A DNA stretch of 64,000 nucleotides from Deltaproteobacteria bacterium (GTDB taxonomy: Bacteria > BMS3Abin14), in NCBI GenBank assembly GCA_013151915.1, contig JAADHJ010000028.1, positions 1-64,000 of the forward strand, in the 5' to 3' direction. The first letter of the stretch is position 1, and every line of letters starts with the position of its first letter. The notes beneath the pieces are model-generated. The model was not told the DNA's origin, did no database searches, and saw only the letters and a program-made list of their open reading frames with translations. Below are positions 1 through 64,000 of the stretch, piece by piece. The translations under genes and the position numbers were made by a program.

Positions 1-305
1 TTTGCCTTAACTCTGTGTACCCTGCTTAACCCCGTGTACTCTGTGTTAAATTGTCTTCTTATCCGATCTGGTATTCATTCAGGTACGCATTAGCCGGATG
101 ACCCAGATTTAAATCTATCAGCGGAAATCAGCCTGTCCTGAGCAAGCACAGCGCGTCGAAGGGCGTGCATCAGCGGCCAATGAGCTTTTAAGTTCTTTGA
201 TTCATGGTGAATCTTTCCACCTTAAAACTGCCGCCGAACTGTCCAACCAATGGGGTCCGCCTCTCACCTCTAATGCTCCACCAAAGGGAACCGGATGAAC
301 CAAAT
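1..305. other. Left-edge non-coding stretch with degenerate repeats
   Basis: No convincing gene. Bases 1-55 carry the 'tctgtgt..taa' type degenerate repeat that recurs near 4.2 kb and 10.8 kb. Bases 130-165 carry a 'gcctgtcctgagc...cgtcgaagg' repeat, also found near 1.6, 4.3 and 10.8 kb. Bases 200-330 look like a decayed coding or mobile-element remnant, but no family could be recognised. Confidence 0.5.
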
Positions 306-554
306 TTAAAATTTTCCACCAAAAAAAAGGCACGCCGGGCTATTAAAACCATAATGTTTCACCAGCCCTTTATAGAATCCATATAGAGAAGAAAAAAGAA
401 GAAAAGGAAAGGAGAGCAACAAGACTATTAATATTCCTCGGGACCCAAAACCAAATATTGTTAAAATACCCACACCTGCTAGTAGCCCCAGTGTGATAGA
501 CGAAGTGCCCCAAAAAATGTACCTTTTAATTGAATAAGGCTGTATTTCCTTCAT
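306..554 (-). CDS. Small two-helix membrane protein, possible RHS immunity protein
   Basis: An 82-residue protein of unknown family with two hydrophobic segments, roughly residues 12-32 and 37-57 from the chosen start, so it is probably an inner-membrane protein. The start ATG at 554 is chosen because a GAGGAG ribosome site lies a few bases upstream; a longer reading frame to 599 has no such site. It begins about 40 bp after the stop of the RHS fragment on the same strand, the usual place for an immunity gene behind a polymorphic toxin. The immunity role is inference from position and membrane character only. It could also be an unrelated orphan membrane protein. Confidence 0.5.
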   Translation of the reverse strand: MKEIQPYSIKRYIFWGTSSITLGLLAGVGILTIFGFGSRGILIVLLLSFPFLLFSSLYGFYKGLVKHYGFNSPACLFFGGKF

Positions 555-595
555 TTTTATCTCCTCATTTTGCCACATAGATTGACTATATATTT

Positions 596-1537
596 TCAAT
601 GGTGTGAAAAGACATTAATGTCAGGAGCAAGATCAAACCACTCAGGTAAGTTGAATTTTTCTCTTAATTGATCAGAATATATATCCATTCCACCAACAAA
701 CATTCCGGCACCCACAACTGAAGTTGCCGCTCCTCCCGCGGCAACCAACACACCAGCTGGACCGGTTGTTGGGATAGTGCTGAAACCCACCGCAATAGTT
801 ACAACCCCACACGCTGTAGTAATAGCGCCACTGAAGACCATTCCCCCAGCAACCGCATATGGTTCAATACGCATTTCAAGCTTTGCAAAAAATTCTAGAA
901 AGTTATTAAGGTCGGTAAGACCAAATGGATCAGCCGCCTTCGGTGTATTTGGTGTGAGCACAGATGGAAGAAATTTCACCGGAACATCAAGCCTGAATGG
1001 GCTTACTTCATTTACCGGATTGAGTTGGGCAGCATCCCCCCCTCCCTCACCATAACCGTCGTCATCCTGCCCATCATCGGAGACATCCCCGAAATTTTCC
1101 GTGTCCCAATCGTTATCCTGGTCATCATACATCCCTGTTGGATCAGTTAATTTCAGGGGGTTGTTCCGGGCATACCGGAAGCGGTTCAGGCTCTGCGGAT
1201 CCCTGATGTTCCCCCATACCGGATCTTCTGAGATAAACCTGCCAATGTCCGGATCATACCATCCCGCATTGAAGTAGTAGAGGTTCGCTTCGGCATCAAA
1301 CCCCTTTCCCGCGAACTGGTAATCGTTTGCCAATGCCCCGGACTGGGCAGCCTCGGAACCGAAGGGACGATACCGCTTGGTCCACACCACCTTGCCCCCG
1401 GCGTCGGAGACGGCCCACACCGAGTTGAGGTAGTCACTGTGATAATAATACCACTCATACCGGTAACCCCACCAGCGACCGGGAGTGCCCTTTACCCGGG
1501 CTATCTGCCTGCCAAGGGCATAGACGTAGTAGTCCAC
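596..1537 (-). CDS. Orphan RHS-repeat C-terminal region with variable tip (truncated RHS gene)
   Basis: The first 135 residues are a canonical RHS-associated core: an HSDYLNS-type segment near 33, GRFISEDP near 99, NRFRYARNNPLKLTDPTG at 118-135, ending in the DPTG at which full-length RHS proteins cut off their C-terminal toxin. After it comes a variable tip of about 178 residues: an acidic linker (137-165), then a Gly/Ala-rich hydrophobic stretch (about 230-290) that could enter membranes. Full RHS proteins have well over a thousand residues; here the frame is closed by a TGA about 33 bp upstream of the GTG, although RHS-like residues continue up to that stop, and repeat DNA follows. So the gene has lost its body, either as a pseudogene or as a displaced toxin cassette. 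The start codon is uncertain. No toxin family was recognised. Confidence 0.75.
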   Translation of the reverse strand: MDYYVYALGRQIARVKGTPGRWWGYRYEWYYYHSDYLNSVWAVSDAGGKVVWTKRYRPFGSEAAQSGALANDYQFAGKGFDAEANLYYFNAGWYDPDIGRFISEDPVWGNIRDPQSLNRFRYARNNPLKLTDPTGMYDDQDNDWDTENFGDVSDDGQDDDGYGEGGGDAAQLNPVNEVSPFRLDVPVKFLPSVLTPNTPKAADPFGLTDLNNFLEFFAKLEMRIEPYAVAGGMVFSGAITTACGVVTIAVGFSTIPTTGPAGVLVAAGGAATSVVGAGMFVGGMDIYSDQLREKFNLPEWFDLAPDINVFSHH

Positions 1538-1568
1538 CGTCCCGTTGGTGCGTTCCTCGTACTGAACT

Positions 1569-1712
1569 CAATCCAAGGATTTAAGGTTTCCTCTGTGAAA
1601 CCCTCCTTTAAAACCCTGCCTGTCCTGAGCTTGCCTGCAGTGAGCCTGTCGAACTGTCGAAGGGCAGTGCAGCCTTCAAGCCGGCTGCGCTGTGGTGAAA
1701 TAACCAGGGTCT
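1569..1712. repeat. Dispersed 'cctgcctgtcctgagc / gtcgaagg' intergenic repeat
   Basis: This stretch shares blocks with 4300-4395: 'tctgtgaaaccctcc', 'ccctgcctgtcctgagc', 'gtcgaaggg', 'gcagcctt...gcggctg'. Shorter copies lie at 120-165, 10781-10802 and 57410-57432. It sits directly upstream of the truncated RHS fragment, where the rest of that gene should be. Confidence 0.65.
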
Positions 1713-1742
1713 GGGGTCTGGCTATTTTATCACGTTGAACAT

Positions 1743-1896
1743 TGATGACTTCGCAAAAAGTCATCAATGCGCCCACTGATGGGCGCCCAAATCAATGACT
1801 TGCATCGCAAGTTGTTGATTTGTAAGGAAAATGAAAATGACACTTTTCGCTTTCCGTAGAGCAAAAAGCCATAAATGGACTTTTTGCGACCCTATT
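1743..1896 (+). repeat. Five-hairpin intergenic element, full copy A
   Basis: Reference copy of the element. Read on the plus strand it folds as five consecutive hairpins: HP1 1743-1766 (TGATGACTT/AAGTCATCA), HP2 1769-1786 (GCGCCCA/TGGGCGC), HP3 1789-1821 (AAATCAATGACTTGC pairing with GCAAGTTGTTGATTT), HP4 1826-1855 (GGAAA...TTTCC) and HP5 1861-1887 (GCAAAAAG/CTTTTTGC), closing with GACCCTATT. The arms differ between copies, but pairing is kept. It lies between the RHS fragment and the DUF2905 gene. This copy and copy B have the opposite orientation to the others. Confidence 0.9.
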
Positions 1897-1900
1897 AACA

Positions 1901-1922
1901 TTAGACGTTGGATGTTGGTCCA
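1901..1922. repeat. Short 7-bp (gttggac-type) tandem repeat
   Basis: About three degenerate units of the heptamer GTTGGAC (written here as agacgttggatgttggtcc). It directly follows the five-hairpin element. Longer arrays of the same heptad family occur near 22.4, 28.6, 29.3, 42.9, 47.3, 57.4, 59.6 and 59.9 kb. Confidence 0.5.
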
Positions 1923-1969
1923 GGATACCCTCTTAATACTCCTACCTGTGTGGGGTTCCCGACAGGCTT

Positions 1970-2191
1970 CTAGGACCGGAAGATATTAAAAAGGATAGTC
2001 AGGATCAGGCTGATCAGCAGGCTCGTGACCAGTGGGAAGTAGATTACGGTATTTTTCTTCCGGATAATGATATCCCCGGGGAGATGGCCGATCCACGGGA
2101 TCCGTGGCGCTACCATAAGGAAGACTCCGAGCAGTACCAGGGCGATGCCCAGGATAACGAGGAATTTTCCCATCATGCCCAACGGTGTCAT
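1970..2191 (-). CDS. DUF2905-family small membrane protein
   Basis: A 73-residue protein with two transmembrane helices (about 8-28 and 50-70) separated by the family signature LPGDIIIRKKNTVIYFPL, where the short charged turn follows LPGDI. This matches the DUF2905 family of small inner-membrane proteins, whose function is unknown. Its ATG overlaps the TGA of the Mut7-C gene as ATGA, so it is probably translationally coupled to it. An alternative internal ATG lies 15 bases further in. Length and motif order are normal for the family. Confidence 0.85.
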   Translation of the reverse strand: MTPLGMMGKFLVILGIALVLLGVFLMVAPRIPWIGHLPGDIIIRKKNTVIYFPLVTSLLISLILTILFNIFRS

Positions 2192-2712
2192 CCCCCTAAC
2201 GCCTCCAACATTTCCGCTATTTCGGCGGCCATGCGATCAGCATGGGTGCCGGGCCAGTAGCATTTCCCGCAGCGCGGGCATCCCATGAAACGTTCAGCCG
2301 TCATCCAGACATACCGGGGAACCATGTTCCCGGCCTCTTCCCGGTCCATCTCATACAACATTGCGTTGCAGTCAAGGCATCGGGTCAATGGCTTTACAGA
2401 CAATTCAAACCTCCTCAAAAGGGGGAGCACGGAGGCGAATTCCCCTCGGGCATCCGCGCCCGAGACGAGCCAGGAGTTCTCGCCGAGCCTTTCGGCCAAT
2501 CGGGCGTCCCGGGTGAGGACGATCCTGCCTTCGGAACGGGAACGGTATCGTATCAGCGTGTCGTCTTCATCGGCGGCAAATTCCGCATCCATGCCAAGCA
2601 TTCTCATCTTTTTCGCCAGGCTGCCGAGCATGCCGTCCAGCAAAAACGCGGGGGATTGGGCCTCAGGATTCTTTGTCCTCACCCTCCCCGTCCGCCTCCG
2701 GCGCGGTCTCAT
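2188..2712 (-). CDS. Mut7-C RNase domain protein (PIN-like with zinc ribbon)
   Basis: The 174-residue product carries the Mut7-C nuclease-like domain. FLLDGMLGSLAKKMRMLGMD at about 24-43 holds the first conserved Asp, VLTRDARLAER near 66-76 holds a second acidic site, and a C-terminal zinc ribbon is formed by CLDC and CPRC. Members are predicted RNases related to PIN domains; the substrate is unknown. The first 20 residues (an Arg-rich run) lie before the domain and overlap the upstream small gene by 50 bp, so the true start could be one of the internal codons. It forms a three-gene unit with the 58-residue protein upstream and DUF2905 downstream. Confidence 0.85.
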   Translation of the reverse strand: MRPRRRRTGRVRTKNPEAQSPAFLLDGMLGSLAKKMRMLGMDAEFAADEDDTLIRYRSRSEGRIVLTRDARLAERLGENSWLVSGADARGEFASVLPLLRRFELSVKPLTRCLDCNAMLYEMDREEAGNMVPRYVWMTAERFMGCPRCGKCYWPGTHADRMAAEIAEMLEALGG

Positions 2713-2839
2713 CCTCGACCTCCTCCTTGTGCATCAGGATGATGCTCCTGACCTCGATGCCGGCATCCTGAAGGGCCTTTCTGACCTGTGGCATTTTTGC
2801 ATCTGTTACCTTGACTAGAAAATTATTGTTGGTTGCCAA
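2663..2839 (-). CDS. Small 58-residue protein with acidic tail, function unknown
   Basis: From a TTG start at 2839 preceded by a strong GGGAGGTG site, the frame encodes 58 residues. A compact N-terminal part contains FLVKVTDAKMPQVRKAL and IEVRSIILMHKEE, a beta-alpha-beta-like pattern. It is followed by a very acidic tail (EDETAPEADGEGEDKES). The frame stays open upstream to 2950, but that part is repeat DNA and lacks a ribosome site, so the short version is preferred. It overlaps the start of the Mut7-C gene by 50 bp and is probably cotranscribed with it. No family recognised. Confidence 0.6.
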   Translation of the reverse strand: MATNNNFLVKVTDAKMPQVRKALQDAGIEVRSIILMHKEEVEDETAPEADGEGEDKES

Positions 2840-2920
2840 TCCAGACACCTCCCTTTTTACGCTTAATTGATGACTTCGCAACTCAAGTCCTTGATGAACG
2901 ACACAGCCGTCTCTGGACAC

Positions 2921-2954
2921 GAGATTGCTTCGCATGTGGTCAGCTCGCAATGAC
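2921..2954. repeat. 'GTCATTGCGAGC...GAAGCAATCTC' dispersed repeat
   Basis: On the minus strand this reads GTCATTGCGAGC, a short spacer, then GCGAAGCAATCTC, a palindromic-type unit found scattered between genes of many proteobacteria. A second, more degenerate copy is at 22335-22376. It abuts five-hairpin element copy B. Confidence 0.6.
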
Positions 2955-2993
2955 TTCGCAAAAAGTCATCAATGGACTTTTTACGACCCTGTC
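2949..2993 (+). repeat. Five-hairpin element, partial copy B (HP1 plus half of HP5)
   Basis: The tgacttcgcaaaaagtca hairpin (HP1) is joined directly to atggactttttacgaccctgtca (end of HP5); HP2-HP4 are missing. Its outer end coincides with the TGA stop of the OmpA-type lipoprotein gene (2992-2994 on the minus strand). A further HP1 fragment lies at 2868-2882. Confidence 0.8.
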
Positions 2994-4014
2994 AATTAGT
3001 ACTCTCCTGGGCCTCGCTCAACTTCTCATAAGGCGGGAGCAGGACGATCTCAATCCTCCGGTTCGCCGCCTTGCCTTCAGCTGTTTCATTGGATGCGACC
3101 GGCTGGTACTCACCGTAACCGGCGGCGGACAGTTTCTCCGGATCGATCCCTATCTTATCCTGGAGAAAGTGGACAACAGCCAACGCCCTGCTGGAGGACA
3201 GTTCCCAATTGCTGGGGAATTTTTCCTTCAGGCGGCCCCCAATGGGAACGTTGTCGGTATGTCCCTCGATCTGGATCCTCTTTCCCTTGATCCTGTTCAG
3301 CTGGGTCCCCACCTTGGACAGGACGGCGATCCCCGACTGTTTGAGATCGGCCTTGCCCGAGTCAAAAAGGATCTTCTCAACCATGTTGACGGAGAGCCTG
3401 TCCTTCATCCTCTTGATCTGGATTTCGCCGGCCTCGATCTCGGTCTTAAGCCCGCTCACCAACTCATCGTAGGCGGCTTTGAGTTTCTGGAGTTCCTCCT
3501 CTTTTTGAACCTTCAGAGCGTCGTTTTCACTCTTAACCCTTTCCAGGTCCGTTCTCAGGATCCGGAATTCCGCATCCTTCGCTACGATTTTTTCCCGCAG
3601 GTCGGCGTTTGTCCCCTGAAGCCTCTTGTTGATATTCATGGTCTCCTGGATGATCTGGGACTGAGAGATTTCCTTGCTCTTGAGAAGATCTCCCAACCTG
3701 TCGTTCTGGGATCTCAACTCCTCATTGACCGCCTCCGATTTATCCAGCTCGCCCCGAAGGCCATCCCTCTCACCGGTTACGGTCTGAAGGTTCTTTTCGC
3801 ACTCGTCCCCCCTGTTTGTCTGCTGCTGCAGACTCTCCTGGGTGGAAGAAAGCTCCTTTTTCAGGGCTAGATTCTCATCGGTCTTCCGGCTGAGATCGGT
3901 CGCGCACTTTTCCGCCTCGCCGGATTTTAACAGGTAATCTTTCTTACTGACCATGCACCCCGAAACAGCAAAGAGGGAAAGGCAAATAATCCCCACCAGA
4001 CTTTTTCTCAACAT
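2992..4014 (-). CDS. OmpA/MotB-type peptidoglycan-binding lipoprotein with coiled coil
   Basis: A 340-residue exported lipoprotein. The N-terminal signal ends in a lipobox (AVSGC, Cys near 20). Next comes a long coiled coil (about 30-205) rich in Glu, Lys, Leu and Gln. The C-terminal OmpA-like domain (about 210-330) contains ILFDSGKADL, IEGHTDNVPI and NWELSSSRALAV; the last two are the peptidoglycan (diaminopimelate) contact region and are closest to MotB-like members. It is likely an outer-membrane-anchored protein that ties the envelope to the cell wall. The ATG at 4014 is chosen because GAGGAGG lies 6 bases upstream; a GTG two codons earlier is too close to that site. It is transcribed alone; the stop falls in a hairpin repeat. 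Confidence 0.88.
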   Translation of the reverse strand: MLRKSLVGIICLSLFAVSGCMVSKKDYLLKSGEAEKCATDLSRKTDENLALKKELSSTQESLQQQTNRGDECEKNLQTVTGERDGLRGELDKSEAVNEELRSQNDRLGDLLKSKEISQSQIIQETMNINKRLQGTNADLREKIVAKDAEFRILRTDLERVKSENDALKVQKEEELQKLKAAYDELVSGLKTEIEAGEIQIKRMKDRLSVNMVEKILFDSGKADLKQSGIAVLSKVGTQLNRIKGKRIQIEGHTDNVPIGGRLKEKFPSNWELSSSRALAVVHFLQDKIGIDPEKLSAAGYGEYQPVASNETAEGKAANRRIEIVLLPPYEKLSEAQESTN

Positions 4015-4433
4015 AGGCACCTCCTCGTTGTGAAAAACTATCCCAGAGGGTCAGGGGCTGTCAAGGAAGTAACTCAAATACCGTCTCACGCCCGTTCGTT
4101 TCACTCACTCAAGACGCCAAGGCCGCAAAGAAGTTCTAATGCTAATTTACCACAGCGTGACCGCTTGCAGGTCACACCACAGGGTTAATTCAAATCGACC
4201 TGAAGATCCATACAGGCTGGGCATAAAAATGCCGTAACGCAGAGCTACGCAGAGAGCGCCTCTTCCAGGCGCTGCCGCGGAGGGCCGCAAAGAAAATCTG
4301 TTCAATCTGTGAAACCCTCCTTAAAAACCCTGCCTGTCCTGAGCTAGTCGAAGGGTGGAGCAGCCTTGGAGCGGCTGTACTGTGTTAAGGCTTTTGATCT
4401 TCCTTGCGTGCTCTGCGTAAGGCAGGACTATTT
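4015..4433. other. 419-bp intergenic region of degenerate repeats
   Basis: No gene seen. It contains a 'taccacagcgtgacc...ccacaggg' block (4147-4187, compare 22240-22275), a 'cgcagagctacgcagag...ggcgctgccgcgg' block (4236-4285, compare 10770-10850), and the 'cctgcctgtcctgagc...gtcgaaggg' block at 4300-4395 shared with 1569-1712. It must also hold the promoter of the lipoprotein gene, which I could not identify. Confidence 0.55.
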
Positions 4434-5285
4434 TCACATCACTGTGAACGGCGCAGGTACGAATGTCAGGATGAATATGACGATGGCGGCGTATCCGAAC
4501 CAGGTCCGTCTCTCATCCAGTTGGATGTGGGGAAGGAGGACCGGTGGATGCCGGACGCCGAGGAAGATGAGAAGAAGCGCCCAGATGAACCATCCGTCCC
4601 AGAATAGAACGCCCATCAGGAGCAGGCTCAGGTGAACGATCCTGGCAATACTGTCCGAATGGTTCGGAAAGAGGGCCTTGGATATGTGTCCACCGTCCAA
4701 CTGCCCGACAGGAAGGAGGTTAAGGGAGGTAACGAACATCCCGATCCATCCGGCAAATGCCACTGGATGGAGCACCACCGTCATGTTTGCCGGCAGGTTC
4801 CCCTTCACCAGAAAACTCACCATAAGGACCATGAGGCTGTTCCCAAGGACCAACCCTCCAGCGCCCTGGCCGGTGGCCACCACCGGCGACAGCGCGAACC
4901 CGACGATCAGGGCTGGAAGGGCCAGGATAAAACCGACGATAGGCCCGGATGCACCGATGTCAAGCAACGTCCGCCTGTCCCAGATGGCGCCTTTCATTCT
5001 GATAACCGCGCCGAAAGTCCCGATGAAGGATGGAGCAGGGATGAAGTATGGAAGGGTCGCGGGGACATGGTTGCGGTATGAGGCTATGTAATGCCCCATC
5101 TCATGGCCAAGAAGAATTGCCATGATGGTAAGGGAAAAAGGAAGGCCTTTTGCGAGCCCGGAAGGGTTCGCGAGGGGATTGATCCCCTCCTGCAGGGCGC
5201 CTGCGGCGGTGGTGGTCATAAAGGTCGCCGCGAAGAGAACGTAATGAATCCAACGCCGCTCGTGGCGGGGGTTCACATCCCTCAT
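4434..5285 (-). CDS. M50-family (site-2 protease type) membrane metalloprotease
   Basis: A 283-residue polytopic membrane protein with the intramembrane zinc protease signature: HEMGH (near residue 61-65) provides two zinc ligands and the catalytic Glu, and NLLPVGQLDGGH (about 190-201) provides the Asp ligand. Six or so hydrophobic segments surround these motifs. Related enzymes cleave membrane-bound regulators, but no partner is adjacent here and the substrate is unknown. The ATG at 5285 follows the HAD gene stop by one base (TGA A ATG) and has a GGAG about 10 bases upstream. A reading frame to 5312 exists but lies inside the HAD gene. It is the last gene of the fab-HAD-protease run. Confidence 0.85.
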   Translation of the reverse strand: MRDVNPRHERRWIHYVLFAATFMTTTAAGALQEGINPLANPSGLAKGLPFSLTIMAILLGHEMGHYIASYRNHVPATLPYFIPAPSFIGTFGAVIRMKGAIWDRRTLLDIGASGPIVGFILALPALIVGFALSPVVATGQGAGGLVLGNSLMVLMVSFLVKGNLPANMTVVLHPVAFAGWIGMFVTSLNLLPVGQLDGGHISKALFPNHSDSIARIVHLSLLLMGVLFWDGWFIWALLLIFLGVRHPPVLLPHIQLDERRTWFGYAAIVIFILTFVPAPFTVM

Positions 5286-5286
5286 T

Positions 5287-6000
5287 TCACCACAGCTCCA
5301 GGGTCCTTCCAAGATCCCTCAGAAATCCCCTGCCGTCCGGGACATTGCAGGAAGCGTCTTTCCTGGCCAGATGAGGCTCGGCCAGGTAGGTTCTCATGCC
5401 GGCTGAGGCCGCGGCCAGATCGTGTGCCATATCGTTGCCCACCATGAGGCACTGTTCGGGGTTTACATCCAGAACGTCCGCCAGCGCCGTAAAGAACTCG
5501 GTCTGTGGTTTGCAGGCCTTCGTATTCTCCAATGCGGCGATGAAGGTGAAAGGTTCAGGGGATAGGTTTCCCCAGCGCATCCTTTCGAGCACCGCGGCCC
5601 GCGGAAAGATCGGGTTGGTGGCCAGGGCCAGGACCAGGCCGCTTTCGTAGGCCGCTTCAACGAGCTCAGGGGCGTCATCGATATACGACCCATATTCGGA
5701 AAACACGGGGAAGACGTCCCTGTAATACGCGTCGAAGCCTTCCTGCGCTGCTTCAGGAGCAAGACCCGTCAGTTCGGAAAATACGCGGTAAAACCCTTCC
5801 TGGTTGGTTTCACCATCGGCACGTGGAAAAGAGATAAGCTCGTCTACGCTGCCCAGGAAACCTCTGTTGAAGGAATCCGGTTCCAGAAGGGACAGGAAAT
5901 GGTCGCCCATGGATTTCATCATTGTGTCCAGGAAGAAAGAGACCTTGATGTCAAGCAGGGTTCCATCGAGGTCAAGCAGAAGACCCTTGATGCCTTTCAC
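5287..6000 (-). CDS. HAD-superfamily hydrolase
   Basis: A 237-residue soluble phosphatase-like protein. Motif I is LLLDLDGTLL (residues 6-15) with the nucleophile and acid/base Asp. Motif II is the Thr in ALATNP (near 126). The Lys of motif III is in CKPQTEF (near 162), and motif IV is MVGNDMAHDL (near 187). The helical cap between motifs I and II marks it as HAD subfamily IA. The substrate cannot be told from sequence. It is preceded by one and a half copies of the hairpin element that separate it from fabF, and followed with one base spacing by the M50 protease gene. Confidence 0.85.
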   Translation of the reverse strand: MKGIKGLLLDLDGTLLDIKVSFFLDTMMKSMGDHFLSLLEPDSFNRGFLGSVDELISFPRADGETNQEGFYRVFSELTGLAPEAAQEGFDAYYRDVFPVFSEYGSYIDDAPELVEAAYESGLVLALATNPIFPRAAVLERMRWGNLSPEPFTFIAALENTKACKPQTEFFTALADVLDVNPEQCLMVGNDMAHDLAAASAGMRTYLAEPHLARKDASCNVPDGRGFLRDLGRTLELW

Positions 6001-6014
6001 AGTTCAAGTGACCT

Positions 6015-6156
6015 TGATAGGGTCGTAAAAAGTCCATCCATGGCTTTTTACTCCACGGAAAGCGAAAAATGTCATTTTCACTTTCCTCACAAATCTTCGA
6101 TTTGAGCGCCCAGCGCCCCTAAATGGGCGCATCGATGACTTTTTACAAAGTCATCA
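6015..6156 (-). repeat. Five-hairpin element, full copy C
   Basis: Reads TGATAGGGTCGTAAAAAG on the plus strand and ends AAAGTCATCA. HP5, HP4, HP3 (short, AAATCTTCGATTT), HP2 (GCGCCCCTAAATGGGCGC) and HP1 are all recognisable. It fills the gap between fabF and the HAD gene together with the partial copy D. Confidence 0.88.
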
Positions 6157-6160
6157 GCTT

Positions 6161-6215
6161 TGATAGGGTCGTAAAAAGTCCATCCATGGCTTTTTACTCC
6201 ACGAAAAGCGAAAGA
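6161..6215 (-). repeat. Five-hairpin element, partial copy D (HP5 and half of HP4)
   Basis: A second TGATAGGGTCGTAAAAAG start lies 4 bp after copy C. It contains HP5 and the first arm of HP4 (ACGAAAAGCGAAAG), then breaks off about 7 bp before the fabF stop codon. The same 'one full plus one partial copy' layout occurs at 53365-53570. Confidence 0.85.
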
Positions 6216-6221
6216 AGAAAT

Positions 6222-7463
6222 TTATGGGGTGAGCTTTCGAAAAGCGAGACAGGCGTTGGTCCCGCCGAACCCAAAGGAGTTGCTGATAGCCACATCCACC
6301 CGCGCATCCCTGGCCTTGTTGGGAACATAATCCAGGTCACACTCCGGGTCAGGTTCCTCGTAGTTGATGGTGGGTGGAATCCTGTCTTCCATGACTGTTT
6401 TGACCGCCACCACCGCTTCTACTCCGCCGGCCGCTCCCAGGAGGTGGCCGGTCATGGATTTGGTGGAACTGACCGGTATCCCATAGGCCGCATCGCCGAA
6501 AACCGACTTGATGGCCTGGGTCTCGTAGAGATCGTTTAATGCGGTGCTGGTACCGTGGGCATTGATGTAGCTGACATCCTCCGGAGCTATACCGGCATCG
6601 TGAAGGACATTTTGCATGCATTGCGCCGCGCCCGCTCCCCCTTCGGGAGGGGCCGTGATATGATAGGCGTCCCCGGACATTCCAAAGCCCGCCACCTCCG
6701 CAAAAACAGCGGCCCCCCTGGCCAGAGCAAACTCCAACTCCTCCAGGATAAGGATGCCCGATCCCTCGCCTACAACGAAGCCGTCCCGGCCTTTATCGAA
6801 GGGTCGGCTTGCTCTCTCCGGTTCCTCGTTCCGGGTGGAAAGTGCCCGCATGGAGTTGAACCCGGCGAAGGTCAGGGGGGTGATAACGGATTCCGCCCCC
6901 CCTGCGATGGCCGCGTCGGCATCCCCGTACTGGATCATCCGAAAGGCTTCGCCAATGTTGTGGGTCCCGGTCGCACAGGCCGTCACCACACAGCTATTGG
7001 GACCCTTGGCTCCGGTTCTGATGGAGATTTGCCCGGCCGCCAGGTTGGCGATCGTCATGGGAATGAAGAAAGGTGAGACCCTCCTCGGTCCCTTTTCCTT
7101 CAGGATCGTGGCGTATTTCTCGATATAGGGAAGCCCACCCAAACCGGCGCCGACCACCACCGCGACCCGGCCGGCGTTGGACTCGTCAATGATCAGGCCG
7201 GAATGTTCAATCGCCTCGAGAGCAGCGAAGATGGCATAGGGGATAAACATGTCCATCTTCTTGAGGTCCTTGCCGTTTATCCGTTTCTCCGGCTCGAACC
7301 CCTTGACCTCGGCAGCGATCCTGGTTGCAAGATCCTTGGGATCGAACCGGGTGACAGGACCCACTCCGGACCGGCCGGCAAGCATATCAGCCCAACTCCC
7401 GGGCACATCAAGCCCCAAAGGCGTTACGGCTCCCAAACCGGTTACAACAACTCTTCTTTTCAC
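6222..7463 (-). CDS. fabF: Beta-ketoacyl-ACP synthase II (FabF)
   Basis: Elongating condensing enzyme of type II fatty acid synthesis: it condenses malonyl-ACP with acyl-ACP in the cytoplasm. The 413-residue product has the catalytic triad of the family: Cys163 in [10 protein letters not shown], a His in [11 protein letters not shown] (about 303) and a His in [13 protein letters not shown] (about 340). The GTG at 7463 is chosen because an AGAAAGG site lies 7 bases upstream and because it places the catalytic Cys at 163, as in the well-known E. coli enzyme. It follows acpP with a 14-bp gap and ends the fatty acid cluster. FabB-type and FabZ genes are not in this window. Confidence 0.95.
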
Positions 7464-7477
7464 GAGCAACCTTTCTC

Positions 7478-7711
7478 TTAGGACGCTTTCCCCTGTATGT
7501 AGGTGATGGCATCCTGGACGGTCTGGATTTTCTCGGCCTCCTCGTCAGGGATCTCCAGATCGAAAGCTTCCTCAAAAGCCATGACCAACTCAACCACGTC
7601 GAGGGAATCCGCACCCAGATCGTTGACAAAGTTGGCAGACACGTCGATGCTGCCTGCATCCTGATTGAGCTGCTCCGCTATAATTTCCTTGACCTTGCCT
7701 GTTACGTCCAT
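7478..7711 (-). CDS. acpP: Acyl carrier protein
   Basis: A 77-residue acidic carrier protein with the phosphopantetheine attachment site GADSLD (Ser36) and a normal four-helix ACP pattern. It carries growing acyl chains between FabD, FabG, FabF and FabH, all encoded alongside, and PlsX. The ATG at 7711 follows GGAGG with a 5-base spacer; an ATG five codons earlier includes that site and is rejected. A 115-bp gap separates it from fabG, so it may have its own promoter, as acpP usually needs high expression. None was clear. Confidence 0.95.
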
Positions 7712-7826
7712 TCGAACCTCCTTCATTATGTCAGTTAGGTTAAGTTAACATCAAAATAATAACAGGACCATAACCGATTGCGGTATTTCACGGCATTAAT
7801 ACAAAAAAAACCGTCGCGATAATTCC

Positions 7827-8567
7827 CTACATGTACATTCCACCGTTGACGTGAAGCACCTGCCCGGTAACGTAGGATGCCTGATCGGAGAGGAGAAACC
7901 GTACACAGGCGGCCACATCTTCAGGCATGCCCAGACGCTGCGATGGAATGCGCGCAACTAGTTCCTGACGGGCCTTCTCGGGCAGTTCATCCGTCATGGC
8001 GGTCTGGATGAACCCCGGGGCAACGGCATTGACCGTAATATTCCGGGCAGCTACCTCCCGGGCGAGGGACCTGGTAAACCCCATAACTCCAGCCTTGGAC
8101 GCGGCGTAGTTGGTCTGACCGGCGTTTCCCATGGCCCCGACGACGGAGGAGATGTTCACTATCCTTCCGAACTTCCGCTTCATCATGAGGCGGACGACCA
8201 TCCTGGAACACAGATAGGTACCCGTGAGGTTTACGTCCAGAACGGATCTCCACGCCGAATCATCCATGCGCATGAGAAGTCCGTCTCTCGTGATACCGGC
8301 GTTGTTCACAAGGTAATCCACCTTCCCAAAGCTGTCGGTGGATGATTTGACCATCTTTTCGACACTATCGGAATCGGATACATCCACCTCAACCGGCAGG
8401 GACCGCACCCCTTTACCCTCGACATCCGAAACCGTGCCCTTCGCGGCATCGAGGTTGATATCGGCGACGACAACATCAACTCCGGTGGAGGCGAGATCGA
8501 GAGCGATAGCCCGACCGATCCCCTGTCCTGCCCCGGTAACGATGGCGGTACGGTTACCAGACATCAT
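7827..8567 (-). CDS. fabG: 3-oxoacyl-ACP reductase (FabG)
   Basis: NADPH-dependent short-chain dehydrogenase of fatty acid synthesis, reducing 3-ketoacyl-ACP. The 246-residue product shows the cofactor motif TGAGQGIG (about 11-18), NNAGITRDGLL near 90, the catalytic Ser in INISSVVG, and YAASKAG with catalytic Tyr and Lys. The end, VTGQVLHVNGGMYM, is typical. The start is one of two adjacent ATGs (8567 or 8564) behind GAGGAGG; the first overlaps the fabD stop (ATGA). A much longer frame upstream is inside fabD and is not used. It is translationally coupled to fabD. Confidence 0.95.
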   Translation of the reverse strand: MMSGNRTAIVTGAGQGIGRAIALDLASTGVDVVVADINLDAAKGTVSDVEGKGVRSLPVEVDVSDSDSVEKMVKSSTDSFGKVDYLVNNAGITRDGLLMRMDDSAWRSVLDVNLTGTYLCSRMVVRLMMKRKFGRIVNISSVVGAMGNAGQTNYAASKAGVMGFTRSLAREVAARNITVNAVAPGFIQTAMTDELPEKARQELVARIPSQRLGMPEDVAACVRFLLSDQASYVTGQVLHVNGGMYM

Positions 8568-9508
8568 GATACCTCCTCGACAAGGGCTACGGCGGCATCC
8601 AACTCCTCCGGAATCCCGAAAGACTGAATACGAAGGCTTCCGTCGATTCTCTTCGCAAGCCCGCAGAGCACTTTCCCGGGACCCAGTTCCAGCACAACGC
8701 CGGCGCCCTCCGCGACAACATACCGCATGGAGTCCTCCCACAGCACAGGGGACGTGATCTGTCTGATTAGGGAAGGCGCTATTTGCGCGGCCGAATTCAG
8801 CGGTCGTGCCTCCGCGTTGTTTATCAGAACGGGATTTGGGCTGTCAATGGTAATGTCTTCCAGGACCTGGGCCATCCGGACCGCCGCCGGTTCCATGAGG
8901 CGGCAATGGAAGGGGGCGCTGACCGGCAACTCTACTGCTCTTCTGCCTCCCCGCTCCTTGAACAGCGCCATCGCAGCCTGAACCTTTTCCCGGTGTCCCG
9001 CGATGACGATCTGGCCGGGGGAATTAAAGTTGGCCGATGAAACCAACCCATTATCGTCGGTCATCTCGGCACATATGGCATCTATCTCCTCACGGCCCAT
9101 CCCCAGAAGCGCCGCCATGGAACCAACTCCTTCCCTGACAGCTTCCTGCATGGCTTTCCCCCTCTCCCGGACTGCCCTGAGGGTATCGGCCAGGGAAAAA
9201 CTTCCAGCCGCCACCAGGGCAGAATACTCTCCAAGGCTGTGCCCCGCAACCCATGATGGGGAAAGGCGAACCTGTGATTCCAGGGCACGGACCGCCGCGA
9301 TACTCACGGTCAGGATGGCAGGCTGTGTGTTTTCGGTCAGTTTCAGTTTTTCTTCCGGTCCCTCGAAGCAAAGTCGGCTCAGCGGGTACCGCAGGACATC
9401 GTCCGCTTCCTCGAAAACCTCTCTTGCCTTTGATGACCACTGGGAAATGGCCTTTCCCATACCCACAAACTGTGATCCCTGGCCCGGAAACACAAGTGCG
9501 AGCTTCAC
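8564..9508 (-). CDS. fabD: Malonyl-CoA:ACP transacylase (FabD)
   Basis: It loads malonyl groups from CoA to ACP. The 314-residue product begins LALVFPGQGSQ and holds the nucleophile in GHSLGEYSAL (Ser91). The active-site His is in FHCRLM (about 200), and QITSPVLWEDSM and LELGPGKVL are in their normal places. It starts with GTG overlapping the etfA stop (GTGA) and its own stop overlaps fabG, so etfA-fabD-fabG are tightly coupled in translation. Confidence 0.95.
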   Translation of the reverse strand: MKLALVFPGQGSQFVGMGKAISQWSSKAREVFEEADDVLRYPLSRLCFEGPEEKLKLTENTQPAILTVSIAAVRALESQVRLSPSWVAGHSLGEYSALVAAGSFSLADTLRAVRERGKAMQEAVREGVGSMAALLGMGREEIDAICAEMTDDNGLVSSANFNSPGQIVIAGHREKVQAAMALFKERGGRRAVELPVSAPFHCRLMEPAAVRMAQVLEDITIDSPNPVLINNAEARPLNSAAQIAPSLIRQITSPVLWEDSMRYVVAEGAGVVLELGPGKVLCGLAKRIDGSLRIQSFGIPEELDAAVALVEEVS

Positions 9509-10710
9509 GCTTCGCCTCTTAGTGCCTTGACCGCCCGGATGATCTCAGGAATGATCTCGAACAGGTCACCCACAAGGCCGTAGGTCGCCACGTCGAAGAT
9601 CGGGGCATCGGGATCCTTGTTGATGGCGATGATGATATCCGACGACTGCATCCCTGCAAGGTGCTGTACGGCCCCGGATATCCCGCAGGCGAAATAGATC
9701 GTCGGCTGAACGGTCTTACCGGTCTGGCCTACCTGGTGTGAATAGGATATCCATTCGGCATCCACCGCGGCACGGGACGCGCCGACGGCGCCGCCAAGGA
9801 CGAGAGCAAGCTCCTCTATGATACCGAACGCTTCACTCCCCCCTACTCCCCGTCCGCCCGAAACGATGATATCAGCTTCGGCCAGGTTCACGGTGTCCAT
9901 GACCTCATGGACCACCTCGATCACCTCAGCGCCCCGGTGGGTCTTTCCCCCGTCCATTCCCCTGATGACATGCAGTTCTCCCCGGCGATGGGGATCCCTG
10001 GTGGCGGGAGAGAGTACCTTATGCCTCACGGTGGCCATTTGCGGCCTGTGGTCTGGACAGATGATCGTCGCCATGATATTGCCGCCAAAGGCGGGTCTGG
10101 TCTGAAGGAGATCTCCGGTCTGGGGGTCAATGGCAAGAGCGGTGCAATCAGCGGTCAGACCGGTTTTCACCCTGGAGGCGACGGTGGGTATGAAGGAACG
10201 CCCCATGAAGGTAGCGCCGGCAAGGACGATGGAAGGCTTTCTCTCCAGTATCAGGTCGGAAAGGACGGAGGCGTACGGGCCATCGTTGGACGTGGCAAGG
10301 AGGGGATCGTCCACATATATGACCTCGTCCGCACCGTAATGGATCAGATCCCCGGCCGCATCTTCCATGCCGTGCCCCAGGACTACCGCCGAAAGGCTCT
10401 GCCCCGTATCATCGGCAAGCTTCCTTCCGGCGCCCAGAAGCTCCATGACCACGGACGACATTTTCCCCTGCCGGTGCTCGGCGAATACCCACACACCGCT
10501 GTAGGCATCCTTTTCAACCTCGGGGGCGGCCTTTCCGCTCTCCTCCTTGAAGATCGCCTCGACAGGGCATTCCTCGATACAAGCCAGGCAGATGGTGCAC
10601 TTTTCGTTAATCCATGCCTTGCCGTCCACCATATCGATGGCGGCGTAAGGACACGAATCAATACATATCTCACAACCGTTACACTTATCTTTGTTGACAA
10701 TGATTGCCAT
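9505..10710 (-). CDS. etfA: Electron transfer flavoprotein alpha subunit with N-terminal 2[4Fe-4S] ferredoxin domain
   Basis: A 401-residue fusion. Residues 1-60 are a bacterial ferredoxin domain with two cluster motifs, CNGCEICIDSCP and CTICLACIEECP. The rest is EtfA: an N-terminal alpha/beta lobe (about 70-255) and the C-terminal FAD domain with SGGRGVGG, SHQVGQTGKTV and YFACGISGAVQHLAGM. The EtfAB dimer passes electrons between an acyl-CoA dehydrogenase and another carrier. The added clusters suggest exchange with ferredoxin or a membrane quinone reductase; whether it bifurcates electrons cannot be told by eye. It lies downstream of the acyl-CoA dehydrogenase and etfB genes, and its stop overlaps fabD. 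A 245-bp repeat-filled gap separates it from etfB. Confidence 0.93.
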   Translation of the reverse strand: MAIIVNKDKCNGCEICIDSCPYAAIDMVDGKAWINEKCTICLACIEECPVEAIFKEESGKAAPEVEKDAYSGVWVFAEHRQGKMSSVVMELLGAGRKLADDTGQSLSAVVLGHGMEDAAGDLIHYGADEVIYVDDPLLATSNDGPYASVLSDLILERKPSIVLAGATFMGRSFIPTVASRVKTGLTADCTALAIDPQTGDLLQTRPAFGGNIMATIICPDHRPQMATVRHKVLSPATRDPHRRGELHVIRGMDGGKTHRGAEVIEVVHEVMDTVNLAEADIIVSGGRGVGGSEAFGIIEELALVLGGAVGASRAAVDAEWISYSHQVGQTGKTVQPTIYFACGISGAVQHLAGMQSSDIIIAINKDPDAPIFDVATYGLVGDLFEIIPEIIRAVKALRGEA

Positions 10711-10955
10711 TTATTCTTCCTTCGACCATTTATTACTCGTGAACTACAGGTTTAAAAACCAAGCCTTATCGCAGAGGGCCGCCCTTCGACAAGCTCAGGG
10801 CAGGCGGGGGGTGCCACTCTCAGGCGCTGCCGCAAAGGGACGCGAAATGAAACACCCAAACAGATATTAACAAAGATCCCGGATTTTCCTCTGCGGTTCT
10901 CCGCGGTATGCGCGGCCTGCCGGTGAGCTGCCTTCGCGAACTCTGCGTTAAAAAA
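10711..10955. repeat. etfB-etfA intergenic gap filled with degenerate repeats
   Basis: It contains the 'gcccttcgacaagctcagggcagg' block (10781-10804), a 'ggcgctgccgcaaagg' block and 'cctctgcggttctccgcgg' (10890-10908), all of kinds seen at 4.2 kb and at the left edge. No gene found. EtfA and EtfB form one complex, so a gap this long between them is unusual. Confidence 0.55.
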
Positions 10956-11741
10956 TTAGATGATTTTCTGTTCCCGAAGCCTCGCAGCCAGCCTGGTCGC
11001 CAGGTCTTCAGGTTCACCTTCCCACTTCTCCCCTGCACGTTTGAGGTCGGGGGAAAAGATCTTGACTACCCGGGTGGGTGAACCGTCCAGTCCCAGAAAA
11101 GCGTCATCAACCTCAAGATCGGGCCTCGCCAGGGTGACGATCCCGCATTTCCGCGCCCTCATCTTTCCCTTGAGTGAAGGAAGCCTCGGTTCATTAATCT
11201 CCTTGACCACGGTGATCAGGGCTGGAAGCCTCATGCGCACTACCTCATACCCCTCCTCGAACATACGTTCCACCACTATCTCGTCGTTTTCCAGGGACCT
11301 GATCTTCCTTACGAAGGCCACAAACGGTATGTCGAGCTGATCGGCCAGGGATGGACCCACCTGGGCGGTGTCCCCATCTATGGCCTGCTTCCCGCAGATG
11401 ATCAGGTCCGGCTGACCTGTCTTACGGACGGCCGCGGCCAGGGTATAGGCCGTAACCCATGTATCCGAACCGGCGAAAGCCCTGTCGCTGACCAGATAGG
11501 CCTCGTCGGCGCCCAGGGAAACAGCCTCGCGGAGAGCGGAGTCAGCCTGCGGGGGACCCATGGTCATGATCTTCACCGTCCCTCCGTGGGCCTCCTTTAA
11601 ACGAACCGCCTCCTCGATGGCGTAAAGATCAAAGGGGTTGATAATGCTCTCTACACCCTCCCTGACGAGGGTGTTGGTCTCAGGATTGATCCTGACCTTC
11701 GTTGTGTCGGGAACCTGTTTGATGCAGACTATTATTTCCAT
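10956..11741 (-). CDS. etfB: Electron transfer flavoprotein beta subunit
   Basis: A 261-residue beta subunit partnering the EtfA encoded downstream. It begins MEIIVCIKQVPDTTKV and shows INPFDLYAIEEAVRL, MGPPQADSALREAVSLGADEA and the nucleotide-binding loop CGKQAIDGDTAQVGPSLADQL, followed by the RLPALITVVKEINEPR segment that contacts the FAD domain. Length and motif order are normal. It lies 80 bp downstream of the acyl-CoA dehydrogenase gene; the spacer holds a hairpin repeat of the second family. Confidence 0.93.
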   Translation of the reverse strand: MEIIVCIKQVPDTTKVRINPETNTLVREGVESIINPFDLYAIEEAVRLKEAHGGTVKIMTMGPPQADSALREAVSLGADEAYLVSDRAFAGSDTWVTAYTLAAAVRKTGQPDLIICGKQAIDGDTAQVGPSLADQLDIPFVAFVRKIRSLENDEIVVERMFEEGYEVVRMRLPALITVVKEINEPRLPSLKGKMRARKCGIVTLARPDLEVDDAFLGLDGSPTRVVKIFSPDLKRAGEKWEGEPEDLATRLAARLREQKII

Positions 11742-11770
11742 TCAAACCCCTGATTTATTGCCGAAAAGAA

Positions 11771-11815
11771 GATGGACTCGCAAAAAATCCATCAAGCAGG
11801 ATGTGCGCGGAGGGG
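11771..11815 (+). repeat. Second-family hairpin repeat (gatggac...tccatca / aggatgtgcgcgg)
   Basis: The plus strand reads gatggactcgcaaaaaatccatcaag then caggatgtgcgcgg. It matches the minus strand of 16111-16172. The first part pairs as a hairpin (GATGGA/TCCATC) like HP1 of the five-hairpin element. The second hairpin is complete only in the 16.1 kb copy. Confidence 0.65.
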
Positions 11816-11821
11816 AAGCCG

Positions 11822-12982
11822 TCAGTTCGTTTTCTGCGCATATTCCTTGATCAACGCGGCCCCGATGACGTTGCGCTGGATCTGGTTGGTGCCCTCGTAG
11901 ATCTGCAGGATCTTCGCGTCCCTCATCATCTTCTCAACGGGATATTCCTTCATGTAGCCGTATCCGCCCAGAACCTGCACGGCGTCGGTGGTAACCTGCA
12001 TGGCGACATCGGCACCGAACACCTTTGTCATGGCGGAGACTTTGGAAATATCCTTGGCACCGCTCCCTATATACCGTGCCACCGCGTAGGTCAAGGCCCT
12101 TGCCGCCTCGGTCTTGGTGGCCATATCTGCCAGCATGTGCTGAACCGCCTGAAATGAGATGATCGGCCTGTCGAACTGATACCTTTCCCTGGCATAGTTA
12201 ACCGCAACATCCAGGGCGCCCTGGGCAACACCCACCCCCTGGGCGGCGATGCCCGGCCTGGACATGTCAAGGGTCTTCATGGCCACCATGAAGCCCATCC
12301 CTACCCTGGAAACCAGGTTCTCGGCGGGAATCCGGCAGTTCTCAAAGATAAGTTCCCTTGTGGCCGATGCCCTGATCCCCATCTTGTTTTCCTTCTTGCC
12401 GAAGGAAAACCCTTCCATGCCCTTTTCCACGATCAAGGCGGATGCTCCACGGGCGCCCCTTTTCCTGTCCGTGATGGCGATTATCGTGTAGGTATCGGCC
12501 TCCCCGCCGTTGGTGATCCACTGTTTGGTCCCGTTGAGAATATACGAATCGCCATCCCGAACCGCGGTGGTCTGTATCCCTCCGGCATCGCTTCCGGCAT
12601 TGGCTTCCGTCAGTCCGAAGGCCGCGAGTTTCTCGCCCGAAGCAATGTCGGGGAGATACTTCTGTTTCTGCTCCTCGCTGCCGAACAGCAGGATTGGAAA
12701 GGACCCCAGTCCGGAAGCTGCATAACTCACCGCCACCCCGAGGCACGCTCTGCTGAGTTCCTCCACCGCCAGAGATGTCTCAAAAACGCCGCACCCCAAC
12801 CCTCCATACTCCTCCGGAATCCCAATCCCGAAGAGGTCGGACTGGGCGCAGACCTTCATGATATCCCAGGGAAATTCCCCCGTCTCATCCAGTTCCGCGC
12901 GAACCGGCACTATCTTCTCCTGGGCAATCTGCCGCGCGATATCCTGGATAGCCAGCTGATCCTCCGACAAGAAATAGTCCAT
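11822..12982 (-). CDS. Acyl-CoA dehydrogenase
   Basis: FAD-dependent oxidation of acyl-CoA to enoyl-CoA (or the reverse), 386 residues. Conserved features: FGLTEANAGSDAGG near 130 (FAD and substrate binding), NGTKQWITNGG, FDRPIISFQAVQHMLADM in the C-terminal helical domain, and the catalytic Glu in QIYEGTNQIQRNVIG near the end. The ATG at 12982 has GGAGGAAGAG before it; an ATG four codons earlier contains that site. Chain-length specificity cannot be read. It lies between fabH and etfB/etfA inside the fatty acid synthesis cluster, which implies electron flow to the linked ETF. A role as reductase in synthesis is a possibility only. Confidence 0.92.
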   Translation of the reverse strand: MDYFLSEDQLAIQDIARQIAQEKIVPVRAELDETGEFPWDIMKVCAQSDLFGIGIPEEYGGLGCGVFETSLAVEELSRACLGVAVSYAASGLGSFPILLFGSEEQKQKYLPDIASGEKLAAFGLTEANAGSDAGGIQTTAVRDGDSYILNGTKQWITNGGEADTYTIIAITDRKRGARGASALIVEKGMEGFSFGKKENKMGIRASATRELIFENCRIPAENLVSRVGMGFMVAMKTLDMSRPGIAAQGVGVAQGALDVAVNYARERYQFDRPIISFQAVQHMLADMATKTEAARALTYAVARYIGSGAKDISKVSAMTKVFGADVAMQVTTDAVQVLGGYGYMKEYPVEKMMRDAKILQIYEGTNQIQRNVIGAALIKEYAQKTN

Positions 12983-13037
12983 CTCTTCCTCCATCCAAAG
13001 GCCCTTCAGCTAAAGGGCAGCAGTAAAGTTATCAGTA

Positions 13038-14018
13038 CTACCAGCTCACCAGAGCGGCTCCCCAGGTCAGCCCCCCCCCGAAAGCCTCGAGCAGCACCAT
13101 ATCACCTGGGTTGATCCTGCCACTACGCACTGCCTCATCCAACGCCAGGGGAACCGAAGCAGCCGAAGTGTTTCCATGCCGGTCCACGGTGACGATCACC
13201 CTTTCCATGGGGAGCTTCAGTTTTCTCGCCGTGGCTTTGATGATCCTGAGATTGGCCTGATGAGGCACGAGGAAATTGATATCCTCCTCCTTCAGACCGT
13301 TAACTTCAAGCACCTCATCAACCAGTTCGCTGAGTTTCTCCACGGCGATCCGGAAGACCACATTTCCTCTCATCTTTACGGTATTCAGCCTTTTGGCTAT
13401 GGCCTCCTCGTTAACCGGCATCCTGGATCCGCCCGCGGGCGCAATGAGCAGATCGGACATGGATCCGTCGTTGTAAAGATGGGTAGAGACGATTCCCCTA
13501 TCCCCATCCTCTGACGGCACAAGCACCACGGCCCCTGCCCCATCCCCGAAGAGGACGCAGGTATTCCTGTCCTCATAATCGATGAAGCGGGAGAGCACCT
13601 CGGAAGCGATGACGAGAATCTTTCCGTATTTTCCTGTTTTAATGAACTGATCGCCCACCGTCAGCGCATAAATGAACCCGGTGCAGGCCGCCTCAAGGTC
13701 GAAAGCCGCCGCCTTCGTAGCCTTGAGGTTCCGCTGGACCAGGCCGGCCGTGGATGGAAACATGTAATCCGGCGTGAGCGTAGCGACAATGATAAGGTCC
13801 AGATCTCCGGCCTCGATCCCGGCCGCTTTCAGGGCGCTTTTTGCAGCCTCGGTGGCCAGGTCTGAGCTGGCCTGGTCGGGAGCCGCAATCCTTCGTTCCC
13901 TGATTCCCGTCCGTGACGTGATCCATTCGTCGCTGGTATCCACCATCCCCACCAGATCGGCATTGGTCAGTATTCGCTCAGGGAGGTAGGACCCCGTTCC
14001 CGCTATGAAAGATCTCAT
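13038..14018 (-). CDS. fabH: Beta-ketoacyl-ACP synthase III (FabH)
   Basis: It starts fatty acid synthesis by condensing acetyl-CoA (or a branched primer) with malonyl-ACP. The 326-residue product has Cys112 in EAACTGFIYAL, a His in VPHQANLRI and an Asn in HGNTSAASVPLAL, the Cys-His-Asn triad. The ATG at 14018 (MRSFIAGTGSYLPE) puts the Cys at its usual place. The frame continues upstream to 14117 through hairpin repeat E, but those residues are not FabH-like. It lies downstream of plsX, upstream of the acyl-CoA dehydrogenase gene. Confidence 0.95.
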   Translation of the reverse strand: MRSFIAGTGSYLPERILTNADLVGMVDTSDEWITSRTGIRERRIAAPDQASSDLATEAAKSALKAAGIEAGDLDLIIVATLTPDYMFPSTAGLVQRNLKATKAAAFDLEAACTGFIYALTVGDQFIKTGKYGKILVIASEVLSRFIDYEDRNTCVLFGDGAGAVVLVPSEDGDRGIVSTHLYNDGSMSDLLIAPAGGSRMPVNEEAIAKRLNTVKMRGNVVFRIAVEKLSELVDEVLEVNGLKEEDINFLVPHQANLRIIKATARKLKLPMERVIVTVDRHGNTSAASVPLALDEAVRSGRINPGDMVLLEAFGGGLTWGAALVSW

Positions 14019-14069
14019 TGCGAACACCTTTGCCGGAGGTTGTTGCCCTGCAGACGGCGTGTCTAAAGT

Positions 14070-14116
14070 TGACAGGGTCGTAAAAAGTCCTTCAATGACT
14101 TTTTGCGAGGTCATCA
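14070..14116 (-). repeat. Five-hairpin element, short copy E
   Basis: TTGACAGGGTCGTAAAAAG is followed directly by the second half of HP1 (ATGACTTTTTGCGAGGTCATCA). Internal hairpins HP2-HP4 are absent, as in copies K and B. It lies between plsX and fabH. Confidence 0.8.
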
Positions 14117-14133
14117 ATGCTGGTCAGGACGGT

Positions 14134-15258
14134 CTACTTCTTTGGCCGCATCCTGTCGGTCTTTTCCTTAACTTCTTTCAGGTTAATATCTATCTTTTTG
14201 TCTTTAAGCCTTTCGATAACCTGATGGACTTTGACACCCATGGTCTGTCTAAGATCGGTGAGGTCCACACTTGATTCGACCTCCTCCTTCACCTGGCGAT
14301 CGATCCTCGTTCGAGCGAACTTGTCAGCCATTCGGATGGCATTCTTTATTGCTGTGGGACTCGATCGCCCGTGGGAAATAACACCTATACCGTTTATACC
14401 CATGAGAAGCGCCCCACCAATCTCGGAATAATGGAAGCGACGTCTGAACCTTTTCAGGGCCGGACGCATGAAAATGTACCCGAAACGCCCCAGGACAGAG
14501 GATTTGATCTCATCTTTAAGCGCCATGGCAAGGATCTTGGCGACCCCCTCTCCTGTCTTCAGGGCCACGTTTCCGACAAAACCATCGCACACGATCACAT
14601 CCGCCACATCCCCTGAAAAGATGTCCCCTCCCTCGATATTTCCGATAAAGTTAAGGGAGCTTTTCTTCAGCATATGGTATGCGCCTCGAACAGTCTCATT
14701 TCCCTTGCCGGCTTCCTGGCCTATGCTGAGCAGCCCGACCCTCGGCGCGGATAGGTTCAGGACCGACCTGGCAAGGGCATTGCCCATGAAAGCGAACTGG
14801 ACAAGGTTGTGGGGTTTGCTGTCCACGTTGGCCCCGGAATCCACCATTATCACCCTGTTGTTGCGGGTTGGGAGTATGGATCCGATGCATGGCCTGTCTA
14901 CATTCGGCAGCAGCCCAATGGTATACAGCCCTGAGAGCATGGCCGCTCCTGAGTTTCCGGCGGACAGGGCAACGCTGGCCTCTCCCGTCTTGACCAGGTC
15001 AAAGGTTCGCTGAATGGAAGAGTCCCGTTTTTTCGCCAGGCCCTTCCGCGGAGCCTCATCCATCCCAACGACCTCGGATGCATGCTTGACCATAACACGT
15101 CCATCAGGAAGGTTCATGCGATCCAGCTGAGGCTCAATAATTTCCCTATCGCCGACAAGGATAATCCGGCAATCAAACTCGCGCACCGCCAACGCGGCGC
15201 CCTCTATGACGGCCTGGGGAGCATTGTCCCCGCCCATGGCATCGACAGCGATCTTCAC
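14134..15258 (-). CDS. plsX: Phosphate acyltransferase PlsX
   Basis: Makes acyl-phosphate from acyl-ACP for glycerolipid synthesis; a peripheral membrane enzyme. The 374-residue product starts MKIAVDAMGGDNAP, the family hallmark, and has SAGNSGAAMLSGLYTIG, VDSGANVDSKPHNLVQFAFMG and VCDGFVGNVALKTGEGVAK. The C-terminal tail (Lys/Arg-rich after about 340) is a little longer than usual. It sits 27 bp after rpmF in the conserved yceD-rpmF-plsX-fabH order. Confidence 0.95.
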   Translation of the reverse strand: MKIAVDAMGGDNAPQAVIEGAALAVREFDCRIILVGDREIIEPQLDRMNLPDGRVMVKHASEVVGMDEAPRKGLAKKRDSSIQRTFDLVKTGEASVALSAGNSGAAMLSGLYTIGLLPNVDRPCIGSILPTRNNRVIMVDSGANVDSKPHNLVQFAFMGNALARSVLNLSAPRVGLLSIGQEAGKGNETVRGAYHMLKKSSLNFIGNIEGGDIFSGDVADVIVCDGFVGNVALKTGEGVAKILAMALKDEIKSSVLGRFGYIFMRPALKRFRRRFHYSEIGGALLMGINGIGVISHGRSSPTAIKNAIRMADKFARTRIDRQVKEEVESSVDLTDLRQTMGVKVHQVIERLKDKKIDINLKEVKEKTDRMRPKK

Positions 15259-15285
15259 GGTAGTTCTCTCAGCCCAAGGTTGCCC

Positions 15286-15468
15286 TTAAACCTCTTCCAC
15301 CTCAAAAACTTTGCGCCCTCGATAGAACCCGCAATGGGGACAAACCCTGTGGGGCATCTTTGGTTCGCCGCATCTGTCGCATTTGCTGCTCATGGGCGGC
15401 TTCAGGGAATCATGGGACCTTCGCTCCCGGGTCTTCGCCCTGGCGGTCTTTTGTTTCGGTACAGGCAT
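15286..15468 (-). CDS. rpmF: 50S ribosomal protein L32
   Basis: A 60-residue ribosomal protein beginning MPVPKQKTARAKTRERRSHD, with two CxxC pairs (CDRC and CPHC) forming a zinc ribbon. Position between yceD and plsX is conserved in many bacteria. Start and length are as expected. Confidence 0.95.
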   Translation of the reverse strand: MPVPKQKTARAKTRERRSHDSLKPPMSSKCDRCGEPKMPHRVCPHCGFYRGRKVFEVEEV

Positions 15469-15482
15469 GATATTCTCCTTAA

Positions 15483-15540
15483 AAATCTTCGATTTGGGCG
15501 CCCCAAATGGGTGCGTTGATGACTTTATGTGAAGTCATCA
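15483..15540 (-). repeat. Five-hairpin element, partial copy F (HP3-HP2-HP1)
   Basis: On the plus strand: aaatcttcgattt (HP3), gggcgccccaaatgggtgcg (HP2), tgatgactttatgtgaagtcatca (HP1). HP4 and HP5 are missing. Its end supplies the TGA stop of the yceD gene (15538-15540). It lies between yceD and rpmF. Confidence 0.82.
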
Positions 15541-16056
15541 ATTTTTATTCTGTTTCAGTGCCCGAAGGGCTTTCCACCTCGGGTCGATTCTCTCCTCCCG
15601 GCAGGAGCATTTCCCCTCGGTCCTGTTCAGTCCGCAAAGGGGACATAGCCCCCCGCATTCCTCCGAGCAGAGGGGCTTCATGGGCAGGGCAAGGCTCAAC
15701 TGCTCAGCGAGAAGATGGGCTAGATCGAGGGCGTCGCCCTGGAAAAACTCCACATCAAGATCGTCGGCGCCCAATTCCAGTTCCTCTCCCTCAGGGACAA
15801 GGGACAAGGATCGCAGGTTGAGAGAAAATTTCTCCCGGACCTCGTGGAGGTACCTTTTTAAACAACGTGAACAATCCTGGAAAACGTACCCGTGAACCAC
15901 ACCCCTGACCAGGATCTGTGGTCCAAGCCGGTCAATCCTGAAGGAGCCGACAACCGGACCATTAACATTGAAAGGCGTGACCTCTGACGAGTCCGGAGCC
16001 AACTCCACATCAACGTTAAGCCCCTCAGGGGGGATCCCATCCAGTTTCAGAATCAC
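15538..16056 (-). CDS. yceD: DUF177 / YceD-family protein
   Basis: A 172-residue protein of the DUF177 family that almost always precedes rpmF; it has been connected with large-subunit rRNA maturation, but its biochemistry is unclear. Seen here: VRGVVHGYVFQDCSRCLKRY (first Cys pair), an acidic middle (EGEELELGADDLDVEF), then CSEECGGLCPLCG with a second Cys cluster. The GTG at 16056 is chosen because AGGGGGTG lies just upstream; a frame to 16122 runs into repeat DNA. The stop codon is supplied by hairpin repeat F. Confidence 0.88.
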   Translation of the reverse strand: MILKLDGIPPEGLNVDVELAPDSSEVTPFNVNGPVVGSFRIDRLGPQILVRGVVHGYVFQDCSRCLKRYLHEVREKFSLNLRSLSLVPEGEELELGADDLDVEFFQGDALDLAHLLAEQLSLALPMKPLCSEECGGLCPLCGLNRTEGKCSCREERIDPRWKALRALKQNKN

Positions 16057-16110
16057 AAAACACCCCCTGTCAGGTGACAACCTCGTAAAAAGTCTCTTCC
16101 AGGTTCCACC

Positions 16111-16172
16111 CCCAGGATGCACGCTCCGCGCACATCCTACTTGATGGACTTTATTGCAGGTCCATCAAGTAG
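16111..16172 (-). repeat. Second-family two-hairpin repeat in the yceD leader
   Basis: On the minus strand: TTGATGGACCTGCAATAAAG then TCCATCAA forms one hairpin, and AGGATGTGCGCG then GAGCGTGCATCCT forms a second. A shorter copy is at 11771-11815. It lies just downstream of the predicted yceD promoter, so it should form part of the untranslated leader. Confidence 0.65.
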
Positions 16173-16180
16173 AACTGGAA

Positions 16181-16209
16181 TAAATACAGGATGAAACCAC
16201 CTTTGTCAA
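16181..16209 (-). promoter_or_regulatory. Predicted sigma-70 promoter for yceD-rpmF-plsX-fab cluster
   Basis: On the minus strand, a perfect -35 TTGACA (16204-16209), a 17-bp spacer and a weaker -10 TATTTA (16181-16186). The start point would be near 16174, giving a leader of about 118 nt that contains the two-hairpin repeat. Confidence 0.55.
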
Positions 16210-16356
16210 TCCATCTCAGGCGTTCGAAAAGACCTTAAAGATCCGTATAACTTTTTGAAATAACTGGTCTTTTGTCTCTTTCTCCCAATTCGTCCTCTCG
16301 CCTGCCCCTGTCTCGCGTCCTGCGCCTTCACACCCTCACCCCTGACGCGTTCATAT

Positions 16357-16382
16357 GGATATTGCTTCTAATAGCAATATCC
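16357..16382 (+). promoter_or_regulatory. Perfect 10-bp inverted repeat upstream of the DsbA-like gene
   Basis: GGATATTGCT, a 6-base loop, then AGCAATATCC: a perfect 10-bp stem centred about 75 bp before the GTG start at 16447. It is not followed by a T run, so it is not an intrinsic terminator. It may be an operator or a leader structure; the regulator is unknown. Confidence 0.45.
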
Positions 16383-16446
16383 GGTAAGTTCAATGCCAAC
16401 TTGTGGCAAGGGGAGAGATGGACTTGACCCAAGGGAGGTTATTAAA

Positions 16447-17292
16447 GTGAAAAAGACTCTTACTGTACTTGTTCTTGCCCTGGCCACTTTCGGGTTTCAG
16501 GTGAGCACGGCCCAGGCAGGCTTCGAGATTCAGGGCGCGATGACAATCCCCCTCAAGGCGACGCCGGCCGACATTGCCGTATCCCAGGATGGCAAGTGGA
16601 CTTTTGTCCTCACCACCGACGGGAAGATCCAGATATTGAACCGGGGGGGTAAGTTGGCACAGACCATCGAGAGTGAGGGTAACTACGACCGTGTGGAGTT
16701 CGCGCCTGGAAACAGGCTGATTCTGAGCAGCAGCAAAGGGAAAGTCATCAAGGTCGTTTTTCTCGATATTATCCACACCTTCGACACTACCGGTTCTCCC
16801 TTCAAGGGTTCTGAAAACGCCCCGGTGGCAATCACGGTTTTCAACGATTTTCAGTGCCCGTACTGCGCGAGGCTTGCGCCTCTACTCGATCAGGTGCTCG
16901 ACAAGTATCCAACTCAGGTCAAGGTGGTGTTCAAAAACTTCCCACTTCAGAACCACAAATATTCCATAAAAGCAGCGACCGCGGCCCTCGCCGCCGGCAA
17001 ACAGGGTCGCTTCTGGGAATTTCATGATCTTCTATTCAAGAACTACAACAGGCTCGATGATGGAAAGATCACAGGTTTTGCCCGTAATTTAAACCTGGAC
17101 ATGAAGCGATTTGAAAAAGACCGGGCAAGCATGGAGATTACGGGGATTATCAAAAGGGACATCCGGGAGGGCCGAGATGCCGGTGTCCGTGGAACCCCCA
17201 CCATCTTCATCAACGGCAAGCTGCTACAGGTTCGTTCCATGGACAGTTTCTCCAGGGCCATCGACCTGGAAGTGAAGAAAAACTCCCACTGA
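16447..17292 (+). CDS. Exported DsbA-family thiol-disulfide protein with N-terminal beta-repeat lobe
   Basis: A 281-residue secreted protein. The signal peptide (1 to about 23) ends STAQA. Residues 24-105 contain VSQDGKWTFVLTTDGKIQIL and FAPGNRLILSSSKGKVIKV, patterns like two blades of a beta-propeller. Residues 115-280 form a DsbA-like thioredoxin fold with the redox motif FNDFQCPYC and a cis-Pro in RGTPTIFINGK. It would oxidise or isomerise disulfides in the periplasm, perhaps helping cytochrome c maturation given the many haem proteins nearby; that link is inference. GTG at 16447 is chosen for the GGGAGG 8 bases upstream. It is followed 12 bp later by a second CPYC protein. Confidence 0.85.
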   Translation: MKKTLTVLVLALATFGFQVSTAQAGFEIQGAMTIPLKATPADIAVSQDGKWTFVLTTDGKIQILNRGGKLAQTIESEGNYDRVEFAPGNRLILSSSKGKVIKVVFLDIIHTFDTTGSPFKGSENAPVAITVFNDFQCPYCARLAPLLDQVLDKYPTQVKVVFKNFPLQNHKYSIKAATAALAAGKQGRFWEFHDLLFKNYNRLDDGKITGFARNLNLDMKRFEKDRASMEITGIIKRDIREGRDAGVRGTPTIFINGKLLQVRSMDSFSRAIDLEVKKNSH

Positions 17293-17304
17293 CAGAAGGG
17301 CACC

Positions 17305-18111
17305 ATGGAAAAGCATCTGATTGTTTACATATCCGCAATCGTAACCCTTTTCACCCTTGCCTTGACCAATCCGCGTCCAGCCGCAGCCTTTGGCGGGGCT
17401 GGGTGCGGTGAGGGGGAGTGCAGCAGCTGCCATGAACTGAAGGTTGAGGATGCCTCCAGAATTCTGGAGGGATTGGTGGACAAAGTGGATAAGGTGGACT
17501 TCTCCGAGGTGCCTGGCCTTTATTCCGTTGAAGTGGAAAGCAAGGGAAAAAAATACCTCATATACGTGGATTTTTCGGAGAAGTTTATCATCTCGGGCAA
17601 CGTCATCCGCATCGCGGATCGAAGCAACAGGACCCGGGAAGAGTTAATGACGATAAGGCGGATCGATCCGACGGTAATACCGATTGGAGACGCACTGGTC
17701 ATTGGAAATCCCAAGGCGCCAAAAAAAATCATCGTTTTTACTGACCCTCAGTGCCCCTACTGCAAAAATCTACACCACGAGATCAAGAAGGTAGTCAGGG
17801 CCGATCCGGACATCGTCTTCTTCATCAAACTCTATCCCTTAAAGAAGATCCATCCTGACTCCTACCGCATCGCACAGGCCATTGTATGCGAGGACTCCAT
17901 TGACCTGCTGGAAGCGAGTTTTGCCGGAAAGAAGATCCCCGATCCCGAATGTGAAAGCGATGTTGTTGACAACAACATTGAACTGGCACGAAAGCTTGGA
18001 ATAACCTCTACCCCGACCATGGTCCTGCCTGACGGACGCCTGGCGACGGGATACATGCCGTCCGAGGACATATTGAAGCTGATTGACGGCGGCGGCGGAA
18101 AGAACCACTAG
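17305..18111 (+). CDS. Exported DsbC/DsbG-like thiol-disulfide protein with an extra CxxCH motif
   Basis: A 268-residue secreted protein. Signal peptide 1-28 (ending RPAAA) is followed by a Cys-rich start, CGEGECSSCHE, whose CSSCH is a haem c attachment motif. Residues about 48-130 resemble the small N-terminal dimerisation domain of DsbC (VPGLYSVEVESKGKKYLIYV). Residues 135-265 are a thioredoxin fold with FTDPQCPYC and a cis-Pro in STPTMVLPDGR. Disulfide isomerase or haem-handling reductase are both possible. It is encoded right after the DsbA-like gene and its stop overlaps the convergent ackA stop by 4 bp. Confidence 0.85.
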   Translation: MEKHLIVYISAIVTLFTLALTNPRPAAAFGGAGCGEGECSSCHELKVEDASRILEGLVDKVDKVDFSEVPGLYSVEVESKGKKYLIYVDFSEKFIISGNVIRIADRSNRTREELMTIRRIDPTVIPIGDALVIGNPKAPKKIIVFTDPQCPYCKNLHHEIKKVVRADPDIVFFIKLYPLKKIHPDSYRIAQAIVCEDSIDLLEASFAGKKIPDPECESDVVDNNIELARKLGITSTPTMVLPDGRLATGYMPSEDILKLIDGGGGKNH

Positions 18112-19250
18112 CGCCCATTTTCACCGTTGGACATTAATAGGGTTTCCTCGAAGATCAGTCTGTCCTCGTCCGTGGGGATAACGAAGATTCTCACACGGCT
18201 GTTCTCCGTGCTGATCTCACCCTCTCTCCCTACCGTCATCTCGTTGGCCTCCGGATCGAGGATGAACCCCAGCCCCTCCATCCCCTCCAGGGTTTCGGAC
18301 CGGATCCTCGGGGAGTTTTCCCCGATCCCTGCTGTAAATACCAGAGAAGCCGCCCCACCCAGGACAGCATGGTATGCGCCGATATATTTACGTAGTCGGT
18401 ACGTAAAAACCCGCAGAGCCAGGGCAGCCCGATCATTCCCCTTTTCTCTCATAGCCAGCAGATCCCTGACGTCCGGGGAAAGCCCTGAAATCCCCAGCAG
18501 GCCGCTTTTCCTGTTTAATAGATCGTATACCTGATCGCTCGTCATCCCGGCGCATTCCGGAGACATGAGTTCCGTGATTATCGCCGGATCCAGATCTCCA
18601 CACCGTGTTCCCATGACAAGCCCCTCCAGGGGTGTAAACCCCATGGACGTGTCGACACACTTCCCATCCCTTACAGCCGCTACGGAACAGCCATTGCCAA
18701 GGTGACACGTAATAATCGAGGTCCCTGCAGGGCTGTCCTTTCCCATCATCTTCCAAGTCCGATCCGCCACATATTGGTGACTTATCCCGTGAAAACCGTA
18801 CCTCCGAATCCGGTATTTTTCCGCGAGTTCCCACGGGATGGCGTAGGTGAAGGCTTCCGGCGGCATGGAAGAGTGAAAGGCCGTGTCGAAAACAGCCACC
18901 TGGACCGCCCCGGGGAGTTTTCGTGAGGAGAACTCAATGCCGCGGATGTTGTGGGGATTGTGCAGGGGCGCCATCCACGAGTTGGCCCTCAGGGTATCCA
19001 TCACCTTCCCGTCCAGGATTCGGGACCGTGAAAACCGGCTCCCGCCATGGACAACCCGGTGACCCACCCTCCCGATGGCGACGAGACCTTGGGGAAGGGC
19101 GTCATCTACATCGGAAAAAACCTCCTCAAGGGCGGCGGTGTAGTTACGAACACGATCGGCCAGGCCATGGTGAAGGAGAATTCCCCCGTCCGCCCGGAAA
19201 ACCGAGTATTTGATGCTCGATGAACCACAGTTTAAAACGAGAATGTGCAT
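18108..19250 (-). CDS. ackA: Acetate kinase
   Basis: Reversible phosphoryl transfer between acetyl phosphate and ADP. The 380-residue product has LNCGSSSIKYSVF at the start, GHRVVHGG (substrate Arg and His), VFDTAFHSSMP with the catalytic Asp, ITCHLGNGCS (nucleotide phosphate loop) and FTAGIGENSPRIR. It is about 20 residues shorter than most acetate kinases but complete. It starts 2 bp after the glycosyltransferase gene, so the two are coupled. No phosphotransacetylase gene is next to it. It converges on the thiol-disulfide gene. Confidence 0.94.
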   Translation of the reverse strand: MHILVLNCGSSSIKYSVFRADGGILLHHGLADRVRNYTAALEEVFSDVDDALPQGLVAIGRVGHRVVHGGSRFSRSRILDGKVMDTLRANSWMAPLHNPHNIRGIEFSSRKLPGAVQVAVFDTAFHSSMPPEAFTYAIPWELAEKYRIRRYGFHGISHQYVADRTWKMMGKDSPAGTSIITCHLGNGCSVAAVRDGKCVDTSMGFTPLEGLVMGTRCGDLDPAIITELMSPECAGMTSDQVYDLLNRKSGLLGISGLSPDVRDLLAMREKGNDRAALALRVFTYRLRKYIGAYHAVLGGAASLVFTAGIGENSPRIRSETLEGMEGLGFILDPEANEMTVGREGEISTENSRVRIFVIPTDEDRLIFEETLLMSNGENGR

Positions 19251-19251
19251 G

Positions 19252-20526
19252 TTAGGGAAGCTGCCCGCAGAATTCCCCCCGGGCCTTGGTTTCCTCGATC
19301 CACTTCCATCGCTCCAACAGGTAGGGCTTTTCTTCCTCGAAACACCTGGCCTGTCGCTCGACCACCTCCTCGGCCTGGGAGTTGTTCATCCCCTCCACCG
19401 CCCTTGCAAAACTGGCCACCCGGGCATAATAAAGCGGGGTCAGAAGCTGCACAAGTTTAAAGCGGTTCTTCCCCCAGCAGTGGTAGGTCGAGGCGGCGTC
19501 GAAAAGGACATGCGCCCATATGTTGTCGTCCATGTCAAAGCCGTCTCCGGTCTCGGCAAGCTCTTTTACCATGGCGAAGGATTCCTCGCTGAGTATCTGT
19601 TTCCACAGAGGACTGAACTGGACGTACCCGTGCATGAAGGACTCGATCATGGCGTCGACGTAGATGGGAAACTCCTCAGGCTCAGTCTCAATTTCGGTTC
19701 CGGTGATCGGAACCTCTTCGCTGCCGGTAACCTGGCGCCAATGATCCACATTCTCCTCCATCAGGCTGAACATCGTGGCGATCACCTGCCGGAACATGGG
19801 ACCCAGGCTCTCGGATGGATCCTTCACGTCGTGGACCTTTGCTCCCAACCGGGCCTGGCAGATATGGAAATCCCGGACCAGGGCGGTGGTGGTGAGCCAG
19901 ATATCGATACCGAAGCGCCCCACATCCGTGTCCCACACGTCCTGGTTGTAGATCTCCTTCACCACGTCTCCCGAGAGGGCGAAATCCCCGCCGATGGGCT
20001 GCCGGATCCTCTTCCCGTAAAGTGCACTGGTCATGTTGTAGACGAGGTTATTGGTAATTGTGCCGTCGAACTTGAACCTCTTATAGTACGGGGCCACAAA
20101 TTGGTACCCATCCTCGAGGATGGGACAGAGCAGGTTCCTGATCCACTGGGGACTGATACTGCGGAGGTCTGAATCCACCACCAGACATGCCTTTGCCTGG
20201 AGGAACTCGGAGACCTCCAGGACCGCCCTTAACGCGGATCCCTTGCCGGGGACTCCACGGTAGATGGTGATAATCTTTTCCTGGAAGGGGAAGACCCGAA
20301 CACTTTCCGCCTCCTCCCGGGAGTCATCCACCGAGCCGCCGTCCGAGACGATAATGACGGCCCTCTTGTCGGGGTAATACCTGTTCAGCCCACGGCTGAT
20401 CTGCAGAATCACGTTCCCGATGGTGCTCTGGTTATTGTAGGAGGGCAGCCCCACCACGAGGTCGGCTTTTTCGATGAGCTCCACGCGGGATCTTACGTCT
20501 TTTCTGAGCGCAGTAAGATATTTCAT
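19252..20526 (-). CDS. GT-A fold glycosyltransferase (glucosyl/mannosylglycerate synthase-like)
   Basis: A 424-residue soluble glycosyltransferase. The N-terminal domain (about 20-230) has VVGLPSYNNQSTIGNV, an IIVSDGGSVDDS loop, GKGSALRAVLE and the metal-binding VDSDLRS (DxD, near 117). The C-terminal half is helical. This arrangement resembles enzymes that transfer sugars from nucleotide donors to glycerate or phosphoglycerate to make compatible solutes. That specificity is a guess from overall resemblance. It lies between acyP and ackA on the same strand. Confidence 0.75.
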   Translation of the reverse strand: MKYLTALRKDVRSRVELIEKADLVVGLPSYNNQSTIGNVILQISRGLNRYYPDKRAVIIVSDGGSVDDSREEAESVRVFPFQEKIITIYRGVPGKGSALRAVLEVSEFLQAKACLVVDSDLRSISPQWIRNLLCPILEDGYQFVAPYYKRFKFDGTITNNLVYNMTSALYGKRIRQPIGGDFALSGDVVKEIYNQDVWDTDVGRFGIDIWLTTTALVRDFHICQARLGAKVHDVKDPSESLGPMFRQVIATMFSLMEENVDHWRQVTGSEEVPITGTEIETEPEEFPIYVDAMIESFMHGYVQFSPLWKQILSEESFAMVKELAETGDGFDMDDNIWAHVLFDAASTYHCWGKNRFKLVQLLTPLYYARVASFARAVEGMNNSQAEEVVERQARCFEEEKPYLLERWKWIEETKARGEFCGQLP

Positions 20527-20588
20527 CCTTTCCCTTTCAGGCTAATCCCCCATTTTAAGAATATCAAAATAGCAGCAATCCGAGCGGA

Positions 20589-20876
20589 TTAATATCCGAA
20601 TCGGACCTCGAACCCCGCAAATTCACCTGTCGCCGTCCCGAAGGAGACATCCACCTTTTCCACAACCGCCGCGGGAGGACCATGGTGGGACCACTCGATC
20701 AACCTGTCCAGAGCCTCCCGCGGCCCTTCCGCAATGATCTCCACCGTACCGTCAGAGAGGTTGCGTACTATTCCCGCCAGCCCTATTCCCGACGCCTCGC
20801 GAACTGTACCGGCCCGAAAGGCAACGGCATGTACGCGTCCGTGAACGATCATTCGAACCCTCTTATTTCCAGTCAT
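20589..20876 (-). CDS. acyP: Acylphosphatase
   Basis: A 95-residue enzyme that hydrolyses acyl phosphates. The substrate loop reads GRVHAVAFRAGTV rather than the usual GRVQGVGFR, but the catalytic Arg is kept and the catalytic Asn is in VRNLSDGTVEI. The Gly-to-Ala changes in the loop are unusual. Its ATG overlaps the mtaB stop by 4 bp, and acetate kinase lies two genes downstream, both being acyl-phosphate enzymes. Confidence 0.88.
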   Translation of the reverse strand: MTGNKRVRMIVHGRVHAVAFRAGTVREASGIGLAGIVRNLSDGTVEIIAEGPREALDRLIEWSHHGPPAAVVEKVDVSFGTATGEFAGFEVRFGY

Positions 20877-22171
20877 CGCACTCCCCTCAAAAATAACCCG
20901 TCCCGTTCAACGATAGCGGCCGTTACGAGGCTTCCCGGGCTTAATCCCTCCACTCCCTCAAGGACCACCCTTGCGTAATTGTCGGCGAGGGCGACGGTCC
21001 CGCCTCCGTTCCAGGAGTTCTCCGGCACAACGGTAAGTTCCGCTCCAACCAGGCCATCCAGGAAATCCCGCAGGTTTCCGGCGGCCACCTCACGAAGCGT
21101 TCTGACCCTGGCCTTTTTCACACGGTGCGGCACGTCGTCGCTCATACCGGCCGACCGGGTTCCAGGCCGCGGCGAATAGGGAAAAGCGTGCAGAAAGGGT
21201 ATGGCAAGGCTTCGGATCAGATCCTCGGTCCGGCTGAAATCATCCTCCGTCTCCCCGGGGAACCCGCAGATGACGTCGCACCCTATCCCGATGCCGGGCA
21301 CCATTTCCCCGGCACGATGGACAATTCGGGTAAAATCGTCCCGAAGGTAGGGCCGACCCATGGCCTGGAGTACCCTGTCGCTACCGCTCTGGAGCGGGAT
21401 GTGCAGGTGCCTGCAGATGCGGCCGGGTGACGAGGCCATGATCTCCAGGAGACGTCCGGTAATCTCAAGGGGCTCCATGGAACTGAGCCGGATCCTGCCG
21501 GGGAGGTCCTCATCCAAAAGGCGCCAAAGAAGGTCATCAAGGTTGACTGCAGGGGATTGATCCTTCCCGTACAGGCCGAGATGGATGGCGGTGAGGACGA
21601 CCTCGCAGCGGCCTCCCTCCATGAGTTTCCGGATCGCCATGGCGACCTTCCCGGGAGCCAGGCTGCGGCTCTTCCCCCGCACCGACGGAACGATACAGTA
21701 GGAACAGCTGTGATCGCAGCCGTCCTGGATTTTCAGAAATCCCCTGTCCCGGCCATCGACACCCACCCCTGGGTCCTCGGGCCAGTCAACCCAAGGCACA
21801 GTTTCCGAAAAACCAAGCATCTCGGGTATTTTGCCCTTTTCGGCCGGATCAACAACCTGATCCACCTCGGGCATCCGCACAAGCTGACCGGGGGCCCCCT
21901 TGGACATGCATCCCGTCACAATCACCCTGGCGCCGGGGTTGGCCCTCCTGGCCCTGCGGATGGCCTGGCGGCACTGGGCTTCGGTGGGACCGGTGACCAT
22001 GCAGGTGTTGACGATAAGGATATCGGCGCTTTCCGGTTCGGACCGGGCCATTCCATATGTCTCCATGCCGGAAGCAATTGCGGCTGTGTCGTACTGGTTG
22101 CTTTTACAACCAAGGGTAATGCACGCATAGGTTCGGGGCCGCACATCCAGACCAGGGGTGTTTTGCTTCAT
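20873..22171 (-). CDS. mtaB: tRNA t6A37 methylthiotransferase (MtaB-like)
   Basis: Radical-SAM methylthiotransferase adding a methylthio group to t6A37 of tRNA. The 432-residue product has the N-terminal UPF0004 domain with cluster Cys residues in LGCKSNQYD, VNTCMVTG and VTGCMSKG, then a radical-SAM domain with CDHSCSYC and VLTAIHLGLYGKD, then a C-terminal TRAM-like segment. The IHLG.YG motif favours MtaB over MiaB or RimO. It is the first gene of mtaB-acyP-GT-ackA, behind a 265-bp gap. Subfamily assignment is moderately sure. Confidence 0.88.
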   Translation of the reverse strand: MKQNTPGLDVRPRTYACITLGCKSNQYDTAAIASGMETYGMARSEPESADILIVNTCMVTGPTEAQCRQAIRRARRANPGARVIVTGCMSKGAPGQLVRMPEVDQVVDPAEKGKIPEMLGFSETVPWVDWPEDPGVGVDGRDRGFLKIQDGCDHSCSYCIVPSVRGKSRSLAPGKVAMAIRKLMEGGRCEVVLTAIHLGLYGKDQSPAVNLDDLLWRLLDEDLPGRIRLSSMEPLEITGRLLEIMASSPGRICRHLHIPLQSGSDRVLQAMGRPYLRDDFTRIVHRAGEMVPGIGIGCDVICGFPGETEDDFSRTEDLIRSLAIPFLHAFPYSPRPGTRSAGMSDDVPHRVKKARVRTLREVAAGNLRDFLDGLVGAELTVVPENSWNGGGTVALADNYARVVLEGVEGLSPGSLVTAAIVERDGLFLRGVR

Positions 22172-22437
22172 GGGGGTAATTTACTTGAAATGGGGAAAAG
22201 GGAAAAGCCGAAATTTTAAAAATGGGATCAAAAGCTGATTTACCACAGCGCAACCCCTCGCAGGCTGCTCCACAGGGTTTTAAAGTAATAAATAAGATTC
22301 TTCCGGATAATGCGTACCTTTATTATTCTGCTGTCATTGCGAGGAATATCGAGGGAGACGAGAGTGACGCGGCAATCCCGGGTTTACACGTTGAACATTG
22401 AACCTTCTTCATCCCGCTGAACGTTGAACCTGTTCCC
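22172..22437. other. Intergenic region with two repeat types, upstream of mtaB
   Basis: No gene. 22241-22276 carries the 'taccacagcgcaacc...ccacaggg' block, also seen at 4147-4187. 22335-22376 carries a 'cattgcgaggaata...gcggcaatc' repeat. 22389-22430 carries gttgaac heptads. The mtaB promoter must lie here but I could not place it. Confidence 0.5.
22389..22430. repeat. 7-bp tandem repeat (gttgaac type)
   Basis: Units cacgttgaacattgaacc and gctgaacgttgaacc: four heptads of the GTTGAAC form, split by a short unrelated stretch. It lies just downstream of the periplasmic protein gene. Confidence 0.6.
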
Positions 22438-23028
22438 TCACCGGCCCCTTCCGCCTCCTGAACTACCGCCCCTGGAGCCGGTGCCACCTCGTTCCATGCC
22501 ATCGCGGGAGAACCCGGAATCACGGCTGTTACGCCCATCCCGGCCCGACTGGGCGATCCTTTTCCTTATCTCCTGCTGAAAACGAATCTGGAAGAGAATA
22601 TAGCGAGCCGTGTCGGCAGGTGAAAGGATGGAGCGTACCTTCTTGAAGTGCCTCTCCTCTATCAGTGCCTCCTCCCGGCGGTTTTTCTGCAGACGATCCA
22701 GGATCTTCGCTATCTCCGCCTGGTTGATGTCGTCGCTCTTCAGAATTTGGGCCATCCTCCGGACCAGTTTCCGGTTCTCGGCCTCAATCTTCTGGCGGCC
22801 TTCATCGGCCTCCCGCATGGCGGGAAACAGGCGAGCGCTCGTCTGTTCGTCAAGGTTGAGAAACTCCGTCAGCTTCCAGGCTCTCAACGTCTCGATCTTT
22901 TTCCTCACCCGGCTGATGTCCTGCTCCGATGGTGGATTTTTCCAGTCTTCCGCCCGGGCGGTCCCCTGCAGTGCACCAACCAGGAACAGGGCGAATATAA
23001 TCGTGATAACGGGTAGTCTGTTTCTCAT
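22438..23028 (-). CDS. Periplasmic helical protein of the Spy/CpxP or sensor type
   Basis: A 196-residue secreted protein: signal peptide 1-26 (ending GTARA), then a mostly helical, highly charged body with LTEFLNLDEQTSARLFPAM and VRSILSPADTARYILFQIRFQQEIRKRI. This is the LxxLsxeQ...L pattern of Spy/CpxP-like chaperone or metal-sensor proteins. The last 35 residues are Gly/Ser/Arg-rich and disordered. The ATG at 23028 has GGAAGGTGA upstream. It follows the sigma/anti-sigma pair with full copy H of the hairpin element in between, a usual place for an envelope-stress effector. Function inferred from this. Confidence 0.65.
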   Translation of the reverse strand: MRNRLPVITIIFALFLVGALQGTARAEDWKNPPSEQDISRVRKKIETLRAWKLTEFLNLDEQTSARLFPAMREADEGRQKIEAENRKLVRRMAQILKSDDINQAEIAKILDRLQKNRREEALIEERHFKKVRSILSPADTARYILFQIRFQQEIRKRIAQSGRDGRNSRDSGFSRDGMERGGTGSRGGSSGGGRGR

Positions 23029-23050
23029 GATCTCACCTTCCTTCAACTTC

Positions 23051-23225
23051 TGATAGGGTCGTAAAAAGTCCATCCACGGCTTTTTACTCCACGGAAAGCG
23101 AAAAGTGCCATTTTCTCTTTCCTCACAAATCAACAACCTGTCCCGCAAATCGATGACCTGCGGGACAAGTCATTGATTTGCGCGCCCCTCCGTAGGCGCG
23201 TTGATGACTTTGCAAAAAGTCATCA
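23051..23225 (-). repeat. Five-hairpin element, long copy H
   Basis: The longest copy. HP3 is extended by an inner hairpin (ACCTGTCCCGCA / TGCGGGACAAGT) and keeps its outer arms. HP5, HP4, HP2 (GCGCCCCTCCGTAGGCGC) and HP1 are present. The end supplies the TGA stop of the anti-sigma gene (23223-23225). It lies between the anti-sigma and periplasmic protein genes. Confidence 0.88.
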
Positions 23226-23798
23226 ACCTCTGTTCGACATCTCGTCGATGGCCCTCTCCAGTTCATTGATGGTGTCGGGGTCAATGAGCATGTACTCAAG
23301 CTCCCCGTCGGCAGGAATCGGGGAGATAAGAGCGACCTCTTCCTCCGTCAGTCCGACCTCTATATCCAGGGCAGCCTCAACAGCCAAGGTATTCTCGCCT
23401 CCATGGGAAAGGAGGTCCTGTTCCGGACCCAGGTCCACCAATGAGAGGGGCCCCATCCCGGAGAGGTTTTCAATCCTGTCAACCGGAGGGGTACCCGGGA
23501 CAAGGAAAAAGAGAACCAGCGCCGCCGCCACAGCAGCAACGGCCAGTCCACCAAACCATTGACGCCTTGCGCCTTTCCGCTCCCGGGCCCCTTTCATAAC
23601 CTTTTCCGGCAGATCCAGCCAGAAACCATCGCCGGGATCCGGGACCTCGATCCTTCCCATCGCCACGATGAGGGCGCGCTCTGCAGCGCATTGTCGACAC
23701 TCATCCAGGTGGGCCACGGCCCTCCCGGTCTCCTCCACGGATAACCTTCCCCGGACCAGGTCGGGCAGATGTTCCCTTGTCCACGGGTCACGGCACAT
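23223..23798 (-). CDS. Anti-sigma factor with N-terminal zinc-binding domain, single-pass membrane protein
   Basis: A 191-residue protein. The N-terminal cytoplasmic domain has a ZAS-type zinc motif (HLDECRQC, about residues 30-37) that would hold the sigma factor. One transmembrane helix (about 83-103) is followed by a periplasmic domain rich in acidic residues. Its ATG overlaps the sigma stop (TGATG), the normal coupling for such pairs. A frame extending to 23879 lies inside the sigma gene and is not used. Confidence 0.85.
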   Translation of the reverse strand: MCRDPWTREHLPDLVRGRLSVEETGRAVAHLDECRQCAAERALIVAMGRIEVPDPGDGFWLDLPEKVMKGARERKGARRQWFGGLAVAAVAAALVLFFLVPGTPPVDRIENLSGMGPLSLVDLGPEQDLLSHGGENTLAVEAALDIEVGLTEEEVALISPIPADGELEYMLIDPDTINELERAIDEMSNRG

Positions 23799-24352
23799 CA
23801 ATTTCCCCTGCCTCCAATGATGACTTTGAGCTTCCGCACGGCCTGGTGGTAGTTGGCCTTTGCGGCCCCCACGGAGCATTTCATTATATCCGCCACCTCC
23901 GAGAAACGATATCCCTCATTGATTCTCAGGACGAGAGCCTCGCGCTGTCTTGGAGGAAGGTCGCTCATGGCTCTTTGGACCATCCCTCTTTCCTGCCTTT
24001 CTGAAACCGCCGCAAAGACATCGTCATCGGACGGCAGGACCTTTTCATCGATGGGAAGGTGTCTTCTCCTTGCCTCATCCCGGAGATGGTTTCTGAAGGT
24101 ATTGACGGCGATCCTGTAGAGCCAGGTTTTGAATGAGGACTCACCGCGAAACCTCCCCATGGAGCGGTAGGCCTTGATGAAGGCATTCTGCACGACTTCG
24201 GCGGCATCATCCCTATTGCCGGAAAGTCGGTAGACAAAAGCGTAAACGGCTTTCTGGTGGAGGCGAACCAGATCCTCGAAGGCCCCATCATCCCCATCCC
24301 GGGCCATATTGACAAGATTACGTTCATCCATATTCTCCCTGTCTTTTTCCAT
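23798..24352 (-). CDS. ECF-type RNA polymerase sigma factor
   Basis: A 184-residue group 4 sigma factor. Region 2 (about 15-85) contains VYAFVYRLSGNRDDAAEVVQ and FKTWLYRIAVN. Region 4 (about 125-180) contains SDLPPRQREALVLR and the helix-turn-helix FSEVADIMKCSVGAAKANYH. It controls an unknown regulon, probably envelope stress, with the anti-sigma gene overlapping downstream. An internal ATG at 24331, just after AGGGAG, is an equally likely start. It lies 47 bp after mnmA and may share its transcript. Confidence 0.92.
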   Translation of the reverse strand: MEKDRENMDERNLVNMARDGDDGAFEDLVRLHQKAVYAFVYRLSGNRDDAAEVVQNAFIKAYRSMGRFRGESSFKTWLYRIAVNTFRNHLRDEARRRHLPIDEKVLPSDDDVFAAVSERQERGMVQRAMSDLPPRQREALVLRINEGYRFSEVADIMKCSVGAAKANYHQAVRKLKVIIGGRGN

Positions 24353-24399
24353 CGCTCAAAGGCTTTCTGACATTGTAGACACCCAGACAGGCAAAAGGT

Positions 24400-25467
24400 T
24401 TAAACGATCCACCCGCCCCCCAGCACATACTCCCCGTCATAGACCACCGCCGCCTGGCCCGGAGCCACGCCATGTTGAGGATCATCGAAGTCGACGGAAA
24501 AGGACCCGTCGGACCCGGCATGGATCCAGGCCCCCGCCGGAATGTGACGGTGCCGGATCTGCACCTGCCCTCGGAACCGACCTGAAGGCGGGGTGCCGGA
24601 GATCCAACGACCCCTCTTCGCCAATAAACCCGAAGATGCGGCCTCATCCCTTCCGCCCAGAACAATAGTGTTGGACTCCACATCGACGCGGACGACATAC
24701 AGCGGTTCTCTAGCGGCAATGCCCAACCCTTTCCTCTGCCCCACGGTGTAGCAGACGGCCCCGTCGTGCCTGCCGATCATGTTGCCGGATGTGTCCACTA
24801 CCGGCCCCGGCCGTATGCCGCCGCCCGATGATTTACGGATAAATTCCTTCAGTCCGCCGGAAGGGATGAAACAGATCTCCTGGCTGTCCGGCTTCTCATG
24901 GACCCGCAGGCCCAGGTCCCTGGCGCGAACCCTGACTACGTCCTTGCTCAGACCGCCCAGGGGAAACAGCAGACGCGAAAGTATTTTCTGGTCTACGGGG
25001 AAAAGGAAATAGGACTGGTCCTTGGAGGGATCCACTCCCCTTGCGAGGTGATATGAGTACTCATGGACGATCCTGGCATAGTGGCCCGTAGCGAGCATAT
25101 CGGCGCCTATGCCTCTTGCCTTTTGCAGCAGGTAGCGGAACTTCAGGTGTTCGTTGCACCATATACATGGGTTGGGAGTCCGTCCTTCAAGATAGGTCCT
25201 CACAAACGGCTCCACGACCTCGGCCATGAACTCCCCGCGCAGGTCCATACTGTAATGGCGGATGCCTAGAGAGGCGCATACCGCCCGGGCATCAGCCAGA
25301 TCCTCAGTTCCGCAGCAACCTGTCTCCAGACCCGGCACATCCTCGGCCCAGAGCAGCATGGTGACCCCGATCACCCTGTATCCTTCCTCAAGGAGGATGG
25401 CGGCGGCAGTGGAGGAATCCACACCGCCGCTCATGGCCACCATAACGGTTTCTTTACGGCGTTTCAT
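24400..25467 (-). CDS. mnmA: tRNA-specific 2-thiouridylase MnmA
   Basis: Thiolates U34 of Lys, Glu and Gln tRNAs using sulfur relayed from a cysteine desulfurase. The 355-residue product has the PP-loop SGGVDSSTAA, catalytic Cys in NPCIWCN and a second in SQEICFIPSG, and HYARI and GQRKGLGI. The ATG at 25467 is the only sensible start: the next base upstream but one begins hairpin repeat I, so there is no ribosome-binding site before it (upstream reads ACCCCATCAA). Genes for NifS and IscU lie just upstream in the same direction, which fits sulfur supply. Confidence 0.94.
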   Translation of the reverse strand: MKRRKETVMVAMSGGVDSSTAAAILLEEGYRVIGVTMLLWAEDVPGLETGCCGTEDLADARAVCASLGIRHYSMDLRGEFMAEVVEPFVRTYLEGRTPNPCIWCNEHLKFRYLLQKARGIGADMLATGHYARIVHEYSYHLARGVDPSKDQSYFLFPVDQKILSRLLFPLGGLSKDVVRVRARDLGLRVHEKPDSQEICFIPSGGLKEFIRKSSGGGIRPGPVVDTSGNMIGRHDGAVCYTVGQRKGLGIAAREPLYVVRVDVESNTIVLGGRDEAASSGLLAKRGRWISGTPPSGRFRGQVQIRHRHIPAGAWIHAGSDGSFSVDFDDPQHGVAPGQAAVVYDGEYVLGGGWIV

Positions 25468-25468
25468 T

Positions 25469-25623
25469 TGATGGGGTCGTAAAAAGGTCCATTCATGGCT
25501 TTTTACTCCACGGAAAGCGAAAAGTGTTATTTTCACTTTCCTCACAAATCAACAACTTGCGTTGCAAGTCATTGATTTGGGCGCCCCTTAGTGGACGCAT
25601 TGATGACTTTTTACGAAGTCATC
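25469..25623 (-). repeat. Five-hairpin element, full copy I
   Basis: Begins tgatggggtcgtaaaaagg 1 bp upstream of the mnmA start codon and ends cgaagtcatc. All five hairpins are present: HP4 GGAAAGCGAAAA with TTTTCACTTTCC, HP3 AAATCAACAACTTGC with GCAAGTCATTGATTT, HP2 GCGCCCCTTAGTGGACGC. It forms the leader of the mnmA reading frame. Confidence 0.88.
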
Positions 25624-25676
25624 TTCATTGGTTGGCAGGCAAATGTGCTGGATTCACTATCAAATGGGGGAATATA

Positions 25677-26054
25677 TTATTTTCCGTGCTTTTCCCGGTA
25701 ATCCTTGATGGCGGCATGAAGAGCGTCCGCCGCCAAGTTGGAGCAGTGCATCTTTATGGGGGGCAGGCCGTCAAGGGCCTCAGCAACAGCCTTGTTGGTA
25801 ACGCTCTCGGCCTCATCGAGACTCTTACCCATGACCATCTCCGTGACCATGCTGCTTGTGGCGATAGCCGAGCCGCACCCGAATGTCTGGAACTTGATGT
25901 CCTCGATGGCATTATCCTTGACCTTCAGGTAGATCTTCATTATGTCCCCGCAGGTTGGATTTCCCACTTCCCCCACCCCATCGGCACCTTTTATCTCGCC
26001 GACGTTCCTTGGGTTCCGAAAATGGTCCATTACCTTCTCGCTGTACATACCCAT
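25677..26054 (-). CDS. iscU: Fe-S cluster scaffold protein (IscU / NifU N-terminal type)
   Basis: A 125-residue scaffold on which [2Fe-2S] and [4Fe-4S] clusters are built with sulfur from NifS. Cluster ligands are in GNPTCGD, the central TFGCGSAIA and KMHCSN; the Asp after the first Cys is kept. Length fits a stand-alone IscU-type domain, not a full NifU. The ATG at 26054 has AAGGAG 6 bases upstream; the frame further up belongs to nifS. It comes 10 bp after nifS. Confidence 0.93.
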   Translation of the reverse strand: MGMYSEKVMDHFRNPRNVGEIKGADGVGEVGNPTCGDIMKIYLKVKDNAIEDIKFQTFGCGSAIATSSMVTEMVMGKSLDEAESVTNKAVAEALDGLPPIKMHCSNLAADALHAAIKDYREKHGK

Positions 26055-26064
26055 CCGGTTCTCC

Positions 26065-27246
26065 TTATTTGGCCTGATTGTACTGTTCACTCCACCTGGC
26101 CCCCAGAGGGGACATGGCCCTGAGCCTCCCGACGATGGACGGAAAGATATCCAGGAAAAACTCAATCTCCTCCCTGGTGGTTCCGCGGCCCATGCTGATG
26201 CGAAGGGTTCCCTGGGCCAGGACGGTATCGATCCCCATCGCCACCAGAACGTGGGACGGCTCGAGGGATCCGGAAGAACAGGCCGACCCGGTCGACACCG
26301 CCACACCCTCCATATCGAGGGAAAGGAGCATCGATTCCCCTTCCACCCTGCTTACACTGAGGCTGATGGTGGAGGGGAACATCCTGTCAGGACCGCCGTT
26401 GATCACGATGTCCTCTATTTTTTCGGTAAGGGTTTCAACAAGTCTCTTCCTGAATGTGGTCAACCGGCGGAAAACGTCCTCTCTCTCCGTCTCAGAGAGA
26501 AAGACGGCCTCGCCCAGGCCCACGGCGCCGGCAACGTTTTCGGTCCCGCTCCGCCTTCGCTTCTCCTGCGCACCCCCGATTATCAGGGGGTCGATCCTTG
26601 TTCCCTTCCGAATGTACAGTGCTCCGATGCCCTTGGGCCCGTAGATCTTGTGTCCTGCCAGGGACAACATATCCACACCAAGATCGTCCACTTTCGTGGG
26701 AAGCTTGCCGAAACTCTGCACTGCGTCGGTATGAAAGGATACTCCTGCCTCGCGGGTAATGGCGGATATTTCCCGGATCGGCTGGATCGTTCCCACCTCG
26801 TTGTTAACGTGCATTACGGAGACAAGGATGGTGTCGGGTCGAAGGGCCTTTCTGATCTCCTCGGGATCTACCACACCATCGGAGGCAACTGGCACATAGG
26901 TGACATCGAATCCTTTTTTAGCCAGGTATGAGGCCGACTGCATGACTGCGGGGTGCTCGATCATCGTTGTGACAATGTGGCCCTTTCGGGCCGCGAAAGC
27001 GACACCCTTGAGGGCCGTGTTGTCGCTTTCGGTCCCACCGCTGGTGAAAACGATCTCGTTGGGAGATGCTCCAAGCTGGTCGGCAATCCTGCTTCGCGCC
27101 TCGTCCAGGTGGACCTTGACCTCCTGGCCAAAGGAGTGTGCGCTGGAGGGATTTCCGAAAAGCTCCCCATAAAAAGGGAGCATCCTTTCCCTGACCTCCC
27201 GGCGTAATGGCGTAGTCGCATTGTGGTCAAGATAGATTCTCTGCAT
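26065..27246 (-). CDS. nifS: Cysteine desulfurase (NifS/IscS)
   Basis: PLP enzyme taking sulfur from cysteine for Fe-S clusters and tRNA thiolation. The 393-residue product has [11 protein letters not shown] at the start, FTSGGTESDNTALKG, HTDAVQSFGKL, the PLP Lys in SLAGHKIYGPKG, and the active Cys in STGSACSSGSLEPSHVL. The short Cys loop with SACSSG marks the NifS/IscS class. The ATG at 27246 follows GAGGAGAG; it overlaps the iscR gene end by 20 bp. Confidence 0.94.
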   Translation of the reverse strand: MQRIYLDHNATTPLRREVRERMLPFYGELFGNPSSAHSFGQEVKVHLDEARSRIADQLGASPNEIVFTSGGTESDNTALKGVAFAARKGHIVTTMIEHPAVMQSASYLAKKGFDVTYVPVASDGVVDPEEIRKALRPDTILVSVMHVNNEVGTIQPIREISAITREAGVSFHTDAVQSFGKLPTKVDDLGVDMLSLAGHKIYGPKGIGALYIRKGTRIDPLIIGGAQEKRRRSGTENVAGAVGLGEAVFLSETEREDVFRRLTTFRKRLVETLTEKIEDIVINGGPDRMFPSTISLSVSRVEGESMLLSLDMEGVAVSTGSACSSGSLEPSHVLVAMGIDTVLAQGTLRISMGRGTTREEIEFFLDIFPSIVGRLRAMSPLGARWSEQYNQAK

Positions 27247-27691
27247 TATTTCTCTCCTCGTCTTCCTCAAGATATCCGGCGTCCCGAAGGAGATCCGCCA
27301 GGGTAATCGAGTTTAAAAACTCATGTACCCTGAAAGAAAGCCTCTCCCACAGGTGGTGCGTGGTACAGTAGGGATATCGGCTGCATGGGTCTTCCCCGAC
27401 TGTTTCTTCGGTACACAGGAAAAGCTTCTCATCCCCCTCCACAGCTCGAATTACATCGCCTATAAGGATCTCCCCAGGGACCTTGTTTAGAACGTAGCCG
27501 CCGCCAGGCCCCTTCTTCCCCTTGACAACCCCCACCTTCTTTAACTGGTTGAACAGCTGCTCAAGGTAAGAGTGGGAGATCCCCTCCCGCGAGGAAATAT
27601 CCGACAACCTGACCGGTCTCCCACCCTCCGAATTCTGGGCCAGGTCAAGAAGGGCTCGCACCGTATAACTGGCCCGGGTGGTGATCTTCAT
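27227..27691 (-). CDS. iscR: Rrf2-family Fe-S regulator (IscR-like)
   Basis: A 154-residue winged-helix regulator starting [19 protein letters not shown], the family hallmark. HTH is near 29-50 ([19 protein letters not shown]), the wing follows with [12 protein letters not shown], and three Cys in [18 protein letters not shown] are the likely Fe-S ligands. Such proteins sense cluster status and control isc genes and cysteine synthesis. It lies between cysE and nifS and overlaps both, so autoregulation of this operon is likely. Confidence 0.92.
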
Positions 27692-28443
27692 TTGGCGCCG
27701 GCCTTTTTGGAAGGGGACGGTTTTGTTGCCTCCTTGATGGACTTCTTCACAATATCGTCAAGTCTGCGACTGAGTTCCTCGAACCTGGACTGCTCCTGAT
27801 CTTCCTTCTCGCTGATGGCGTTCAGGCGTTTATGGAGAATGTTCACATGCTCCATGAGGCAGGTGAAAGCCTGGGCGACAGGGTCGGGCATCACCTGGTG
27901 ATCAAGGTCCACCTCACCGACTTTTCTGCCCTCCTTCACCACGATCCTTCCTGGGATTCCCACCACTGTGGAGTTCGGCGGCACCGCATTGACCACCACC
28001 GAGTTCGACCCGATACGGCTGTTTTCACCAACCTCGAATGGCCCGAGGACCTTGGCTCCCGCACCAACTACCACATTGTTCCTGAGAGTCGGGTGCCGTT
28101 TTTCTTTTTTCAGGCTCACCCCTCCCAGGGTTACACCCTGGTAGAGGGTCACGTTCTCGCCTATTTCCGCGGTTTCGCCGATAACAACGCCCATGCCGTG
28201 ATCGATAAAAAACCCCTTCCCGGCCCTGACGGCAGGGTGGATCTCAATGCCGGTCAGGAACCGTCCCACATGGGAGAGTAACCTGGCAAGAAAGAACAGG
28301 CGCCACTCCCAAAGGCGGTGGGAAATTCGATGAAGGACCACGGCATGAAATCCGGGGTAGCTGAAAACCACATCCAGTGCGCTCCGGCATGCCGGATCCC
28401 TCTCTTTGGCAGCCCTGATGTCGGCCTTTAACGTTTCAAACAT
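27688..28443 (-). CDS. cysE: Serine O-acetyltransferase
   Basis: First step of cysteine synthesis: acetyl-CoA plus serine to O-acetylserine. The 251-residue product has the short N-terminal helical region and a left-handed beta helix with [25 protein letters not shown] and [20 protein letters not shown]. The C-terminal 75 residues (helical, charged, ending [11 protein letters not shown]) extend beyond the usual core. It is the first gene of cysE-iscR-nifS-iscU, with a promoter at 28485-28513, and its stop overlaps iscR by 4 bp. Confidence 0.94.
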
Positions 28444-28461
28444 GACTCTCTCCTATTCCTG

Positions 28462-28476
28462 ACTGGAAAATTCAGT
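28462..28476 (-). promoter_or_regulatory. Inverted repeat ACTG-N7-CAGT in the cysE leader, possible operator
   Basis: A 15-bp inverted repeat between the -10 box and the ribosome site of cysE (minus strand ACTGAATTTTCCAGT). The regulator encoded in the operon is of the Rrf2 family, so this could be its site. The match to known Rrf2 boxes is weak; short palindromes also occur by chance. Confidence 0.3.
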
Positions 28477-28484
28477 TATTGTGG

Positions 28485-28513
28485 AATCTAACTTTACTTA
28501 GGGATTTTGTCAA
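28485..28513 (-). promoter_or_regulatory. Predicted sigma-70 promoter of cysE-iscR-nifS-iscU
   Basis: On the minus strand, perfect -35 TTGACA (28508-28513), 17-bp spacer, -10 TAGATT (28485-28490). The start point would be near 28478, giving a leader of about 35 nt before the cysE ATG at 28443. Confidence 0.65.
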
Positions 28514-28605
28514 CTATTCCAGGGGAGAAAGTTCATTACGGTAGGACGTGTGTTTGGAAGTTGTGATAAAGCAGCCAGACCCCCAGACCATGGTTCATGG
28601 CTTCT

Positions 28606-28680
28606 TTCTGGACTCTGGACTTTAGACCCTGGACTCTGGACTCCGCGACTCTGGACTCCGCGACTCTGGACTCTGGACTA
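28606..28680. repeat. 7-bp tandem repeat array (ctctgga type)
   Basis: About ten units of the heptamer CTCTGGA or close variants (tctggactctggac, ccctggactctgg, ctccgcgactctgg). The register stays at 7 bp through most of the array. It lies in the cysE-to-HhH gap of 276 bp, where no gene is seen apart from the cysE promoter. Confidence 0.75.
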
Positions 28681-28719
28681 TTTTTAACCCGCCTCGAAAC
28701 TTGGGCGCGTCGCGCCTAA

Positions 28720-29286
28720 TCAATCCGCTTCGAGGTATTTCTTCAACAGGCGAAGCTTCTTCGCTCCTACCCCACGCACCCCGTCAAGTGAATCAACAGT
28801 CCTCGTCCGGACATTCCTGGAAAGGAAAGCATACATCCTCCCCGCAAGGACAGGACCCACCCCAGGTATCAGGGCCAGTTCCTCTTCCCCGATTGAGCTC
28901 AGGTCCATGGGTATCTTCCATACCCACCTTTCCACCTGGGTCATTGTGCGTATACGCCAGCCGGAGCTGCTCCGCCAGGCGACTCCAGCCCTGGGCAGGA
29001 CAAACCCGGAACACAATGGATCAACTTTAAGGCCAAGGGATAACACAGCCCCTTTAACGGTTGTTCCCGAGGGAAACAGGACCAGGCGGCCCACGGGGGT
29101 ATCAGTGGCATCGAGGATTCTTGTCTCCAGAGGCGGCGGCCACGGGTCCATGGCGGCAAAAGCGGCCTCGGGGGGGAAAAGCGGACGCCTGACCCACACC
29201 CCAAGCCTCCCTAACGTGAAAACAGCCAGAAAGAGGATGAGGAGCGTTCGCGCCCTTCCGCAGTTCCATCCATTGTCGGGATTCAT
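28720..29286 (-). CDS. Membrane-anchored helix-hairpin-helix protein (ComEA-like)
   Basis: A 188-residue protein with one N-terminal transmembrane segment (about 13-32) and a C-terminal pair of helix-hairpin-helix motifs: ELALIPGVGPVLAGRMYAFL and DSLDGVRGVGAKKLRLLKKY. A SLBB-like middle (VGRLVLFPSGTTVKGAVLSL) also fits ComEA-type DNA receptors for natural transformation. No other com genes are near, and the start is uncertain (ATG 29286 has no clear ribosome site). DNA binding is inferred from the motif. Confidence 0.75.
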   Translation of the reverse strand: MNPDNGWNCGRARTLLILFLAVFTLGRLGVWVRRPLFPPEAAFAAMDPWPPPLETRILDATDTPVGRLVLFPSGTTVKGAVLSLGLKVDPLCSGFVLPRAGVAWRSSSGWRIRTMTQVERWVWKIPMDLSSIGEEELALIPGVGPVLAGRMYAFLSRNVRTRTVDSLDGVRGVGAKKLRLLKKYLEAD

Positions 29287-29324
29287 GCCCAAGGGAAAGC
29301 AATATGGATGCCAAGGGGGTCCGG

Positions 29325-29370
29325 GGTCCAGAGTCCAGAGTCCAGAGTCGCGGAGTCCAGAGTCCAGAGG
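29325..29370. repeat. 7-bp tandem repeat array (gtccaga type)
   Basis: Six to seven units of GTCCAGA with one interruption (gtcgcgga). This is the reverse complement of the ctctgga array at 28606-28680. It lies upstream of the helix-hairpin-helix gene. Confidence 0.7.
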
Positions 29371-29411
29371 GCAACGTGCAGCAACGTCATTGCGGGGAGC
29401 AGCTCCTTAAC

Positions 29412-29444
29412 CAAAAAAAAACCGCCCCGTTTTATGGGGCGGCT
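29412..29444 (-). terminator. Rho-independent terminator of the respiratory operon
   Basis: On the minus strand: AAGCCGCCCC, loop ATAAAA, CGGGGCGG, then nine T. A GC-rich 7-8 bp stem with a T tract, 24 bp after the stop of the NrfD gene at 29468. Confidence 0.9.
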
Positions 29445-29467
29445 TGAATGTTCCGGCGGAAGAAGCT

Positions 29468-30682
29468 TTACTCTGTGTAGCCTTTCGAATAGTCCGCCGT
29501 CTCCTTGAGCTTCCTGGTCTGCTCTTCCGAGAATTTGAACATCGGCAGAAGCCACTCGGCAACGAAGATGAAAACAATGGGGACGATCATGATGAAGATA
29601 GCGGTGGTAATACTCTCCCTCCCGAACAGTTCCGGACGGTACGCCTGCCGCATGCCGGCCAGGGACTTCGAGATCATCTGACCCCCGATGACGACATTCC
29701 ATCTCATGGCAAAGACCTGGATAAGGAGAAGGGACGCTGCTGTGAACGAAAGGGTGTTGGCTACCTTATCGCCCATATTCCTGTCCAAAAGGACTATGAT
29801 CATGAGAAGAATGAACGGGATAAGCACCCCCATGATCATCTGGATACCGATATAGGAAAGGGCCAAGGGCCCGGTAAGCAGCTGCCGGATGATCTCCCAT
29901 TCCTCGGCTTTCTCATAAGCCAGGGTGATGATCTCCAGCATTTCCAGGGACGCGGTAATGATGAGAAACAGCCACAGCCAGCGAACCATGGTGCCGATGC
30001 ATGCCCGGTCGATGACCAACCCCTTGAGCTTCATCGCAACCTGATACATCACTATCAGGGCCGCGATTCCGGAGACAACGGCCGAGAATATGAAGATGAT
30101 GGGCATCAGGGGTGTGGACCACCAGGGATTGGACTTGAGCGCCCCGAAAAGGAATCCGACATACCCGTGGAGCAGGAAAGCAGCGGGAATACCGATGGCC
30201 GCCAGGAACTTGACCGCCCTCCTGTCTATCTGCTGGGCCTCCTCCGAAATATCGTAGACCCCAAGAGCCAGGAGCTTATAGATCCACTGTTTCAGGCCAC
30301 GGGACCTTCTTGCATAGGTTACGATATCCTTCCGGTACACCAGCCAGACCTCGAACAGGAGAATGATCATGTATCCACCGTAAAAATAACCGAATCCGGC
30401 CATGGCGGAGGTGAAGTTCGGGGTTATCATGACATTAATTCCCCGTAGCGGATGGCCCAGGTGGAGCAGAAGGGGCCATGTCGCCACGAGCAGAAATGCC
30501 AGGGAAGCTATGAGGGCAAACCGGGCAATGGGCTTGAGGGATTCAAACTCGAATACGTGGTAGAGGGAAGACACGATGAAGGCGCCTGCCACCAGCCCTG
30601 TGACATAGGGATAAAGGACGATCATCAACGACCAAAGGATGTGAAGGTCGTTGGGAAATACGTAGCCTAGTACCTCATGCAT
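29468..30682 (-). CDS. NrfD/PsrC-type membrane quinone-interacting subunit (module 2)
   Basis: A 404-residue protein with about ten transmembrane helices, of the NrfD/PsrC/HybB family that exchanges electrons and protons with quinones. It starts MHEVLGYVFPNDLHILWSLM; conserved features include LGHPLRG near 89 and a charged HGYVGFLFG loop. The start overlaps the FeS gene stop (TGATG) and has AAGGAGG upstream. With the FeS protein (30682) and tetrahaem cytochrome (31518) it forms a complete cytochrome/FeS/NrfD module, probably a quinol oxidase or quinone reductase facing the periplasm. No molybdopterin catalytic subunit lies in the cluster. It is followed by a terminator. Confidence 0.88.
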   Translation of the reverse strand: MHEVLGYVFPNDLHILWSLMIVLYPYVTGLVAGAFIVSSLYHVFEFESLKPIARFALIASLAFLLVATWPLLLHLGHPLRGINVMITPNFTSAMAGFGYFYGGYMIILLFEVWLVYRKDIVTYARRSRGLKQWIYKLLALGVYDISEEAQQIDRRAVKFLAAIGIPAAFLLHGYVGFLFGALKSNPWWSTPLMPIIFIFSAVVSGIAALIVMYQVAMKLKGLVIDRACIGTMVRWLWLFLIITASLEMLEIITLAYEKAEEWEIIRQLLTGPLALSYIGIQMIMGVLIPFILLMIIVLLDRNMGDKVANTLSFTAASLLLIQVFAMRWNVVIGGQMISKSLAGMRQAYRPELFGRESITTAIFIMIVPIVFIFVAEWLLPMFKFSEEQTRKLKETADYSKGYTE

Positions 30683-31473
30683 CAGCGGACCTCCTTGTCT
30701 AGTCCGATATAGTAGCATTTCGGTTTGGTCAACATCTGCGGCTGGAGAACACCGATCCTTTCAGTGTCAATGATATGCCTCACAGGATCATAGGGGTCCT
30801 TGACATCACCGAACATCCTGGTCCCGGTGGGACAGGCCTGGACGCAGGCCGGTCTCAACCCCCTGGAAATACGGTGATAACACCAGGTGCATTTGTCAGC
30901 CGTTTTAGTTCTGGGGTTAAGGAATCGGCTGGCATAGGGACAGGCCTGAACGCAGTAGCCACACCCCATGCACCGTTCGCCATCCACGAGAACCAACCCG
31001 TCGGGGGAGAGGTAGGTCGCACTGAAGGGACAGACCTGAACGCATGGGGTCTGGGCGCAGTGATTGCACATTTTGGGAACGTAATAGGCCTTGGACACGC
31101 CCTCGGTTCCAGCGGTGCTGGAGGGGAACCCGTAAAGGCCTCCATCGGGGGAATCAATCTCGACCGGCCGGTCGCGACCCTTCTGGTAACGCTCCACCCA
31201 GGTCCGGTAGAACTCGTCGGGCACATCATTTTCCTTCTTGCACGCCCTGACGCAGGACCCGCAGCCGATACACTTTTTCAGATCTATGACGTAGGAGAAT
31301 AAATGAGCAAACGGATCATACCCATCGGGAAAGCCCCCAGGCTGCATATCCGTCGCCGCCGATGCAGCTTTAAGTTTCCCCGGAGCAAAGAGGGAAATGA
31401 CGGACGACGTGGCCCCGACAATGGTAACACCGATCGCCGCCCGCAAGAAACTTCGTCTACTCAGATCTTTCAT
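30682..31473 (-). CDS. Tat-exported four-cluster ferredoxin subunit (module 2)
   Basis: A 263-residue periplasmic electron carrier of the HybA/NrfC/DsrO type. The twin-arginine signal is SRRSFLRAA (residues 5-13). Four cluster motifs follow: CIGCGSCVRAC, CNHCAQTPCVQVCP, CMGCGYCVQACP and CTWCYHR...CVQACP. It would take electrons from the NrfD subunit encoded right downstream and pass them to the tetrahaem cytochrome encoded upstream. It begins 45 bp after that cytochrome gene. Confidence 0.9.
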   Translation of the reverse strand: MKDLSRRSFLRAAIGVTIVGATSSVISLFAPGKLKAASAATDMQPGGFPDGYDPFAHLFSYVIDLKKCIGCGSCVRACKKENDVPDEFYRTWVERYQKGRDRPVEIDSPDGGLYGFPSSTAGTEGVSKAYYVPKMCNHCAQTPCVQVCPFSATYLSPDGLVLVDGERCMGCGYCVQACPYASRFLNPRTKTADKCTWCYHRISRGLRPACVQACPTGTRMFGDVKDPYDPVRHIIDTERIGVLQPQMLTKPKCYYIGLDKEVR

Positions 31474-31517
31474 GCCGACTCCTCGCTAATTGGATTCGCT
31501 GATAAACCCTGCCGGTC

Positions 31518-32030
31518 CTATATCTTGGGGTCATGAGGATCATGACATTCCATACACACGTTGGGACCAGGTTCGACGCCCATCTCCTTAAGGTGCTGGA
31601 CCACCTCAACTGTTGGAAAACCCTTGGGTTTTGCCGGCTGGGCATCGTGGCATTTGATGCACAGGTCCTGAGCGGAATGGATCTCCATTGGTGCGGTTCT
31701 TTTAAATTGGCTGGGATTTTTCATGAACGCCTCGATGCTGGGATAATCCACGTGAGTTCTCAATGGGCCGTGACATGTCTCGCAGTTGATGACCCGGTGA
31801 GGAGTCTTAGCGATATTCTTGACCCGCTCCGCATGACATGGAGCGCAGGACTCAGGTCCGATACCGTGATTGGGTACACGGACGTTCATCTGTTCGGCAA
31901 GGTTGGCCCCCCTGAAGTGGCCGTATTCCCCAAAGGTATCAGGCACCAGAAGCCCGCGGCCAAGCAGATATCCGAGGGAAAGTACGAGCAAGATAAGCAC
32001 GGCCCGCCACAAATGTTTGCTGTGTTCCAT
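31518..32030 (-). CDS. Membrane-anchored tetrahaem cytochrome c (module 2)
   Basis: A 170-residue protein: an uncleaved-looking N-terminal anchor (about 8-28), then four haem motifs CAPCH (62-66), CETCH (83-87), CIKCH (124-128) and CMECH (159-163). His residues at 55, 78, 93 and 118 could serve as distal ligands. It lies 33 bp after the 28-residue repeat protein and 45 bp before the FeS subunit. It is probably the periplasmic electron exit of module 2. Confidence 0.9.
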   Translation of the reverse strand: MEHSKHLWRAVLILLVLSLGYLLGRGLLVPDTFGEYGHFRGANLAEQMNVRVPNHGIGPESCAPCHAERVKNIAKTPHRVINCETCHGPLRTHVDYPSIEAFMKNPSQFKRTAPMEIHSAQDLCIKCHDAQPAKPKGFPTVEVVQHLKEMGVEPGPNVCMECHDPHDPKI

Positions 32031-32063
32031 TTTTCTGCCTTTCGCAACTGGGATTGATTGAGG

Positions 32064-32651
32064 TTATTCACCTGGGGGATGATTTTCATTCTCTCCATAG
32101 AGATCATCTGAAGAAAAAAGCCACTTCAGAAAACCCTCCCCGGCGAACCGGGTGGCGGAGGGAACCATAACAGGCTCTTCTTCAAGCCTTTCATCCGACA
32201 AAAGCCATCCGGCAAAACCGTGCCGGCCGAAACGGTTAACAGGGGGAACCACAGCAGGCTCTTCCTCAAGCCTTTCGTCCGACAAAAGCCATCCGGCAAA
32301 ACCGTGCCGGCCGAAACGGTCAACAAGGGGAACCACAGCAGGCTCTTCCTCAAGCCTTTCGTCCGACAAGAGCCATCCGGCAAAACCGTGCCGGCCGAAA
32401 CGGGCGGTGGGAGGAAGCATGGCAGGCTCTTCTTCAAGCCTTTCACCTGAAAAGATCCACCCGAGAAAGCTCCTCCGGCCGAAACGGCACTCACGTGGGA
32501 GGGCTTCCGCTTCGTAAGGGAGGGAATCCGGGGAAAGAACCCAGGAGACAAAACCGTGCCGGCCGAAAGGGGACCGCTTACGGGCGATGGGATTTTCCGT
32601 CTGAAGTTTCTCCGGTGAGAGTACCCATCGAATAAATTGAACTAATTTCAT
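32064..32651 (-). CDS. Protein of seven 28-residue RFGRHGF-WLLS-ERLEEEP repeats, function unknown
   Basis: A 195-residue protein made only of seven tandem units. The consensus is RFGRHGFAGWLLSDERLEEEP plus about seven variable residues. Unit 1 (MKLVQFIRWVLSPEKL...) and unit 7 (RFAGEGFLKWLFSSDDL...) are divergent caps; units 4-6 are nearly identical. Each unit has a basic, aromatic half and an acidic half with Pro, so it could form an amphipathic helix lying on the membrane or a protein-protein scaffold. There is no signal peptide, Cys or transmembrane helix. It sits between NrfD of module 1 and the cytochrome of module 2. The ATG at 32651 lacks a ribosome site; a TTG at 32675 behind AAGGAG is the alternative. 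No family recognised. Confidence 0.8.
   Translation of the reverse strand: MKLVQFIRWVLSPEKLQTENPIARKRSPFGRHGFVSWVLSPDSLPYEAEALPRECRFGRRSFLGWIFSGERLEEEPAMLPPTARFGRHGFAGWLLSDERLEEEPAVVPLVDRFGRHGFAGWLLSDERLEEEPAVVPPVNRFGRHGFAGWLLSDERLEEEPVMVPSATRFAGEGFLKWLFSSDDLYGENENHPPGE
32155..32447. repeat. 84-bp tandem DNA repeats within the repeat-protein gene
   Basis: The DNA coding for units 4, 5 and 6 (and in part 3) is nearly identical at 84-bp spacing, e.g. 'aagcctttcgtccgacaaaa' then 'gccatccggcaaaaccgtgc' recurs near 32190, 32270 and 32355. Identity at silent positions points to recent duplication or ongoing unequal exchange, so copy number may vary between strains. Confidence 0.85.
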
Positions 32652-32732
32652 CGGGTTTAGGTTTAAACGTATCAAGGAATCGAAGGCTCCTTAAAGCTTG
32701 TTTAGCATACCCTTAGAACGACAGCGTTAATG

Positions 32733-32759
32733 TCTATACCCGTTTAAAACTGAGGTCAA
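32733..32759 (-). promoter_or_regulatory. Possible promoter upstream of the 28-residue repeat protein
   Basis: On the minus strand TTGACC (32754-32759), a short 15-bp spacer, TATAGA (32733-32738). The spacer is short for sigma-70. It lies in the 237-bp gap between NrfD of module 1 and the repeat gene, so module 2 could be started separately from module 1. Confidence 0.35.
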
Positions 32760-32888
32760 GGGTCTTTTTGCGAACCCATGGTCGGGTGTATGTGTTCACA
32801 ATCGCAGGTCGGCGATAATCCCAATGGGACCCTTGAAAATTCCGGAATGGACAAAGGGATGCGAAAGTTTTGGACACATGCGATCCGG

Positions 32889-34157
32889 TCACAACTCGGC
32901 GCTTGTCACCGATCCACGGATGGCCGCTGATTCGCCGACCGTTGCGGCACCTCGGGCAAATCTCAGCCTGCCCGTGTAGATCGGGATCGCGACCTTCAGC
33001 ATAAGGGTATAGAGAAGCGCTCCCGTCGCCCAGACCCCAAGGGAAACAAAGATCTCGGAATGGGTGGGAAAGTATTCGTAAATCTCACCCAGGGTCCCCG
33101 GGATGAAACCCGGCACCACCAGGCCCATTCCCTTTTCGATATATACGCCGATGATAACCAGCACGCACGCCATGTTAAGGGTCACCACATTATTCCTCGC
33201 CCTGGGGGAGAGGAAGAGGAAAAAGGCTATCAGGTTGAATATCAGGGCCGTCCAGAGCCACGGTACCAGTCCATGGTATCCGTGAAGGCCGAAATACAGG
33301 TATTGGAAAGGCGCCAGCTGAGCGGTGCCCGAATAGAACTCCTTGAACATCTCGGCACCGAAGAGGAAGAGGTTAAACCCCATGGCATAGGCGATCAGTT
33401 CGGCGATCTTTGAGATGGCACTGTCCTCGATCTCCAGATCGGAGATCTTCCGGAGAACCTGGAATATGATGATCATGAGCGCAGGTCCGGAGCAGAAGGC
33501 TGAAGCCAGGAAACGGGGCGCGAGGATGGACGCGTTCCAGAAGGAGCGTGCAGGCAGGCCGTTGTAGAGGAACGCCGTGACCGTATGGATACTTATGGCC
33601 CAGGGTATGGAGAGAATCACCAGGGGTTTCACGACGGCCATACTGTATTCCATGTTATGGGCGATGCGGTACATGACATAAAAAACAACTGCAATGTTTA
33701 AAACCAAATAGCCGTTCAGGACCAGTACATCCCACGCCAGGAGAGAGCTTGGAAAGTTCATTGTGCCGAAGAACGGAAAAAGATGCCAGACCCTGTCGGG
33801 ACGGCCAAGATCGACCATGATGAACATGATGCACATGAAGATAGCAGCAATGGCCAACATCTCGCTGAAGAGCACGATCTCCTTGATGGGCTTGAAGTTG
33901 TAGATGTATGCCGGGATGACCAGGAGCACGGCCGCAGCGGCGACACCCACCAGAAACGTGAAGTTCGAAAGGTAGAACCCCCAGGAAACCTGATCGCGCA
34001 TGGCCGTGACGATAAGCCCTCTTTTCAACTGAATGACGTAGGTGCTCCACCCCAGGAGCATGAAGAAACCGAGGATGCCGATCCAGATGTAATAGCCGCG
34101 GCTGCCCTTTACGATCTGCTTGAGGGCGATAAAGAAATGTTTTATTTGATCCATCAT
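32889..34157 (-). CDS. NrfD/DsrP-type membrane quinone-interacting subunit (module 1)
   Basis: A 422-residue polytopic protein with about ten helices, of the NrfD/HybB/DsrP family. Recognisable parts: WGFYLSNFTFLVGVAAAAVL, MFIMVDLGRPDRVWHLF and EKGMGLVVPGFIPGTLGEIYEY, the last being typical of DsrP/HybB-like members. It would exchange electrons with the quinone pool and with the FeS subunit encoded 18 bp upstream. It differs clearly from the module 2 NrfD, so the two modules are not a recent copy of each other. Confidence 0.88.
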   Translation of the reverse strand: MMDQIKHFFIALKQIVKGSRGYYIWIGILGFFMLLGWSTYVIQLKRGLIVTAMRDQVSWGFYLSNFTFLVGVAAAAVLLVIPAYIYNFKPIKEIVLFSEMLAIAAIFMCIMFIMVDLGRPDRVWHLFPFFGTMNFPSSLLAWDVLVLNGYLVLNIAVVFYVMYRIAHNMEYSMAVVKPLVILSIPWAISIHTVTAFLYNGLPARSFWNASILAPRFLASAFCSGPALMIIIFQVLRKISDLEIEDSAISKIAELIAYAMGFNLFLFGAEMFKEFYSGTAQLAPFQYLYFGLHGYHGLVPWLWTALIFNLIAFFLFLSPRARNNVVTLNMACVLVIIGVYIEKGMGLVVPGFIPGTLGEIYEYFPTHSEIFVSLGVWATGALLYTLMLKVAIPIYTGRLRFARGAATVGESAAIRGSVTSAEL

Positions 34158-34175
34158 GACAATCGTCCCCTCGTT

Positions 34176-35108
34176 CTATGTGGCGAAGAAGTAGAAAAAC
34201 TTTGGATACGTATTCAGATCCTCTTTGAGCCTGAAGATACGCTTATTTTCGATGCAGTAGCGAATCTCGCTCTTCGGATCCAGCATGTTTCCGAATTTCC
34301 TCGCCCCCACCGGGCAGATCTCCACGCAGGCCGGATAGCGGCCGGGTGTATTTCTTGTCCTCTGTATACAGAAGGTGCACTTCTCGACAATACCGTGATA
34401 CCGGGGCCTGTTCCCCAGGTAATGGGTCTTGGTGTTGATCTCATCTTTCGGAATACCCGGACCGGTCCAGTTGAAATGTCTCGCTCCATAAGGACAGGCC
34501 GCCATGCAGTAGCGGCAGCCGATGCACCAGTTGTAATCCACAACTATAATTCCATCGTCCTCCTTCCAGGTAGCCTGGGTGGGACACGCACTGACACAGG
34601 GCGGGTTTTCGCACTGCTGGCACTGGGTGGGCATATAGAAGTACCCCTCCTCCGGAACCTTGTCGGGATTATAATACTTATCGGCGTTCTCAAGATCGTT
34701 GACCCATTTGTCGCCTTTTTTGAACCGCAGAACCGTAATCCACTGGATCTGAGGATCCCTCGACTGATTGTTCTCGCCGACACAGGCATATACACAACGG
34801 CGGCACCCGATACACCTGGACAGATCAAGACCGTAACCGAACAGGACTCCCGAAAGCGGTTTGTTGGCGGAAATATCGATATCCACGCCGTACTTCTCGG
34901 CATATTCCTGTTCAAGGCGCTTGAGGACCTTTTTCAACTCCTTGTCGTTCATTTCACGGAAGTGCTTCTGAAAAAAAGCATCCCAGATCGAGGCGTCAGC
35001 GTCCCGGGACGGCAAAGCCAGGGCAACGGATCCTAAGGCCGCTCCCTTCAGGAAGCTCCGCCTGGCAACCTTGTGTTCGCGCGGGGGGCTGATTTTGGGT
35101 TCCTTCAT
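34176..35108 (-). CDS. Tat-exported four-cluster ferredoxin subunit (module 1)
   Basis: A 310-residue HybA/DsrO-type protein. Twin-arginine signal ARRSFLKGAALGSVALA is at about 15-31. Cluster motifs: CIGCRRCVYAC, CQQCENPPCVSACP, CIGCRYCMAACP and CTFCIQR...CVEICP. An insert of about 45 residues between signal and first cluster (charged, helical) is not present in the module 2 counterpart. It lies 12 bp after the tetrahaem cytochrome gene and 18 bp before NrfD. Confidence 0.9.
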   Translation of the reverse strand: MKEPKISPPREHKVARRSFLKGAALGSVALALPSRDADASIWDAFFQKHFREMNDKELKKVLKRLEQEYAEKYGVDIDISANKPLSGVLFGYGLDLSRCIGCRRCVYACVGENNQSRDPQIQWITVLRFKKGDKWVNDLENADKYYNPDKVPEEGYFYMPTQCQQCENPPCVSACPTQATWKEDDGIIVVDYNWCIGCRYCMAACPYGARHFNWTGPGIPKDEINTKTHYLGNRPRYHGIVEKCTFCIQRTRNTPGRYPACVEICPVGARKFGNMLDPKSEIRYCIENKRIFRLKEDLNTYPKFFYFFAT

Positions 35109-35120
35109 GGCGTTGGGCCT

Positions 35121-35684
35121 CTACTTGATATCCGCCGGTTTTATGGGCGGTGGTTTTGGAGTGATGGGTTTGAACCTGGGGTTGTGCGGATTATGGCACT
35201 GGACACATAGACGGTAGACCTTCTTACCGTTCCATTCCCCCGTGCGTTTCCCGTGAACGCCCGCCTTCCAATCCCTGAAGATCGTGCCGTGGCACTGGCC
35301 GCAGAGATAATAGGACTCCTCGAAGGTGACCAGTTTACCGCTTGCAAGGCGCAGATAGTCCCGGTCATCAGGGTTGTGGCAGTCCAGACACCAACGTTGC
35401 TTCTCAGCATGGTTGATCAGTTTTATGTTCTCGTGGAACTCCGTGAGTTCACGCCTGTTGGGGTTGGTCTTCTGGTCGGCGTGGCAATCGGAACACGGAA
35501 AAATACCCTCCGATAACGGTGGAGGGGTTATAAAGAGGTTTGGGATGGGCCGTTCCACCTCTTCGGGGGGGTTGGCTTCGGCAACGGTTTTGCCGGAATG
35601 GATCTTGGAGTCCGAACGGGCCGGCAACGGCGCCATCATCAGGAACACACCAAGAAGGACCGTTAGAACCTGGATTTTTCTCAT
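35121..35684 (-). CDS. Secreted tetrahaem cytochrome c (module 1)
   Basis: A 187-residue periplasmic cytochrome with a signal peptide (1 to about 24, ending ARS) and four motifs: CSDCH (64-68), CLDCH (99-103), CGQCH (128-132) and CVQCH (160-164). Its C-terminus is Pro/Lys-rich. Spacing differs from the module 2 cytochrome. It is the first gene of the seven-gene respiratory run 35684 to 29468. The ATG at 35684 has GGGGAGGAAC upstream; the longer frame to 35786 has no signal for translation. Confidence 0.88.
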   Translation of the reverse strand: MRKIQVLTVLLGVFLMMAPLPARSDSKIHSGKTVAEANPPEEVERPIPNLFITPPPLSEGIFPCSDCHADQKTNPNRRELTEFHENIKLINHAEKQRWCLDCHNPDDRDYLRLASGKLVTFEESYYLCGQCHGTIFRDWKAGVHGKRTGEWNGKKVYRLCVQCHNPHNPRFKPITPKPPPIKPADIK

Positions 35685-35942
35685 GGTAGTTCCTCCCCGC
35701 GGGGAGCGCCGGCACAATGCCCCGGTGGCAACCGGATACCGCTCCAACAGAAAAAACTCCTCAAAGGTTGTAATTTTACCACTCATTCATCGCCCAGGCG
35801 AAAATTGCGACGGAACCTGAAAAAACAATAAACCCAGGCACAGCACAAGAGAGTTGCCGTAAAAATGAATTAAATAACAAGCGGATGCATCTGATGCGAC
35901 GTTACAGTGAAACGGGGTAATTCACAGATAAGTTTCGGCGTA

Positions 35943-35971
35943 TTTATATACCCGAGCAACTTCGTTGTAAA
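35943..35971 (-). promoter_or_regulatory. Predicted promoter of the two-module respiratory operon
   Basis: On the minus strand TTTACA (35966-35971), 17-bp spacer, TATAAA (35943-35948), each 5 of 6 to consensus. The start point near 35936 gives an untranslated leader of about 250 nt before the cytochrome ATG at 35684. That gap holds no gene; a short palindromic stretch (gcggatgcatctgatgcg, 35881-35898) lies in it. Confidence 0.6.
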
Positions 35972-35978
35972 GAAAAAA

Positions 35979-37739
35979 TCAATCTTCGACGTGGCGATGC
36001 CACCTGCTCAGCACTGCGGAACCAAGCGCGGCCGCTACCCCGAAGGACAGGACCCCCAACACAAGAGGAATACCTTTGGTCCCGAACAGGTCGACAATAA
36101 AGACCTTCATGGCGCCTATGACGGTAACTCCCGCCGCGACGTTTCGGACCTCCACATTCCTCCTGCGATACGCTTCCAGGAAGAGCAGGGCGGCCCCGAC
36201 ATTGATGATAATCGACTGGGCGCACCTGAATGCATCCGTTGGGCCTCCCAAAACCACGAAAGCAACGGCCCGTAAGGCCATAAAGGCACCGGTCAGGGAG
36301 ACAAGCAGGAGGATCAGGGCGCTCCTGTCAGACCTGTCAAGCCGGGAAAAAAACAGGGCATGTCGGGGCGGAATGATCCTTCTCGCCCTACGATAGTGGA
36401 AAAATGAAACAGCCGTGATGGAGGCCATTGCGGCAATTGTAACCACAGGTGACGCTCCCGGTGGATTGCCGGTGAGAAGGATGAAAGAGGCGCCCATCAC
36501 CGTTCCCTGGAGAAAGTAGGAAGTGACGCGGGTTCCCGCACTGCTCCACGCCACGGAAAGGTAGGAAAGGCCGTAGGCGGCCAGGGAGAGAACGGCCAGG
36601 GCGATCACGGATTCGCCGGAAAGGTCCCGGAAGGAGATGGCCAGGAGGAAAGCCGCCGGGAAGACCAGTGTATTAATGCCCGATGCACCGTCCTCTCGGC
36701 GTCTGACGATAACAAAAGCCATGCCCATGAGGACGGCTGCGATGAATGTTCCGAAGGCCCCCACCGCCACCATGGTTCCCAGGTCAGACTGCAGGTGGAA
36801 CCTTGCGAGCATGTAGGCCCATGCGGAGGTTAAAGTCGGCAATATGGAATCGAACACCCCCAGCCGTTCCTCCTTCCTCCTTGGAATGCGGAGAAAGGCG
36901 AACCCGACATAGAAAGCGGATATCACCGTCAGGGATGGGATAAACCATACGCTGGAGTATATGCCGTTCAGAACCCCGCCATCCTTTTGGTACGCGAACA
37001 TTTTGTAATCCCATGCCAGGTAGGAAAGCGCGGTCACCGAAAAGGCAACGATCCGGATCCACCGACATTTCGGCAGGTTCACGGCGGAAAAGGCGATAAT
37101 ATTTACCGCGAGGAGAAAGGCGGCGAGATAAAGAAAATTGGGATTGGGAAAATCAATAGGTATCCCGGCCGCGATAATCCCCATTGTACCCACACTGACG
37201 GGAATGGCCGCCCGGTATTTGTGGCTGATTACAGCCATTCCACCTGCCGCTACAACCAGCATGAGGTAGGCGGCAAGGGATGGAATGGAACCGAAGCTGG
37301 AATGCGTTTCGTAGACTACGGAAAAGAGAAGGAGTCCTCCGCTGACACTGAAGATGGGAGCGAAGGAATGGGATTTGGAGTACATGATCAACCCGGTTCC
37401 CTCGAGGAGTGAGGCATAAAGAACCCCGAGGATGGAACCGAAGGTGACCCCGATCATCCCGTTATCCGTCAGTGTTCTCAGGAGAAGGGCAAAAAGGAGA
37501 ATAATACTGACGGCGGTAAACCGCGACAGTACAGCGGCCATCCCGCCCGTTGTCAGCCCTCCAGGCTTTGGTTCCGGGGCTGTTCCTTCCGGCAATGTTA
37601 TGGCGGGTCTGCCGCCCCGGTCTGCCGCCGGAGAGGTTTTTATCGTTTTTTCCATGGCGCTGACCCTTCCGGTCAGCGCCTCCACTTCCCGCGAAAGTTT
37701 TTCGATCCTGCCGGACAGATCCTTCACGTCGTCAGCCAT
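35979..37739 (-). CDS. Large polytopic membrane protein (DUF2339-like)
   Basis: A 586-residue protein: an N-terminal coiled-coil (about 5-35, VKDLSGRIEKLSREVEALT), a Pro/Gly-rich linker, then some 14-15 hydrophobic helices to the end. The layout of an N-terminal coiled coil plus many regularly spaced helices resembles the DUF2339 family, whose role is unknown. No catalytic motif is visible. It starts 21 bp after the 13-haem cytochrome gene, so both are probably one transcript. Confidence 0.65.
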   Translation of the reverse strand: MADDVKDLSGRIEKLSREVEALTGRVSAMEKTIKTSPAADRGGRPAITLPEGTAPEPKPGGLTTGGMAAVLSRFTAVSIILLFALLLRTLTDNGMIGVTFGSILGVLYASLLEGTGLIMYSKSHSFAPIFSVSGGLLLFSVVYETHSSFGSIPSLAAYLMLVVAAGGMAVISHKYRAAIPVSVGTMGIIAAGIPIDFPNPNFLYLAAFLLAVNIIAFSAVNLPKCRWIRIVAFSVTALSYLAWDYKMFAYQKDGGVLNGIYSSVWFIPSLTVISAFYVGFAFLRIPRRKEERLGVFDSILPTLTSAWAYMLARFHLQSDLGTMVAVGAFGTFIAAVLMGMAFVIVRRREDGASGINTLVFPAAFLLAISFRDLSGESVIALAVLSLAAYGLSYLSVAWSSAGTRVTSYFLQGTVMGASFILLTGNPPGASPVVTIAAMASITAVSFFHYRRARRIIPPRHALFFSRLDRSDRSALILLLVSLTGAFMALRAVAFVVLGGPTDAFRCAQSIIINVGAALLFLEAYRRRNVEVRNVAAGVTVIGAMKVFIVDLFGTKGIPLVLGVLSFGVAAALGSAVLSRWHRHVED

Positions 37740-37760
37740 AAGTTCCCCTCACCGGGCGGT

Positions 37761-39608
37761 TTAATTGAACTTGTGGCAGTCCCCGCAAAATTTTTCGGGG
37801 TTATGATCCGTCCTGTCATCATGGCACTGATAGCAGGTATCCCTGTTGTTCACAACCCATAAGTGGGCCTGGTGACAGGTGGTACAGTCGGCATCTTTGT
37901 GCTCCTCCACCTTCACATGAAGCCCGCCAAGGTCATCGTGGCAATCCGTACATTCCACAAGGGGCCTGACCTTCTGGAGGTCCTGGTGGCAGTCCGAACA
38001 CTCGAAGTCGCTCATGCCTCCATTTTTGGAATAGTGGGTAACGTTCTTCTCCTCGTGGCAGGTGGCGCAGTCCCTTGGCGGAAGCATCCCACCCGTATGG
38101 CAGGTGCTGCAGTTCATGAGAGCATGCTTACCTTTCAGCGCCCAGGGATGCCAGGTTTCCCATTTTGCCCCCGCAGGGTATCCCTCCGCCCAGTGCTTGC
38201 TTGGGCCGCTCTTTGGCATTGTATGGCAGATTGTGCACGTGCGCCGGATGACCTTGCCGTCCTTGCTGACATGTTTGCCGTCGTGGCAACGAAAACAGCC
38301 AGGGGAGTCCCTGTGCCCGATATTGTTGGGATACATCTTCCAGCTGACCTTCATGGACGGGAAGAAGTTCTGGTCGTATATGTACTGAATTGCCTTTATT
38401 GCCTGGTTGATATCGTCGGCTCTGGAGGCCGCCACCTCGGGGTATTTCCGATCGTAAAACGATTTGAGCTTGCTGTCTATCTCCTCGAAGGCCTGTTTCT
38501 TCGTTTTATAATCCCCTACAAGCACCCTTACCCCCTCACGCTTGATATAAGGCAAGGTGTGGTCAATGGTCTCATTCAGGAGAGCCTGGTCCATACTGCG
38601 CTGGGGGGAGTTAAAAATATGCGTCGGCCGGTTGTGGCAAACGACACAGTCCACAAGCCGAATATCCTTATCGCGTCCGCCCCCACTGTTTTCCTTCTCC
38701 TCGTAGTCCTGGAGTTTGTACTCCACCACAGTGCCGTCCGCCTGCTTGTCCCAGACGGTGGGGATTACCTGCTGTCCGGGATCTGCAGCCCTGAAAGTCA
38801 CTTTTTCCTCCGAAAGCATGTGCCAGTGGATGCCGGACCCGACTTCCTCGCTCGAATTCTCGCCCCCTCCAATCTTCACGAGCATGGATACGTCATGCGG
38901 GGTGTTTTTCTCATCAAAACCGAAGTGGGTCCTCACCGTCATCTTGCTGCCGAAGAACTTCTCCGGCCAGTGACATTCCTCGCACGTTTCACGGGCCGGA
39001 CGGAGATGCTCAATGGCCGGCGGGATGGGTTTGGGATAGGTTTTCAGGAGAACGGCGAACAGCTGCCTGGTGCCCGCGAGTTTGGATCTGACGTACCATC
39101 CCGCCCCCGGGCCCACGTGGCATTCCGTGCACAAGACCCTGGCATGGGGAGAGTTCTTCGCTGCGGTCGCCTCGGGAGCCATCACCTGGTGACACAGATC
39201 TCCGCAAAATACCCGCGACTCCGTAAAATGATATGCCTGGTAGGCAATGACCGTCAGGAGGATCACGGCAGACACCGTGCCTGCCATGAAGACAAAGAAC
39301 CTTACCCTGTTCCCCGGATCGTTCAGGTCCAGGACTGGGAATTGCGGTATTTCGTCGGTGTGGCCCCTGCGCCTTCTTTTGTGTTCATCCCACATCCCCC
39401 ACACAATGAGGAGAAAACCTGCCATGAAAGATACGGGCAGGATGAAAAAGAGCAGGACGCCGAAGTATGGCGATGAAAACGTGGCCAGAAAGTCGATGAC
39501 AAGCAGTACGAGAATCGTCAGCGCCGACCCGATGGAGAGAAGCATCCCCAAATAGCTCATGGGATTACGCCACAGGCCTCTCTCAAAGATATTTTTACTT
39601 TCCGCCAT
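37761..39608 (-). CDS. NapC/NirT-type membrane cytochrome c with 13 haem motifs
   Basis: A 615-residue protein with three N-terminal hydrophobic helices (about 20-45, 48-72, 103-125) and a haem-rich periplasmic part. Motifs: CGDLCH at 135 (a CX3CH, not CxxCH), then twelve CxxCH at 160, 209, 321, 438, 458, 500, 514, 537, 553, 575, 592 and 608. The first part (135-215) looks like a NapC/NrfH quinol-oxidising head; the last nine are closely packed like a haem wire. It likely moves electrons from quinol across the periplasm to an unknown acceptor. It lies directly upstream of the many-helix protein and the two-module operon. Confidence 0.88.
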   Translation of the reverse strand: MAESKNIFERGLWRNPMSYLGMLLSIGSALTILVLLVIDFLATFSSPYFGVLLFFILPVSFMAGFLLIVWGMWDEHKRRRRGHTDEIPQFPVLDLNDPGNRVRFFVFMAGTVSAVILLTVIAYQAYHFTESRVFCGDLCHQVMAPEATAAKNSPHARVLCTECHVGPGAGWYVRSKLAGTRQLFAVLLKTYPKPIPPAIEHLRPARETCEECHWPEKFFGSKMTVRTHFGFDEKNTPHDVSMLVKIGGGENSSEEVGSGIHWHMLSEEKVTFRAADPGQQVIPTVWDKQADGTVVEYKLQDYEEKENSGGGRDKDIRLVDCVVCHNRPTHIFNSPQRSMDQALLNETIDHTLPYIKREGVRVLVGDYKTKKQAFEEIDSKLKSFYDRKYPEVAASRADDINQAIKAIQYIYDQNFFPSMKVSWKMYPNNIGHRDSPGCFRCHDGKHVSKDGKVIRRTCTICHTMPKSGPSKHWAEGYPAGAKWETWHPWALKGKHALMNCSTCHTGGMLPPRDCATCHEEKNVTHYSKNGGMSDFECSDCHQDLQKVRPLVECTDCHDDLGGLHVKVEEHKDADCTTCHQAHLWVVNNRDTCYQCHDDRTDHNPEKFCGDCHKFN

Positions 39609-39630
39609 TATTTACCCCTCCGTATATAAT

Positions 39631-39754
39631 CGGGTCGTAAAAAATCCATCACGGCTTTTTACTTCACGGAAAGCGAAAAATGTCATTTTCGCTTTCCTCC
39701 CAAATTGACGACTTGCAACGCAAGTTGTCAATCTGGGCGCCCTTCAATGGGCGC
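39631..39754 (-). repeat. Five-hairpin element, copy J (HP5-HP4-HP3-HP2)
   Basis: Starts cgggtcgtaaaaaatcc, with HP4 perfectly paired (GGAAAGCGAAAA with TTTTCGCTTTCC), HP3 AAATTGACGACTTGC with GCAAGTTGTCAATCT, and HP2 GGGCGCCCTTCAATGGGCGC. HP1 is replaced by an unrelated stem-loop (39756-39784). It lies upstream of the 13-haem cytochrome gene. Confidence 0.85.
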
Positions 39755-39849
39755 AGTGCGGTTATGCAATCGGCATGACCGCACTTATGTTCTACTATTC
39801 ACAATACCTGTGCGACTCCTTCTTTTCTCAACTGCACTTTTTTGCACAA

Positions 39850-39883
39850 TAAAACCCGCTAGTCAAGTGTCAACAGCGGGTTC
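39850..39883 (-). terminator. Probable intrinsic terminator after cimA
   Basis: On the minus strand AACCCGCT, an 18-base loop, AGCGGGTT, then TTATTG. The 8-bp GC-rich stem and T-rich tail fit a terminator about 80 bp after the cimA stop at 39962, ending the long amino acid operon. The large loop lowers confidence. Confidence 0.6.
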
Positions 39884-39961
39884 TGTATTGAGAAGTTATT
39901 CACGAGCAATCCGGGAACGGAAACGGACGCAAACCTGTCTTACCGGCGACAGGGGCCGTGT

Positions 39962-41569
39962 TTATGTCTCCCCTGTTTCCTCGCGTAAGAGCTTGTACTC
40001 GATGGAATCAACGAGGGCCTGCCAGGAGGCCTCGAGGATATTTTCGGAAACACCGACGGTGGACCATATGGTTTTTCCGTCCCCGGAATCGATTATTACC
40101 AGGGTGACGGCCGCCGTTCCCTTGTTCTCCGGCAGGATCCTGACCTTATAGTCCAGCAGTCTGACCTCCTCGAGAACGGGATAGAATTTGGTCAGAGCTT
40201 TGCGCAAGGCGGCGTCCATGGCATCCACGGGACCGTGCCCGACAGAGGCGGTGTGTTCCACGCTGCCGTCCACCTCGACCATTATAGTGGCTTCCGAGAG
40301 GGGCGGCTTGTCCCATTCTCTCTTCGCGTCGATCACCCTGAACCCTTTGAACCCGAAGAATCGACGATGTCTACCCAAGGCCTTTTTCAGGAGAAGTTCA
40401 AATGAAGCCTCGGCTGACTCGTACATGAAACCCCTGTTCTCCAGATCCTTTATCTCCCCGAGTACCTGGGCAATGGCGGGATCCTTATCATCCACCTGGA
40501 TCCCGAACTCCGCGGCCTTGAAAAGGATATTGCTCCTCCCCGAGAGATCGGAAAGAAGAACCCTGGTCCTGTTACCCACTGAAGATGGGTCGATATGCTC
40601 GTAGGTCCTCCGGTCCCTCTGCATTGCCGAAACGTGAACACCGCCCTTGTGCGCAAAGGCGCTCCTTCCCACGTAAGGCTGACGGGAATAAGGGGTCATA
40701 TTTGCAAATTCGGAAATTGTCCTTGAGATCTCCCTTAGCCTCGACAATTTCTCCGGTGAAACGGATGTTTTCATACCCATTTTCTGAATGACGGCGGGAA
40801 TGATGGAACACAGGTTGGCGTTCCCGCACCTTTCGCCCCATCCGTTGATGGTTCCCTGAACATGTCGGCCGCCCAATTGGAGAAGGAGGAGGGAGTTGGC
40901 AACAGCGCACTCAGAATCGTTGTGCATGTGGGCCCCCAGTCCGACGTCGGGGATCTCTCGCTGGACCTCCATGATGATCCTCTCCAGTTCGCTGGGCATT
41001 GTCCCCCCGTTGGTGTCGCAGAGAACAAGGCAGTCGGCCGCAGCCTCGTGAGCAGCCTGCAGGGTCTTGAGCGCGTATTCCGGATTGTCCTTATAACCAT
41101 CGAAAAAATGCTCTGCGTCATAGAAGACCACGTCCGCATTGGCCTTGAGGTAGGAGACCGAATCGTGGATCATCTCGAGATTCTCCTCCAGCGATGTCCT
41201 CAGGGCCTCCTTTACGTGAAGGTGCCAGCTTTTACCGAATATGGTGATGACATCGGAAGCTTTAAGGAGCGCCTGGATCTGGGGGTCATCAGCCGCCTTG
41301 ATCTTTTTGCGGCGGGTAGACCCGAAAGCTGCAATACGGGAGGTGGTAAGTTTCAGATCCGCCGCCCTCTCGAAAAATTCCATGTCCTTGGGGTTGGATC
41401 CCGGCCATCCACCCTCGATGAAATCGATCCCCAGGTCATCAAGACAATGGGCGATAGCTATTTTGTCCTTTACCTGAAGGCTGATCTCCTCGGCCTGCGT
41501 ACCATCCCGCAGGGTCGTATCGTAGATAACAAGCCTGCCTTCATCCTTGCCTTCTTTTACTCCAGCCAT
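39962..41569 (-). CDS. cimA: Citramalate synthase
   Basis: Condenses pyruvate and acetyl-CoA to citramalate, the threonine-independent start of isoleucine synthesis. The 535-residue product begins its catalytic domain with [17 protein letters not shown], then [34 protein letters not shown] and [15 protein letters not shown], and ends in a LeuA-type regulatory domain (about 400-525). The [10 protein letters not shown] and GTQAE signatures separate CimA from the LeuA encoded at 48691. It is the last gene of the operon, 35 bp after lysC, and no ilvA is in the window. Confidence 0.93.
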
Positions 41570-41604
41570 TGCCTTTCCACCTTCCCCGCCGCCATAATGA
41601 CCGC

Positions 41605-42828
41605 TTATACGCTCTCCGTTCCAAGATCAAACACATCATGAAGGATACGAACAGCAAGCTCGGCATATTTTCTTTCCACAACGCAGGACACCTTTATCTC
41701 CGAGGTGCTCACCATCATGATATTGATGCCCTCATCCGCGAGCGCACGGAACATCTTGGATGCCACGCCGGAATGGTTTCTCATTCCTGTACCGATGACG
41801 GCGACTTTCGCCACCTTTTCGTCGGTGAGGACATCCTTGGCCCCGATATCCTTGCTGACCTCCCGAACAATTTCCAGGGCCTGTGCCATGTCCGTCTTGG
41901 GAATGGTAAAAGTCATATCGGTGTACCCGTCAACACTGATATTCTGGATGATCATGTCCACATTTATGTTGGCCTCGGCGATAGGCCCGAAAATGCTCGC
42001 GGCGATCCCGGGCCTGTCGGGAACCCTGAGAACCGATATTTTGGCCTCGTTCTTGTCGCATGTCACCCCCGATACCATCACCCTTTCCATATCGCTATCC
42101 TCCCTTGTAACCCAGGTACCCTCAGAATCGCTGAAAGTCGAGCGCACATGCAGGGGAACATGGTACTTCTTGGCAAACTCAACCGAACGGATCTGGAGAA
42201 CCTTGGCCCCCTGGCTTGCCATCTCAAGCATCTCGTCATAGGAGATCCTGGATATCTTTCTGGCATCCACCACCACGTGGGGATCGGCGGTGAAGATACC
42301 CTCAACATCCGTGTATATTTCGCAGGCATCGGCCTTAAGCGCAGCGGCCACAGCCACAGCTGAAGTATCCGAACCTCCCCTGCCCAGAGTGGTGATATCT
42401 CCGTTTTCATCCACGCCCTGAAAGCCCGGGAGAACAACGATCTTTCCTTTTTTCAGGTTCTCGAGAATTCTCCTGTCATCAATCTGGTGGATCCTCGCCT
42501 TTGAATGGACCGGGTCGGTACGTATGGCGATCTGGGAACCCAGGAGTGAGATGGCGTCTGCGCCCATGGTTTTCAGGGCCATTGCCAGAAGACCGATGGT
42601 GACCTGTTCGCCGGTAGACACAACGACGTCGTATTCCCTGGGGTCCGGCGACTCCATGATTGCGGTGCAAAGATTCACCAGCTTATTGGTCTCACCGGCC
42701 ATGGCTGAGACGACCACCACTACGTCGTTGCCGCCGTCCTTTGCCCTCTTGCCAAGTTTCGCGACATGACGGATTTTTTCGATACTGCCCACCGACGTTC
42801 CGCCGAATTTCTGGACAATTAACGCCAT
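41605..42828 (-). CDS. lysC: Aspartate kinase
   Basis: First step of the aspartate family (lysine, threonine, methionine). The 407-residue product has [43 protein letters not shown] and two C-terminal ACT domains (about 265-400), the usual site of feedback control. Alpha/beta overlapping forms are possible but no internal start was examined. It lies after apgM in the hom-apgM-lysC-cimA run. Confidence 0.95.
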
Positions 42829-42875
42829 TTATTTCCGCCCTCCACGTTTTTTATCAGGTCCCGGATGTTTTATCC

Positions 42876-42933
42876 CGTTGAACATTGAACGTTGAACTTT
42901 CTCTATCCCGTTGGACCTTGGACGTTGGTCCAG
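42876..42933. repeat. 7-bp tandem repeats between lysC and apgM (gttgaac / gttggac)
   Basis: Units: cgttgaacattgaacgttgaac, then cgttggaccttggacgttggtcc. Three heptads of GTTGAAC and three of GTTGGAC, each preceded by 'tatccc'. They fill most of the 106-bp lysC-apgM gap. Confidence 0.7.
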
Positions 42934-42934
42934 A

Positions 42935-44197
42935 TTACAACTTCCCGGCGATAAACCGCCCCATGAGCTCATGCCCCCTATCCAGGATCAGGCCGGTACT
43001 CTGTGCGCTCCTCTCGGAGAAGTTCAGACCCGAACCGTTCCCGGCGTTCTCGGAAGCCAGGACGGCAAAGGGCACCGGTTCCCCGGAATGGGTCTTGATG
43101 GCAAGGGGAGTGGCATGGTCGGGCATTACCAGGGCACTGAATGGCTTTCCCCTGGACTCCATACCTTCGAGAACAGGGCCGACCACCATGGCATCGAAAT
43201 CCTCCAACGCCCTGAGCTTATTTTCCAGCGAACCGTCGTGGGAGGCCTCGTCCGGAGCCTCAACGTGCAGGTAAACCAGATCAACCTTATCCATGGCGCT
43301 GAGAGCCGCCGAAGCCTTACCGGCATAGTCAGTATCCAGATATCCGGTCGCCCCCGGAACCTTCACTACGCAAAACCCTATGGAAACTCCCAATCCTCTC
43401 AACAGGTCAACAGCCGTTATCATCGCGCCGTCGAGCCCGTATCTTTCACGGAAAGGGGCGATGTGGGGCCGTTTGCCCTGGCCCCAGAGCCAGATGGCGT
43501 TAACCGGGTTTTCCCCTGAACGAACCCTCGCGCGGTTCACCCGGTTCTCCGGAAGGACCCGCACCGAGCGCTTCATCAGGTCCAGCACCATGTCCGCCGC
43601 CTCGCCCCGCGGCCACCCCGTCCCGACAGGCTGATCCGTCAGGTCGTGGGGAGGGGCTATTTCAAGGCTGTCCAACCCGTTCCTCCAGACCACAAGATGC
43701 CTGTAGGAGACGCCCGGGTGAAATTCGATCCCATCCCCTGCGAGGTTTTCGGTCAGGGTTTCCAATATGGACGCAGCCTCGGAACCATTGGGATGACCTC
43801 CGGCGAAGTCCACCATAATCCATCGTGGATCGACATCCCCGTGTGGCAGCGCAGTGTCCGGCCCGTCCTCCCCCGGCAGGCCCAGAGTAACAAGATTGCA
43901 ACGGAAGGCCACATCATCCGGGCCAAGATCAACACCCATGCCCGCGGCCTCGATGGGCGACCGCCCCGTGTAGACGACGGCCGGGTCATAGCCGAGAACC
44001 GAGAGGTTTGCCACGTCACTGCCCAACGCCATCCCCTCGGGGATGGTTCGCGCCAGGCCGACCACACCGTCTCCGGCCATACGGTCCATGTTGGGTGTGT
44101 CGGCTACTTCCAGGGGGGTCTTTCCCCCCAGCTCCCCCATTGGCCGGTCGGCCATCCCGTCTCCCAGAAGAATGATATATTTACGTTTTTCGGTCAT
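42935..44197 (-). CDS. apgM: Cofactor-independent phosphoglycerate mutase (ApgM family)
   Basis: A 420-residue alkaline-phosphatase-superfamily enzyme that interconverts 2- and 3-phosphoglycerate, or acts as a related phosphotransferase. IILLGDGMADRPMGELGGKTPLE holds the metal Asp near the start, SDVANLSVLGYDP the nucleophile Ser region, and HVEAPDEASHDG plus VMPDHATP the other metal ligands. The partner order hom-apgM-lysC recurs in related genomes, and some homologues have been suggested to act as homoserine kinase; no thrB is in this window. The ATG at 44197 is preferred over a GTG at 44209. Confidence 0.88.
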   Translation of the reverse strand: MTEKRKYIILLGDGMADRPMGELGGKTPLEVADTPNMDRMAGDGVVGLARTIPEGMALGSDVANLSVLGYDPAVVYTGRSPIEAAGMGVDLGPDDVAFRCNLVTLGLPGEDGPDTALPHGDVDPRWIMVDFAGGHPNGSEAASILETLTENLAGDGIEFHPGVSYRHLVVWRNGLDSLEIAPPHDLTDQPVGTGWPRGEAADMVLDLMKRSVRVLPENRVNRARVRSGENPVNAIWLWGQGKRPHIAPFRERYGLDGAMITAVDLLRGLGVSIGFCVVKVPGATGYLDTDYAGKASAALSAMDKVDLVYLHVEAPDEASHDGSLENKLRALEDFDAMVVGPVLEGMESRGKPFSALVMPDHATPLAIKTHSGEPVPFAVLASENAGNGSGLNFSERSAQSTGLILDRGHELMGRFIAGKL

Positions 44198-44213
44198 TTT
44201 AACTTTCACTTAT

Positions 44214-44260
44214 TGATAGGGTCGCAAAAAGTCCATTTATGACTTTTTACGAGCCCATCA
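44214..44260 (-). repeat. Five-hairpin element, short copy K
   Basis: tgatagggtcgcaaaaagtcc joined to atttatgactttttacgagcccatca; HP2-HP4 missing. Its second half provides the TAA stop of hom (minus strand ATGGGCTCGTAA). It sits between hom and apgM. Confidence 0.8.
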
Positions 44261-45575
44261 ATATCCTCATCAAAAAGCTCTCCCCCATCGTCACATTCAG
44301 GGAATCGATCTCCCGAAGAGCCTTTAACATACGTGAGAACACGGCCTCATGGGTAATCATCACAAGAGGTACCCCACCCCCCTGGTCCGTCTCCCGGCCC
44401 CTCTGTATTACGGAGCCGATACTGATCCCGTGCTTACCCAGGATACCGGAGATGGTGGAGAGTACCCCGGGGCTGTCGTGGGCGGAGACCCTGATATAGA
44501 ACTCATTGGCCGTATTCTCTGCAAGCCTCATGGGCGGCTCCCCGTTACTCATGGTCCTGTAGCCGCTCACGGGTATCCTCTCCACCGCCCCGGACAGGAT
44601 GTCACGAACACAGGAAACCACATCCGCAACTACGGCGCTGCCGGTGGGGAGCCCCCCCGCCCCCCTGCCATAGTAAAGAGATGGGCCGAGGTTGTCGTCC
44701 TGAAGGTAAACCGCATTAAAAACCCCATCCACAGTGGCGAGAGGATGCCCTTCCGGAACAAGCGATGGGTGGACCCACGCCTCGACCTCGTCGCCGGAAC
44801 GCCTGGCCGTTGCCAGGAGCTTGACCCGACACCCGAATTCCTCGGCTATTTCAAGATCCAGCGGGATCAATCGGGAAATCCCCTGGTACGGAAAATCTTC
44901 CGGGGAGACTGGGACATTAAAGCAAAGGTTGACAAGAATGGCCAGTTTCTGCGCAGCGTCGACACCCTCAACGTCCATGGCCGGATCGGCTTCGGCGTAC
45001 CCCTCATCCTGCGCATCCTTTAGAACCTGTGAGAAGGTCATGCGTTCCTTGTGCATGCGGGTCAGTATGTAGTTGCACGTCCCGTTTATGATTCCGGTCA
45101 CAGAAAGAATCCGGTTTGCCACGAGCCCGACCTTGATTGTGCGGACGAGGGGGATCCCTCCGGCGACGCTTCCCTCGAACCCGAGGGTTACCCCCTTCTC
45201 CTCGGCTCTTTTCGAAATCTCAAGCCAGTGGGTGGAAAGAAGGGCCTTGTTGGCGGTGACAACGTGCTTTCCCCTGTCGATGGCCGCAAGGATATAGCTC
45301 CGTGCCGGTTCGATGCCGCCGATGAGTTCCACCACGATCTGCACCTCGGGATCGTCGATTACGTCCATGGCATTGGTGGTCAACAGCTTTTTTGGGATCT
45401 TTACGCCCCGGGGACGGTCCGGATCAATATCCGCCGCCCTGGCGACCTCGATGGACGCGCCCAGACGGCTTGCCAGAAGACCGGCGTTGCGCTGCAGGAT
45501 CTCCATGACCCCGCACCCGATGTTTCCCAGTCCAATGATCCCGATCCTGACAGGCTTCACTTCCTTGTCCTCCAT
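44247..45575 (-). CDS. hom: Homoserine dehydrogenase
   Basis: Reduces aspartate semialdehyde to homoserine. The 442-residue product has IGIIGLGNIGCGVM (NADP binding), VVELIGGIEPA, ANKALLSTHW, the catalytic GIINGTCNYIL and EGYAEADPAMDVEGVDAAQK, and a C-terminal ACT domain (about 355-435). The last codons, MetGlySer-stop, are inside hairpin repeat K, whose sequence gives the TAA. It follows leuB with repeat L between. Confidence 0.95.
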   Translation of the reverse strand: MEDKEVKPVRIGIIGLGNIGCGVMEILQRNAGLLASRLGASIEVARAADIDPDRPRGVKIPKKLLTTNAMDVIDDPEVQIVVELIGGIEPARSYILAAIDRGKHVVTANKALLSTHWLEISKRAEEKGVTLGFEGSVAGGIPLVRTIKVGLVANRILSVTGIINGTCNYILTRMHKERMTFSQVLKDAQDEGYAEADPAMDVEGVDAAQKLAILVNLCFNVPVSPEDFPYQGISRLIPLDLEIAEEFGCRVKLLATARRSGDEVEAWVHPSLVPEGHPLATVDGVFNAVYLQDDNLGPSLYYGRGAGGLPTGSAVVADVVSCVRDILSGAVERIPVSGYRTMSNGEPPMRLAENTANEFYIRVSAHDSPGVLSTISGILGKHGISIGSVIQRGRETDQGGGVPLVMITHEAVFSRMLKALREIDSLNVTMGESFLMRILMGS

Positions 45576-45578
45576 CCT

Positions 45579-45637
45579 TGATAGGAGCGTAAAAAGTCCA
45601 TCAATGGGCGCGTTGATGACTTTTTACAAAGTCATCA
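45579..45637 (-). repeat. Five-hairpin element, short copy L inside the leuB 3' end
   Basis: tgataggagcgtaaaaagtcc, then aatgggcgcg, then ttgatgactttttacaaagtcatca: HP5 start, half of HP2 and complete HP1. The leuB stop (45601-45603) and its last 11 codons lie inside it. Confidence 0.85.
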
Positions 45638-46716
45638 ACCCTGTCGGCCACCAGTCGGCCCATTTTGGAGCAGGAGACAAGACGTGTTCCCTCGCTGAAG
45701 ATATCCCCCGTACGATAACCATCCTGGAGGACACCCTCCACAGCCGAGCGCACGGCCCGGGCGGCATCGATCATACCGCAGGTAATCTCGAACAGCATCG
45801 CCACGGAAAGGATGGCCGCCAGCGGATTGGCCTTGTCTTGTCCCGCGATGTCCGGCGCAGTGCCGTGGGATGGCTCATACATTGCGCAGCCTCCACCGAT
45901 ACTGGCCGATGGAAGCATTCCGATGGAACCGGTGAGCATGGAGGCCTCGTCAGAAAGGATGTCCCCGAAAAGGTTTCCGGTGAGGATGACGTCGAACTGG
46001 GCGGGGTTCCTTATCAACTGCATGCTGCAGTTGTCAACGAACTGGTGATCCAGCTCCACATCGGGAAACTCCCCGGCCACATCCTTGACGATCTCTCTCC
46101 AGAGGCCGCTGACCTCCAGGACATTGGCCTTGTCCACGGATGTAACCTTACCTCTCCTCTTCACGGCCATCTCGAAAGCCATCCTTGCCACCCTTTCAAT
46201 CTCATGTTCGGAGTAGCGCATTGTATTGAACCCTACCCGCTCATCTCCGCCCTCATCTATCCCGCGAGGTTCGCCAAAATAGATACCGGAAACAAGTTCA
46301 CGTACCACGAGAAGATCGATACCGGAAACCACCTCGGGCTTTAATGTCGACGCCTGTACCAGGGAGGGAAAGACGATGGCCGGCCTGAGATTCGCGAAAA
46401 GGTCCAGATTGGACCTGAGGGCGAGCAGGCCCTTTTCAGGCCGGCGGTCCGTAGGCAGATCATCCCATTTCGGTCCGCCCACGGCCCCCAATATTATGGC
46501 ATCGGAGTTCCCGGCCATGTTGAGTGTTTCAGCGGAGATGGGCGCACCCTCCTCATCGATGGCGATGCCGCCGGCCAGGGCGTGGGTGAGGTCGAATGAT
46601 ACCCCGAAGGCGGCACCGGCGGTATCGAGTACCTTCAATGCCTCAGCCGTCACCTCCGGGCCTATACCATCCCCCTCCAGGACCAGAATATTGAATTTTC
46701 CTGCTTCCATGTTCAT
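45601..46716 (-). CDS. leuB: 3-isopropylmalate dehydrogenase
   Basis: Oxidative decarboxylation in leucine synthesis; may also act on methylmalate from the CimA route. The 371-residue product has [27 protein letters not shown], the active Tyr in [49 protein letters not shown] and [14 protein letters not shown]. The last 11 residues ([11 protein letters not shown] region) and the stop codon are encoded by hairpin repeat L, an extension not found in normal LeuB. The ATG overlaps leuD by 4 bp and has AAGGAG upstream. Confidence 0.94.
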
Positions 46717-47216
46717 CGGGCATTCTCCTTGGTGAGATAGGGAATGAGTCCTCCCGCCGTTACGAGATCCATCATGAAGGCAGGAATGACCTTGAATGGG
46801 TATTTCTCCCCACGTGTCAGGTTTGAGATAAAACCACCGGAGACGTTCACTTCGAGTTTATCGCCCGCATTGATTTTCTCCGAAGCTTCAACGGATTCGA
46901 AGATCGGGAGGCCCATGTTAAATGAGTTTCTGTAGAAGATCCTCGCAAAGGAGGGAGCGATGACGCAGGAAACCCCTGCGGCCTTGATGGCGATGGGAGC
47001 GTGTTCCCGTGAGGACCCGCAGCCGAAGTTTTTCCCCGCAACGATGATATCGCCGGGGGAAACCCCGGCGGGAAAGGAAGGGTCGGCGTCCTCCATGCAG
47101 TGTGCCGCCAGCTGGTTCGGATCCGACGTGTTCAGGTAGCGCGCCGGGATAATGGCGTCGGTATCCACGTCCTCACCAAACCGCCACGCTTTGCCTTTCA
47201 ATATCTCTTTGCTCAT
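46713..47216 (-). CDS. leuD: 3-isopropylmalate dehydratase small subunit
   Basis: The swivelling small subunit of isopropylmalate isomerase, working with LeuC. The 167-residue product has [15 protein letters not shown] at the start, [18 protein letters not shown] and [16 protein letters not shown]. Length is normal for the short bacterial/archaeal type. The ATG at 47216 is preceded by CCGGAGATTG. It follows leuC across a repeat-filled 142-bp gap and overlaps leuB. Confidence 0.95.
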
Positions 47217-47229
47217 TTTCAATCTCCGG

Positions 47230-47341
47230 TGTGGAACTGGGTTCAAAAGAGTTCAAGAGTTCAAGGGTTCAAGGGTTCAAGGTAACTCCGATACCTCTAT
47301 ACTGCTTTCCCCTCTGGACTCTGGACTCTGGACTCTGGACT
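47230..47341. repeat. Short tandem repeats in the leuC-leuD gap
   Basis: Two arrays: 47230-47281 with units of gttcaagg/agttcaag (7-9 bp), and 47311-47341 with four exact units of ctctgga. The arrays fill the gap between two genes whose products form one enzyme. Confidence 0.75.
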
Positions 47342-47358
47342 GTTTTATCCCCCCATAT

Positions 47359-48618
47359 CTAAAGATCCTCGGGGGAACTGATGGTCCCCGTCACAGCGCT
47401 TGCGGCCGCCACGGCCGGTCCAGCCAGATAGACCTCGCTCTTCGGATGTCCCATTCGACCCACGAAGTTCCTGTTGGTGGTCGCCACGGCACGCTCCCCT
47501 TCCGCAAGAACCCCCATGTGCCCTCCAAGGCACGGCCCGCAGGTGGGGGTGCTGATAACCGCCCCGGCGTCCAGGAAGACACCGAAAAGACCCTCATCCA
47601 TGGCCTGTCGATAGATTGTCGGCGTGGCGGGTATTATGATCACCCTGACCCCCCTGGCCACCTTTCTTCCCCTCATTATGCCTGCCGCAACCCGCAGGTC
47701 CTCAAGACGCCCGTTGGTGCAGGACCCTATGACGACCTGGTCAACAGTGGTGTCGGCGGCCTCACCTACCGCTCTGGCATTTTCCGGCAGATGGGGAAAA
47801 GAAACCTGAAGATCGATGTCGGAAGCATCCATTTCTATGGTCGCTTCATATTCCGCCCCGGCGTCAGAGGCGTAAAAGGTATAATCCCTGTCGGCCCTCC
47901 GGCTGACGTATTCCCCGGTAACAGTATCGGGGGAAATAATCCCGTTTTTTGCCCCGGCCTCAATGGCCATGTTGCACATGGTAAGCCGATCGGACATTCC
48001 AAGATTCTCAATGGTGGTTCCCGTAAATTCCATGGACCTGTATAGTGCGCCGTCAACCCCGATTCTGCCGATGGTGTAGAGTATGAGGTCTTTCCCCCCT
48101 ACCCACGGCTTCATTGCACCGTTGATGACGAACTTCATGGTGGCGGGTACCTTTAACCACACCTTGCCGCCGATCATCGTGCCGGCCAGATCGGTGCTCC
48201 CAACGCCGGTTGAGAAAGCCCCAAGGGCGCCATAGGTGCAGGTATGACTGTCCGCCCCGACAACCAGATCTCCAGGCAACACAAGACCCTGTTCGGGCAG
48301 AAGGGCGTGTTCGATCCCCATCTCCCCAAGTTCAAAGTAGTGGCTGATCCCGTAATCCTCGGCGAATTTCCTCATCTCCCTGCACTGCTCCGCGGATTCA
48401 ATATCCTTGTTGGGAGAGAAGTGATCAGGAACCAGGGCGATCTTGTCCCTGTCGAAAACCTGACGGATCCCACGGTCCCGGAGAATCCTGATTGCAATGG
48501 GAGCTGTAATGTCATTACCCAGCGCCAGGTCCACTTCGGCCATTATTATCTCGCCTGGATGCACATCATCCCTGCCCGTATGGGCAGCCAGGATCTTTTC
48601 TGTGATGGTCATTGACAT
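47359..48618 (-). CDS. leuC: 3-isopropylmalate dehydratase large subunit
   Basis: Aconitase-family subunit with one [4Fe-4S] cluster, isomerising 2- to 3-isopropylmalate and, in the CimA route, citramalate to methylmalate. The 419-residue product has [34 protein letters not shown] and [18 protein letters not shown], which give the three cluster Cys. The short length is of the 420-residue bacterial/archaeal subtype. Two ATGs (48618, 48612) are possible starts. It follows leuA by 72 bp. Confidence 0.95.
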
Positions 48619-48690
48619 GGATAAACCCTCAACTCGCCCAGTTAGGAGCGCGCAGGTCTCAGATTCGAGTAATGAGGCCTGCGCACCAAT

Positions 48691-50229
48691 TTACAGGGTC
48701 GGCTTCTCAACGGCCAGGTTGGCCTTCCGGTATTCCATCTTGTTGAGCGCGTTTACGAAGGCCCTGGCCGAAGCCACGATGACATCGGAGGAAGCGCCCT
48801 GTCCGGTCACCGTGTTTCCGTTCTCCTTGATTCTGACCGAGACTCCTCCCAGTGCGTCCGCGCCTCCCGTGATGGCTGAGACGGTATATCTCACAAGTTT
48901 GGCACGGCTCCCGGCAATTTTTCTGATGGCCTTGAAGGCCGCGTCCACAGCGCCATCACCGAATTCCGCTTTGGCCTTGACCTTTCCGTCTACCTCCAGC
49001 TCCACGGTAGCGGAAGGAACGACATTCGTTCCACTGGTAAAGGTAATGCTCAAGAGCTTGAATTTGTCGGGAATGCGGTGGACCTCATCGGCAACGATAG
49101 CCTCTATATCCTCATCGAAAACCGTCTTTTTCTTGTCGGCCAGCCGCTTGAAAGCCACGAAGGCTTTCTCCATTTCCTCATCATCAAGGTCCATCCCCAG
49201 GGTCTTGATCCTCTCCTTGAAGGCGTGGCGCCCGGAGTGCTTTCCCAGCACCAGGGTGCTTTCTTTAACACCGATGGATTCCGGGGTCATGATCTCGTAG
49301 GTCGTCTTCTCTTTCAGTACACCGTCCTGATGTATCCCGGCCTCGTGGGCAAAGGCGTTGGCGCCGACAATGGCCTTGTTCTGCTGAACGAGTATCCCGG
49401 TTATGGATGAAACCAGCCGGCTTGACCTGTAGATCTCATGCGTTTTGATGCCGCTGGTAAACCCGAGATGGTCATGGCGGGTTTTTAAAGCCATGACGAT
49501 CTCCTCCAGGGACGCGTTGCCCGCACGCTCCCCGATACCGTTGATCGTGCATTCCACCTGTCTCGCACCGTTCGCCACCGCCGCAAGGGAATTGGCGACC
49601 GCCAGCCCGAGGTCGTTGTGGCAATGGACGGCGAGAACAGCCTGGTTGAAATTGGGAACCCTATCCAGAAGGGCGGCGATGAGCCCCCCGAACTCATCGG
49701 GGATGGCATAGCCAACCGTATCGGGGATATTCACCGTCCTCGCTCCCGCTTCGATGACGGCCTGAACCACCTCGCAAAGATAGCTGACGTCGCTCCGGGC
49801 GGCGTCCTCCGCGGAGAACTGGACGTTTTCCGTATAGGCGGCGGCATGCCGAACGGCGTCCACCGCAGCCTGTCTGACCTCGTCATGGGTCCTCTGAAGC
49901 TTGTACTTGATGTGTATGTCAGAGGTTGCTATGAAGGTGTGAATCCTGGGCTTTTTGGCCGCTTTCAGGGCATCCCATGCCCGGTCGATGTCCTTCCTGC
50001 TGGCCCGGCACAGCCCTGCTACCTGCGGCCTTTTAACGGTTGCGGCTACGGCCCTGACCGCCTCAAAATCACCTTCCGACGCGATGGGGAACCCGGCCTC
50101 GATTACATCTACGTTCAGCCGGTCGAGCTGTTTGGCAACCTGGATTTTTTCCTTCAGGTTCATTGATGCTCCGGGCGACTGCTCACCGTCCCGCAGCGTG
50201 GTATCGAAAATGACAATCCTGTCAGACAT
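48691..50229 (-). CDS. leuA: 2-isopropylmalate synthase
   Basis: First committed step of leucine synthesis. The 512-residue product starts MSDRIVIFDTTLRDGEQSPG, with VIEAGFPIASEGDFEAV, VHCHNDLGLAVANSLAA and ECTINGIGERAGNASLEE, and a C-terminal regulatory domain (about 390-505) that binds leucine in other bacteria. The ATG at 50229 has GGAAGGAGAG upstream; the frame upstream to 50334 is not LeuA-like. It lies between pssA and leuC. Confidence 0.95.
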   Translation of the reverse strand: MSDRIVIFDTTLRDGEQSPGASMNLKEKIQVAKQLDRLNVDVIEAGFPIASEGDFEAVRAVAATVKRPQVAGLCRASRKDIDRAWDALKAAKKPRIHTFIATSDIHIKYKLQRTHDEVRQAAVDAVRHAAAYTENVQFSAEDAARSDVSYLCEVVQAVIEAGARTVNIPDTVGYAIPDEFGGLIAALLDRVPNFNQAVLAVHCHNDLGLAVANSLAAVANGARQVECTINGIGERAGNASLEEIVMALKTRHDHLGFTSGIKTHEIYRSSRLVSSITGILVQQNKAIVGANAFAHEAGIHQDGVLKEKTTYEIMTPESIGVKESTLVLGKHSGRHAFKERIKTLGMDLDDEEMEKAFVAFKRLADKKKTVFDEDIEAIVADEVHRIPDKFKLLSITFTSGTNVVPSATVELEVDGKVKAKAEFGDGAVDAAFKAIRKIAGSRAKLVRYTVSAITGGADALGGVSVRIKENGNTVTGQGASSDVIVASARAFVNALNKMEYRKANLAVEKPTL

Positions 50230-50323
50230 CCTGTTCTCTCCTTCCGCCGACTTTTCCCATCCCGGTGTTAAAAGGGATGGAAGAATATGCCGATTAGGCC
50301 CGGTCAATCCAAGGTCACATTCA

Positions 50324-51151
50324 CTAAGCCCCATTTCGCGTCACCACCTCCTCTTCATCACCCTCGAGGATGTCCTCATCCTCCAAAGTATAGCTCTCCA
50401 TGTGTATGACCTCCCCACCAGCGAGCTTTCTAAGGAACCAGGCCCCAAAAACAGGACCCAGGACAGTGTAGAATACGGCAAAACCGAACAGGAACTTTTC
50501 AGGGTAGTTCGCCGCGATGACCAGGCAGATAACCACCCCGGCCAGGACCTGAAAGGCCTTCCTGCGAGGAATTACAACCTGTTTCAATCCAGGATAGGGT
50601 ATCCTGCTGACCATAAGCAGGGACAGGACATATACACCCATCACGACCCCCACCTTTATTAAGCTGCTTTTCAACCCCTCGCTGCCTACAAGGAGCAGCC
50701 CTGAAGCCACTACGCCTGCGGCGGCGGGAATAGGGAGGCCCGTAAAATGCTTCTGGCCGGATTTCTGAGTCTGCACGTTGAATCTCGCAAGCCTCAGGGC
50801 ACCACACGCCAGGTAGAGGAAAGCCCCAAGCCAGCCGAAACGGCCCAACGGCTTGAGGACCGCCGTATACATCAGGATGGCCGGCGCCATCCCGAAAGCA
50901 ACCAGGTCCGAAAGGCTATCGTACTGAACCCCGAAGGGGGACGCTGTCCGGGTGAGTCGGGCTATTCTTCCGTCCAGGGCATCGAACAGGCCTGCCACCA
51001 GGATGGCCACGGCGGCCTTGACGAATTCACCGTTGAGGGATGAAACGACAGAGAAAAACCCCGCGAAGAGTGCGAGACTCGTTATCATGTTGGGCAACAG
51101 ATATACGGCTCTGCGATGATTCTGGGAATCCGAACCTGTCATCTCACCCAT
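50324..51151 (-). CDS. pssA: CDP-diacylglycerol-serine O-phosphatidyltransferase
   Basis: Membrane enzyme making phosphatidylserine. The 275-residue product has the CDP-alcohol phosphotransferase signature DGRIARLTR...FGVQYDSLSD (about residues 60-80) and about eight hydrophobic segments; the last 25 residues are acidic (EDEDILEGDEEEVV). The ATG at 51151 overlaps the end of psd by 8 bp; ATG 51142 is an alternative. It converts the CDP-diacylglycerol pool to the substrate of Psd, encoded just upstream. Confidence 0.93.
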   Translation of the reverse strand: MGEMTGSDSQNHRRAVYLLPNMITSLALFAGFFSVVSSLNGEFVKAAVAILVAGLFDALDGRIARLTRTASPFGVQYDSLSDLVAFGMAPAILMYTAVLKPLGRFGWLGAFLYLACGALRLARFNVQTQKSGQKHFTGLPIPAAAGVVASGLLLVGSEGLKSSLIKVGVVMGVYVLSLLMVSRIPYPGLKQVVIPRRKAFQVLAGVVICLVIAANYPEKFLFGFAVFYTVLGPVFGAWFLRKLAGGEVIHMESYTLEDEDILEGDEEEVVTRNGA

Positions 51152-51829
51152 TGGGTTCCAGCCTTCCCACAACCGACAAACCCGCCCGAACCCGGTCCCC
51201 CGGTTTAACGGCGGGCACAGTCTCCGGTGGAAGATAAAGATCGACCCTTGATCCGAAACAGATAAGCCCGAAACGGCGCCCTGTCTCAACACGGTCCCCG
51301 GAAACGAGGCGGCAGATAATACGGCGCGCCACCAGTCCCGCCACCTGGACCATTAAGATCCTGCGTCCGGAGGGGTCTTCCATGAGTATCTCCGTCCGCT
51401 CGTTCTGGAGACTCGCATCATCGAGGTGGGCCATCCTGAAACCGCCCGGGACGTGTCTGACCTCCAGCACGCGGCCCGGGAAAGGGATTCTGTTGATGTG
51501 AACATTAAAGAGGCTCATAAAAACGCTGACCCTCAGAGCGGATCCTCGCAGGTATCTCTCTTCCCCCACCGGTCCCACTGCTACGACACGGCCGTCAGCC
51601 GGGGAAAAAACCTCGCCGGGCCGTGCATGTGCCTTCCTTTCGGGGTCCCGGAAGAAGAGCAGGATGGCGACGGATCCAGCCAGGAAAAAGATCCCCGCGG
51701 CCGCAGCCCCGAAGGCGAAAAGAACCACTGCTCCGGCCGCGAACAGACCGGCCGGCTTCAGGCCTTCCGAAGCGACCCCGATGATGGTGCGCCCCTCTGT
51801 GGGCGCGTTGATGACTTCGTAAGAAGTCA

Positions 51830-51830
<1 letters not shown>
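51144..51830 (-). CDS. psd: Phosphatidylserine decarboxylase proenzyme, start within a hairpin repeat
   Basis: A 228-residue short-type Psd, which self-cleaves before a Ser to form its pyruvoyl group; that site is FGSRVDLYLP near the end. Other parts: FFRDPERKAHARPGEVFSPADG and FMSLFNVHINRIPFPG. A hydrophobic segment is at about 22-56. The only usable start, ATG 51830, overlaps the ilvC stop (TGATG), and the first 17 or so codons (MTSYEVINAPTEGR) are hairpin repeat M read in frame. Related Psd begin about where the repeat ends, so the repeat appears to have replaced the native start. AAGGA lies 3 bases before the ATG. Confidence 0.9.

Positions 51831-51832
<2 letters not shown>
51789..51832 (-). 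repeat. Five-hairpin element, partial copy M (HP2-HP1), coding
   Basis: gcgcccctctgtgggcgc (HP2) and tgatgacttcgtaagaagtcatca (HP1). HP1 carries the ilvC stop at its outer end and the psd start codon one base frame over. The repeat lies wholly inside the psd reading frame. Confidence 0.88.
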
Positions 51833-52837
<1,005 letters not shown>

Positions 52838-52862
52838 TCCATCCTCCTCCTTTAATACCAAC

Positions 52863-53348
52863 CTATTCAGTGTGCATTTCCCGCGCGATGGCCACTTTGC
52901 CGGTGCGCATGATTTCCTTGACTCCGAAGGGTTTGATCAAATTGATAAACGCATCGATCTTCCCCTGATCACCGGTAATTTCGAATGTGTAGCTGTGATG
53001 GGAAATATCAACGATTCTCCCCCGGAAAATAACATTGATCCTCAGTATCTCCGCCTTGGTCTTCTCGGTGGCGTTGACCTTGACCATGAGTAACTCCCTG
53101 TCAACGAAAGACGTGCCGGTCAGGTCGGTCACCTTGATGACATCTACGAGCTTCCTTAACTGTTTTATTACCTGTTCGATAATCCGCTCATCCCCACGGC
53201 TGACGATGGTCATACGTGAGATGGTCGGATCGAGGGTCTCACCGACACTCAGGCTCTCGATGTTGAATCCCCTTCCTGAAAAGAGGCCTGCGACCCGTGA
53301 CAGGACACCGAATTTGTTCTCTACGGTAACGGAAATAGTATGTTTCAT
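52863..53348 (-). CDS. ilvN: Acetolactate synthase small (regulatory) subunit
   Basis: The 161-residue regulatory subunit that binds valine and activates IlvB. It starts [23 protein letters not shown] (ACT domain, about 1-78), with [20 protein letters not shown], then a second ACT-like half (85-158). The ATG at 53348 follows GGGGAGAAC. The frame upstream to 53387 enters hairpin repeat N and is not protein-like. Confidence 0.95.
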
Positions 53349-53364
53349 AAGGTTCTCCCCTACT

Positions 53365-53499
53365 TGATAGGGTCGTAAAAAGTCCATTAATGGCTTTTTA
53401 CTCCGCGGAAAGCAAAAAGTGTCATTTTTACTTTCCTCACAAATCTTTGATTTGCGCGCCCTTATAATGGGCGCGAAGATGACTTTTTACAAAGTCATC
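53365..53499 (-). repeat. Five-hairpin element, full copy N
   Basis: tgatagggtcgtaaaaagtcc to caaagtcatc, with HP5, HP4 (GGAAAGCAAAAA with TTTTTACTTTCC, a paired change), short HP3, HP2 (GCGCGCCCTTATAATGGGCGCG) and HP1. It separates ilvB from ilvN together with partial copy O. Confidence 0.88.
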
Positions 53500-53504
53500 T
53501 TCTT

Positions 53505-53570
53505 TGATAGGGTCGTAAAAAGTCCATTAATGGCTTTTTACTCCGCGGAAAGCGAAAAGTGTCATCATCA
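53505..53570 (-). repeat. Five-hairpin element, partial copy O, ending at the ilvB stop
   Basis: It starts tgatagggtcgtaaaaagtcc 5 bp after copy N, holds HP5 and the first arm of HP4 (ggaaagcgaaaagtgtcatca), and ends at the TGA of ilvB (53568-53570). Same full-plus-partial layout as copies C and D. Confidence 0.87.
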
Positions 53571-55292
53571 CTTGACGGCTTTCAGTTTTGCTTCCTTCTT
53601 GCTCTTCGGGCCGAAAATCATCTCGGAACCAGCCGCCCCGGCTGGAACCATGGGATAGACACCCTCCTCACGGTCAACAGCGCAATCCACCAGAACAGGC
53701 CCCGGATGTGCCAACGCTTCCCTGATGCCGGCTTCCACCTCCGATTTCTCGGCGATCCGAATCCCCCTGACACCGAACGCCTCCGCCACTTTGACAAAGT
53801 CGGGATTGGAGATAAGGCAGGTGGAAGCGTATCTTGCCCCGTAGAACAGCTCCTGCCATTGACGGACCATACCCAGAAATCCGTTATTCAGGATAAAGAT
53901 CTTAACGGGAAGATTGTGTTGGGCTACTGTGGCAAGCTCCTGTAGGTTCATCTGAAAACTGCCGTCCCCAGCCACGTCAATGACCAACCTGTCGGGATAT
54001 GCGAACTGCGCCCCCATTGCCGCGGGAAATCCATACCCCATGGTTCCCAGCCCCCCCGAGGAGAGGATAGTTCGCGGACGGCGGAACCTGTAGAACTGGG
54101 CGACCCACATCTGATTCTGTCCCACCTCCGTGGCGATGATGGCATCGTCAGACGCGAGTTCATTCAGCTTCTCGACGACATATTGGGGCTTGAGCATGCG
54201 GCTCTTGCGATCGTATTCAAGTGGACGCTCATCGCCCCATTCCCTGACCTCATTTAACCACTTTTCACGAATTTCCTTCCAGACGGGCTCCTGGCCGGCC
54301 TGCAGTTCATTCAGTCCCTGCAGTACGTTCTTCACGTCCCCGACCACGGGGATGTGGACAACGATGTTCTTGCTGATGGCGGACGGATCGATATCAACGT
54401 GGACGACCCTCGCGTTGGGGGCAAACCGCTCGACGTTTCCGGTCACCCGGTCATCGAATCGCGCCCCGATGGCAATGATGAGATCCGAATTGTGAATGGT
54501 CATGTTGGCCTGATAGGTACCGTGCATCCCGAGCATACCGATAAAAAGGGGATGGTCGCCCGGAAATCCTCCCAAACCGAGAAGCGTATTGGTTACGGGT
54601 ATCCGGTTCGTTTCCGCGAATTTCATCAGTTCCTCGGCGGCATCCGAAATGACGACGCCGCCGCCCGCGTATATAACCGGTTTTTTGGCCTTCTGTACCT
54701 CCTTTATTACACGCTTCAGCTGTCCGGGATGGCCATCCACCTTGGGTTTGTATCCCCTGATATCAACCTCGTCGGCCCGCCGATACTTTCCCTTACCGGC
54801 GAGAACGTCCTTCGGAAGATCGATCACCACGGGTCCCGGACGGCCGGTGGAGGCAATGTGGAATGCATCCTGTACCACCATGGGGATATCCTCGGTCTTC
54901 TGGACAAGGTAGCTGTGTTTTGTAACAGGCCGGGTCACGCCGATGATGTCGGCCTCCTGGAAGGCATCTCCGCCGATCATGTGGGTCGACACCTGGCCGG
55001 TGAAGGCCACGATGGGCACTGAATCCATGTAGGCCGTTGCGATTCCGGTGACCAGGTTGGTCGCCCCCGGGCCCGACGTGGCCATGCATACCCCAACCCT
55101 GCCGGTGGCGCGGGCATAGCCGTCGGCGGCGTGGGCGGCGGCCTGCTCGTGCCTCGTCAACACATGCCGCATGCCGCTTTTGAAGAGGGCATCGTAGAAA
55201 TCCAGGAGGACTCCGCCCGGATAACCGAACATGATCTCCACATCCTCGTCCTTCAGAGATTTTATGAGCATTTCAGCGCCGGTCATCTGCAT
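53568..55292 (-). CDS. ilvB: Acetolactate synthase large subunit
   Basis: Thiamine-diphosphate enzyme making acetolactate or acetohydroxybutyrate. The 574-residue product has FGYPGGVLLDFYDAL, RHEQAAAHAADGYARATG with the catalytic Glu, the FAD-binding middle domain, and the ThDP site GDGSFQMNLQELATVAQ...ILNN (about 438-468). GAGGAG precedes the ATG at 55292. It follows ilvD by 30 bp. The separation from ilvN by 1.5 hairpin elements is unusual, since the two subunits are normally made together. Confidence 0.95.
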   Translation of the reverse strand: MQMTGAEMLIKSLKDEDVEIMFGYPGGVLLDFYDALFKSGMRHVLTRHEQAAAHAADGYARATGRVGVCMATSGPGATNLVTGIATAYMDSVPIVAFTGQVSTHMIGGDAFQEADIIGVTRPVTKHSYLVQKTEDIPMVVQDAFHIASTGRPGPVVIDLPKDVLAGKGKYRRADEVDIRGYKPKVDGHPGQLKRVIKEVQKAKKPVIYAGGGVVISDAAEELMKFAETNRIPVTNTLLGLGGFPGDHPLFIGMLGMHGTYQANMTIHNSDLIIAIGARFDDRVTGNVERFAPNARVVHVDIDPSAISKNIVVHIPVVGDVKNVLQGLNELQAGQEPVWKEIREKWLNEVREWGDERPLEYDRKSRMLKPQYVVEKLNELASDDAIIATEVGQNQMWVAQFYRFRRPRTILSSGGLGTMGYGFPAAMGAQFAYPDRLVIDVAGDGSFQMNLQELATVAQHNLPVKIFILNNGFLGMVRQWQELFYGARYASTCLISNPDFVKVAEAFGVRGIRIAEKSEVEAGIREALAHPGPVLVDCAVDREEGVYPMVPAGAAGSEMIFGPKSKKEAKLKAVK

Positions 55293-55322
55293 CTTCGACT
55301 CCTCGCTTTCCCGCTTACTGAT

Positions 55323-56981
55323 CTATTCCAGAATGGCCCCGGTGCTTGCGGAACGAACGAGCCGCGAATATCGGCCCAGTATGCCCCTCTTCACCCTTGG
55401 TTCGGGGGGAACCCATGCTGCTTTTCGCCTGGCCATCTCATCGTCGGATATTTCCGCTTCCAGGATGCGGCCGAGAATATCGATCCTGATCTTATCGCCC
55501 TCCCGGACAAGCGCCATGGGGCCGCCGGCGGCGGCCTCCGGTGAAATATGCCCGATACACGGTCCCCGTGTTCCGCCGGAAAATCGTCCGTCGGTTATCA
55601 ATGCGACCTTAAGCCCCATTCCGTGGATGGCAGAGGTCACGGACAGCATCTCCCGCATCCCGGGCCCTCCTTTGGGCCCCTCGTTCCTGATCACGAGCAC
55701 GTCACCATTCTTAACCCCATTACCCATAACGGCGGTCATGGCGTCCTCCTCGCACTCGAAAACGCGGGCAGGCCCCTCGAAGAGCAGCATATCTTCAGCC
55801 ACGGCCGTCTGTTTGACAACACTGCCATCAGGAGCAAGATTACCCCTGAGAACCGCTATCCCTCCGTGGCTGTGATAGGGGTTATCCGATGAGTGTATTA
55901 CCTCCGGATCCAGTACCTGGGACTTCGAAGCGATATCTCTGATATCCCTTCCCGAGACGGTCATGGAACCCGCGAGAAGGGGAAGAAGCCGGTTCATGAT
56001 GGCCGGGACACCGCCTGCGTACTCGAGATCCTCCATGAAGTGTTCTCCGCCGGGCCGGATATCGGCAAGATGGGGCGTACGTGCGCTTATCTCGTCGAAC
56101 AGATCAAGATCAACACTGACACCGGCCTCGTGGGCTATGGCTGGAACGTGAAGAGCCGTATTGGTTGACCCCCCAAGGGCCATATCGACGGCGATACCGT
56201 TGAAAAACGCCTCCCGGGTCAAGATACGGGATGGGACCAGGTCCTCCTCGACCATGGCCACTATGCGTTCTCCGGATTCGAAGGCCAGCCGTCGCTTTTT
56301 TGAAAACCCGGCGAGCCCGGTGGCGCACCCGGGAAGAGACATTCCCATGGCCTCCGTGACGCAGGCCATGGTATTGGCGGTATACATGCCCTGGCATGAT
56401 CCCGCGCCCGGACATGCCTCCCGGGCCATGCACTCAAGCTCGGCTTCATCAATGCCGCCGGCCTGATAAAGGCCCACCGCCTCGAAGGTATCCCGCACCA
56501 GGGAACGCCGGCTGCCCCTGTACATTCCGGAATGCATCGGACCCGCCGTTACGACGATGGAAGGTATGTCCAGCCTCGCCGCGGCCATCAGCATGCCCGG
56601 AGTAATCTTGTCGCAATTGGTCAGCAGTACGATACCGTCAAAGGCATGTCCCTGGCTGACCGCCTCAACAAGGTCGGAGATCCACTCACGGGTCGGGAGG
56701 CTGTAACGCATCCCCTCATGGCCCATGGCGATCCCGTCGCACATCCCGGGAACGCCCACGAGAAATGAAACGCCCCCTCCGGAGTGAACGCCCTTTTCAA
56801 TGGCCCTTTCAAGCTCCCTCATCCCGATGTGTCCCGGGATAATATCCGTAAAACTTGTAAAAACGCCGATATGGGGGCGTTCCAATGAACTCCGGGTTAC
56901 TCCCGAAGCATAAAAGAGCGCCCTGGACGGTGCCCTCTCGGGCCCTTTTTTCACACGATCGCTTGTCATTTTTTTGCTCAT
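55323..56981 (-). CDS. ilvD: Dihydroxy-acid dehydratase
   Basis: Fe-S dehydratase common to valine, leucine and isoleucine synthesis. The 552-residue product has [53 protein letters not shown] (cluster Cys residues) and [30 protein letters not shown] lies before the ATG. It is the first gene of the long operon and follows a strong terminator hairpin by only 22 bp, so transcripts probably arrive by reading through from the DUF465 promoter. Confidence 0.95.
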
Positions 56982-57003
56982 GATCTGTCCATTCTCCTGA
57001 TGT

Positions 57004-57035
57004 AAAAAGGGGCGAGGCCATCGGCCTCGCCCCTT
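57004..57035 (-). terminator. Strong intrinsic terminator just upstream of ilvD (candidate attenuator)
   Basis: On the minus strand: AAGGGGCGAGGCC, loop GAT, GGCCTCGCCCC, then TTTTTA. An 11-bp GC-rich perfect stem with T run. It lies 20 bp after the DUF465 stop and ends 22 bp before the ilvD ATG, leaving no room for an ordinary promoter in between. Either ilvD depends on read-through, or a promoter lies inside the hairpin. No leader peptide or T-box was recognised. Confidence 0.88.
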
Positions 57036-57056
57036 GAGCTCGCCAATAGCGAAAGA

Positions 57057-57275
57057 CTAGCGATGTTTCGTAAGGATTATCTCCATCTTATCTTTCCCCT
57101 TGAGCTTCTTTTTCTTGAGCGTTTCTATCTCAAAATAGGTGCGACTGTCCTGGGGTCTCTTTTTCTTCAACTCTTCTATCCGCTTCTCAAACTCCATATG
57201 TTCCTCGTGAAGAGCTCTGAACTCATCGTTCTCCTTGAGTAGTCTGGCGACAATTTTTTTGTCAGGCAATGACAT
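57057..57275 (-). CDS. DUF465 (YdcH-like) small coiled-coil protein
   Basis: A 72-residue helical protein with the family pattern: LLKENDEFRALHEEHMEFEKRIEEL and IETLKKKKLKGKDKMEIIL. DUF465 proteins are small cytoplasmic coiled coils of unknown role. It has a consensus promoter upstream and a strong terminator downstream, and it is the only gene between that promoter and ilvD. It is not rich in Leu, Ile or Val codons in the way a classic leader peptide would be. Confidence 0.88.
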   Translation of the reverse strand: MSLPDKKIVARLLKENDEFRALHEEHMEFEKRIEELKKKRPQDSRTYFEIETLKKKKLKGKDKMEIILTKHR

Positions 57276-57301
57276 TATCTCCCATTCGGAAAATTTAGGT
57301 G

Positions 57302-57330
57302 ATTATAGGGTACGGCCTGAGCCGTGTCAA
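57302..57330 (-). promoter_or_regulatory. Consensus sigma-70 promoter for DUF465 and the ilv-leu operon
   Basis: On the minus strand, TTGACA (57325-57330), exactly 17 bp, TATAAT (57302-57307): 12 of 12 matches. The start point would be near 57295, with a 20-nt leader to the DUF465 ATG (57275). It is the best promoter seen in the window. Confidence 0.85.
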
Positions 57331-57445
57331 GGGCTCAAAACCATTTTTCCCTTTCTTTCTGGTTAAATACAACATTCCCTTCGATCACGCCGACGGCGTG
57401 ATTCTCTTCGACAAACTCAGGACAGGCTGTGGTGAGTTGGCTTTG

Positions 57446-57490
57446 GAAGTTGGCCATTGAACGTTGAACTTTGAACGTTGGCCATTGGCC
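57446..57490. repeat. 7-bp tandem repeats upstream of DUF465 (gttgaac / gttggcc)
   Basis: gttggccattgaacgttgaactttgaacgttggccattggcc: six heptads of mixed GTTGAAC and GTTGGCC form. A 'tcttcgacaaactcaggacagg' block (57406-57427) related to the repeat at 1.6 kb lies before it. Confidence 0.65.
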
Positions 57491-57509
57491 GTCGGATCTT
57501 GGGATACCT

Positions 57510-57980
57510 TCACATCTCCAGCCCCATAACGAGAGCATCCTCGCCGTCCGGGTAGTAACCCTTCCGACACCCCAGGACCTTGAAACCCAGCTCTTTGTAG
57601 AGGGCCTGGGCAGCCAGGTTGGACCTCCTGACCTCCAGTTCGGACCAGACGGCTCCCTCGGAGAGGCTATCCCGGATCAGTGTGGTGACAAGGCCTCTCG
57701 CCACGCCCCTGCCTCTCACGGAAGGATCAACGGCCAGATTGGTAATATGCAGTTCGTCCACAATCAGCCAGGCCATGATGTATCCGCAGACCTTCTGGTC
57801 CAGTGCGGAAACCAGGCACCTTGCGAAGGGCTGCCGGTTCAGCTCCTCGAGGAATTGGTCCCAGGTCCAGGGATGGGTAAAGGAAAGTTCCTCGATTTGA
57901 ACGATGCGGTCCAGGTCCGACGGAGACATGGGATAAACCTGATATTGAAGACCATCCTTTCCGACTATGCAACCACCCAT
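57510..57980 (-). CDS. rimI: Ribosomal-protein-alanine N-acetyltransferase (RimI-like)
   Basis: A 156-residue GNAT acetyltransferase that in known cases acetylates the N-terminus of ribosomal protein S18. Seen: IEELSFTHPWTWDQFLEEL, ELHITNLAVDPSVRGRGVARGL (acetyl-CoA loop), LEVRRSNLAAQALYKELGF and a C-terminal ALVMGLEM. ATG 57980 lies 22 bp after the tsaB stop; a frame to 58064 overlaps tsaB and is not GNAT-like. The tsaB-rimI pairing is common. Confidence 0.9.
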   Translation of the reverse strand: MGGCIVGKDGLQYQVYPMSPSDLDRIVQIEELSFTHPWTWDQFLEELNRQPFARCLVSALDQKVCGYIMAWLIVDELHITNLAVDPSVRGRGVARGLVTTLIRDSLSEGAVWSELEVRRSNLAAQALYKELGFKVLGCRKGYYPDGEDALVMGLEM

Positions 57981-58002
57981 TTCAGCGTCCCCCCGGTTAA
58001 TC

Positions 58003-58743
58003 TCACTTGCGGCCGGGGGAGTTGCCGGACGCGGGTCCGGCCGCTTCTCTGTATGGGGTCGCATCCGGTGGCCTGACGTAAAAGGGGAACAATTCGGACG
58101 GGGTTACGGATCTCCCCAGGTCGAGCATCTTCTGTCCTATCTCCATAACGAAAGAGGCCCGGGGATAAGCCATGTCATCCCCTGCGGGGGCGAGAAACGG
58201 AATGGAATCTACCATCCCTTTAATCATAGCCAGGCCCGTCCCTGCAACGATTCTCTTCCCGGCAGGGCAGCGCAGACAGAATTGGGAAAAGGCATGATGG
58301 GTAATCAAAGCCACATCACAGTCTCTCGCGGGCAACCCTTCAGGCGTTATGCCGGAATAGCAGGCGGCGTAGAGCTCACCCTTTCTCGCGTCTGCCGCGA
58401 CCAGCGCCTTTCTGCCTTCGAGAAGAAGGGGATACGCGACCGCATCGAGTGAAGGAACGGGAGCCAGGGGCAGACGGGAGGTGAATGCCAGCCCCTTGAA
58501 TGTTGACAGCCCCACGCGCAGGCCGGTAAACGCCCCGGGCCCGACCCCGACGGCAAGAGCCGTCACATCCTTGGGCCCCAATCCGGAAGCGGCCAATAGC
58601 TCCTGAATGGCCGGAAGCAAAGTCTCGCTGTGCGGTAGTCCCTCCGGAAGATCCCGTTCCATCACCTTACTGTCAGGAACTTTCAGGGCAACGCTTCCCC
58701 TGGTGGTGGATGTGTCCGCAGCGAGAAGAACCATGGCTCTCAT
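58003..58743 (-). CDS. tsaB: tRNA threonylcarbamoyladenosine synthesis protein TsaB
   Basis: Partner of TsaD in making t6A37 of tRNA. The 246-residue product has LLAADTSTTRGSVAL (ATPase-like fold strand), HSETLLPAIQELL, VGVGPGAFTGLRVGLSTFKGLAF, the TsaB hallmark, and VAADARKGELYAACY. It connects in function with MtaB (20873), which modifies the same base further. Its start overlaps the nitrilase-family gene stop by 4 bp. Confidence 0.93.
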   Translation of the reverse strand: MRAMVLLAADTSTTRGSVALKVPDSKVMERDLPEGLPHSETLLPAIQELLAASGLGPKDVTALAVGVGPGAFTGLRVGLSTFKGLAFTSRLPLAPVPSLDAVAYPLLLEGRKALVAADARKGELYAACYSGITPEGLPARDCDVALITHHAFSQFCLRCPAGKRIVAGTGLAMIKGMVDSIPFLAPAGDDMAYPRASFVMEIGQKMLDLGRSVTPSELFPFYVRPPDATPYREAAGPASGNSPGRK

Positions 58744-59621
58744 TTTGCGGCCAGATCGCCTGAATACCCGACAGAGGGCAGCCCCAGATCGTCAGCTCCG
58801 CTCATCCTTTTCTGGAGTTCTCCATAAAGTTCCTCCCGGCGGTCCCTGAAGAAGGCCCATTCGTTCCGCACATTATCGACATCTCCCAGGTCCACGGCGG
58901 TCAGGTGGACGGAGTCCCTTGCACCGGCGGCCCTGTGCACCAATTCCCCATGGGGATCCATACAGAAGCTCTTCCCATAGAAGGTCTGTTTATCCTCCTT
59001 GCCGGCCCTGTTAATCCTCAGGATGAAGATCCCGTTGGAGATGGCGTTGCCGGCAAGCATCCTTTCCCACCTGTTGTAGCTGGCGTGGGCATTGGACGTG
59101 GGGACGACTATCATCCGCGCCCCTTTCAGAGCGAGGATGCGGGGACCTTCAGGGAAAAAAACGTCCCAACTGATCTGAACTCCGATCCTGCCCACCTTGG
59201 TGGGGAAAACGGGAAACCCCAGGTCCCCGGGTAAAAAGTAAAACCTCTCGTTCCATCCGGGCACGTTGGGCACGTGAACTTTTCTGTATACACCCAGCAG
59301 GGCGCCATTGGCATCGATAACCGCGGCGCTGTTGTAATATTTCCCCTTTCCACCCTTTTCGAAGACAGGCAGCACCACCACCACGTCGTTTTCGAGGGCG
59401 AACCGGCACATCCGGTCGGTGGACGGCCCGGGGATGGTTTCCGCCAAGTCGAAATATCCCTGACGCAGCATGGATGGAAACCATTTTGTGGTACAGATCT
59501 CCGGAAAAGCGATGAGTTTAGCGCCTCTCTCCACCGCCAGCCTTGAAAGTTCCAGGGCTTTTTCGAAGTTGTTTTTCCAGTCGCCTTTGCTGGAAAACTG
59601 GATGGCAGCGACCTTAAGCAT
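58740..59621 (-). CDS. Nitrilase-superfamily amidase homologue with Ser in place of the catalytic Cys
   Basis: A 293-residue carbon-nitrogen hydrolase fold, closest by eye to N-carbamoylputrescine amidase-like proteins. The Glu (AFPEICTT, Glu41) and Lys (YRKVHVPN, Lys114) of the triad are kept. The nucleophile position reads GVQISWDVFFPEG: Ser151 (codon AGT at 59169-59171) where family members have GVxICWDxWFPE. The rest of the fold (VPTSNAHASYNRWERMLAGN, GKSFCMDPHGELV) is intact. It may be inactive, use Ser, or reflect a base error (TGT to AGT). It overlaps tsaB. Confidence 0.88.
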   Translation of the reverse strand: MLKVAAIQFSSKGDWKNNFEKALELSRLAVERGAKLIAFPEICTTKWFPSMLRQGYFDLAETIPGPSTDRMCRFALENDVVVVLPVFEKGGKGKYYNSAAVIDANGALLGVYRKVHVPNVPGWNERFYFLPGDLGFPVFPTKVGRIGVQISWDVFFPEGPRILALKGARMIVVPTSNAHASYNRWERMLAGNAISNGIFILRINRAGKEDKQTFYGKSFCMDPHGELVHRAAGARDSVHLTAVDLGDVDNVRNEWAFFRDRREELYGELQKRMSGADDLGLPSVGYSGDLAAK

Positions 59622-59944
59622 AGTTTCTCCTCCATAATTGTTTCAGTCCAGAGTCCAGAGTCCAGAGTCCAGAGCACTTCGACACTCCTCTACTGCCAAA
59701 CCATCAAACTACCAAACTCCAGAAGAAAGATTAAAGAATTGCTCACCGCCAGAGAGCACGTTGTTTTACCACCCGTTCGTAATGCCGATGGCACGACTCA
59801 CTGGAGACACGGAGGAAACCTTTAAAGTCCTGTGTTAAAAAGCTGCTCTCCCCCTCTGGACTCTGGACGCTGGACGCTGGACTCTGGACTCTTGACTCCG
59901 CGACACTGGACTCTGGACGTTGGACGTTGGACGTTGAACGTTCT
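59622..59944. other. 323-bp gap with two heptad arrays
   Basis: No gene. 59646-59675 has four exact gtccaga units. 59853-59942 has about twelve units running from ctctgga through cgctgga to cgttgga and cgttgaa, so the two heptad variants grade into each other in one array. Between them is a weak repeat (59738-59830) of the 'taccaccc...gactcactggagacacggagg' kind. Confidence 0.7.
59853..59942. repeat. Longest 7-bp tandem repeat array
   Basis: Units in order: ctctgga x2, cgctgga x2, ctctgga, ctcttga, then ctccgcgacactgga, ctctgga, cgttgga x3, cgttgaa. It stays in 7-bp register except at 'ctccgcg'. It abuts the stop of the GGDEF gene within a few bases. Confidence 0.78.
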
Positions 59945-62059
59945 TTACCCCATCTCCTGAAACCCGACCACCCGGTTCCGGCCCTCCTTCTTGGCCCGGT
60001 AAAGCGCCCTGTCCGCCCTGTCAATAAATTCCTGTTTACTCAGCCCCTCTCCCCTGTGAAGCAGGGCCAGACCGATGCTGATCGTTACTGAAAGTGGACC
60101 GGCCGTGGTGGCAAAATCCCTGGCCTCCACCGATTTTATCAGCTTTTCCGCAACGTTATGGGCCTCCCTGACATCCACGTTGTCCAGAAGAACGGCGAAC
60201 TCCTCACCGCCGTATCGGGCCACAGGGTCAAGCCCACGGACCCCGTCCTCGAGCCTCCTGGACAGCTCCTTTAAAACCTCATCACCCACGGGATGTCCGT
60301 AAGTGTCGTTCACCTGTTTGAAAAAATCCACATCCACCATCAAAAAAGCCAGGGAACTCGAGTAATCGCGCCCCAGCTTCTCGATCCGCTCGTCCAGGAC
60401 CTTCTGCAGCGTCCGGTGATTGTAGAGCCCCGTGAGGCCGTCCACCCTGGACATCCGTTCAACCTTTCGATGGGTGTTGGCGTTGTCGAGGGCCTGGGCC
60501 GTAATATCGGCGATGACCCGAAGATCATTGAGAGCTGGAGTAAACACCCCCTCACTGGTGGAGACACCCACCAGAGCCGCCAAAAGCTTGCCGCCCCGGT
60601 CCTGGCTCATTACACAGGGAATGGCCGCAAAAGATATGACGTTTCCGAGGTCTTCTTTGGGATAGAAGAAAGGCGACGGCTTCCGGCGTTTCCGGTCGAA
60701 GATGATCTCGTTGCCGTTGCGTATGAGGAGACCGATCTGGCTCGATTCCTGCCGCCGGATTGTCTCTCCTTTCATACCCTCCATAATATCCCCTGCAGTG
60801 TGTACAATTTTCGCTACACCGTCGTTGACCAGAAAAGCCGCCCCGTCGCATTTTGGGAGTATCTTTAACAGGGAGTCGATGGCTTTCTCCGCAATTTCCC
60901 CGGCGTCCATCGTCCTGGTAAGTTCGCGGGCATAAAAGGAAATGGCCTCTCTGGTGGTCATGTTATCGGTAACCCGGTAGAGAAGAGCGCCGATCTCCAT
61001 GGCCCGCGAAACCAGCTCGGTAAAGACATCCAGACGCTTTTGGGTAGCATCATCCAGAACGAACATGTTCGGCTCATCACTGTCGAAATACACGGCACAT
61101 TGAATCTGGTCCAGGGCGCCGGGTTTCTCCTGATGCCAATTCCGGGGCACGACCCGAAGCAGAATGGACCTCACCGGAAGGTCCGCCCTGTAGAAAGGGA
61201 TTGAATCTCTTCCCGGCTTTGCGTCCGCATTAATAAAGGTCAGGTCAGGCCGCCGCCTCGCAAGGTTGATGATCCCCTTATCACCGGGAATAGTGTCCCC
61301 GATCATAGATTTGGAATACCTCTTTGAGACGGCGGCCGCTTTGATCCGGAAGATCTCCGGTCCATCGGGAACGAGGAAAATACCTGATCTGGCCCCGAAA
61401 AGACGGCACCCGACCTCCACAAGCCGCTGGAGGAGTCTCTCCTCCTCCAATGCGGCGGATACGGCCATCTCCTCTCTCCTGGCAAGGTCGCCCAGACCGA
61501 ACTCGCCCTCCATCCTTATCCTCTCGGTAATGTCCCTGGCGTTGCTCACCAGTTGATCGTACTCATGCCGCAGTCTGCCGTATCTCGCCACCCCCCTGGA
61601 GATGATACCCCCGGCCACCACGCCAAACAGGGCAAACCCCCCTGCCCATGGAAGCAGGCTATTGTCCCCAAGGAACAGGGTCCTCTCGACGGTCACGGCC
61701 CCAAGCGCGGCAATGGGGACCCACACAAAATGGAAATTCCTTGAAAAGAGTGACAGGGGGAAACCTACGAAGAAGATCAGCGGAATGGTGGGGATGGTTT
61801 CAAAGAACATTTTCACCACAAGACCGGCCATGGCGCAGAGGACAAGATTCAGGGAAAGCGAGGCACTGAGGGCCTTCAGGGAAATCCTGTGGCGGATTTC
61901 AGCCACTACCAGGCCGACAGCAAACCCATACAGCACCACGTGCAGCGGCAGCCAGGTGACTCCGTCGGCGGGAGCGGGAAAAATGAGGTATCCGAAAAAC
62001 AGGAGGATAAGAGGACGCAGGACAACGGTTGGAGAAGGCCATCTTGATGCGGTGGTCAC
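59945..62059 (-). CDS. Membrane-bound GGDEF diguanylate cyclase with two GAF-like domains
   Basis: A 704-residue protein. Residues 10-165 hold about six transmembrane helices (a MASE-like sensor). Two GAF-like domains follow (about 200-350 and 375-530), then the GGDEF domain (540-700) with SRVDGLTGLYNHRTL, DVDFFKQVNDTYGHPVGDEVL and ARYGGEEFAVLL. The GGEEF site is intact and the inhibitory RxxD (RGLD) lies five residues before it, so an active, product-inhibited cyclic-di-GMP synthase is likely. It starts with GTG overlapping the ftsB-like stop (GTGA). Confidence 0.92.
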   Translation of the reverse strand: MTTASRWPSPTVVLRPLILLFFGYLIFPAPADGVTWLPLHVVLYGFAVGLVVAEIRHRISLKALSASLSLNLVLCAMAGLVVKMFFETIPTIPLIFFVGFPLSLFSRNFHFVWVPIAALGAVTVERTLFLGDNSLLPWAGGFALFGVVAGGIISRGVARYGRLRHEYDQLVSNARDITERIRMEGEFGLGDLARREEMAVSAALEEERLLQRLVEVGCRLFGARSGIFLVPDGPEIFRIKAAAVSKRYSKSMIGDTIPGDKGIINLARRRPDLTFINADAKPGRDSIPFYRADLPVRSILLRVVPRNWHQEKPGALDQIQCAVYFDSDEPNMFVLDDATQKRLDVFTELVSRAMEIGALLYRVTDNMTTREAISFYARELTRTMDAGEIAEKAIDSLLKILPKCDGAAFLVNDGVAKIVHTAGDIMEGMKGETIRRQESSQIGLLIRNGNEIIFDRKRRKPSPFFYPKEDLGNVISFAAIPCVMSQDRGGKLLAALVGVSTSEGVFTPALNDLRVIADITAQALDNANTHRKVERMSRVDGLTGLYNHRTLQKVLDERIEKLGRDYSSSLAFLMVDVDFFKQVNDTYGHPVGDEVLKELSRRLEDGVRGLDPVARYGGEEFAVLLDNVDVREAHNVAEKLIKSVEARDFATTAGPLSVTISIGLALLHRGEGLSKQEFIDRADRALYRAKKEGRNRVVGFQEMG

Positions 62060-62358
62060 TTCAGCCTTTCCTCCGACTTTTCCTCGTCGGGAAATACGAA
62101 GACGACCTCACCCGGACGAACCAACCCCAGCTTGGTCCTTGCCAGACCCTCGATAGTTGCCGGATCGGACCTGAGCAGCTCAATCTCCCCGGCCAGACCG
62201 ATATTTTTCCGCTCAAGGGTCTTAACCCGGCTCCGAAGGCCGTCACGGCGCTGGACCATCCGGTAGATCCGCAGAAAACCGCGCTCGCCCACAAAGCTGA
62301 AGGAAACGAAAGCCGCCAGGACGAAGGCAATCAATATGCCTGCCTTCTTATTCCTCAT
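62056..62358 (-). CDS. ftsB: FtsB/DivIC-like septum formation initiator protein
   Basis: A 100-residue protein with one transmembrane helix (about 7-25), a coiled coil (35-65, VQRRDGLRSRVKTLERKNIGL) and a conserved ARTKLGLVRPGEVVFVFP end, the FtsB/DivIC pattern. It would take part in the division complex at the inner membrane. The ATG at 62358 overlaps the stop of the upstream gene and has GGAG 8 bases before it. Confidence 0.85.
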   Translation of the reverse strand: MRNKKAGILIAFVLAAFVSFSFVGERGFLRIYRMVQRRDGLRSRVKTLERKNIGLAGEIELLRSDPATIEGLARTKLGLVRPGEVVFVFPDEEKSEERLK

Positions 62359-64000
62359 CGCTGTATCTCCTCGACCTCTCTGGACCACCTTCTCAACAGC
62401 TCACTCACATTGTCCTTGGTAGCACTCTCGGCGTAAATATGGAAGCAGGCATGATTGGAACTGGGATAGATGAGTACCCACCCCCCGTTTTCCACGAACC
62501 TTATCCCCTCAATTCCCTTCGAGTCCTCCCCCAGCCTTTCGATAAGATGTCTCATTACCTGGCCTTTGGCCTCCCATGGACACGGGACGATGCTGTGGGA
62601 GAGGTAGGCCTCAGGCAGGGAGTCGACAAGATCCCCCAAGGTGGCGCCGGATGCCGCAAGCATCTCCGCGAATTTCCCGAGGCAGAACATGGCATCGAAC
62701 GATGGATGGAACCAGGGAAAGGCGATGCCTCCCTCCCCGTTTCCGGCCATGAACGCATCCCCCGTCATGGCGGCGTCCAGGACGGCCGCCGACAGGATGG
62801 GGGTCCTGATGACTCTGCCCTCGAACTTTTCGGCGATCCATTCCATATTCCCGCTTACGCTCACCGGCACAGCAATGGCGCAGCCTTTCCGGGTTGTGAA
62901 AGCCAGCAGCGTCATTACCTGGAGCATTTTGCCCCCATCGATCCAGCGGCCTTTCTCATCTATGAGGAACAGGCTTTCCCCGCTGGAGCTGATCACGGCC
63001 CCAAGGTCGGCTCTAAGACCCTTGACAATTTCAGAGATGTGCCGCATGGCCCGGTCGAACTCGGCAGTAGTGCGGGATGCCCTTTCCTCGTCGAGGTGGG
63101 CATTGAGGGAGATCACATCCACCCTGGCTTTACCCAGGAGGGATGGAAGGACCGTCAGTGTGCTTCCGAAGGAGTAATCGATTACCATACGTAGGCGGGT
63201 TTTCGAGAGCAACTCGATATCAAGGGCCTCCAGGTAGCTTTTCTCGTACGCCTCTGTGCCATAATAGGGAAATGACATGGTCCCGGAATTTTCAAGGCTC
63301 GCCCTCCTGAAATCCATCCGGAAAAAAAGCCTGTCGACCTCGTTTCGCTCGGAGGTGGTCAGTTCCCGGCCTCCCTCCCTGAAAAGCCGGATCTCAAGAA
63401 CCTCCGGATCCGACGGGGATCTTCGTACGTGGAAACCGCCGACCTCCCCCTGGCCGCGCAACTGATGGCGGGCCACAGGTATCGGCACAACGCCGTAATC
63501 GTGGATATCGACACCCACCGAGAGGACGCCGGAAGTGAGGGCCTCGCTGATCATCCGGGAAACCCGATGTACCCCTTGGGAAATGGATACGACTGAGTGT
63601 TCCGGGAGGGTGGCGCCGAAGGCCGCGCCGAGACGCGCTGAAAACTCCGGCGTTATCTCCTTGTTGGACAGCCCCTTTATGACCCCCGAAGTAAAAAGGG
63701 TTCCCCTCCAGCGCGTCCCCCATATAAAGTGGGTCGACAGGACCGCCTCATCCTCGACCACCTTATCCGGCCAGATACGGACACCGGCCCGGACGATGCT
63801 CCCACGACCGATGATGCAGTCCTCACTGACGACGGCGCCTTCCTCGATGTTGGCCCTCTGCCTGACCTGCGTTCTGGCCCCGATGACGCTGCCCGCGACA
63901 AATGCGCCCGTCTCAACTCTTGCGCCGTCCCACATCACAGTGGAGCGCATTCGGACACCCGAACCGATCCTGCAATTCGGCCCAATGAAGGAATCCCTGA
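62355..64000 (-). CDS. Sugar-nucleotidyltransferase/phosphohexomutase-like fusion (5' end beyond the window)
   Basis: About 548 residues are visible; the beginning lies past 64000. The first 70 visible residues are a left-handed beta helix (IGPNCRIGSGVRM, VAGSVIGARTQV), which normally follows an N-terminal nucleotidyltransferase domain. The rest has the four-part phosphohexomutase fold (GTLFTSGVIKGLSN at its start). Key sites are changed: the phosphoserine loop reads HVRRSPSDP instead of TASHNP, and the metal loop DGDxDR is SSSGES (in DLGAVISSSGESLFLID). The mutase domain is thus probably inactive and perhaps regulatory. It overlaps ftsB by 4 bp. Confidence 0.85.
   Translation of the reverse strand, partial: RDSFIGPNCRIGSGVRMRSTVMWDGARVETGAFVAGSVIGARTQVRQRANIEEGAVVSEDCIIGRGSIVRAGVRIWPDKVVEDEAVLSTHFIWGTRWRGTLFTSGVIKGLSNKEITPEFSARLGAAFGATLPEHSVVSISQGVHRVSRMISEALTSGVLSVGVDIHDYGVVPIPVARHQLRGQGEVGGFHVRRSPSDPEVLEIRLFREGGRELTTSERNEVDRLFFRMDFRRASLENSGTMSFPYYGTEAYEKSYLEALDIELLSKTRLRMVIDYSFGSTLTVLPSLLGKARVDVISLNAHLDEERASRTTAEFDRAMRHISEIVKGLRADLGAVISSSGESLFLIDEKGRWIDGGKMLQVMTLLAFTTRKGCAIAVPVSVSGNMEWIAEKFEGRVIRTPILSAAVLDAAMTGDAFMAGNGEGGIAFPWFHPSFDAMFCLGKFAEMLAASGATLGDLVDSLPEAYLSHSIVPCPWEAKGQVMRHLIERLGEDSKGIEGIRFVENGGWVLIYPSSNHACFHIYAESATKDNVSELLRRWSREVEEIQR

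Follow-up and report, generated by a model that had tools for sequence, protein, structure and literature searches.

Genes and features of the locus

The window analysed here is a 64,000-nt stretch of DNA from a Deltaproteobacteria bacterium (assembly GCA_013151915.1, contig JAADHJ010000028.1, positions 1 to 64,000). An open reading frame (ORF) on its reverse strand, at 32064–32675, encodes a 203-residue product with seven tandem units and, as the original prediction had it, sits between two cytochrome/Fe-S/NrfD modules. The features of the region are, in the order in which they are read on that strand:

35121–35786 (−): multiheme c-type cytochrome of the first module
34176–35108 (−): Fe-S subunit of the first module, DsrO/QrcC-like
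32889–34157 (−): NrfD of the first module, DsrP equivalog score 429 against a cutoff of 350; not an obligate partner of the repeat protein (see below)
32687–32692 (−): Shine-Dalgarno-like AAGGAG, read directly, 11 nt 5′ of the TTG at 32675
32064–32675 (−): repeat gene, seven 28-residue units; probable TTG start, alternative ATG at 32651; N-terminal N-P peptide kept in relatives
32604–32636 (−): unit 1 core FIRWVLSPEKL, in a divergent N-terminal cap
32520–32552 (−): unit 2 core FVSWVLSPDSL
32436–32468 (−): unit 3 core FLGWIFSGERL
32352–32384 (−): unit 4 core FAGWLLSDERL
32268–32300 (−): unit 5 core FAGWLLSDERL
32184–32216 (−): unit 6 core FAGWLLSDERL
32100–32132 (−): unit 7 core FLKWLFSSDDL
31518–32030 (−): tetraheme c-type cytochrome, anchored in the membrane by its N-terminus (MEHSKHLWR...) and conserved as the neighbour downstream of the repeat gene
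30682–31473 (−): Tat-type [4Fe-4S] subunit, TtrB/DsrO-like
29468–30718 (−): NrfD membrane subunit of the repeat-associated clade
29419–29445 (−): strong intrinsic-terminator-like hairpin with a T-run, which would end a four-gene unit

The NrfD subunit of the second module matches PF03916 (1.9e-41), its Fe-S subunit matches Fer4_11 (1.9e-27) together with a weak TAT_signal match below cutoff, and its cytochrome has four CxxCH motifs. With an NrfD, a multi-cluster Tat Fe-S subunit and an anchored cytochrome, these genes form a CISM-like cytochrome/Fe-S/NrfD module. A gap of 34 nt separates the repeat gene from the tetraheme cytochrome gene downstream, which is followed by the Fe-S and then the NrfD genes, and the 213-nt gap upstream of the repeat gene holds a TTGACC-15 nt-TATAGA pair (32759–32733) that is a possible promoter. 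The 34-nt gap, the gene order, the hairpin after NrfD (29445–29419) and the upstream gap support the earlier suggestion that the repeat gene is cotranscribed with the second module.

Several other features were seen nearby. A DUF2339-like membrane protein is encoded upstream of the first module (35979–37739, −), and a similar protein adjoins the repeat gene in genomes G005 and G008. Beside the cluster, a large multiheme cytochrome (37761–39608, −) combines membrane helices at its N-terminus with a part resembling NrfH. Arrays of the heptamer TCTGGAC/GTCCAGA are found at 28607–28679, 29326–29369, 47313–47340, 59646–59673 and 59855–59918, with 17 matches to two tandem heptamers (at most one mismatch) against 0.01 expected by chance.

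Anatomy and coding status of the repeat gene

The seven 11-residue cores begin at residues 14, 42, 70, 98, 126, 154 and 182, a spacing of exactly 28, and TRF run on the window reports an 84-bp array of 3.4 copies with a score of 446, far above chance. The original prediction had described seven 28-residue units, three of them nearly identical in DNA, between divergent caps, and all of this was borne out: units 4, 5 and 6 share 86–96% DNA identity, and the first and last units diverge to 36–56%. It had also claimed that the protein lacks cysteine, which is wrong, since there is a single Cys at C63; we agree by inspection that neither a signal peptide nor a membrane helix is evident. The start had been read at the ATG at 32651. 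We consider the TTG at 32675, 24 bases upstream, to be probably the true start, as it is preceded by AAGGAG at a distance of 11 nt and relatives conserve the N-P peptide that comes before the ATG.

Related repeat genes from other genera of the window's bacterial family are 38–59% identical pairwise. Among the same-family genes pN is well below pS, and dN/dS is 0.23–0.26 within one genus, a pattern of substitution which indicates that the ORF is a real protein-coding gene.

No credible match to a known family was found for the repeat protein in Pfam (best 13.9 bits, cutoff 26.4) or NCBIfam (best 18.9, cutoff 375). When 18 three-unit members were compared with Pfam nothing was better than E = 0.02, a profile of three units (A3, described below) gave a best E of 0.77 against PDB sequences, and a search for plasmid-borne relatives found none. 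The statement that the family is not a recognised one still holds, and as far as the family libraries and literature searched show, the tandem-motif companion protein is undescribed. The downstream cytochrome/Fe-S/NrfD genes are a known kind of module.

Distribution of the family

In the window's own family, 9 of the 12 genomes searched carry the repeat gene, with best E-values from 4e-51 to 7e-9 when the window's own is excluded. Genome G036, from a different family, scored only E = 0.013, yet its repeat gene likewise directly precedes the tetraheme cytochrome gene. A scan of genome contigs with the single repeat protein found nothing, and, given the weak score but identical position in G036, we used the neighbouring cytochrome as the query and read the sequence upstream of it to locate wider relatives. 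Carriers located this way are genomes labelled Deltaproteobacteria (placed in Myxococcota by NCBI), Planctomycetota, Candidatus Schekmanbacteria, Acidobacteria (one bin, L040), Hydrogenedentota, Krumholzibacteriota and the window's own lineage, so that the repeat protein spans at least seven bacterial phyla. In the sister species (G001) the assembly breaks within the repeat array, and the gene is split over two contigs (L019 1–371 and L020 1–371).

Across 111 units from 25 proteins the core consensus is F-L-x-W-[LI]-[LF]-[SA]-x-[ED]-x-L, where the invariance of the acidic residue at position 9 is partly built in because the seed pattern demanded it. The conserved part of each unit is this 11-residue core and the linkers diverge; units follow one another at 28 residues almost without exception in the window's family and mostly at 23–29 over all proteins. 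Counting repeats across strains had been proposed as a check, and the number varies from 2 to 7 units between homologues.

Weak matches from the first search with E above 0.01 (G020, G035, G037, G041, G060, G084 and G088) and the profile-search matches in G299 and G207 were not taken as homologues. Loci L013, L016 and L153, inspected among the weak-match genomes, contain unrelated genes.

Linkage to the tetraheme cytochrome

The A3 profile was searched against whole genomes irrespective of location. On 386 genomes it gave 14 matches with the cytochrome alongside and two weak ones (E 0.002–0.004), which we took as chance; the locus inspected for one of the two holds unrelated genes. Thirteen of the 14 cytochrome-adjacent genomes had supplied rows to the profile and one, G036, had not. 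On 193 genomes of the phylum of G186, a genome whose group seems to resemble Anaeromyxobacteraceae, there were 18 matches, 17 of them new and all immediately upstream of the cytochrome, including one (G559, locus L185) in which the repeats are in frame with it. Two further phyla, named as Hydrogenedentota and Krumholzibacteriota because the matches are letter-identical to loci L047, L106, L065 and L082, added eight non-profile genomes (G623, G624 and six of G036's phylum), all with the repeat gene directly upstream of the cytochrome.

In 26 of 26 genomes outside the profile, then, the repeat gene directly precedes the gene for an N-anchored tetraheme cytochrome, a single genome having the two in frame. 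The gap is usually 0–60 nt, and the operon continues after that cytochrome with the Tat Fe-S subunit and NrfD. This near-exclusive operon linkage answers the question raised with the original prediction, whether profile matches always adjoin NrfD genes, and strongly confirms across phyla that the repeat gene is tied to the respiratory cluster and, within it, to the second module. At L185 (1172–1834) the repeat ORF runs without a stop into the tetraheme cytochrome; it is possible that this is a natural fusion, though it comes from one draft genome and an internal start may be used. Two Planctomycetota loci (L037 101–448 and the L038 4025–5536 region) have the repeat gene in the cluster but separated from the cytochrome by 3–4 kb, and in one of the two it is on the other strand.

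The short or zero gap to the cytochrome start would also suit a translational leader, an ORF whose main effect is to couple or adjust cytochrome translation and whose peptide itself has little role. We consider this most improbable, as an amino-acid motif is kept across phyla while the DNA and length vary, and pN is far below pS.

The spacer idea of the original prediction can also be taken narrowly, as a link between the two neighbouring modules. A bridge between the window's two side-by-side NrfD modules would fit the arrangement here and in G036, where both flank the repeat gene, and a DsrP-like gene lies within a few kilobases in close relatives. Against this, the DsrP-like first module was undetected in G005 and G008 (97–98% complete), both of which have the repeat protein, and it lies hundreds of kilobases away in several f162 genomes. 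These cases weaken the narrow form of the spacer idea to the point that we think it very unlikely, and the DsrP-like module is rejected as an obligate partner.

Confinement to one NrfD clade

A maximum-likelihood tree of 77 NrfD subunits divides, at 100/100 support, into two clades, A with 17 members and B with 60. The repeat gene is present at 16 of the 17 clade A loci, 14 times upstream of the cytochrome and twice, in the Planctomycetota, 3–4 kb away, and at none of the 60 clade B loci (Acidobacteriota, WOR-1 and Verrucomicrobiota). Whole-genome searches of the genomes behind these loci agreed, with matches in 12 of 13 for clade A vs. 0 of 14 for clade B, and on the strength of both counts the repeat protein accompanies one NrfD clade almost universally and defines that lineage. 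The exception is L060, a clade A locus for which no repeat protein was detected anywhere in the genome, suggesting either that the protein is not absolutely required or that in this genome it has diverged too far. Acidobacteriaceae were considered as carriers and rejected by the locus and whole-genome checks. Residues specific to each NrfD clade were uninformative as a map of a docking site because the clades differ everywhere.

The main rival to a scaffolding or tethering role is that of an adaptor in assembly or quality control, with the cores serving as bait or adaptor sites for cytoplasmic machinery: the Tat translocon, a chaperone, a protease or an insertase. The machinery would mature the Tat-exported Fe-S subunit and NrfD, and the repeat protein would stay outside the mature complex. 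Being first in the operon, it would be made just ahead of the cytochrome and the Tat substrate, and its hydrophobic, aromatic short motifs seem to resemble chaperone- or groove-binding peptides. However, the sister NrfD clade has the same subunit types without such a protein, a chaperone-like fold is lacking, and up to seven tandem copies would be unusual for such factors, which leaves this explanation somewhat unlikely.

Motif properties and proposed role

Structure prediction had been put forward as a check. The AlphaFold2 model places a single short helix in each of the seven units, with irregular linkers between them and no overall fold (pTM 0.20); its confidence is low (mean pLDDT 60, ten-row alignment). 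The MinD and FtsA anchors reach a hydrophobic moment (µH) of about 0.55–0.65 and a charge of +3; the cores, at 0.24–0.37 and −1, fall short of the high moment and basic interface of amphipathic membrane-targeting helices. The units had been called amphipathic, a description that these low moments and the negative net charge do little to uphold.

These values bear on another explanation, that of a peripheral membrane protein whose interfacial helices coat the inner leaflet near the complex with no specific protein partner. The helices are rich in Trp, Phe and Leu, and each core is preceded by basic and followed by acidic residues, in favour of this view. Against it, the low moment and negative charge of the cores do not match the known anchors, and recognition of a protein is favoured both by the acidic residue strongly conserved within the core and by the gene's strict association with a single complex. 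We regard a purely membrane-coating role as quite unlikely. In its conservation the core looks more like a protein-docking motif than a membrane-binding helix.

Conserved cores, divergent linkers and 2–7 units are what would be expected of docking motifs, and tandem short motifs on an otherwise unconserved chain, disordered in the low-confidence model, are the anatomy of a multivalent disordered linker. Among 10,601 ORFs of the loci examined there was no second protein with a strong single copy of the motif, and hence no second ligand that would point to a receptor.

Our tentative preference, a real possibility among these readings, is for a disordered cytoplasmic motif array, accessory to the complexes of one NrfD clade, that docks and clusters complexes or their partners. 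The repeat protein would be a largely disordered chain of short linear motifs in which the 11-residue cores would each form a short helix, as the model suggests, and dock on the cytoplasmic face of the complex or on its cytoplasmic partner. The 2–7 copies on flexible linkers could then hold several complexes or partners together. We infer the cytoplasmic location from the lack of a signal peptide and from the genome whose repeats are in frame with the cytochrome: c-type maturation implies that the haem part follows the N-terminal anchor and that the first residues face the cytoplasm, in which case the in-frame repeats at L185 would be cytoplasmic too. Tethering or spacing of respiratory complexes at the inner face of the membrane, as originally proposed, is plausible.

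The protein offers a testable extra component for anaerobic respiratory complexes so far described as cytochrome, Fe-S protein and NrfD only. Should it cluster complexes, it would be a rare example from bacteria of a respiratory membrane organised by a disordered multivalent linker, with copy-number variation as a natural dial for valency. Carriers seem to include Anaeromyxobacter-like myxobacteria, a culturable group.

Comparison with known systems

The nearest described analogues of the downstream module appear to be the quinol dehydrogenases Cbc4 (CbcSTU) from Geobacter and SirCD from Shewanella, which are likewise cytochrome/Fe-S/NrfD modules (PMC11434368). In the parts of that source bearing on these modules, they share with the downstream genes a c-type cytochrome, a CbcT/DsrO-like Fe-S protein and an NrfD-type subunit, in an operon without a molybdenum catalytic subunit; a repeat protein is unmentioned there, and the likeness is one of subunit description rather than of direct sequence comparison.

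DsrMKJOP, QrcABCD and alternative complex III are NrfD-containing respiratory complexes (PMC8076601). The window's first module shares with DsrMKJOP and QrcABCD a DsrP equivalog match and a DsrO/QrcC-like Fe-S protein. Unlike these systems and alternative complex III, it has no DsrMK, QrcAB or Act catalytic partner next to it. We know of no tandem-motif subunit in any of the three and found no paper on one.

EPYC1 of pyrenoids is the same kind of disordered multi-motif chain as CsoS2. CsoS2 of alpha-carboxysomes is a disordered chain of repeated short motifs whose number varies by species and which binds several copies of its partner (PMC10484944). We consider these two proteins, of which CsoS2 is a much-studied precedent for this mode of action, the best mechanistic analogy for the repeat protein and claim no sequence kinship; they bind Rubisco or shell proteins. 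On this analogy there may be a hitherto unrecognised, phylum-crossing family of motif-array scaffolds that gathers NrfD-type oxidoreductases into clusters or condensates from the cytoplasmic side in the manner of CsoS2 and EPYC1, an extension that we hold to be doubtful but conceivable.
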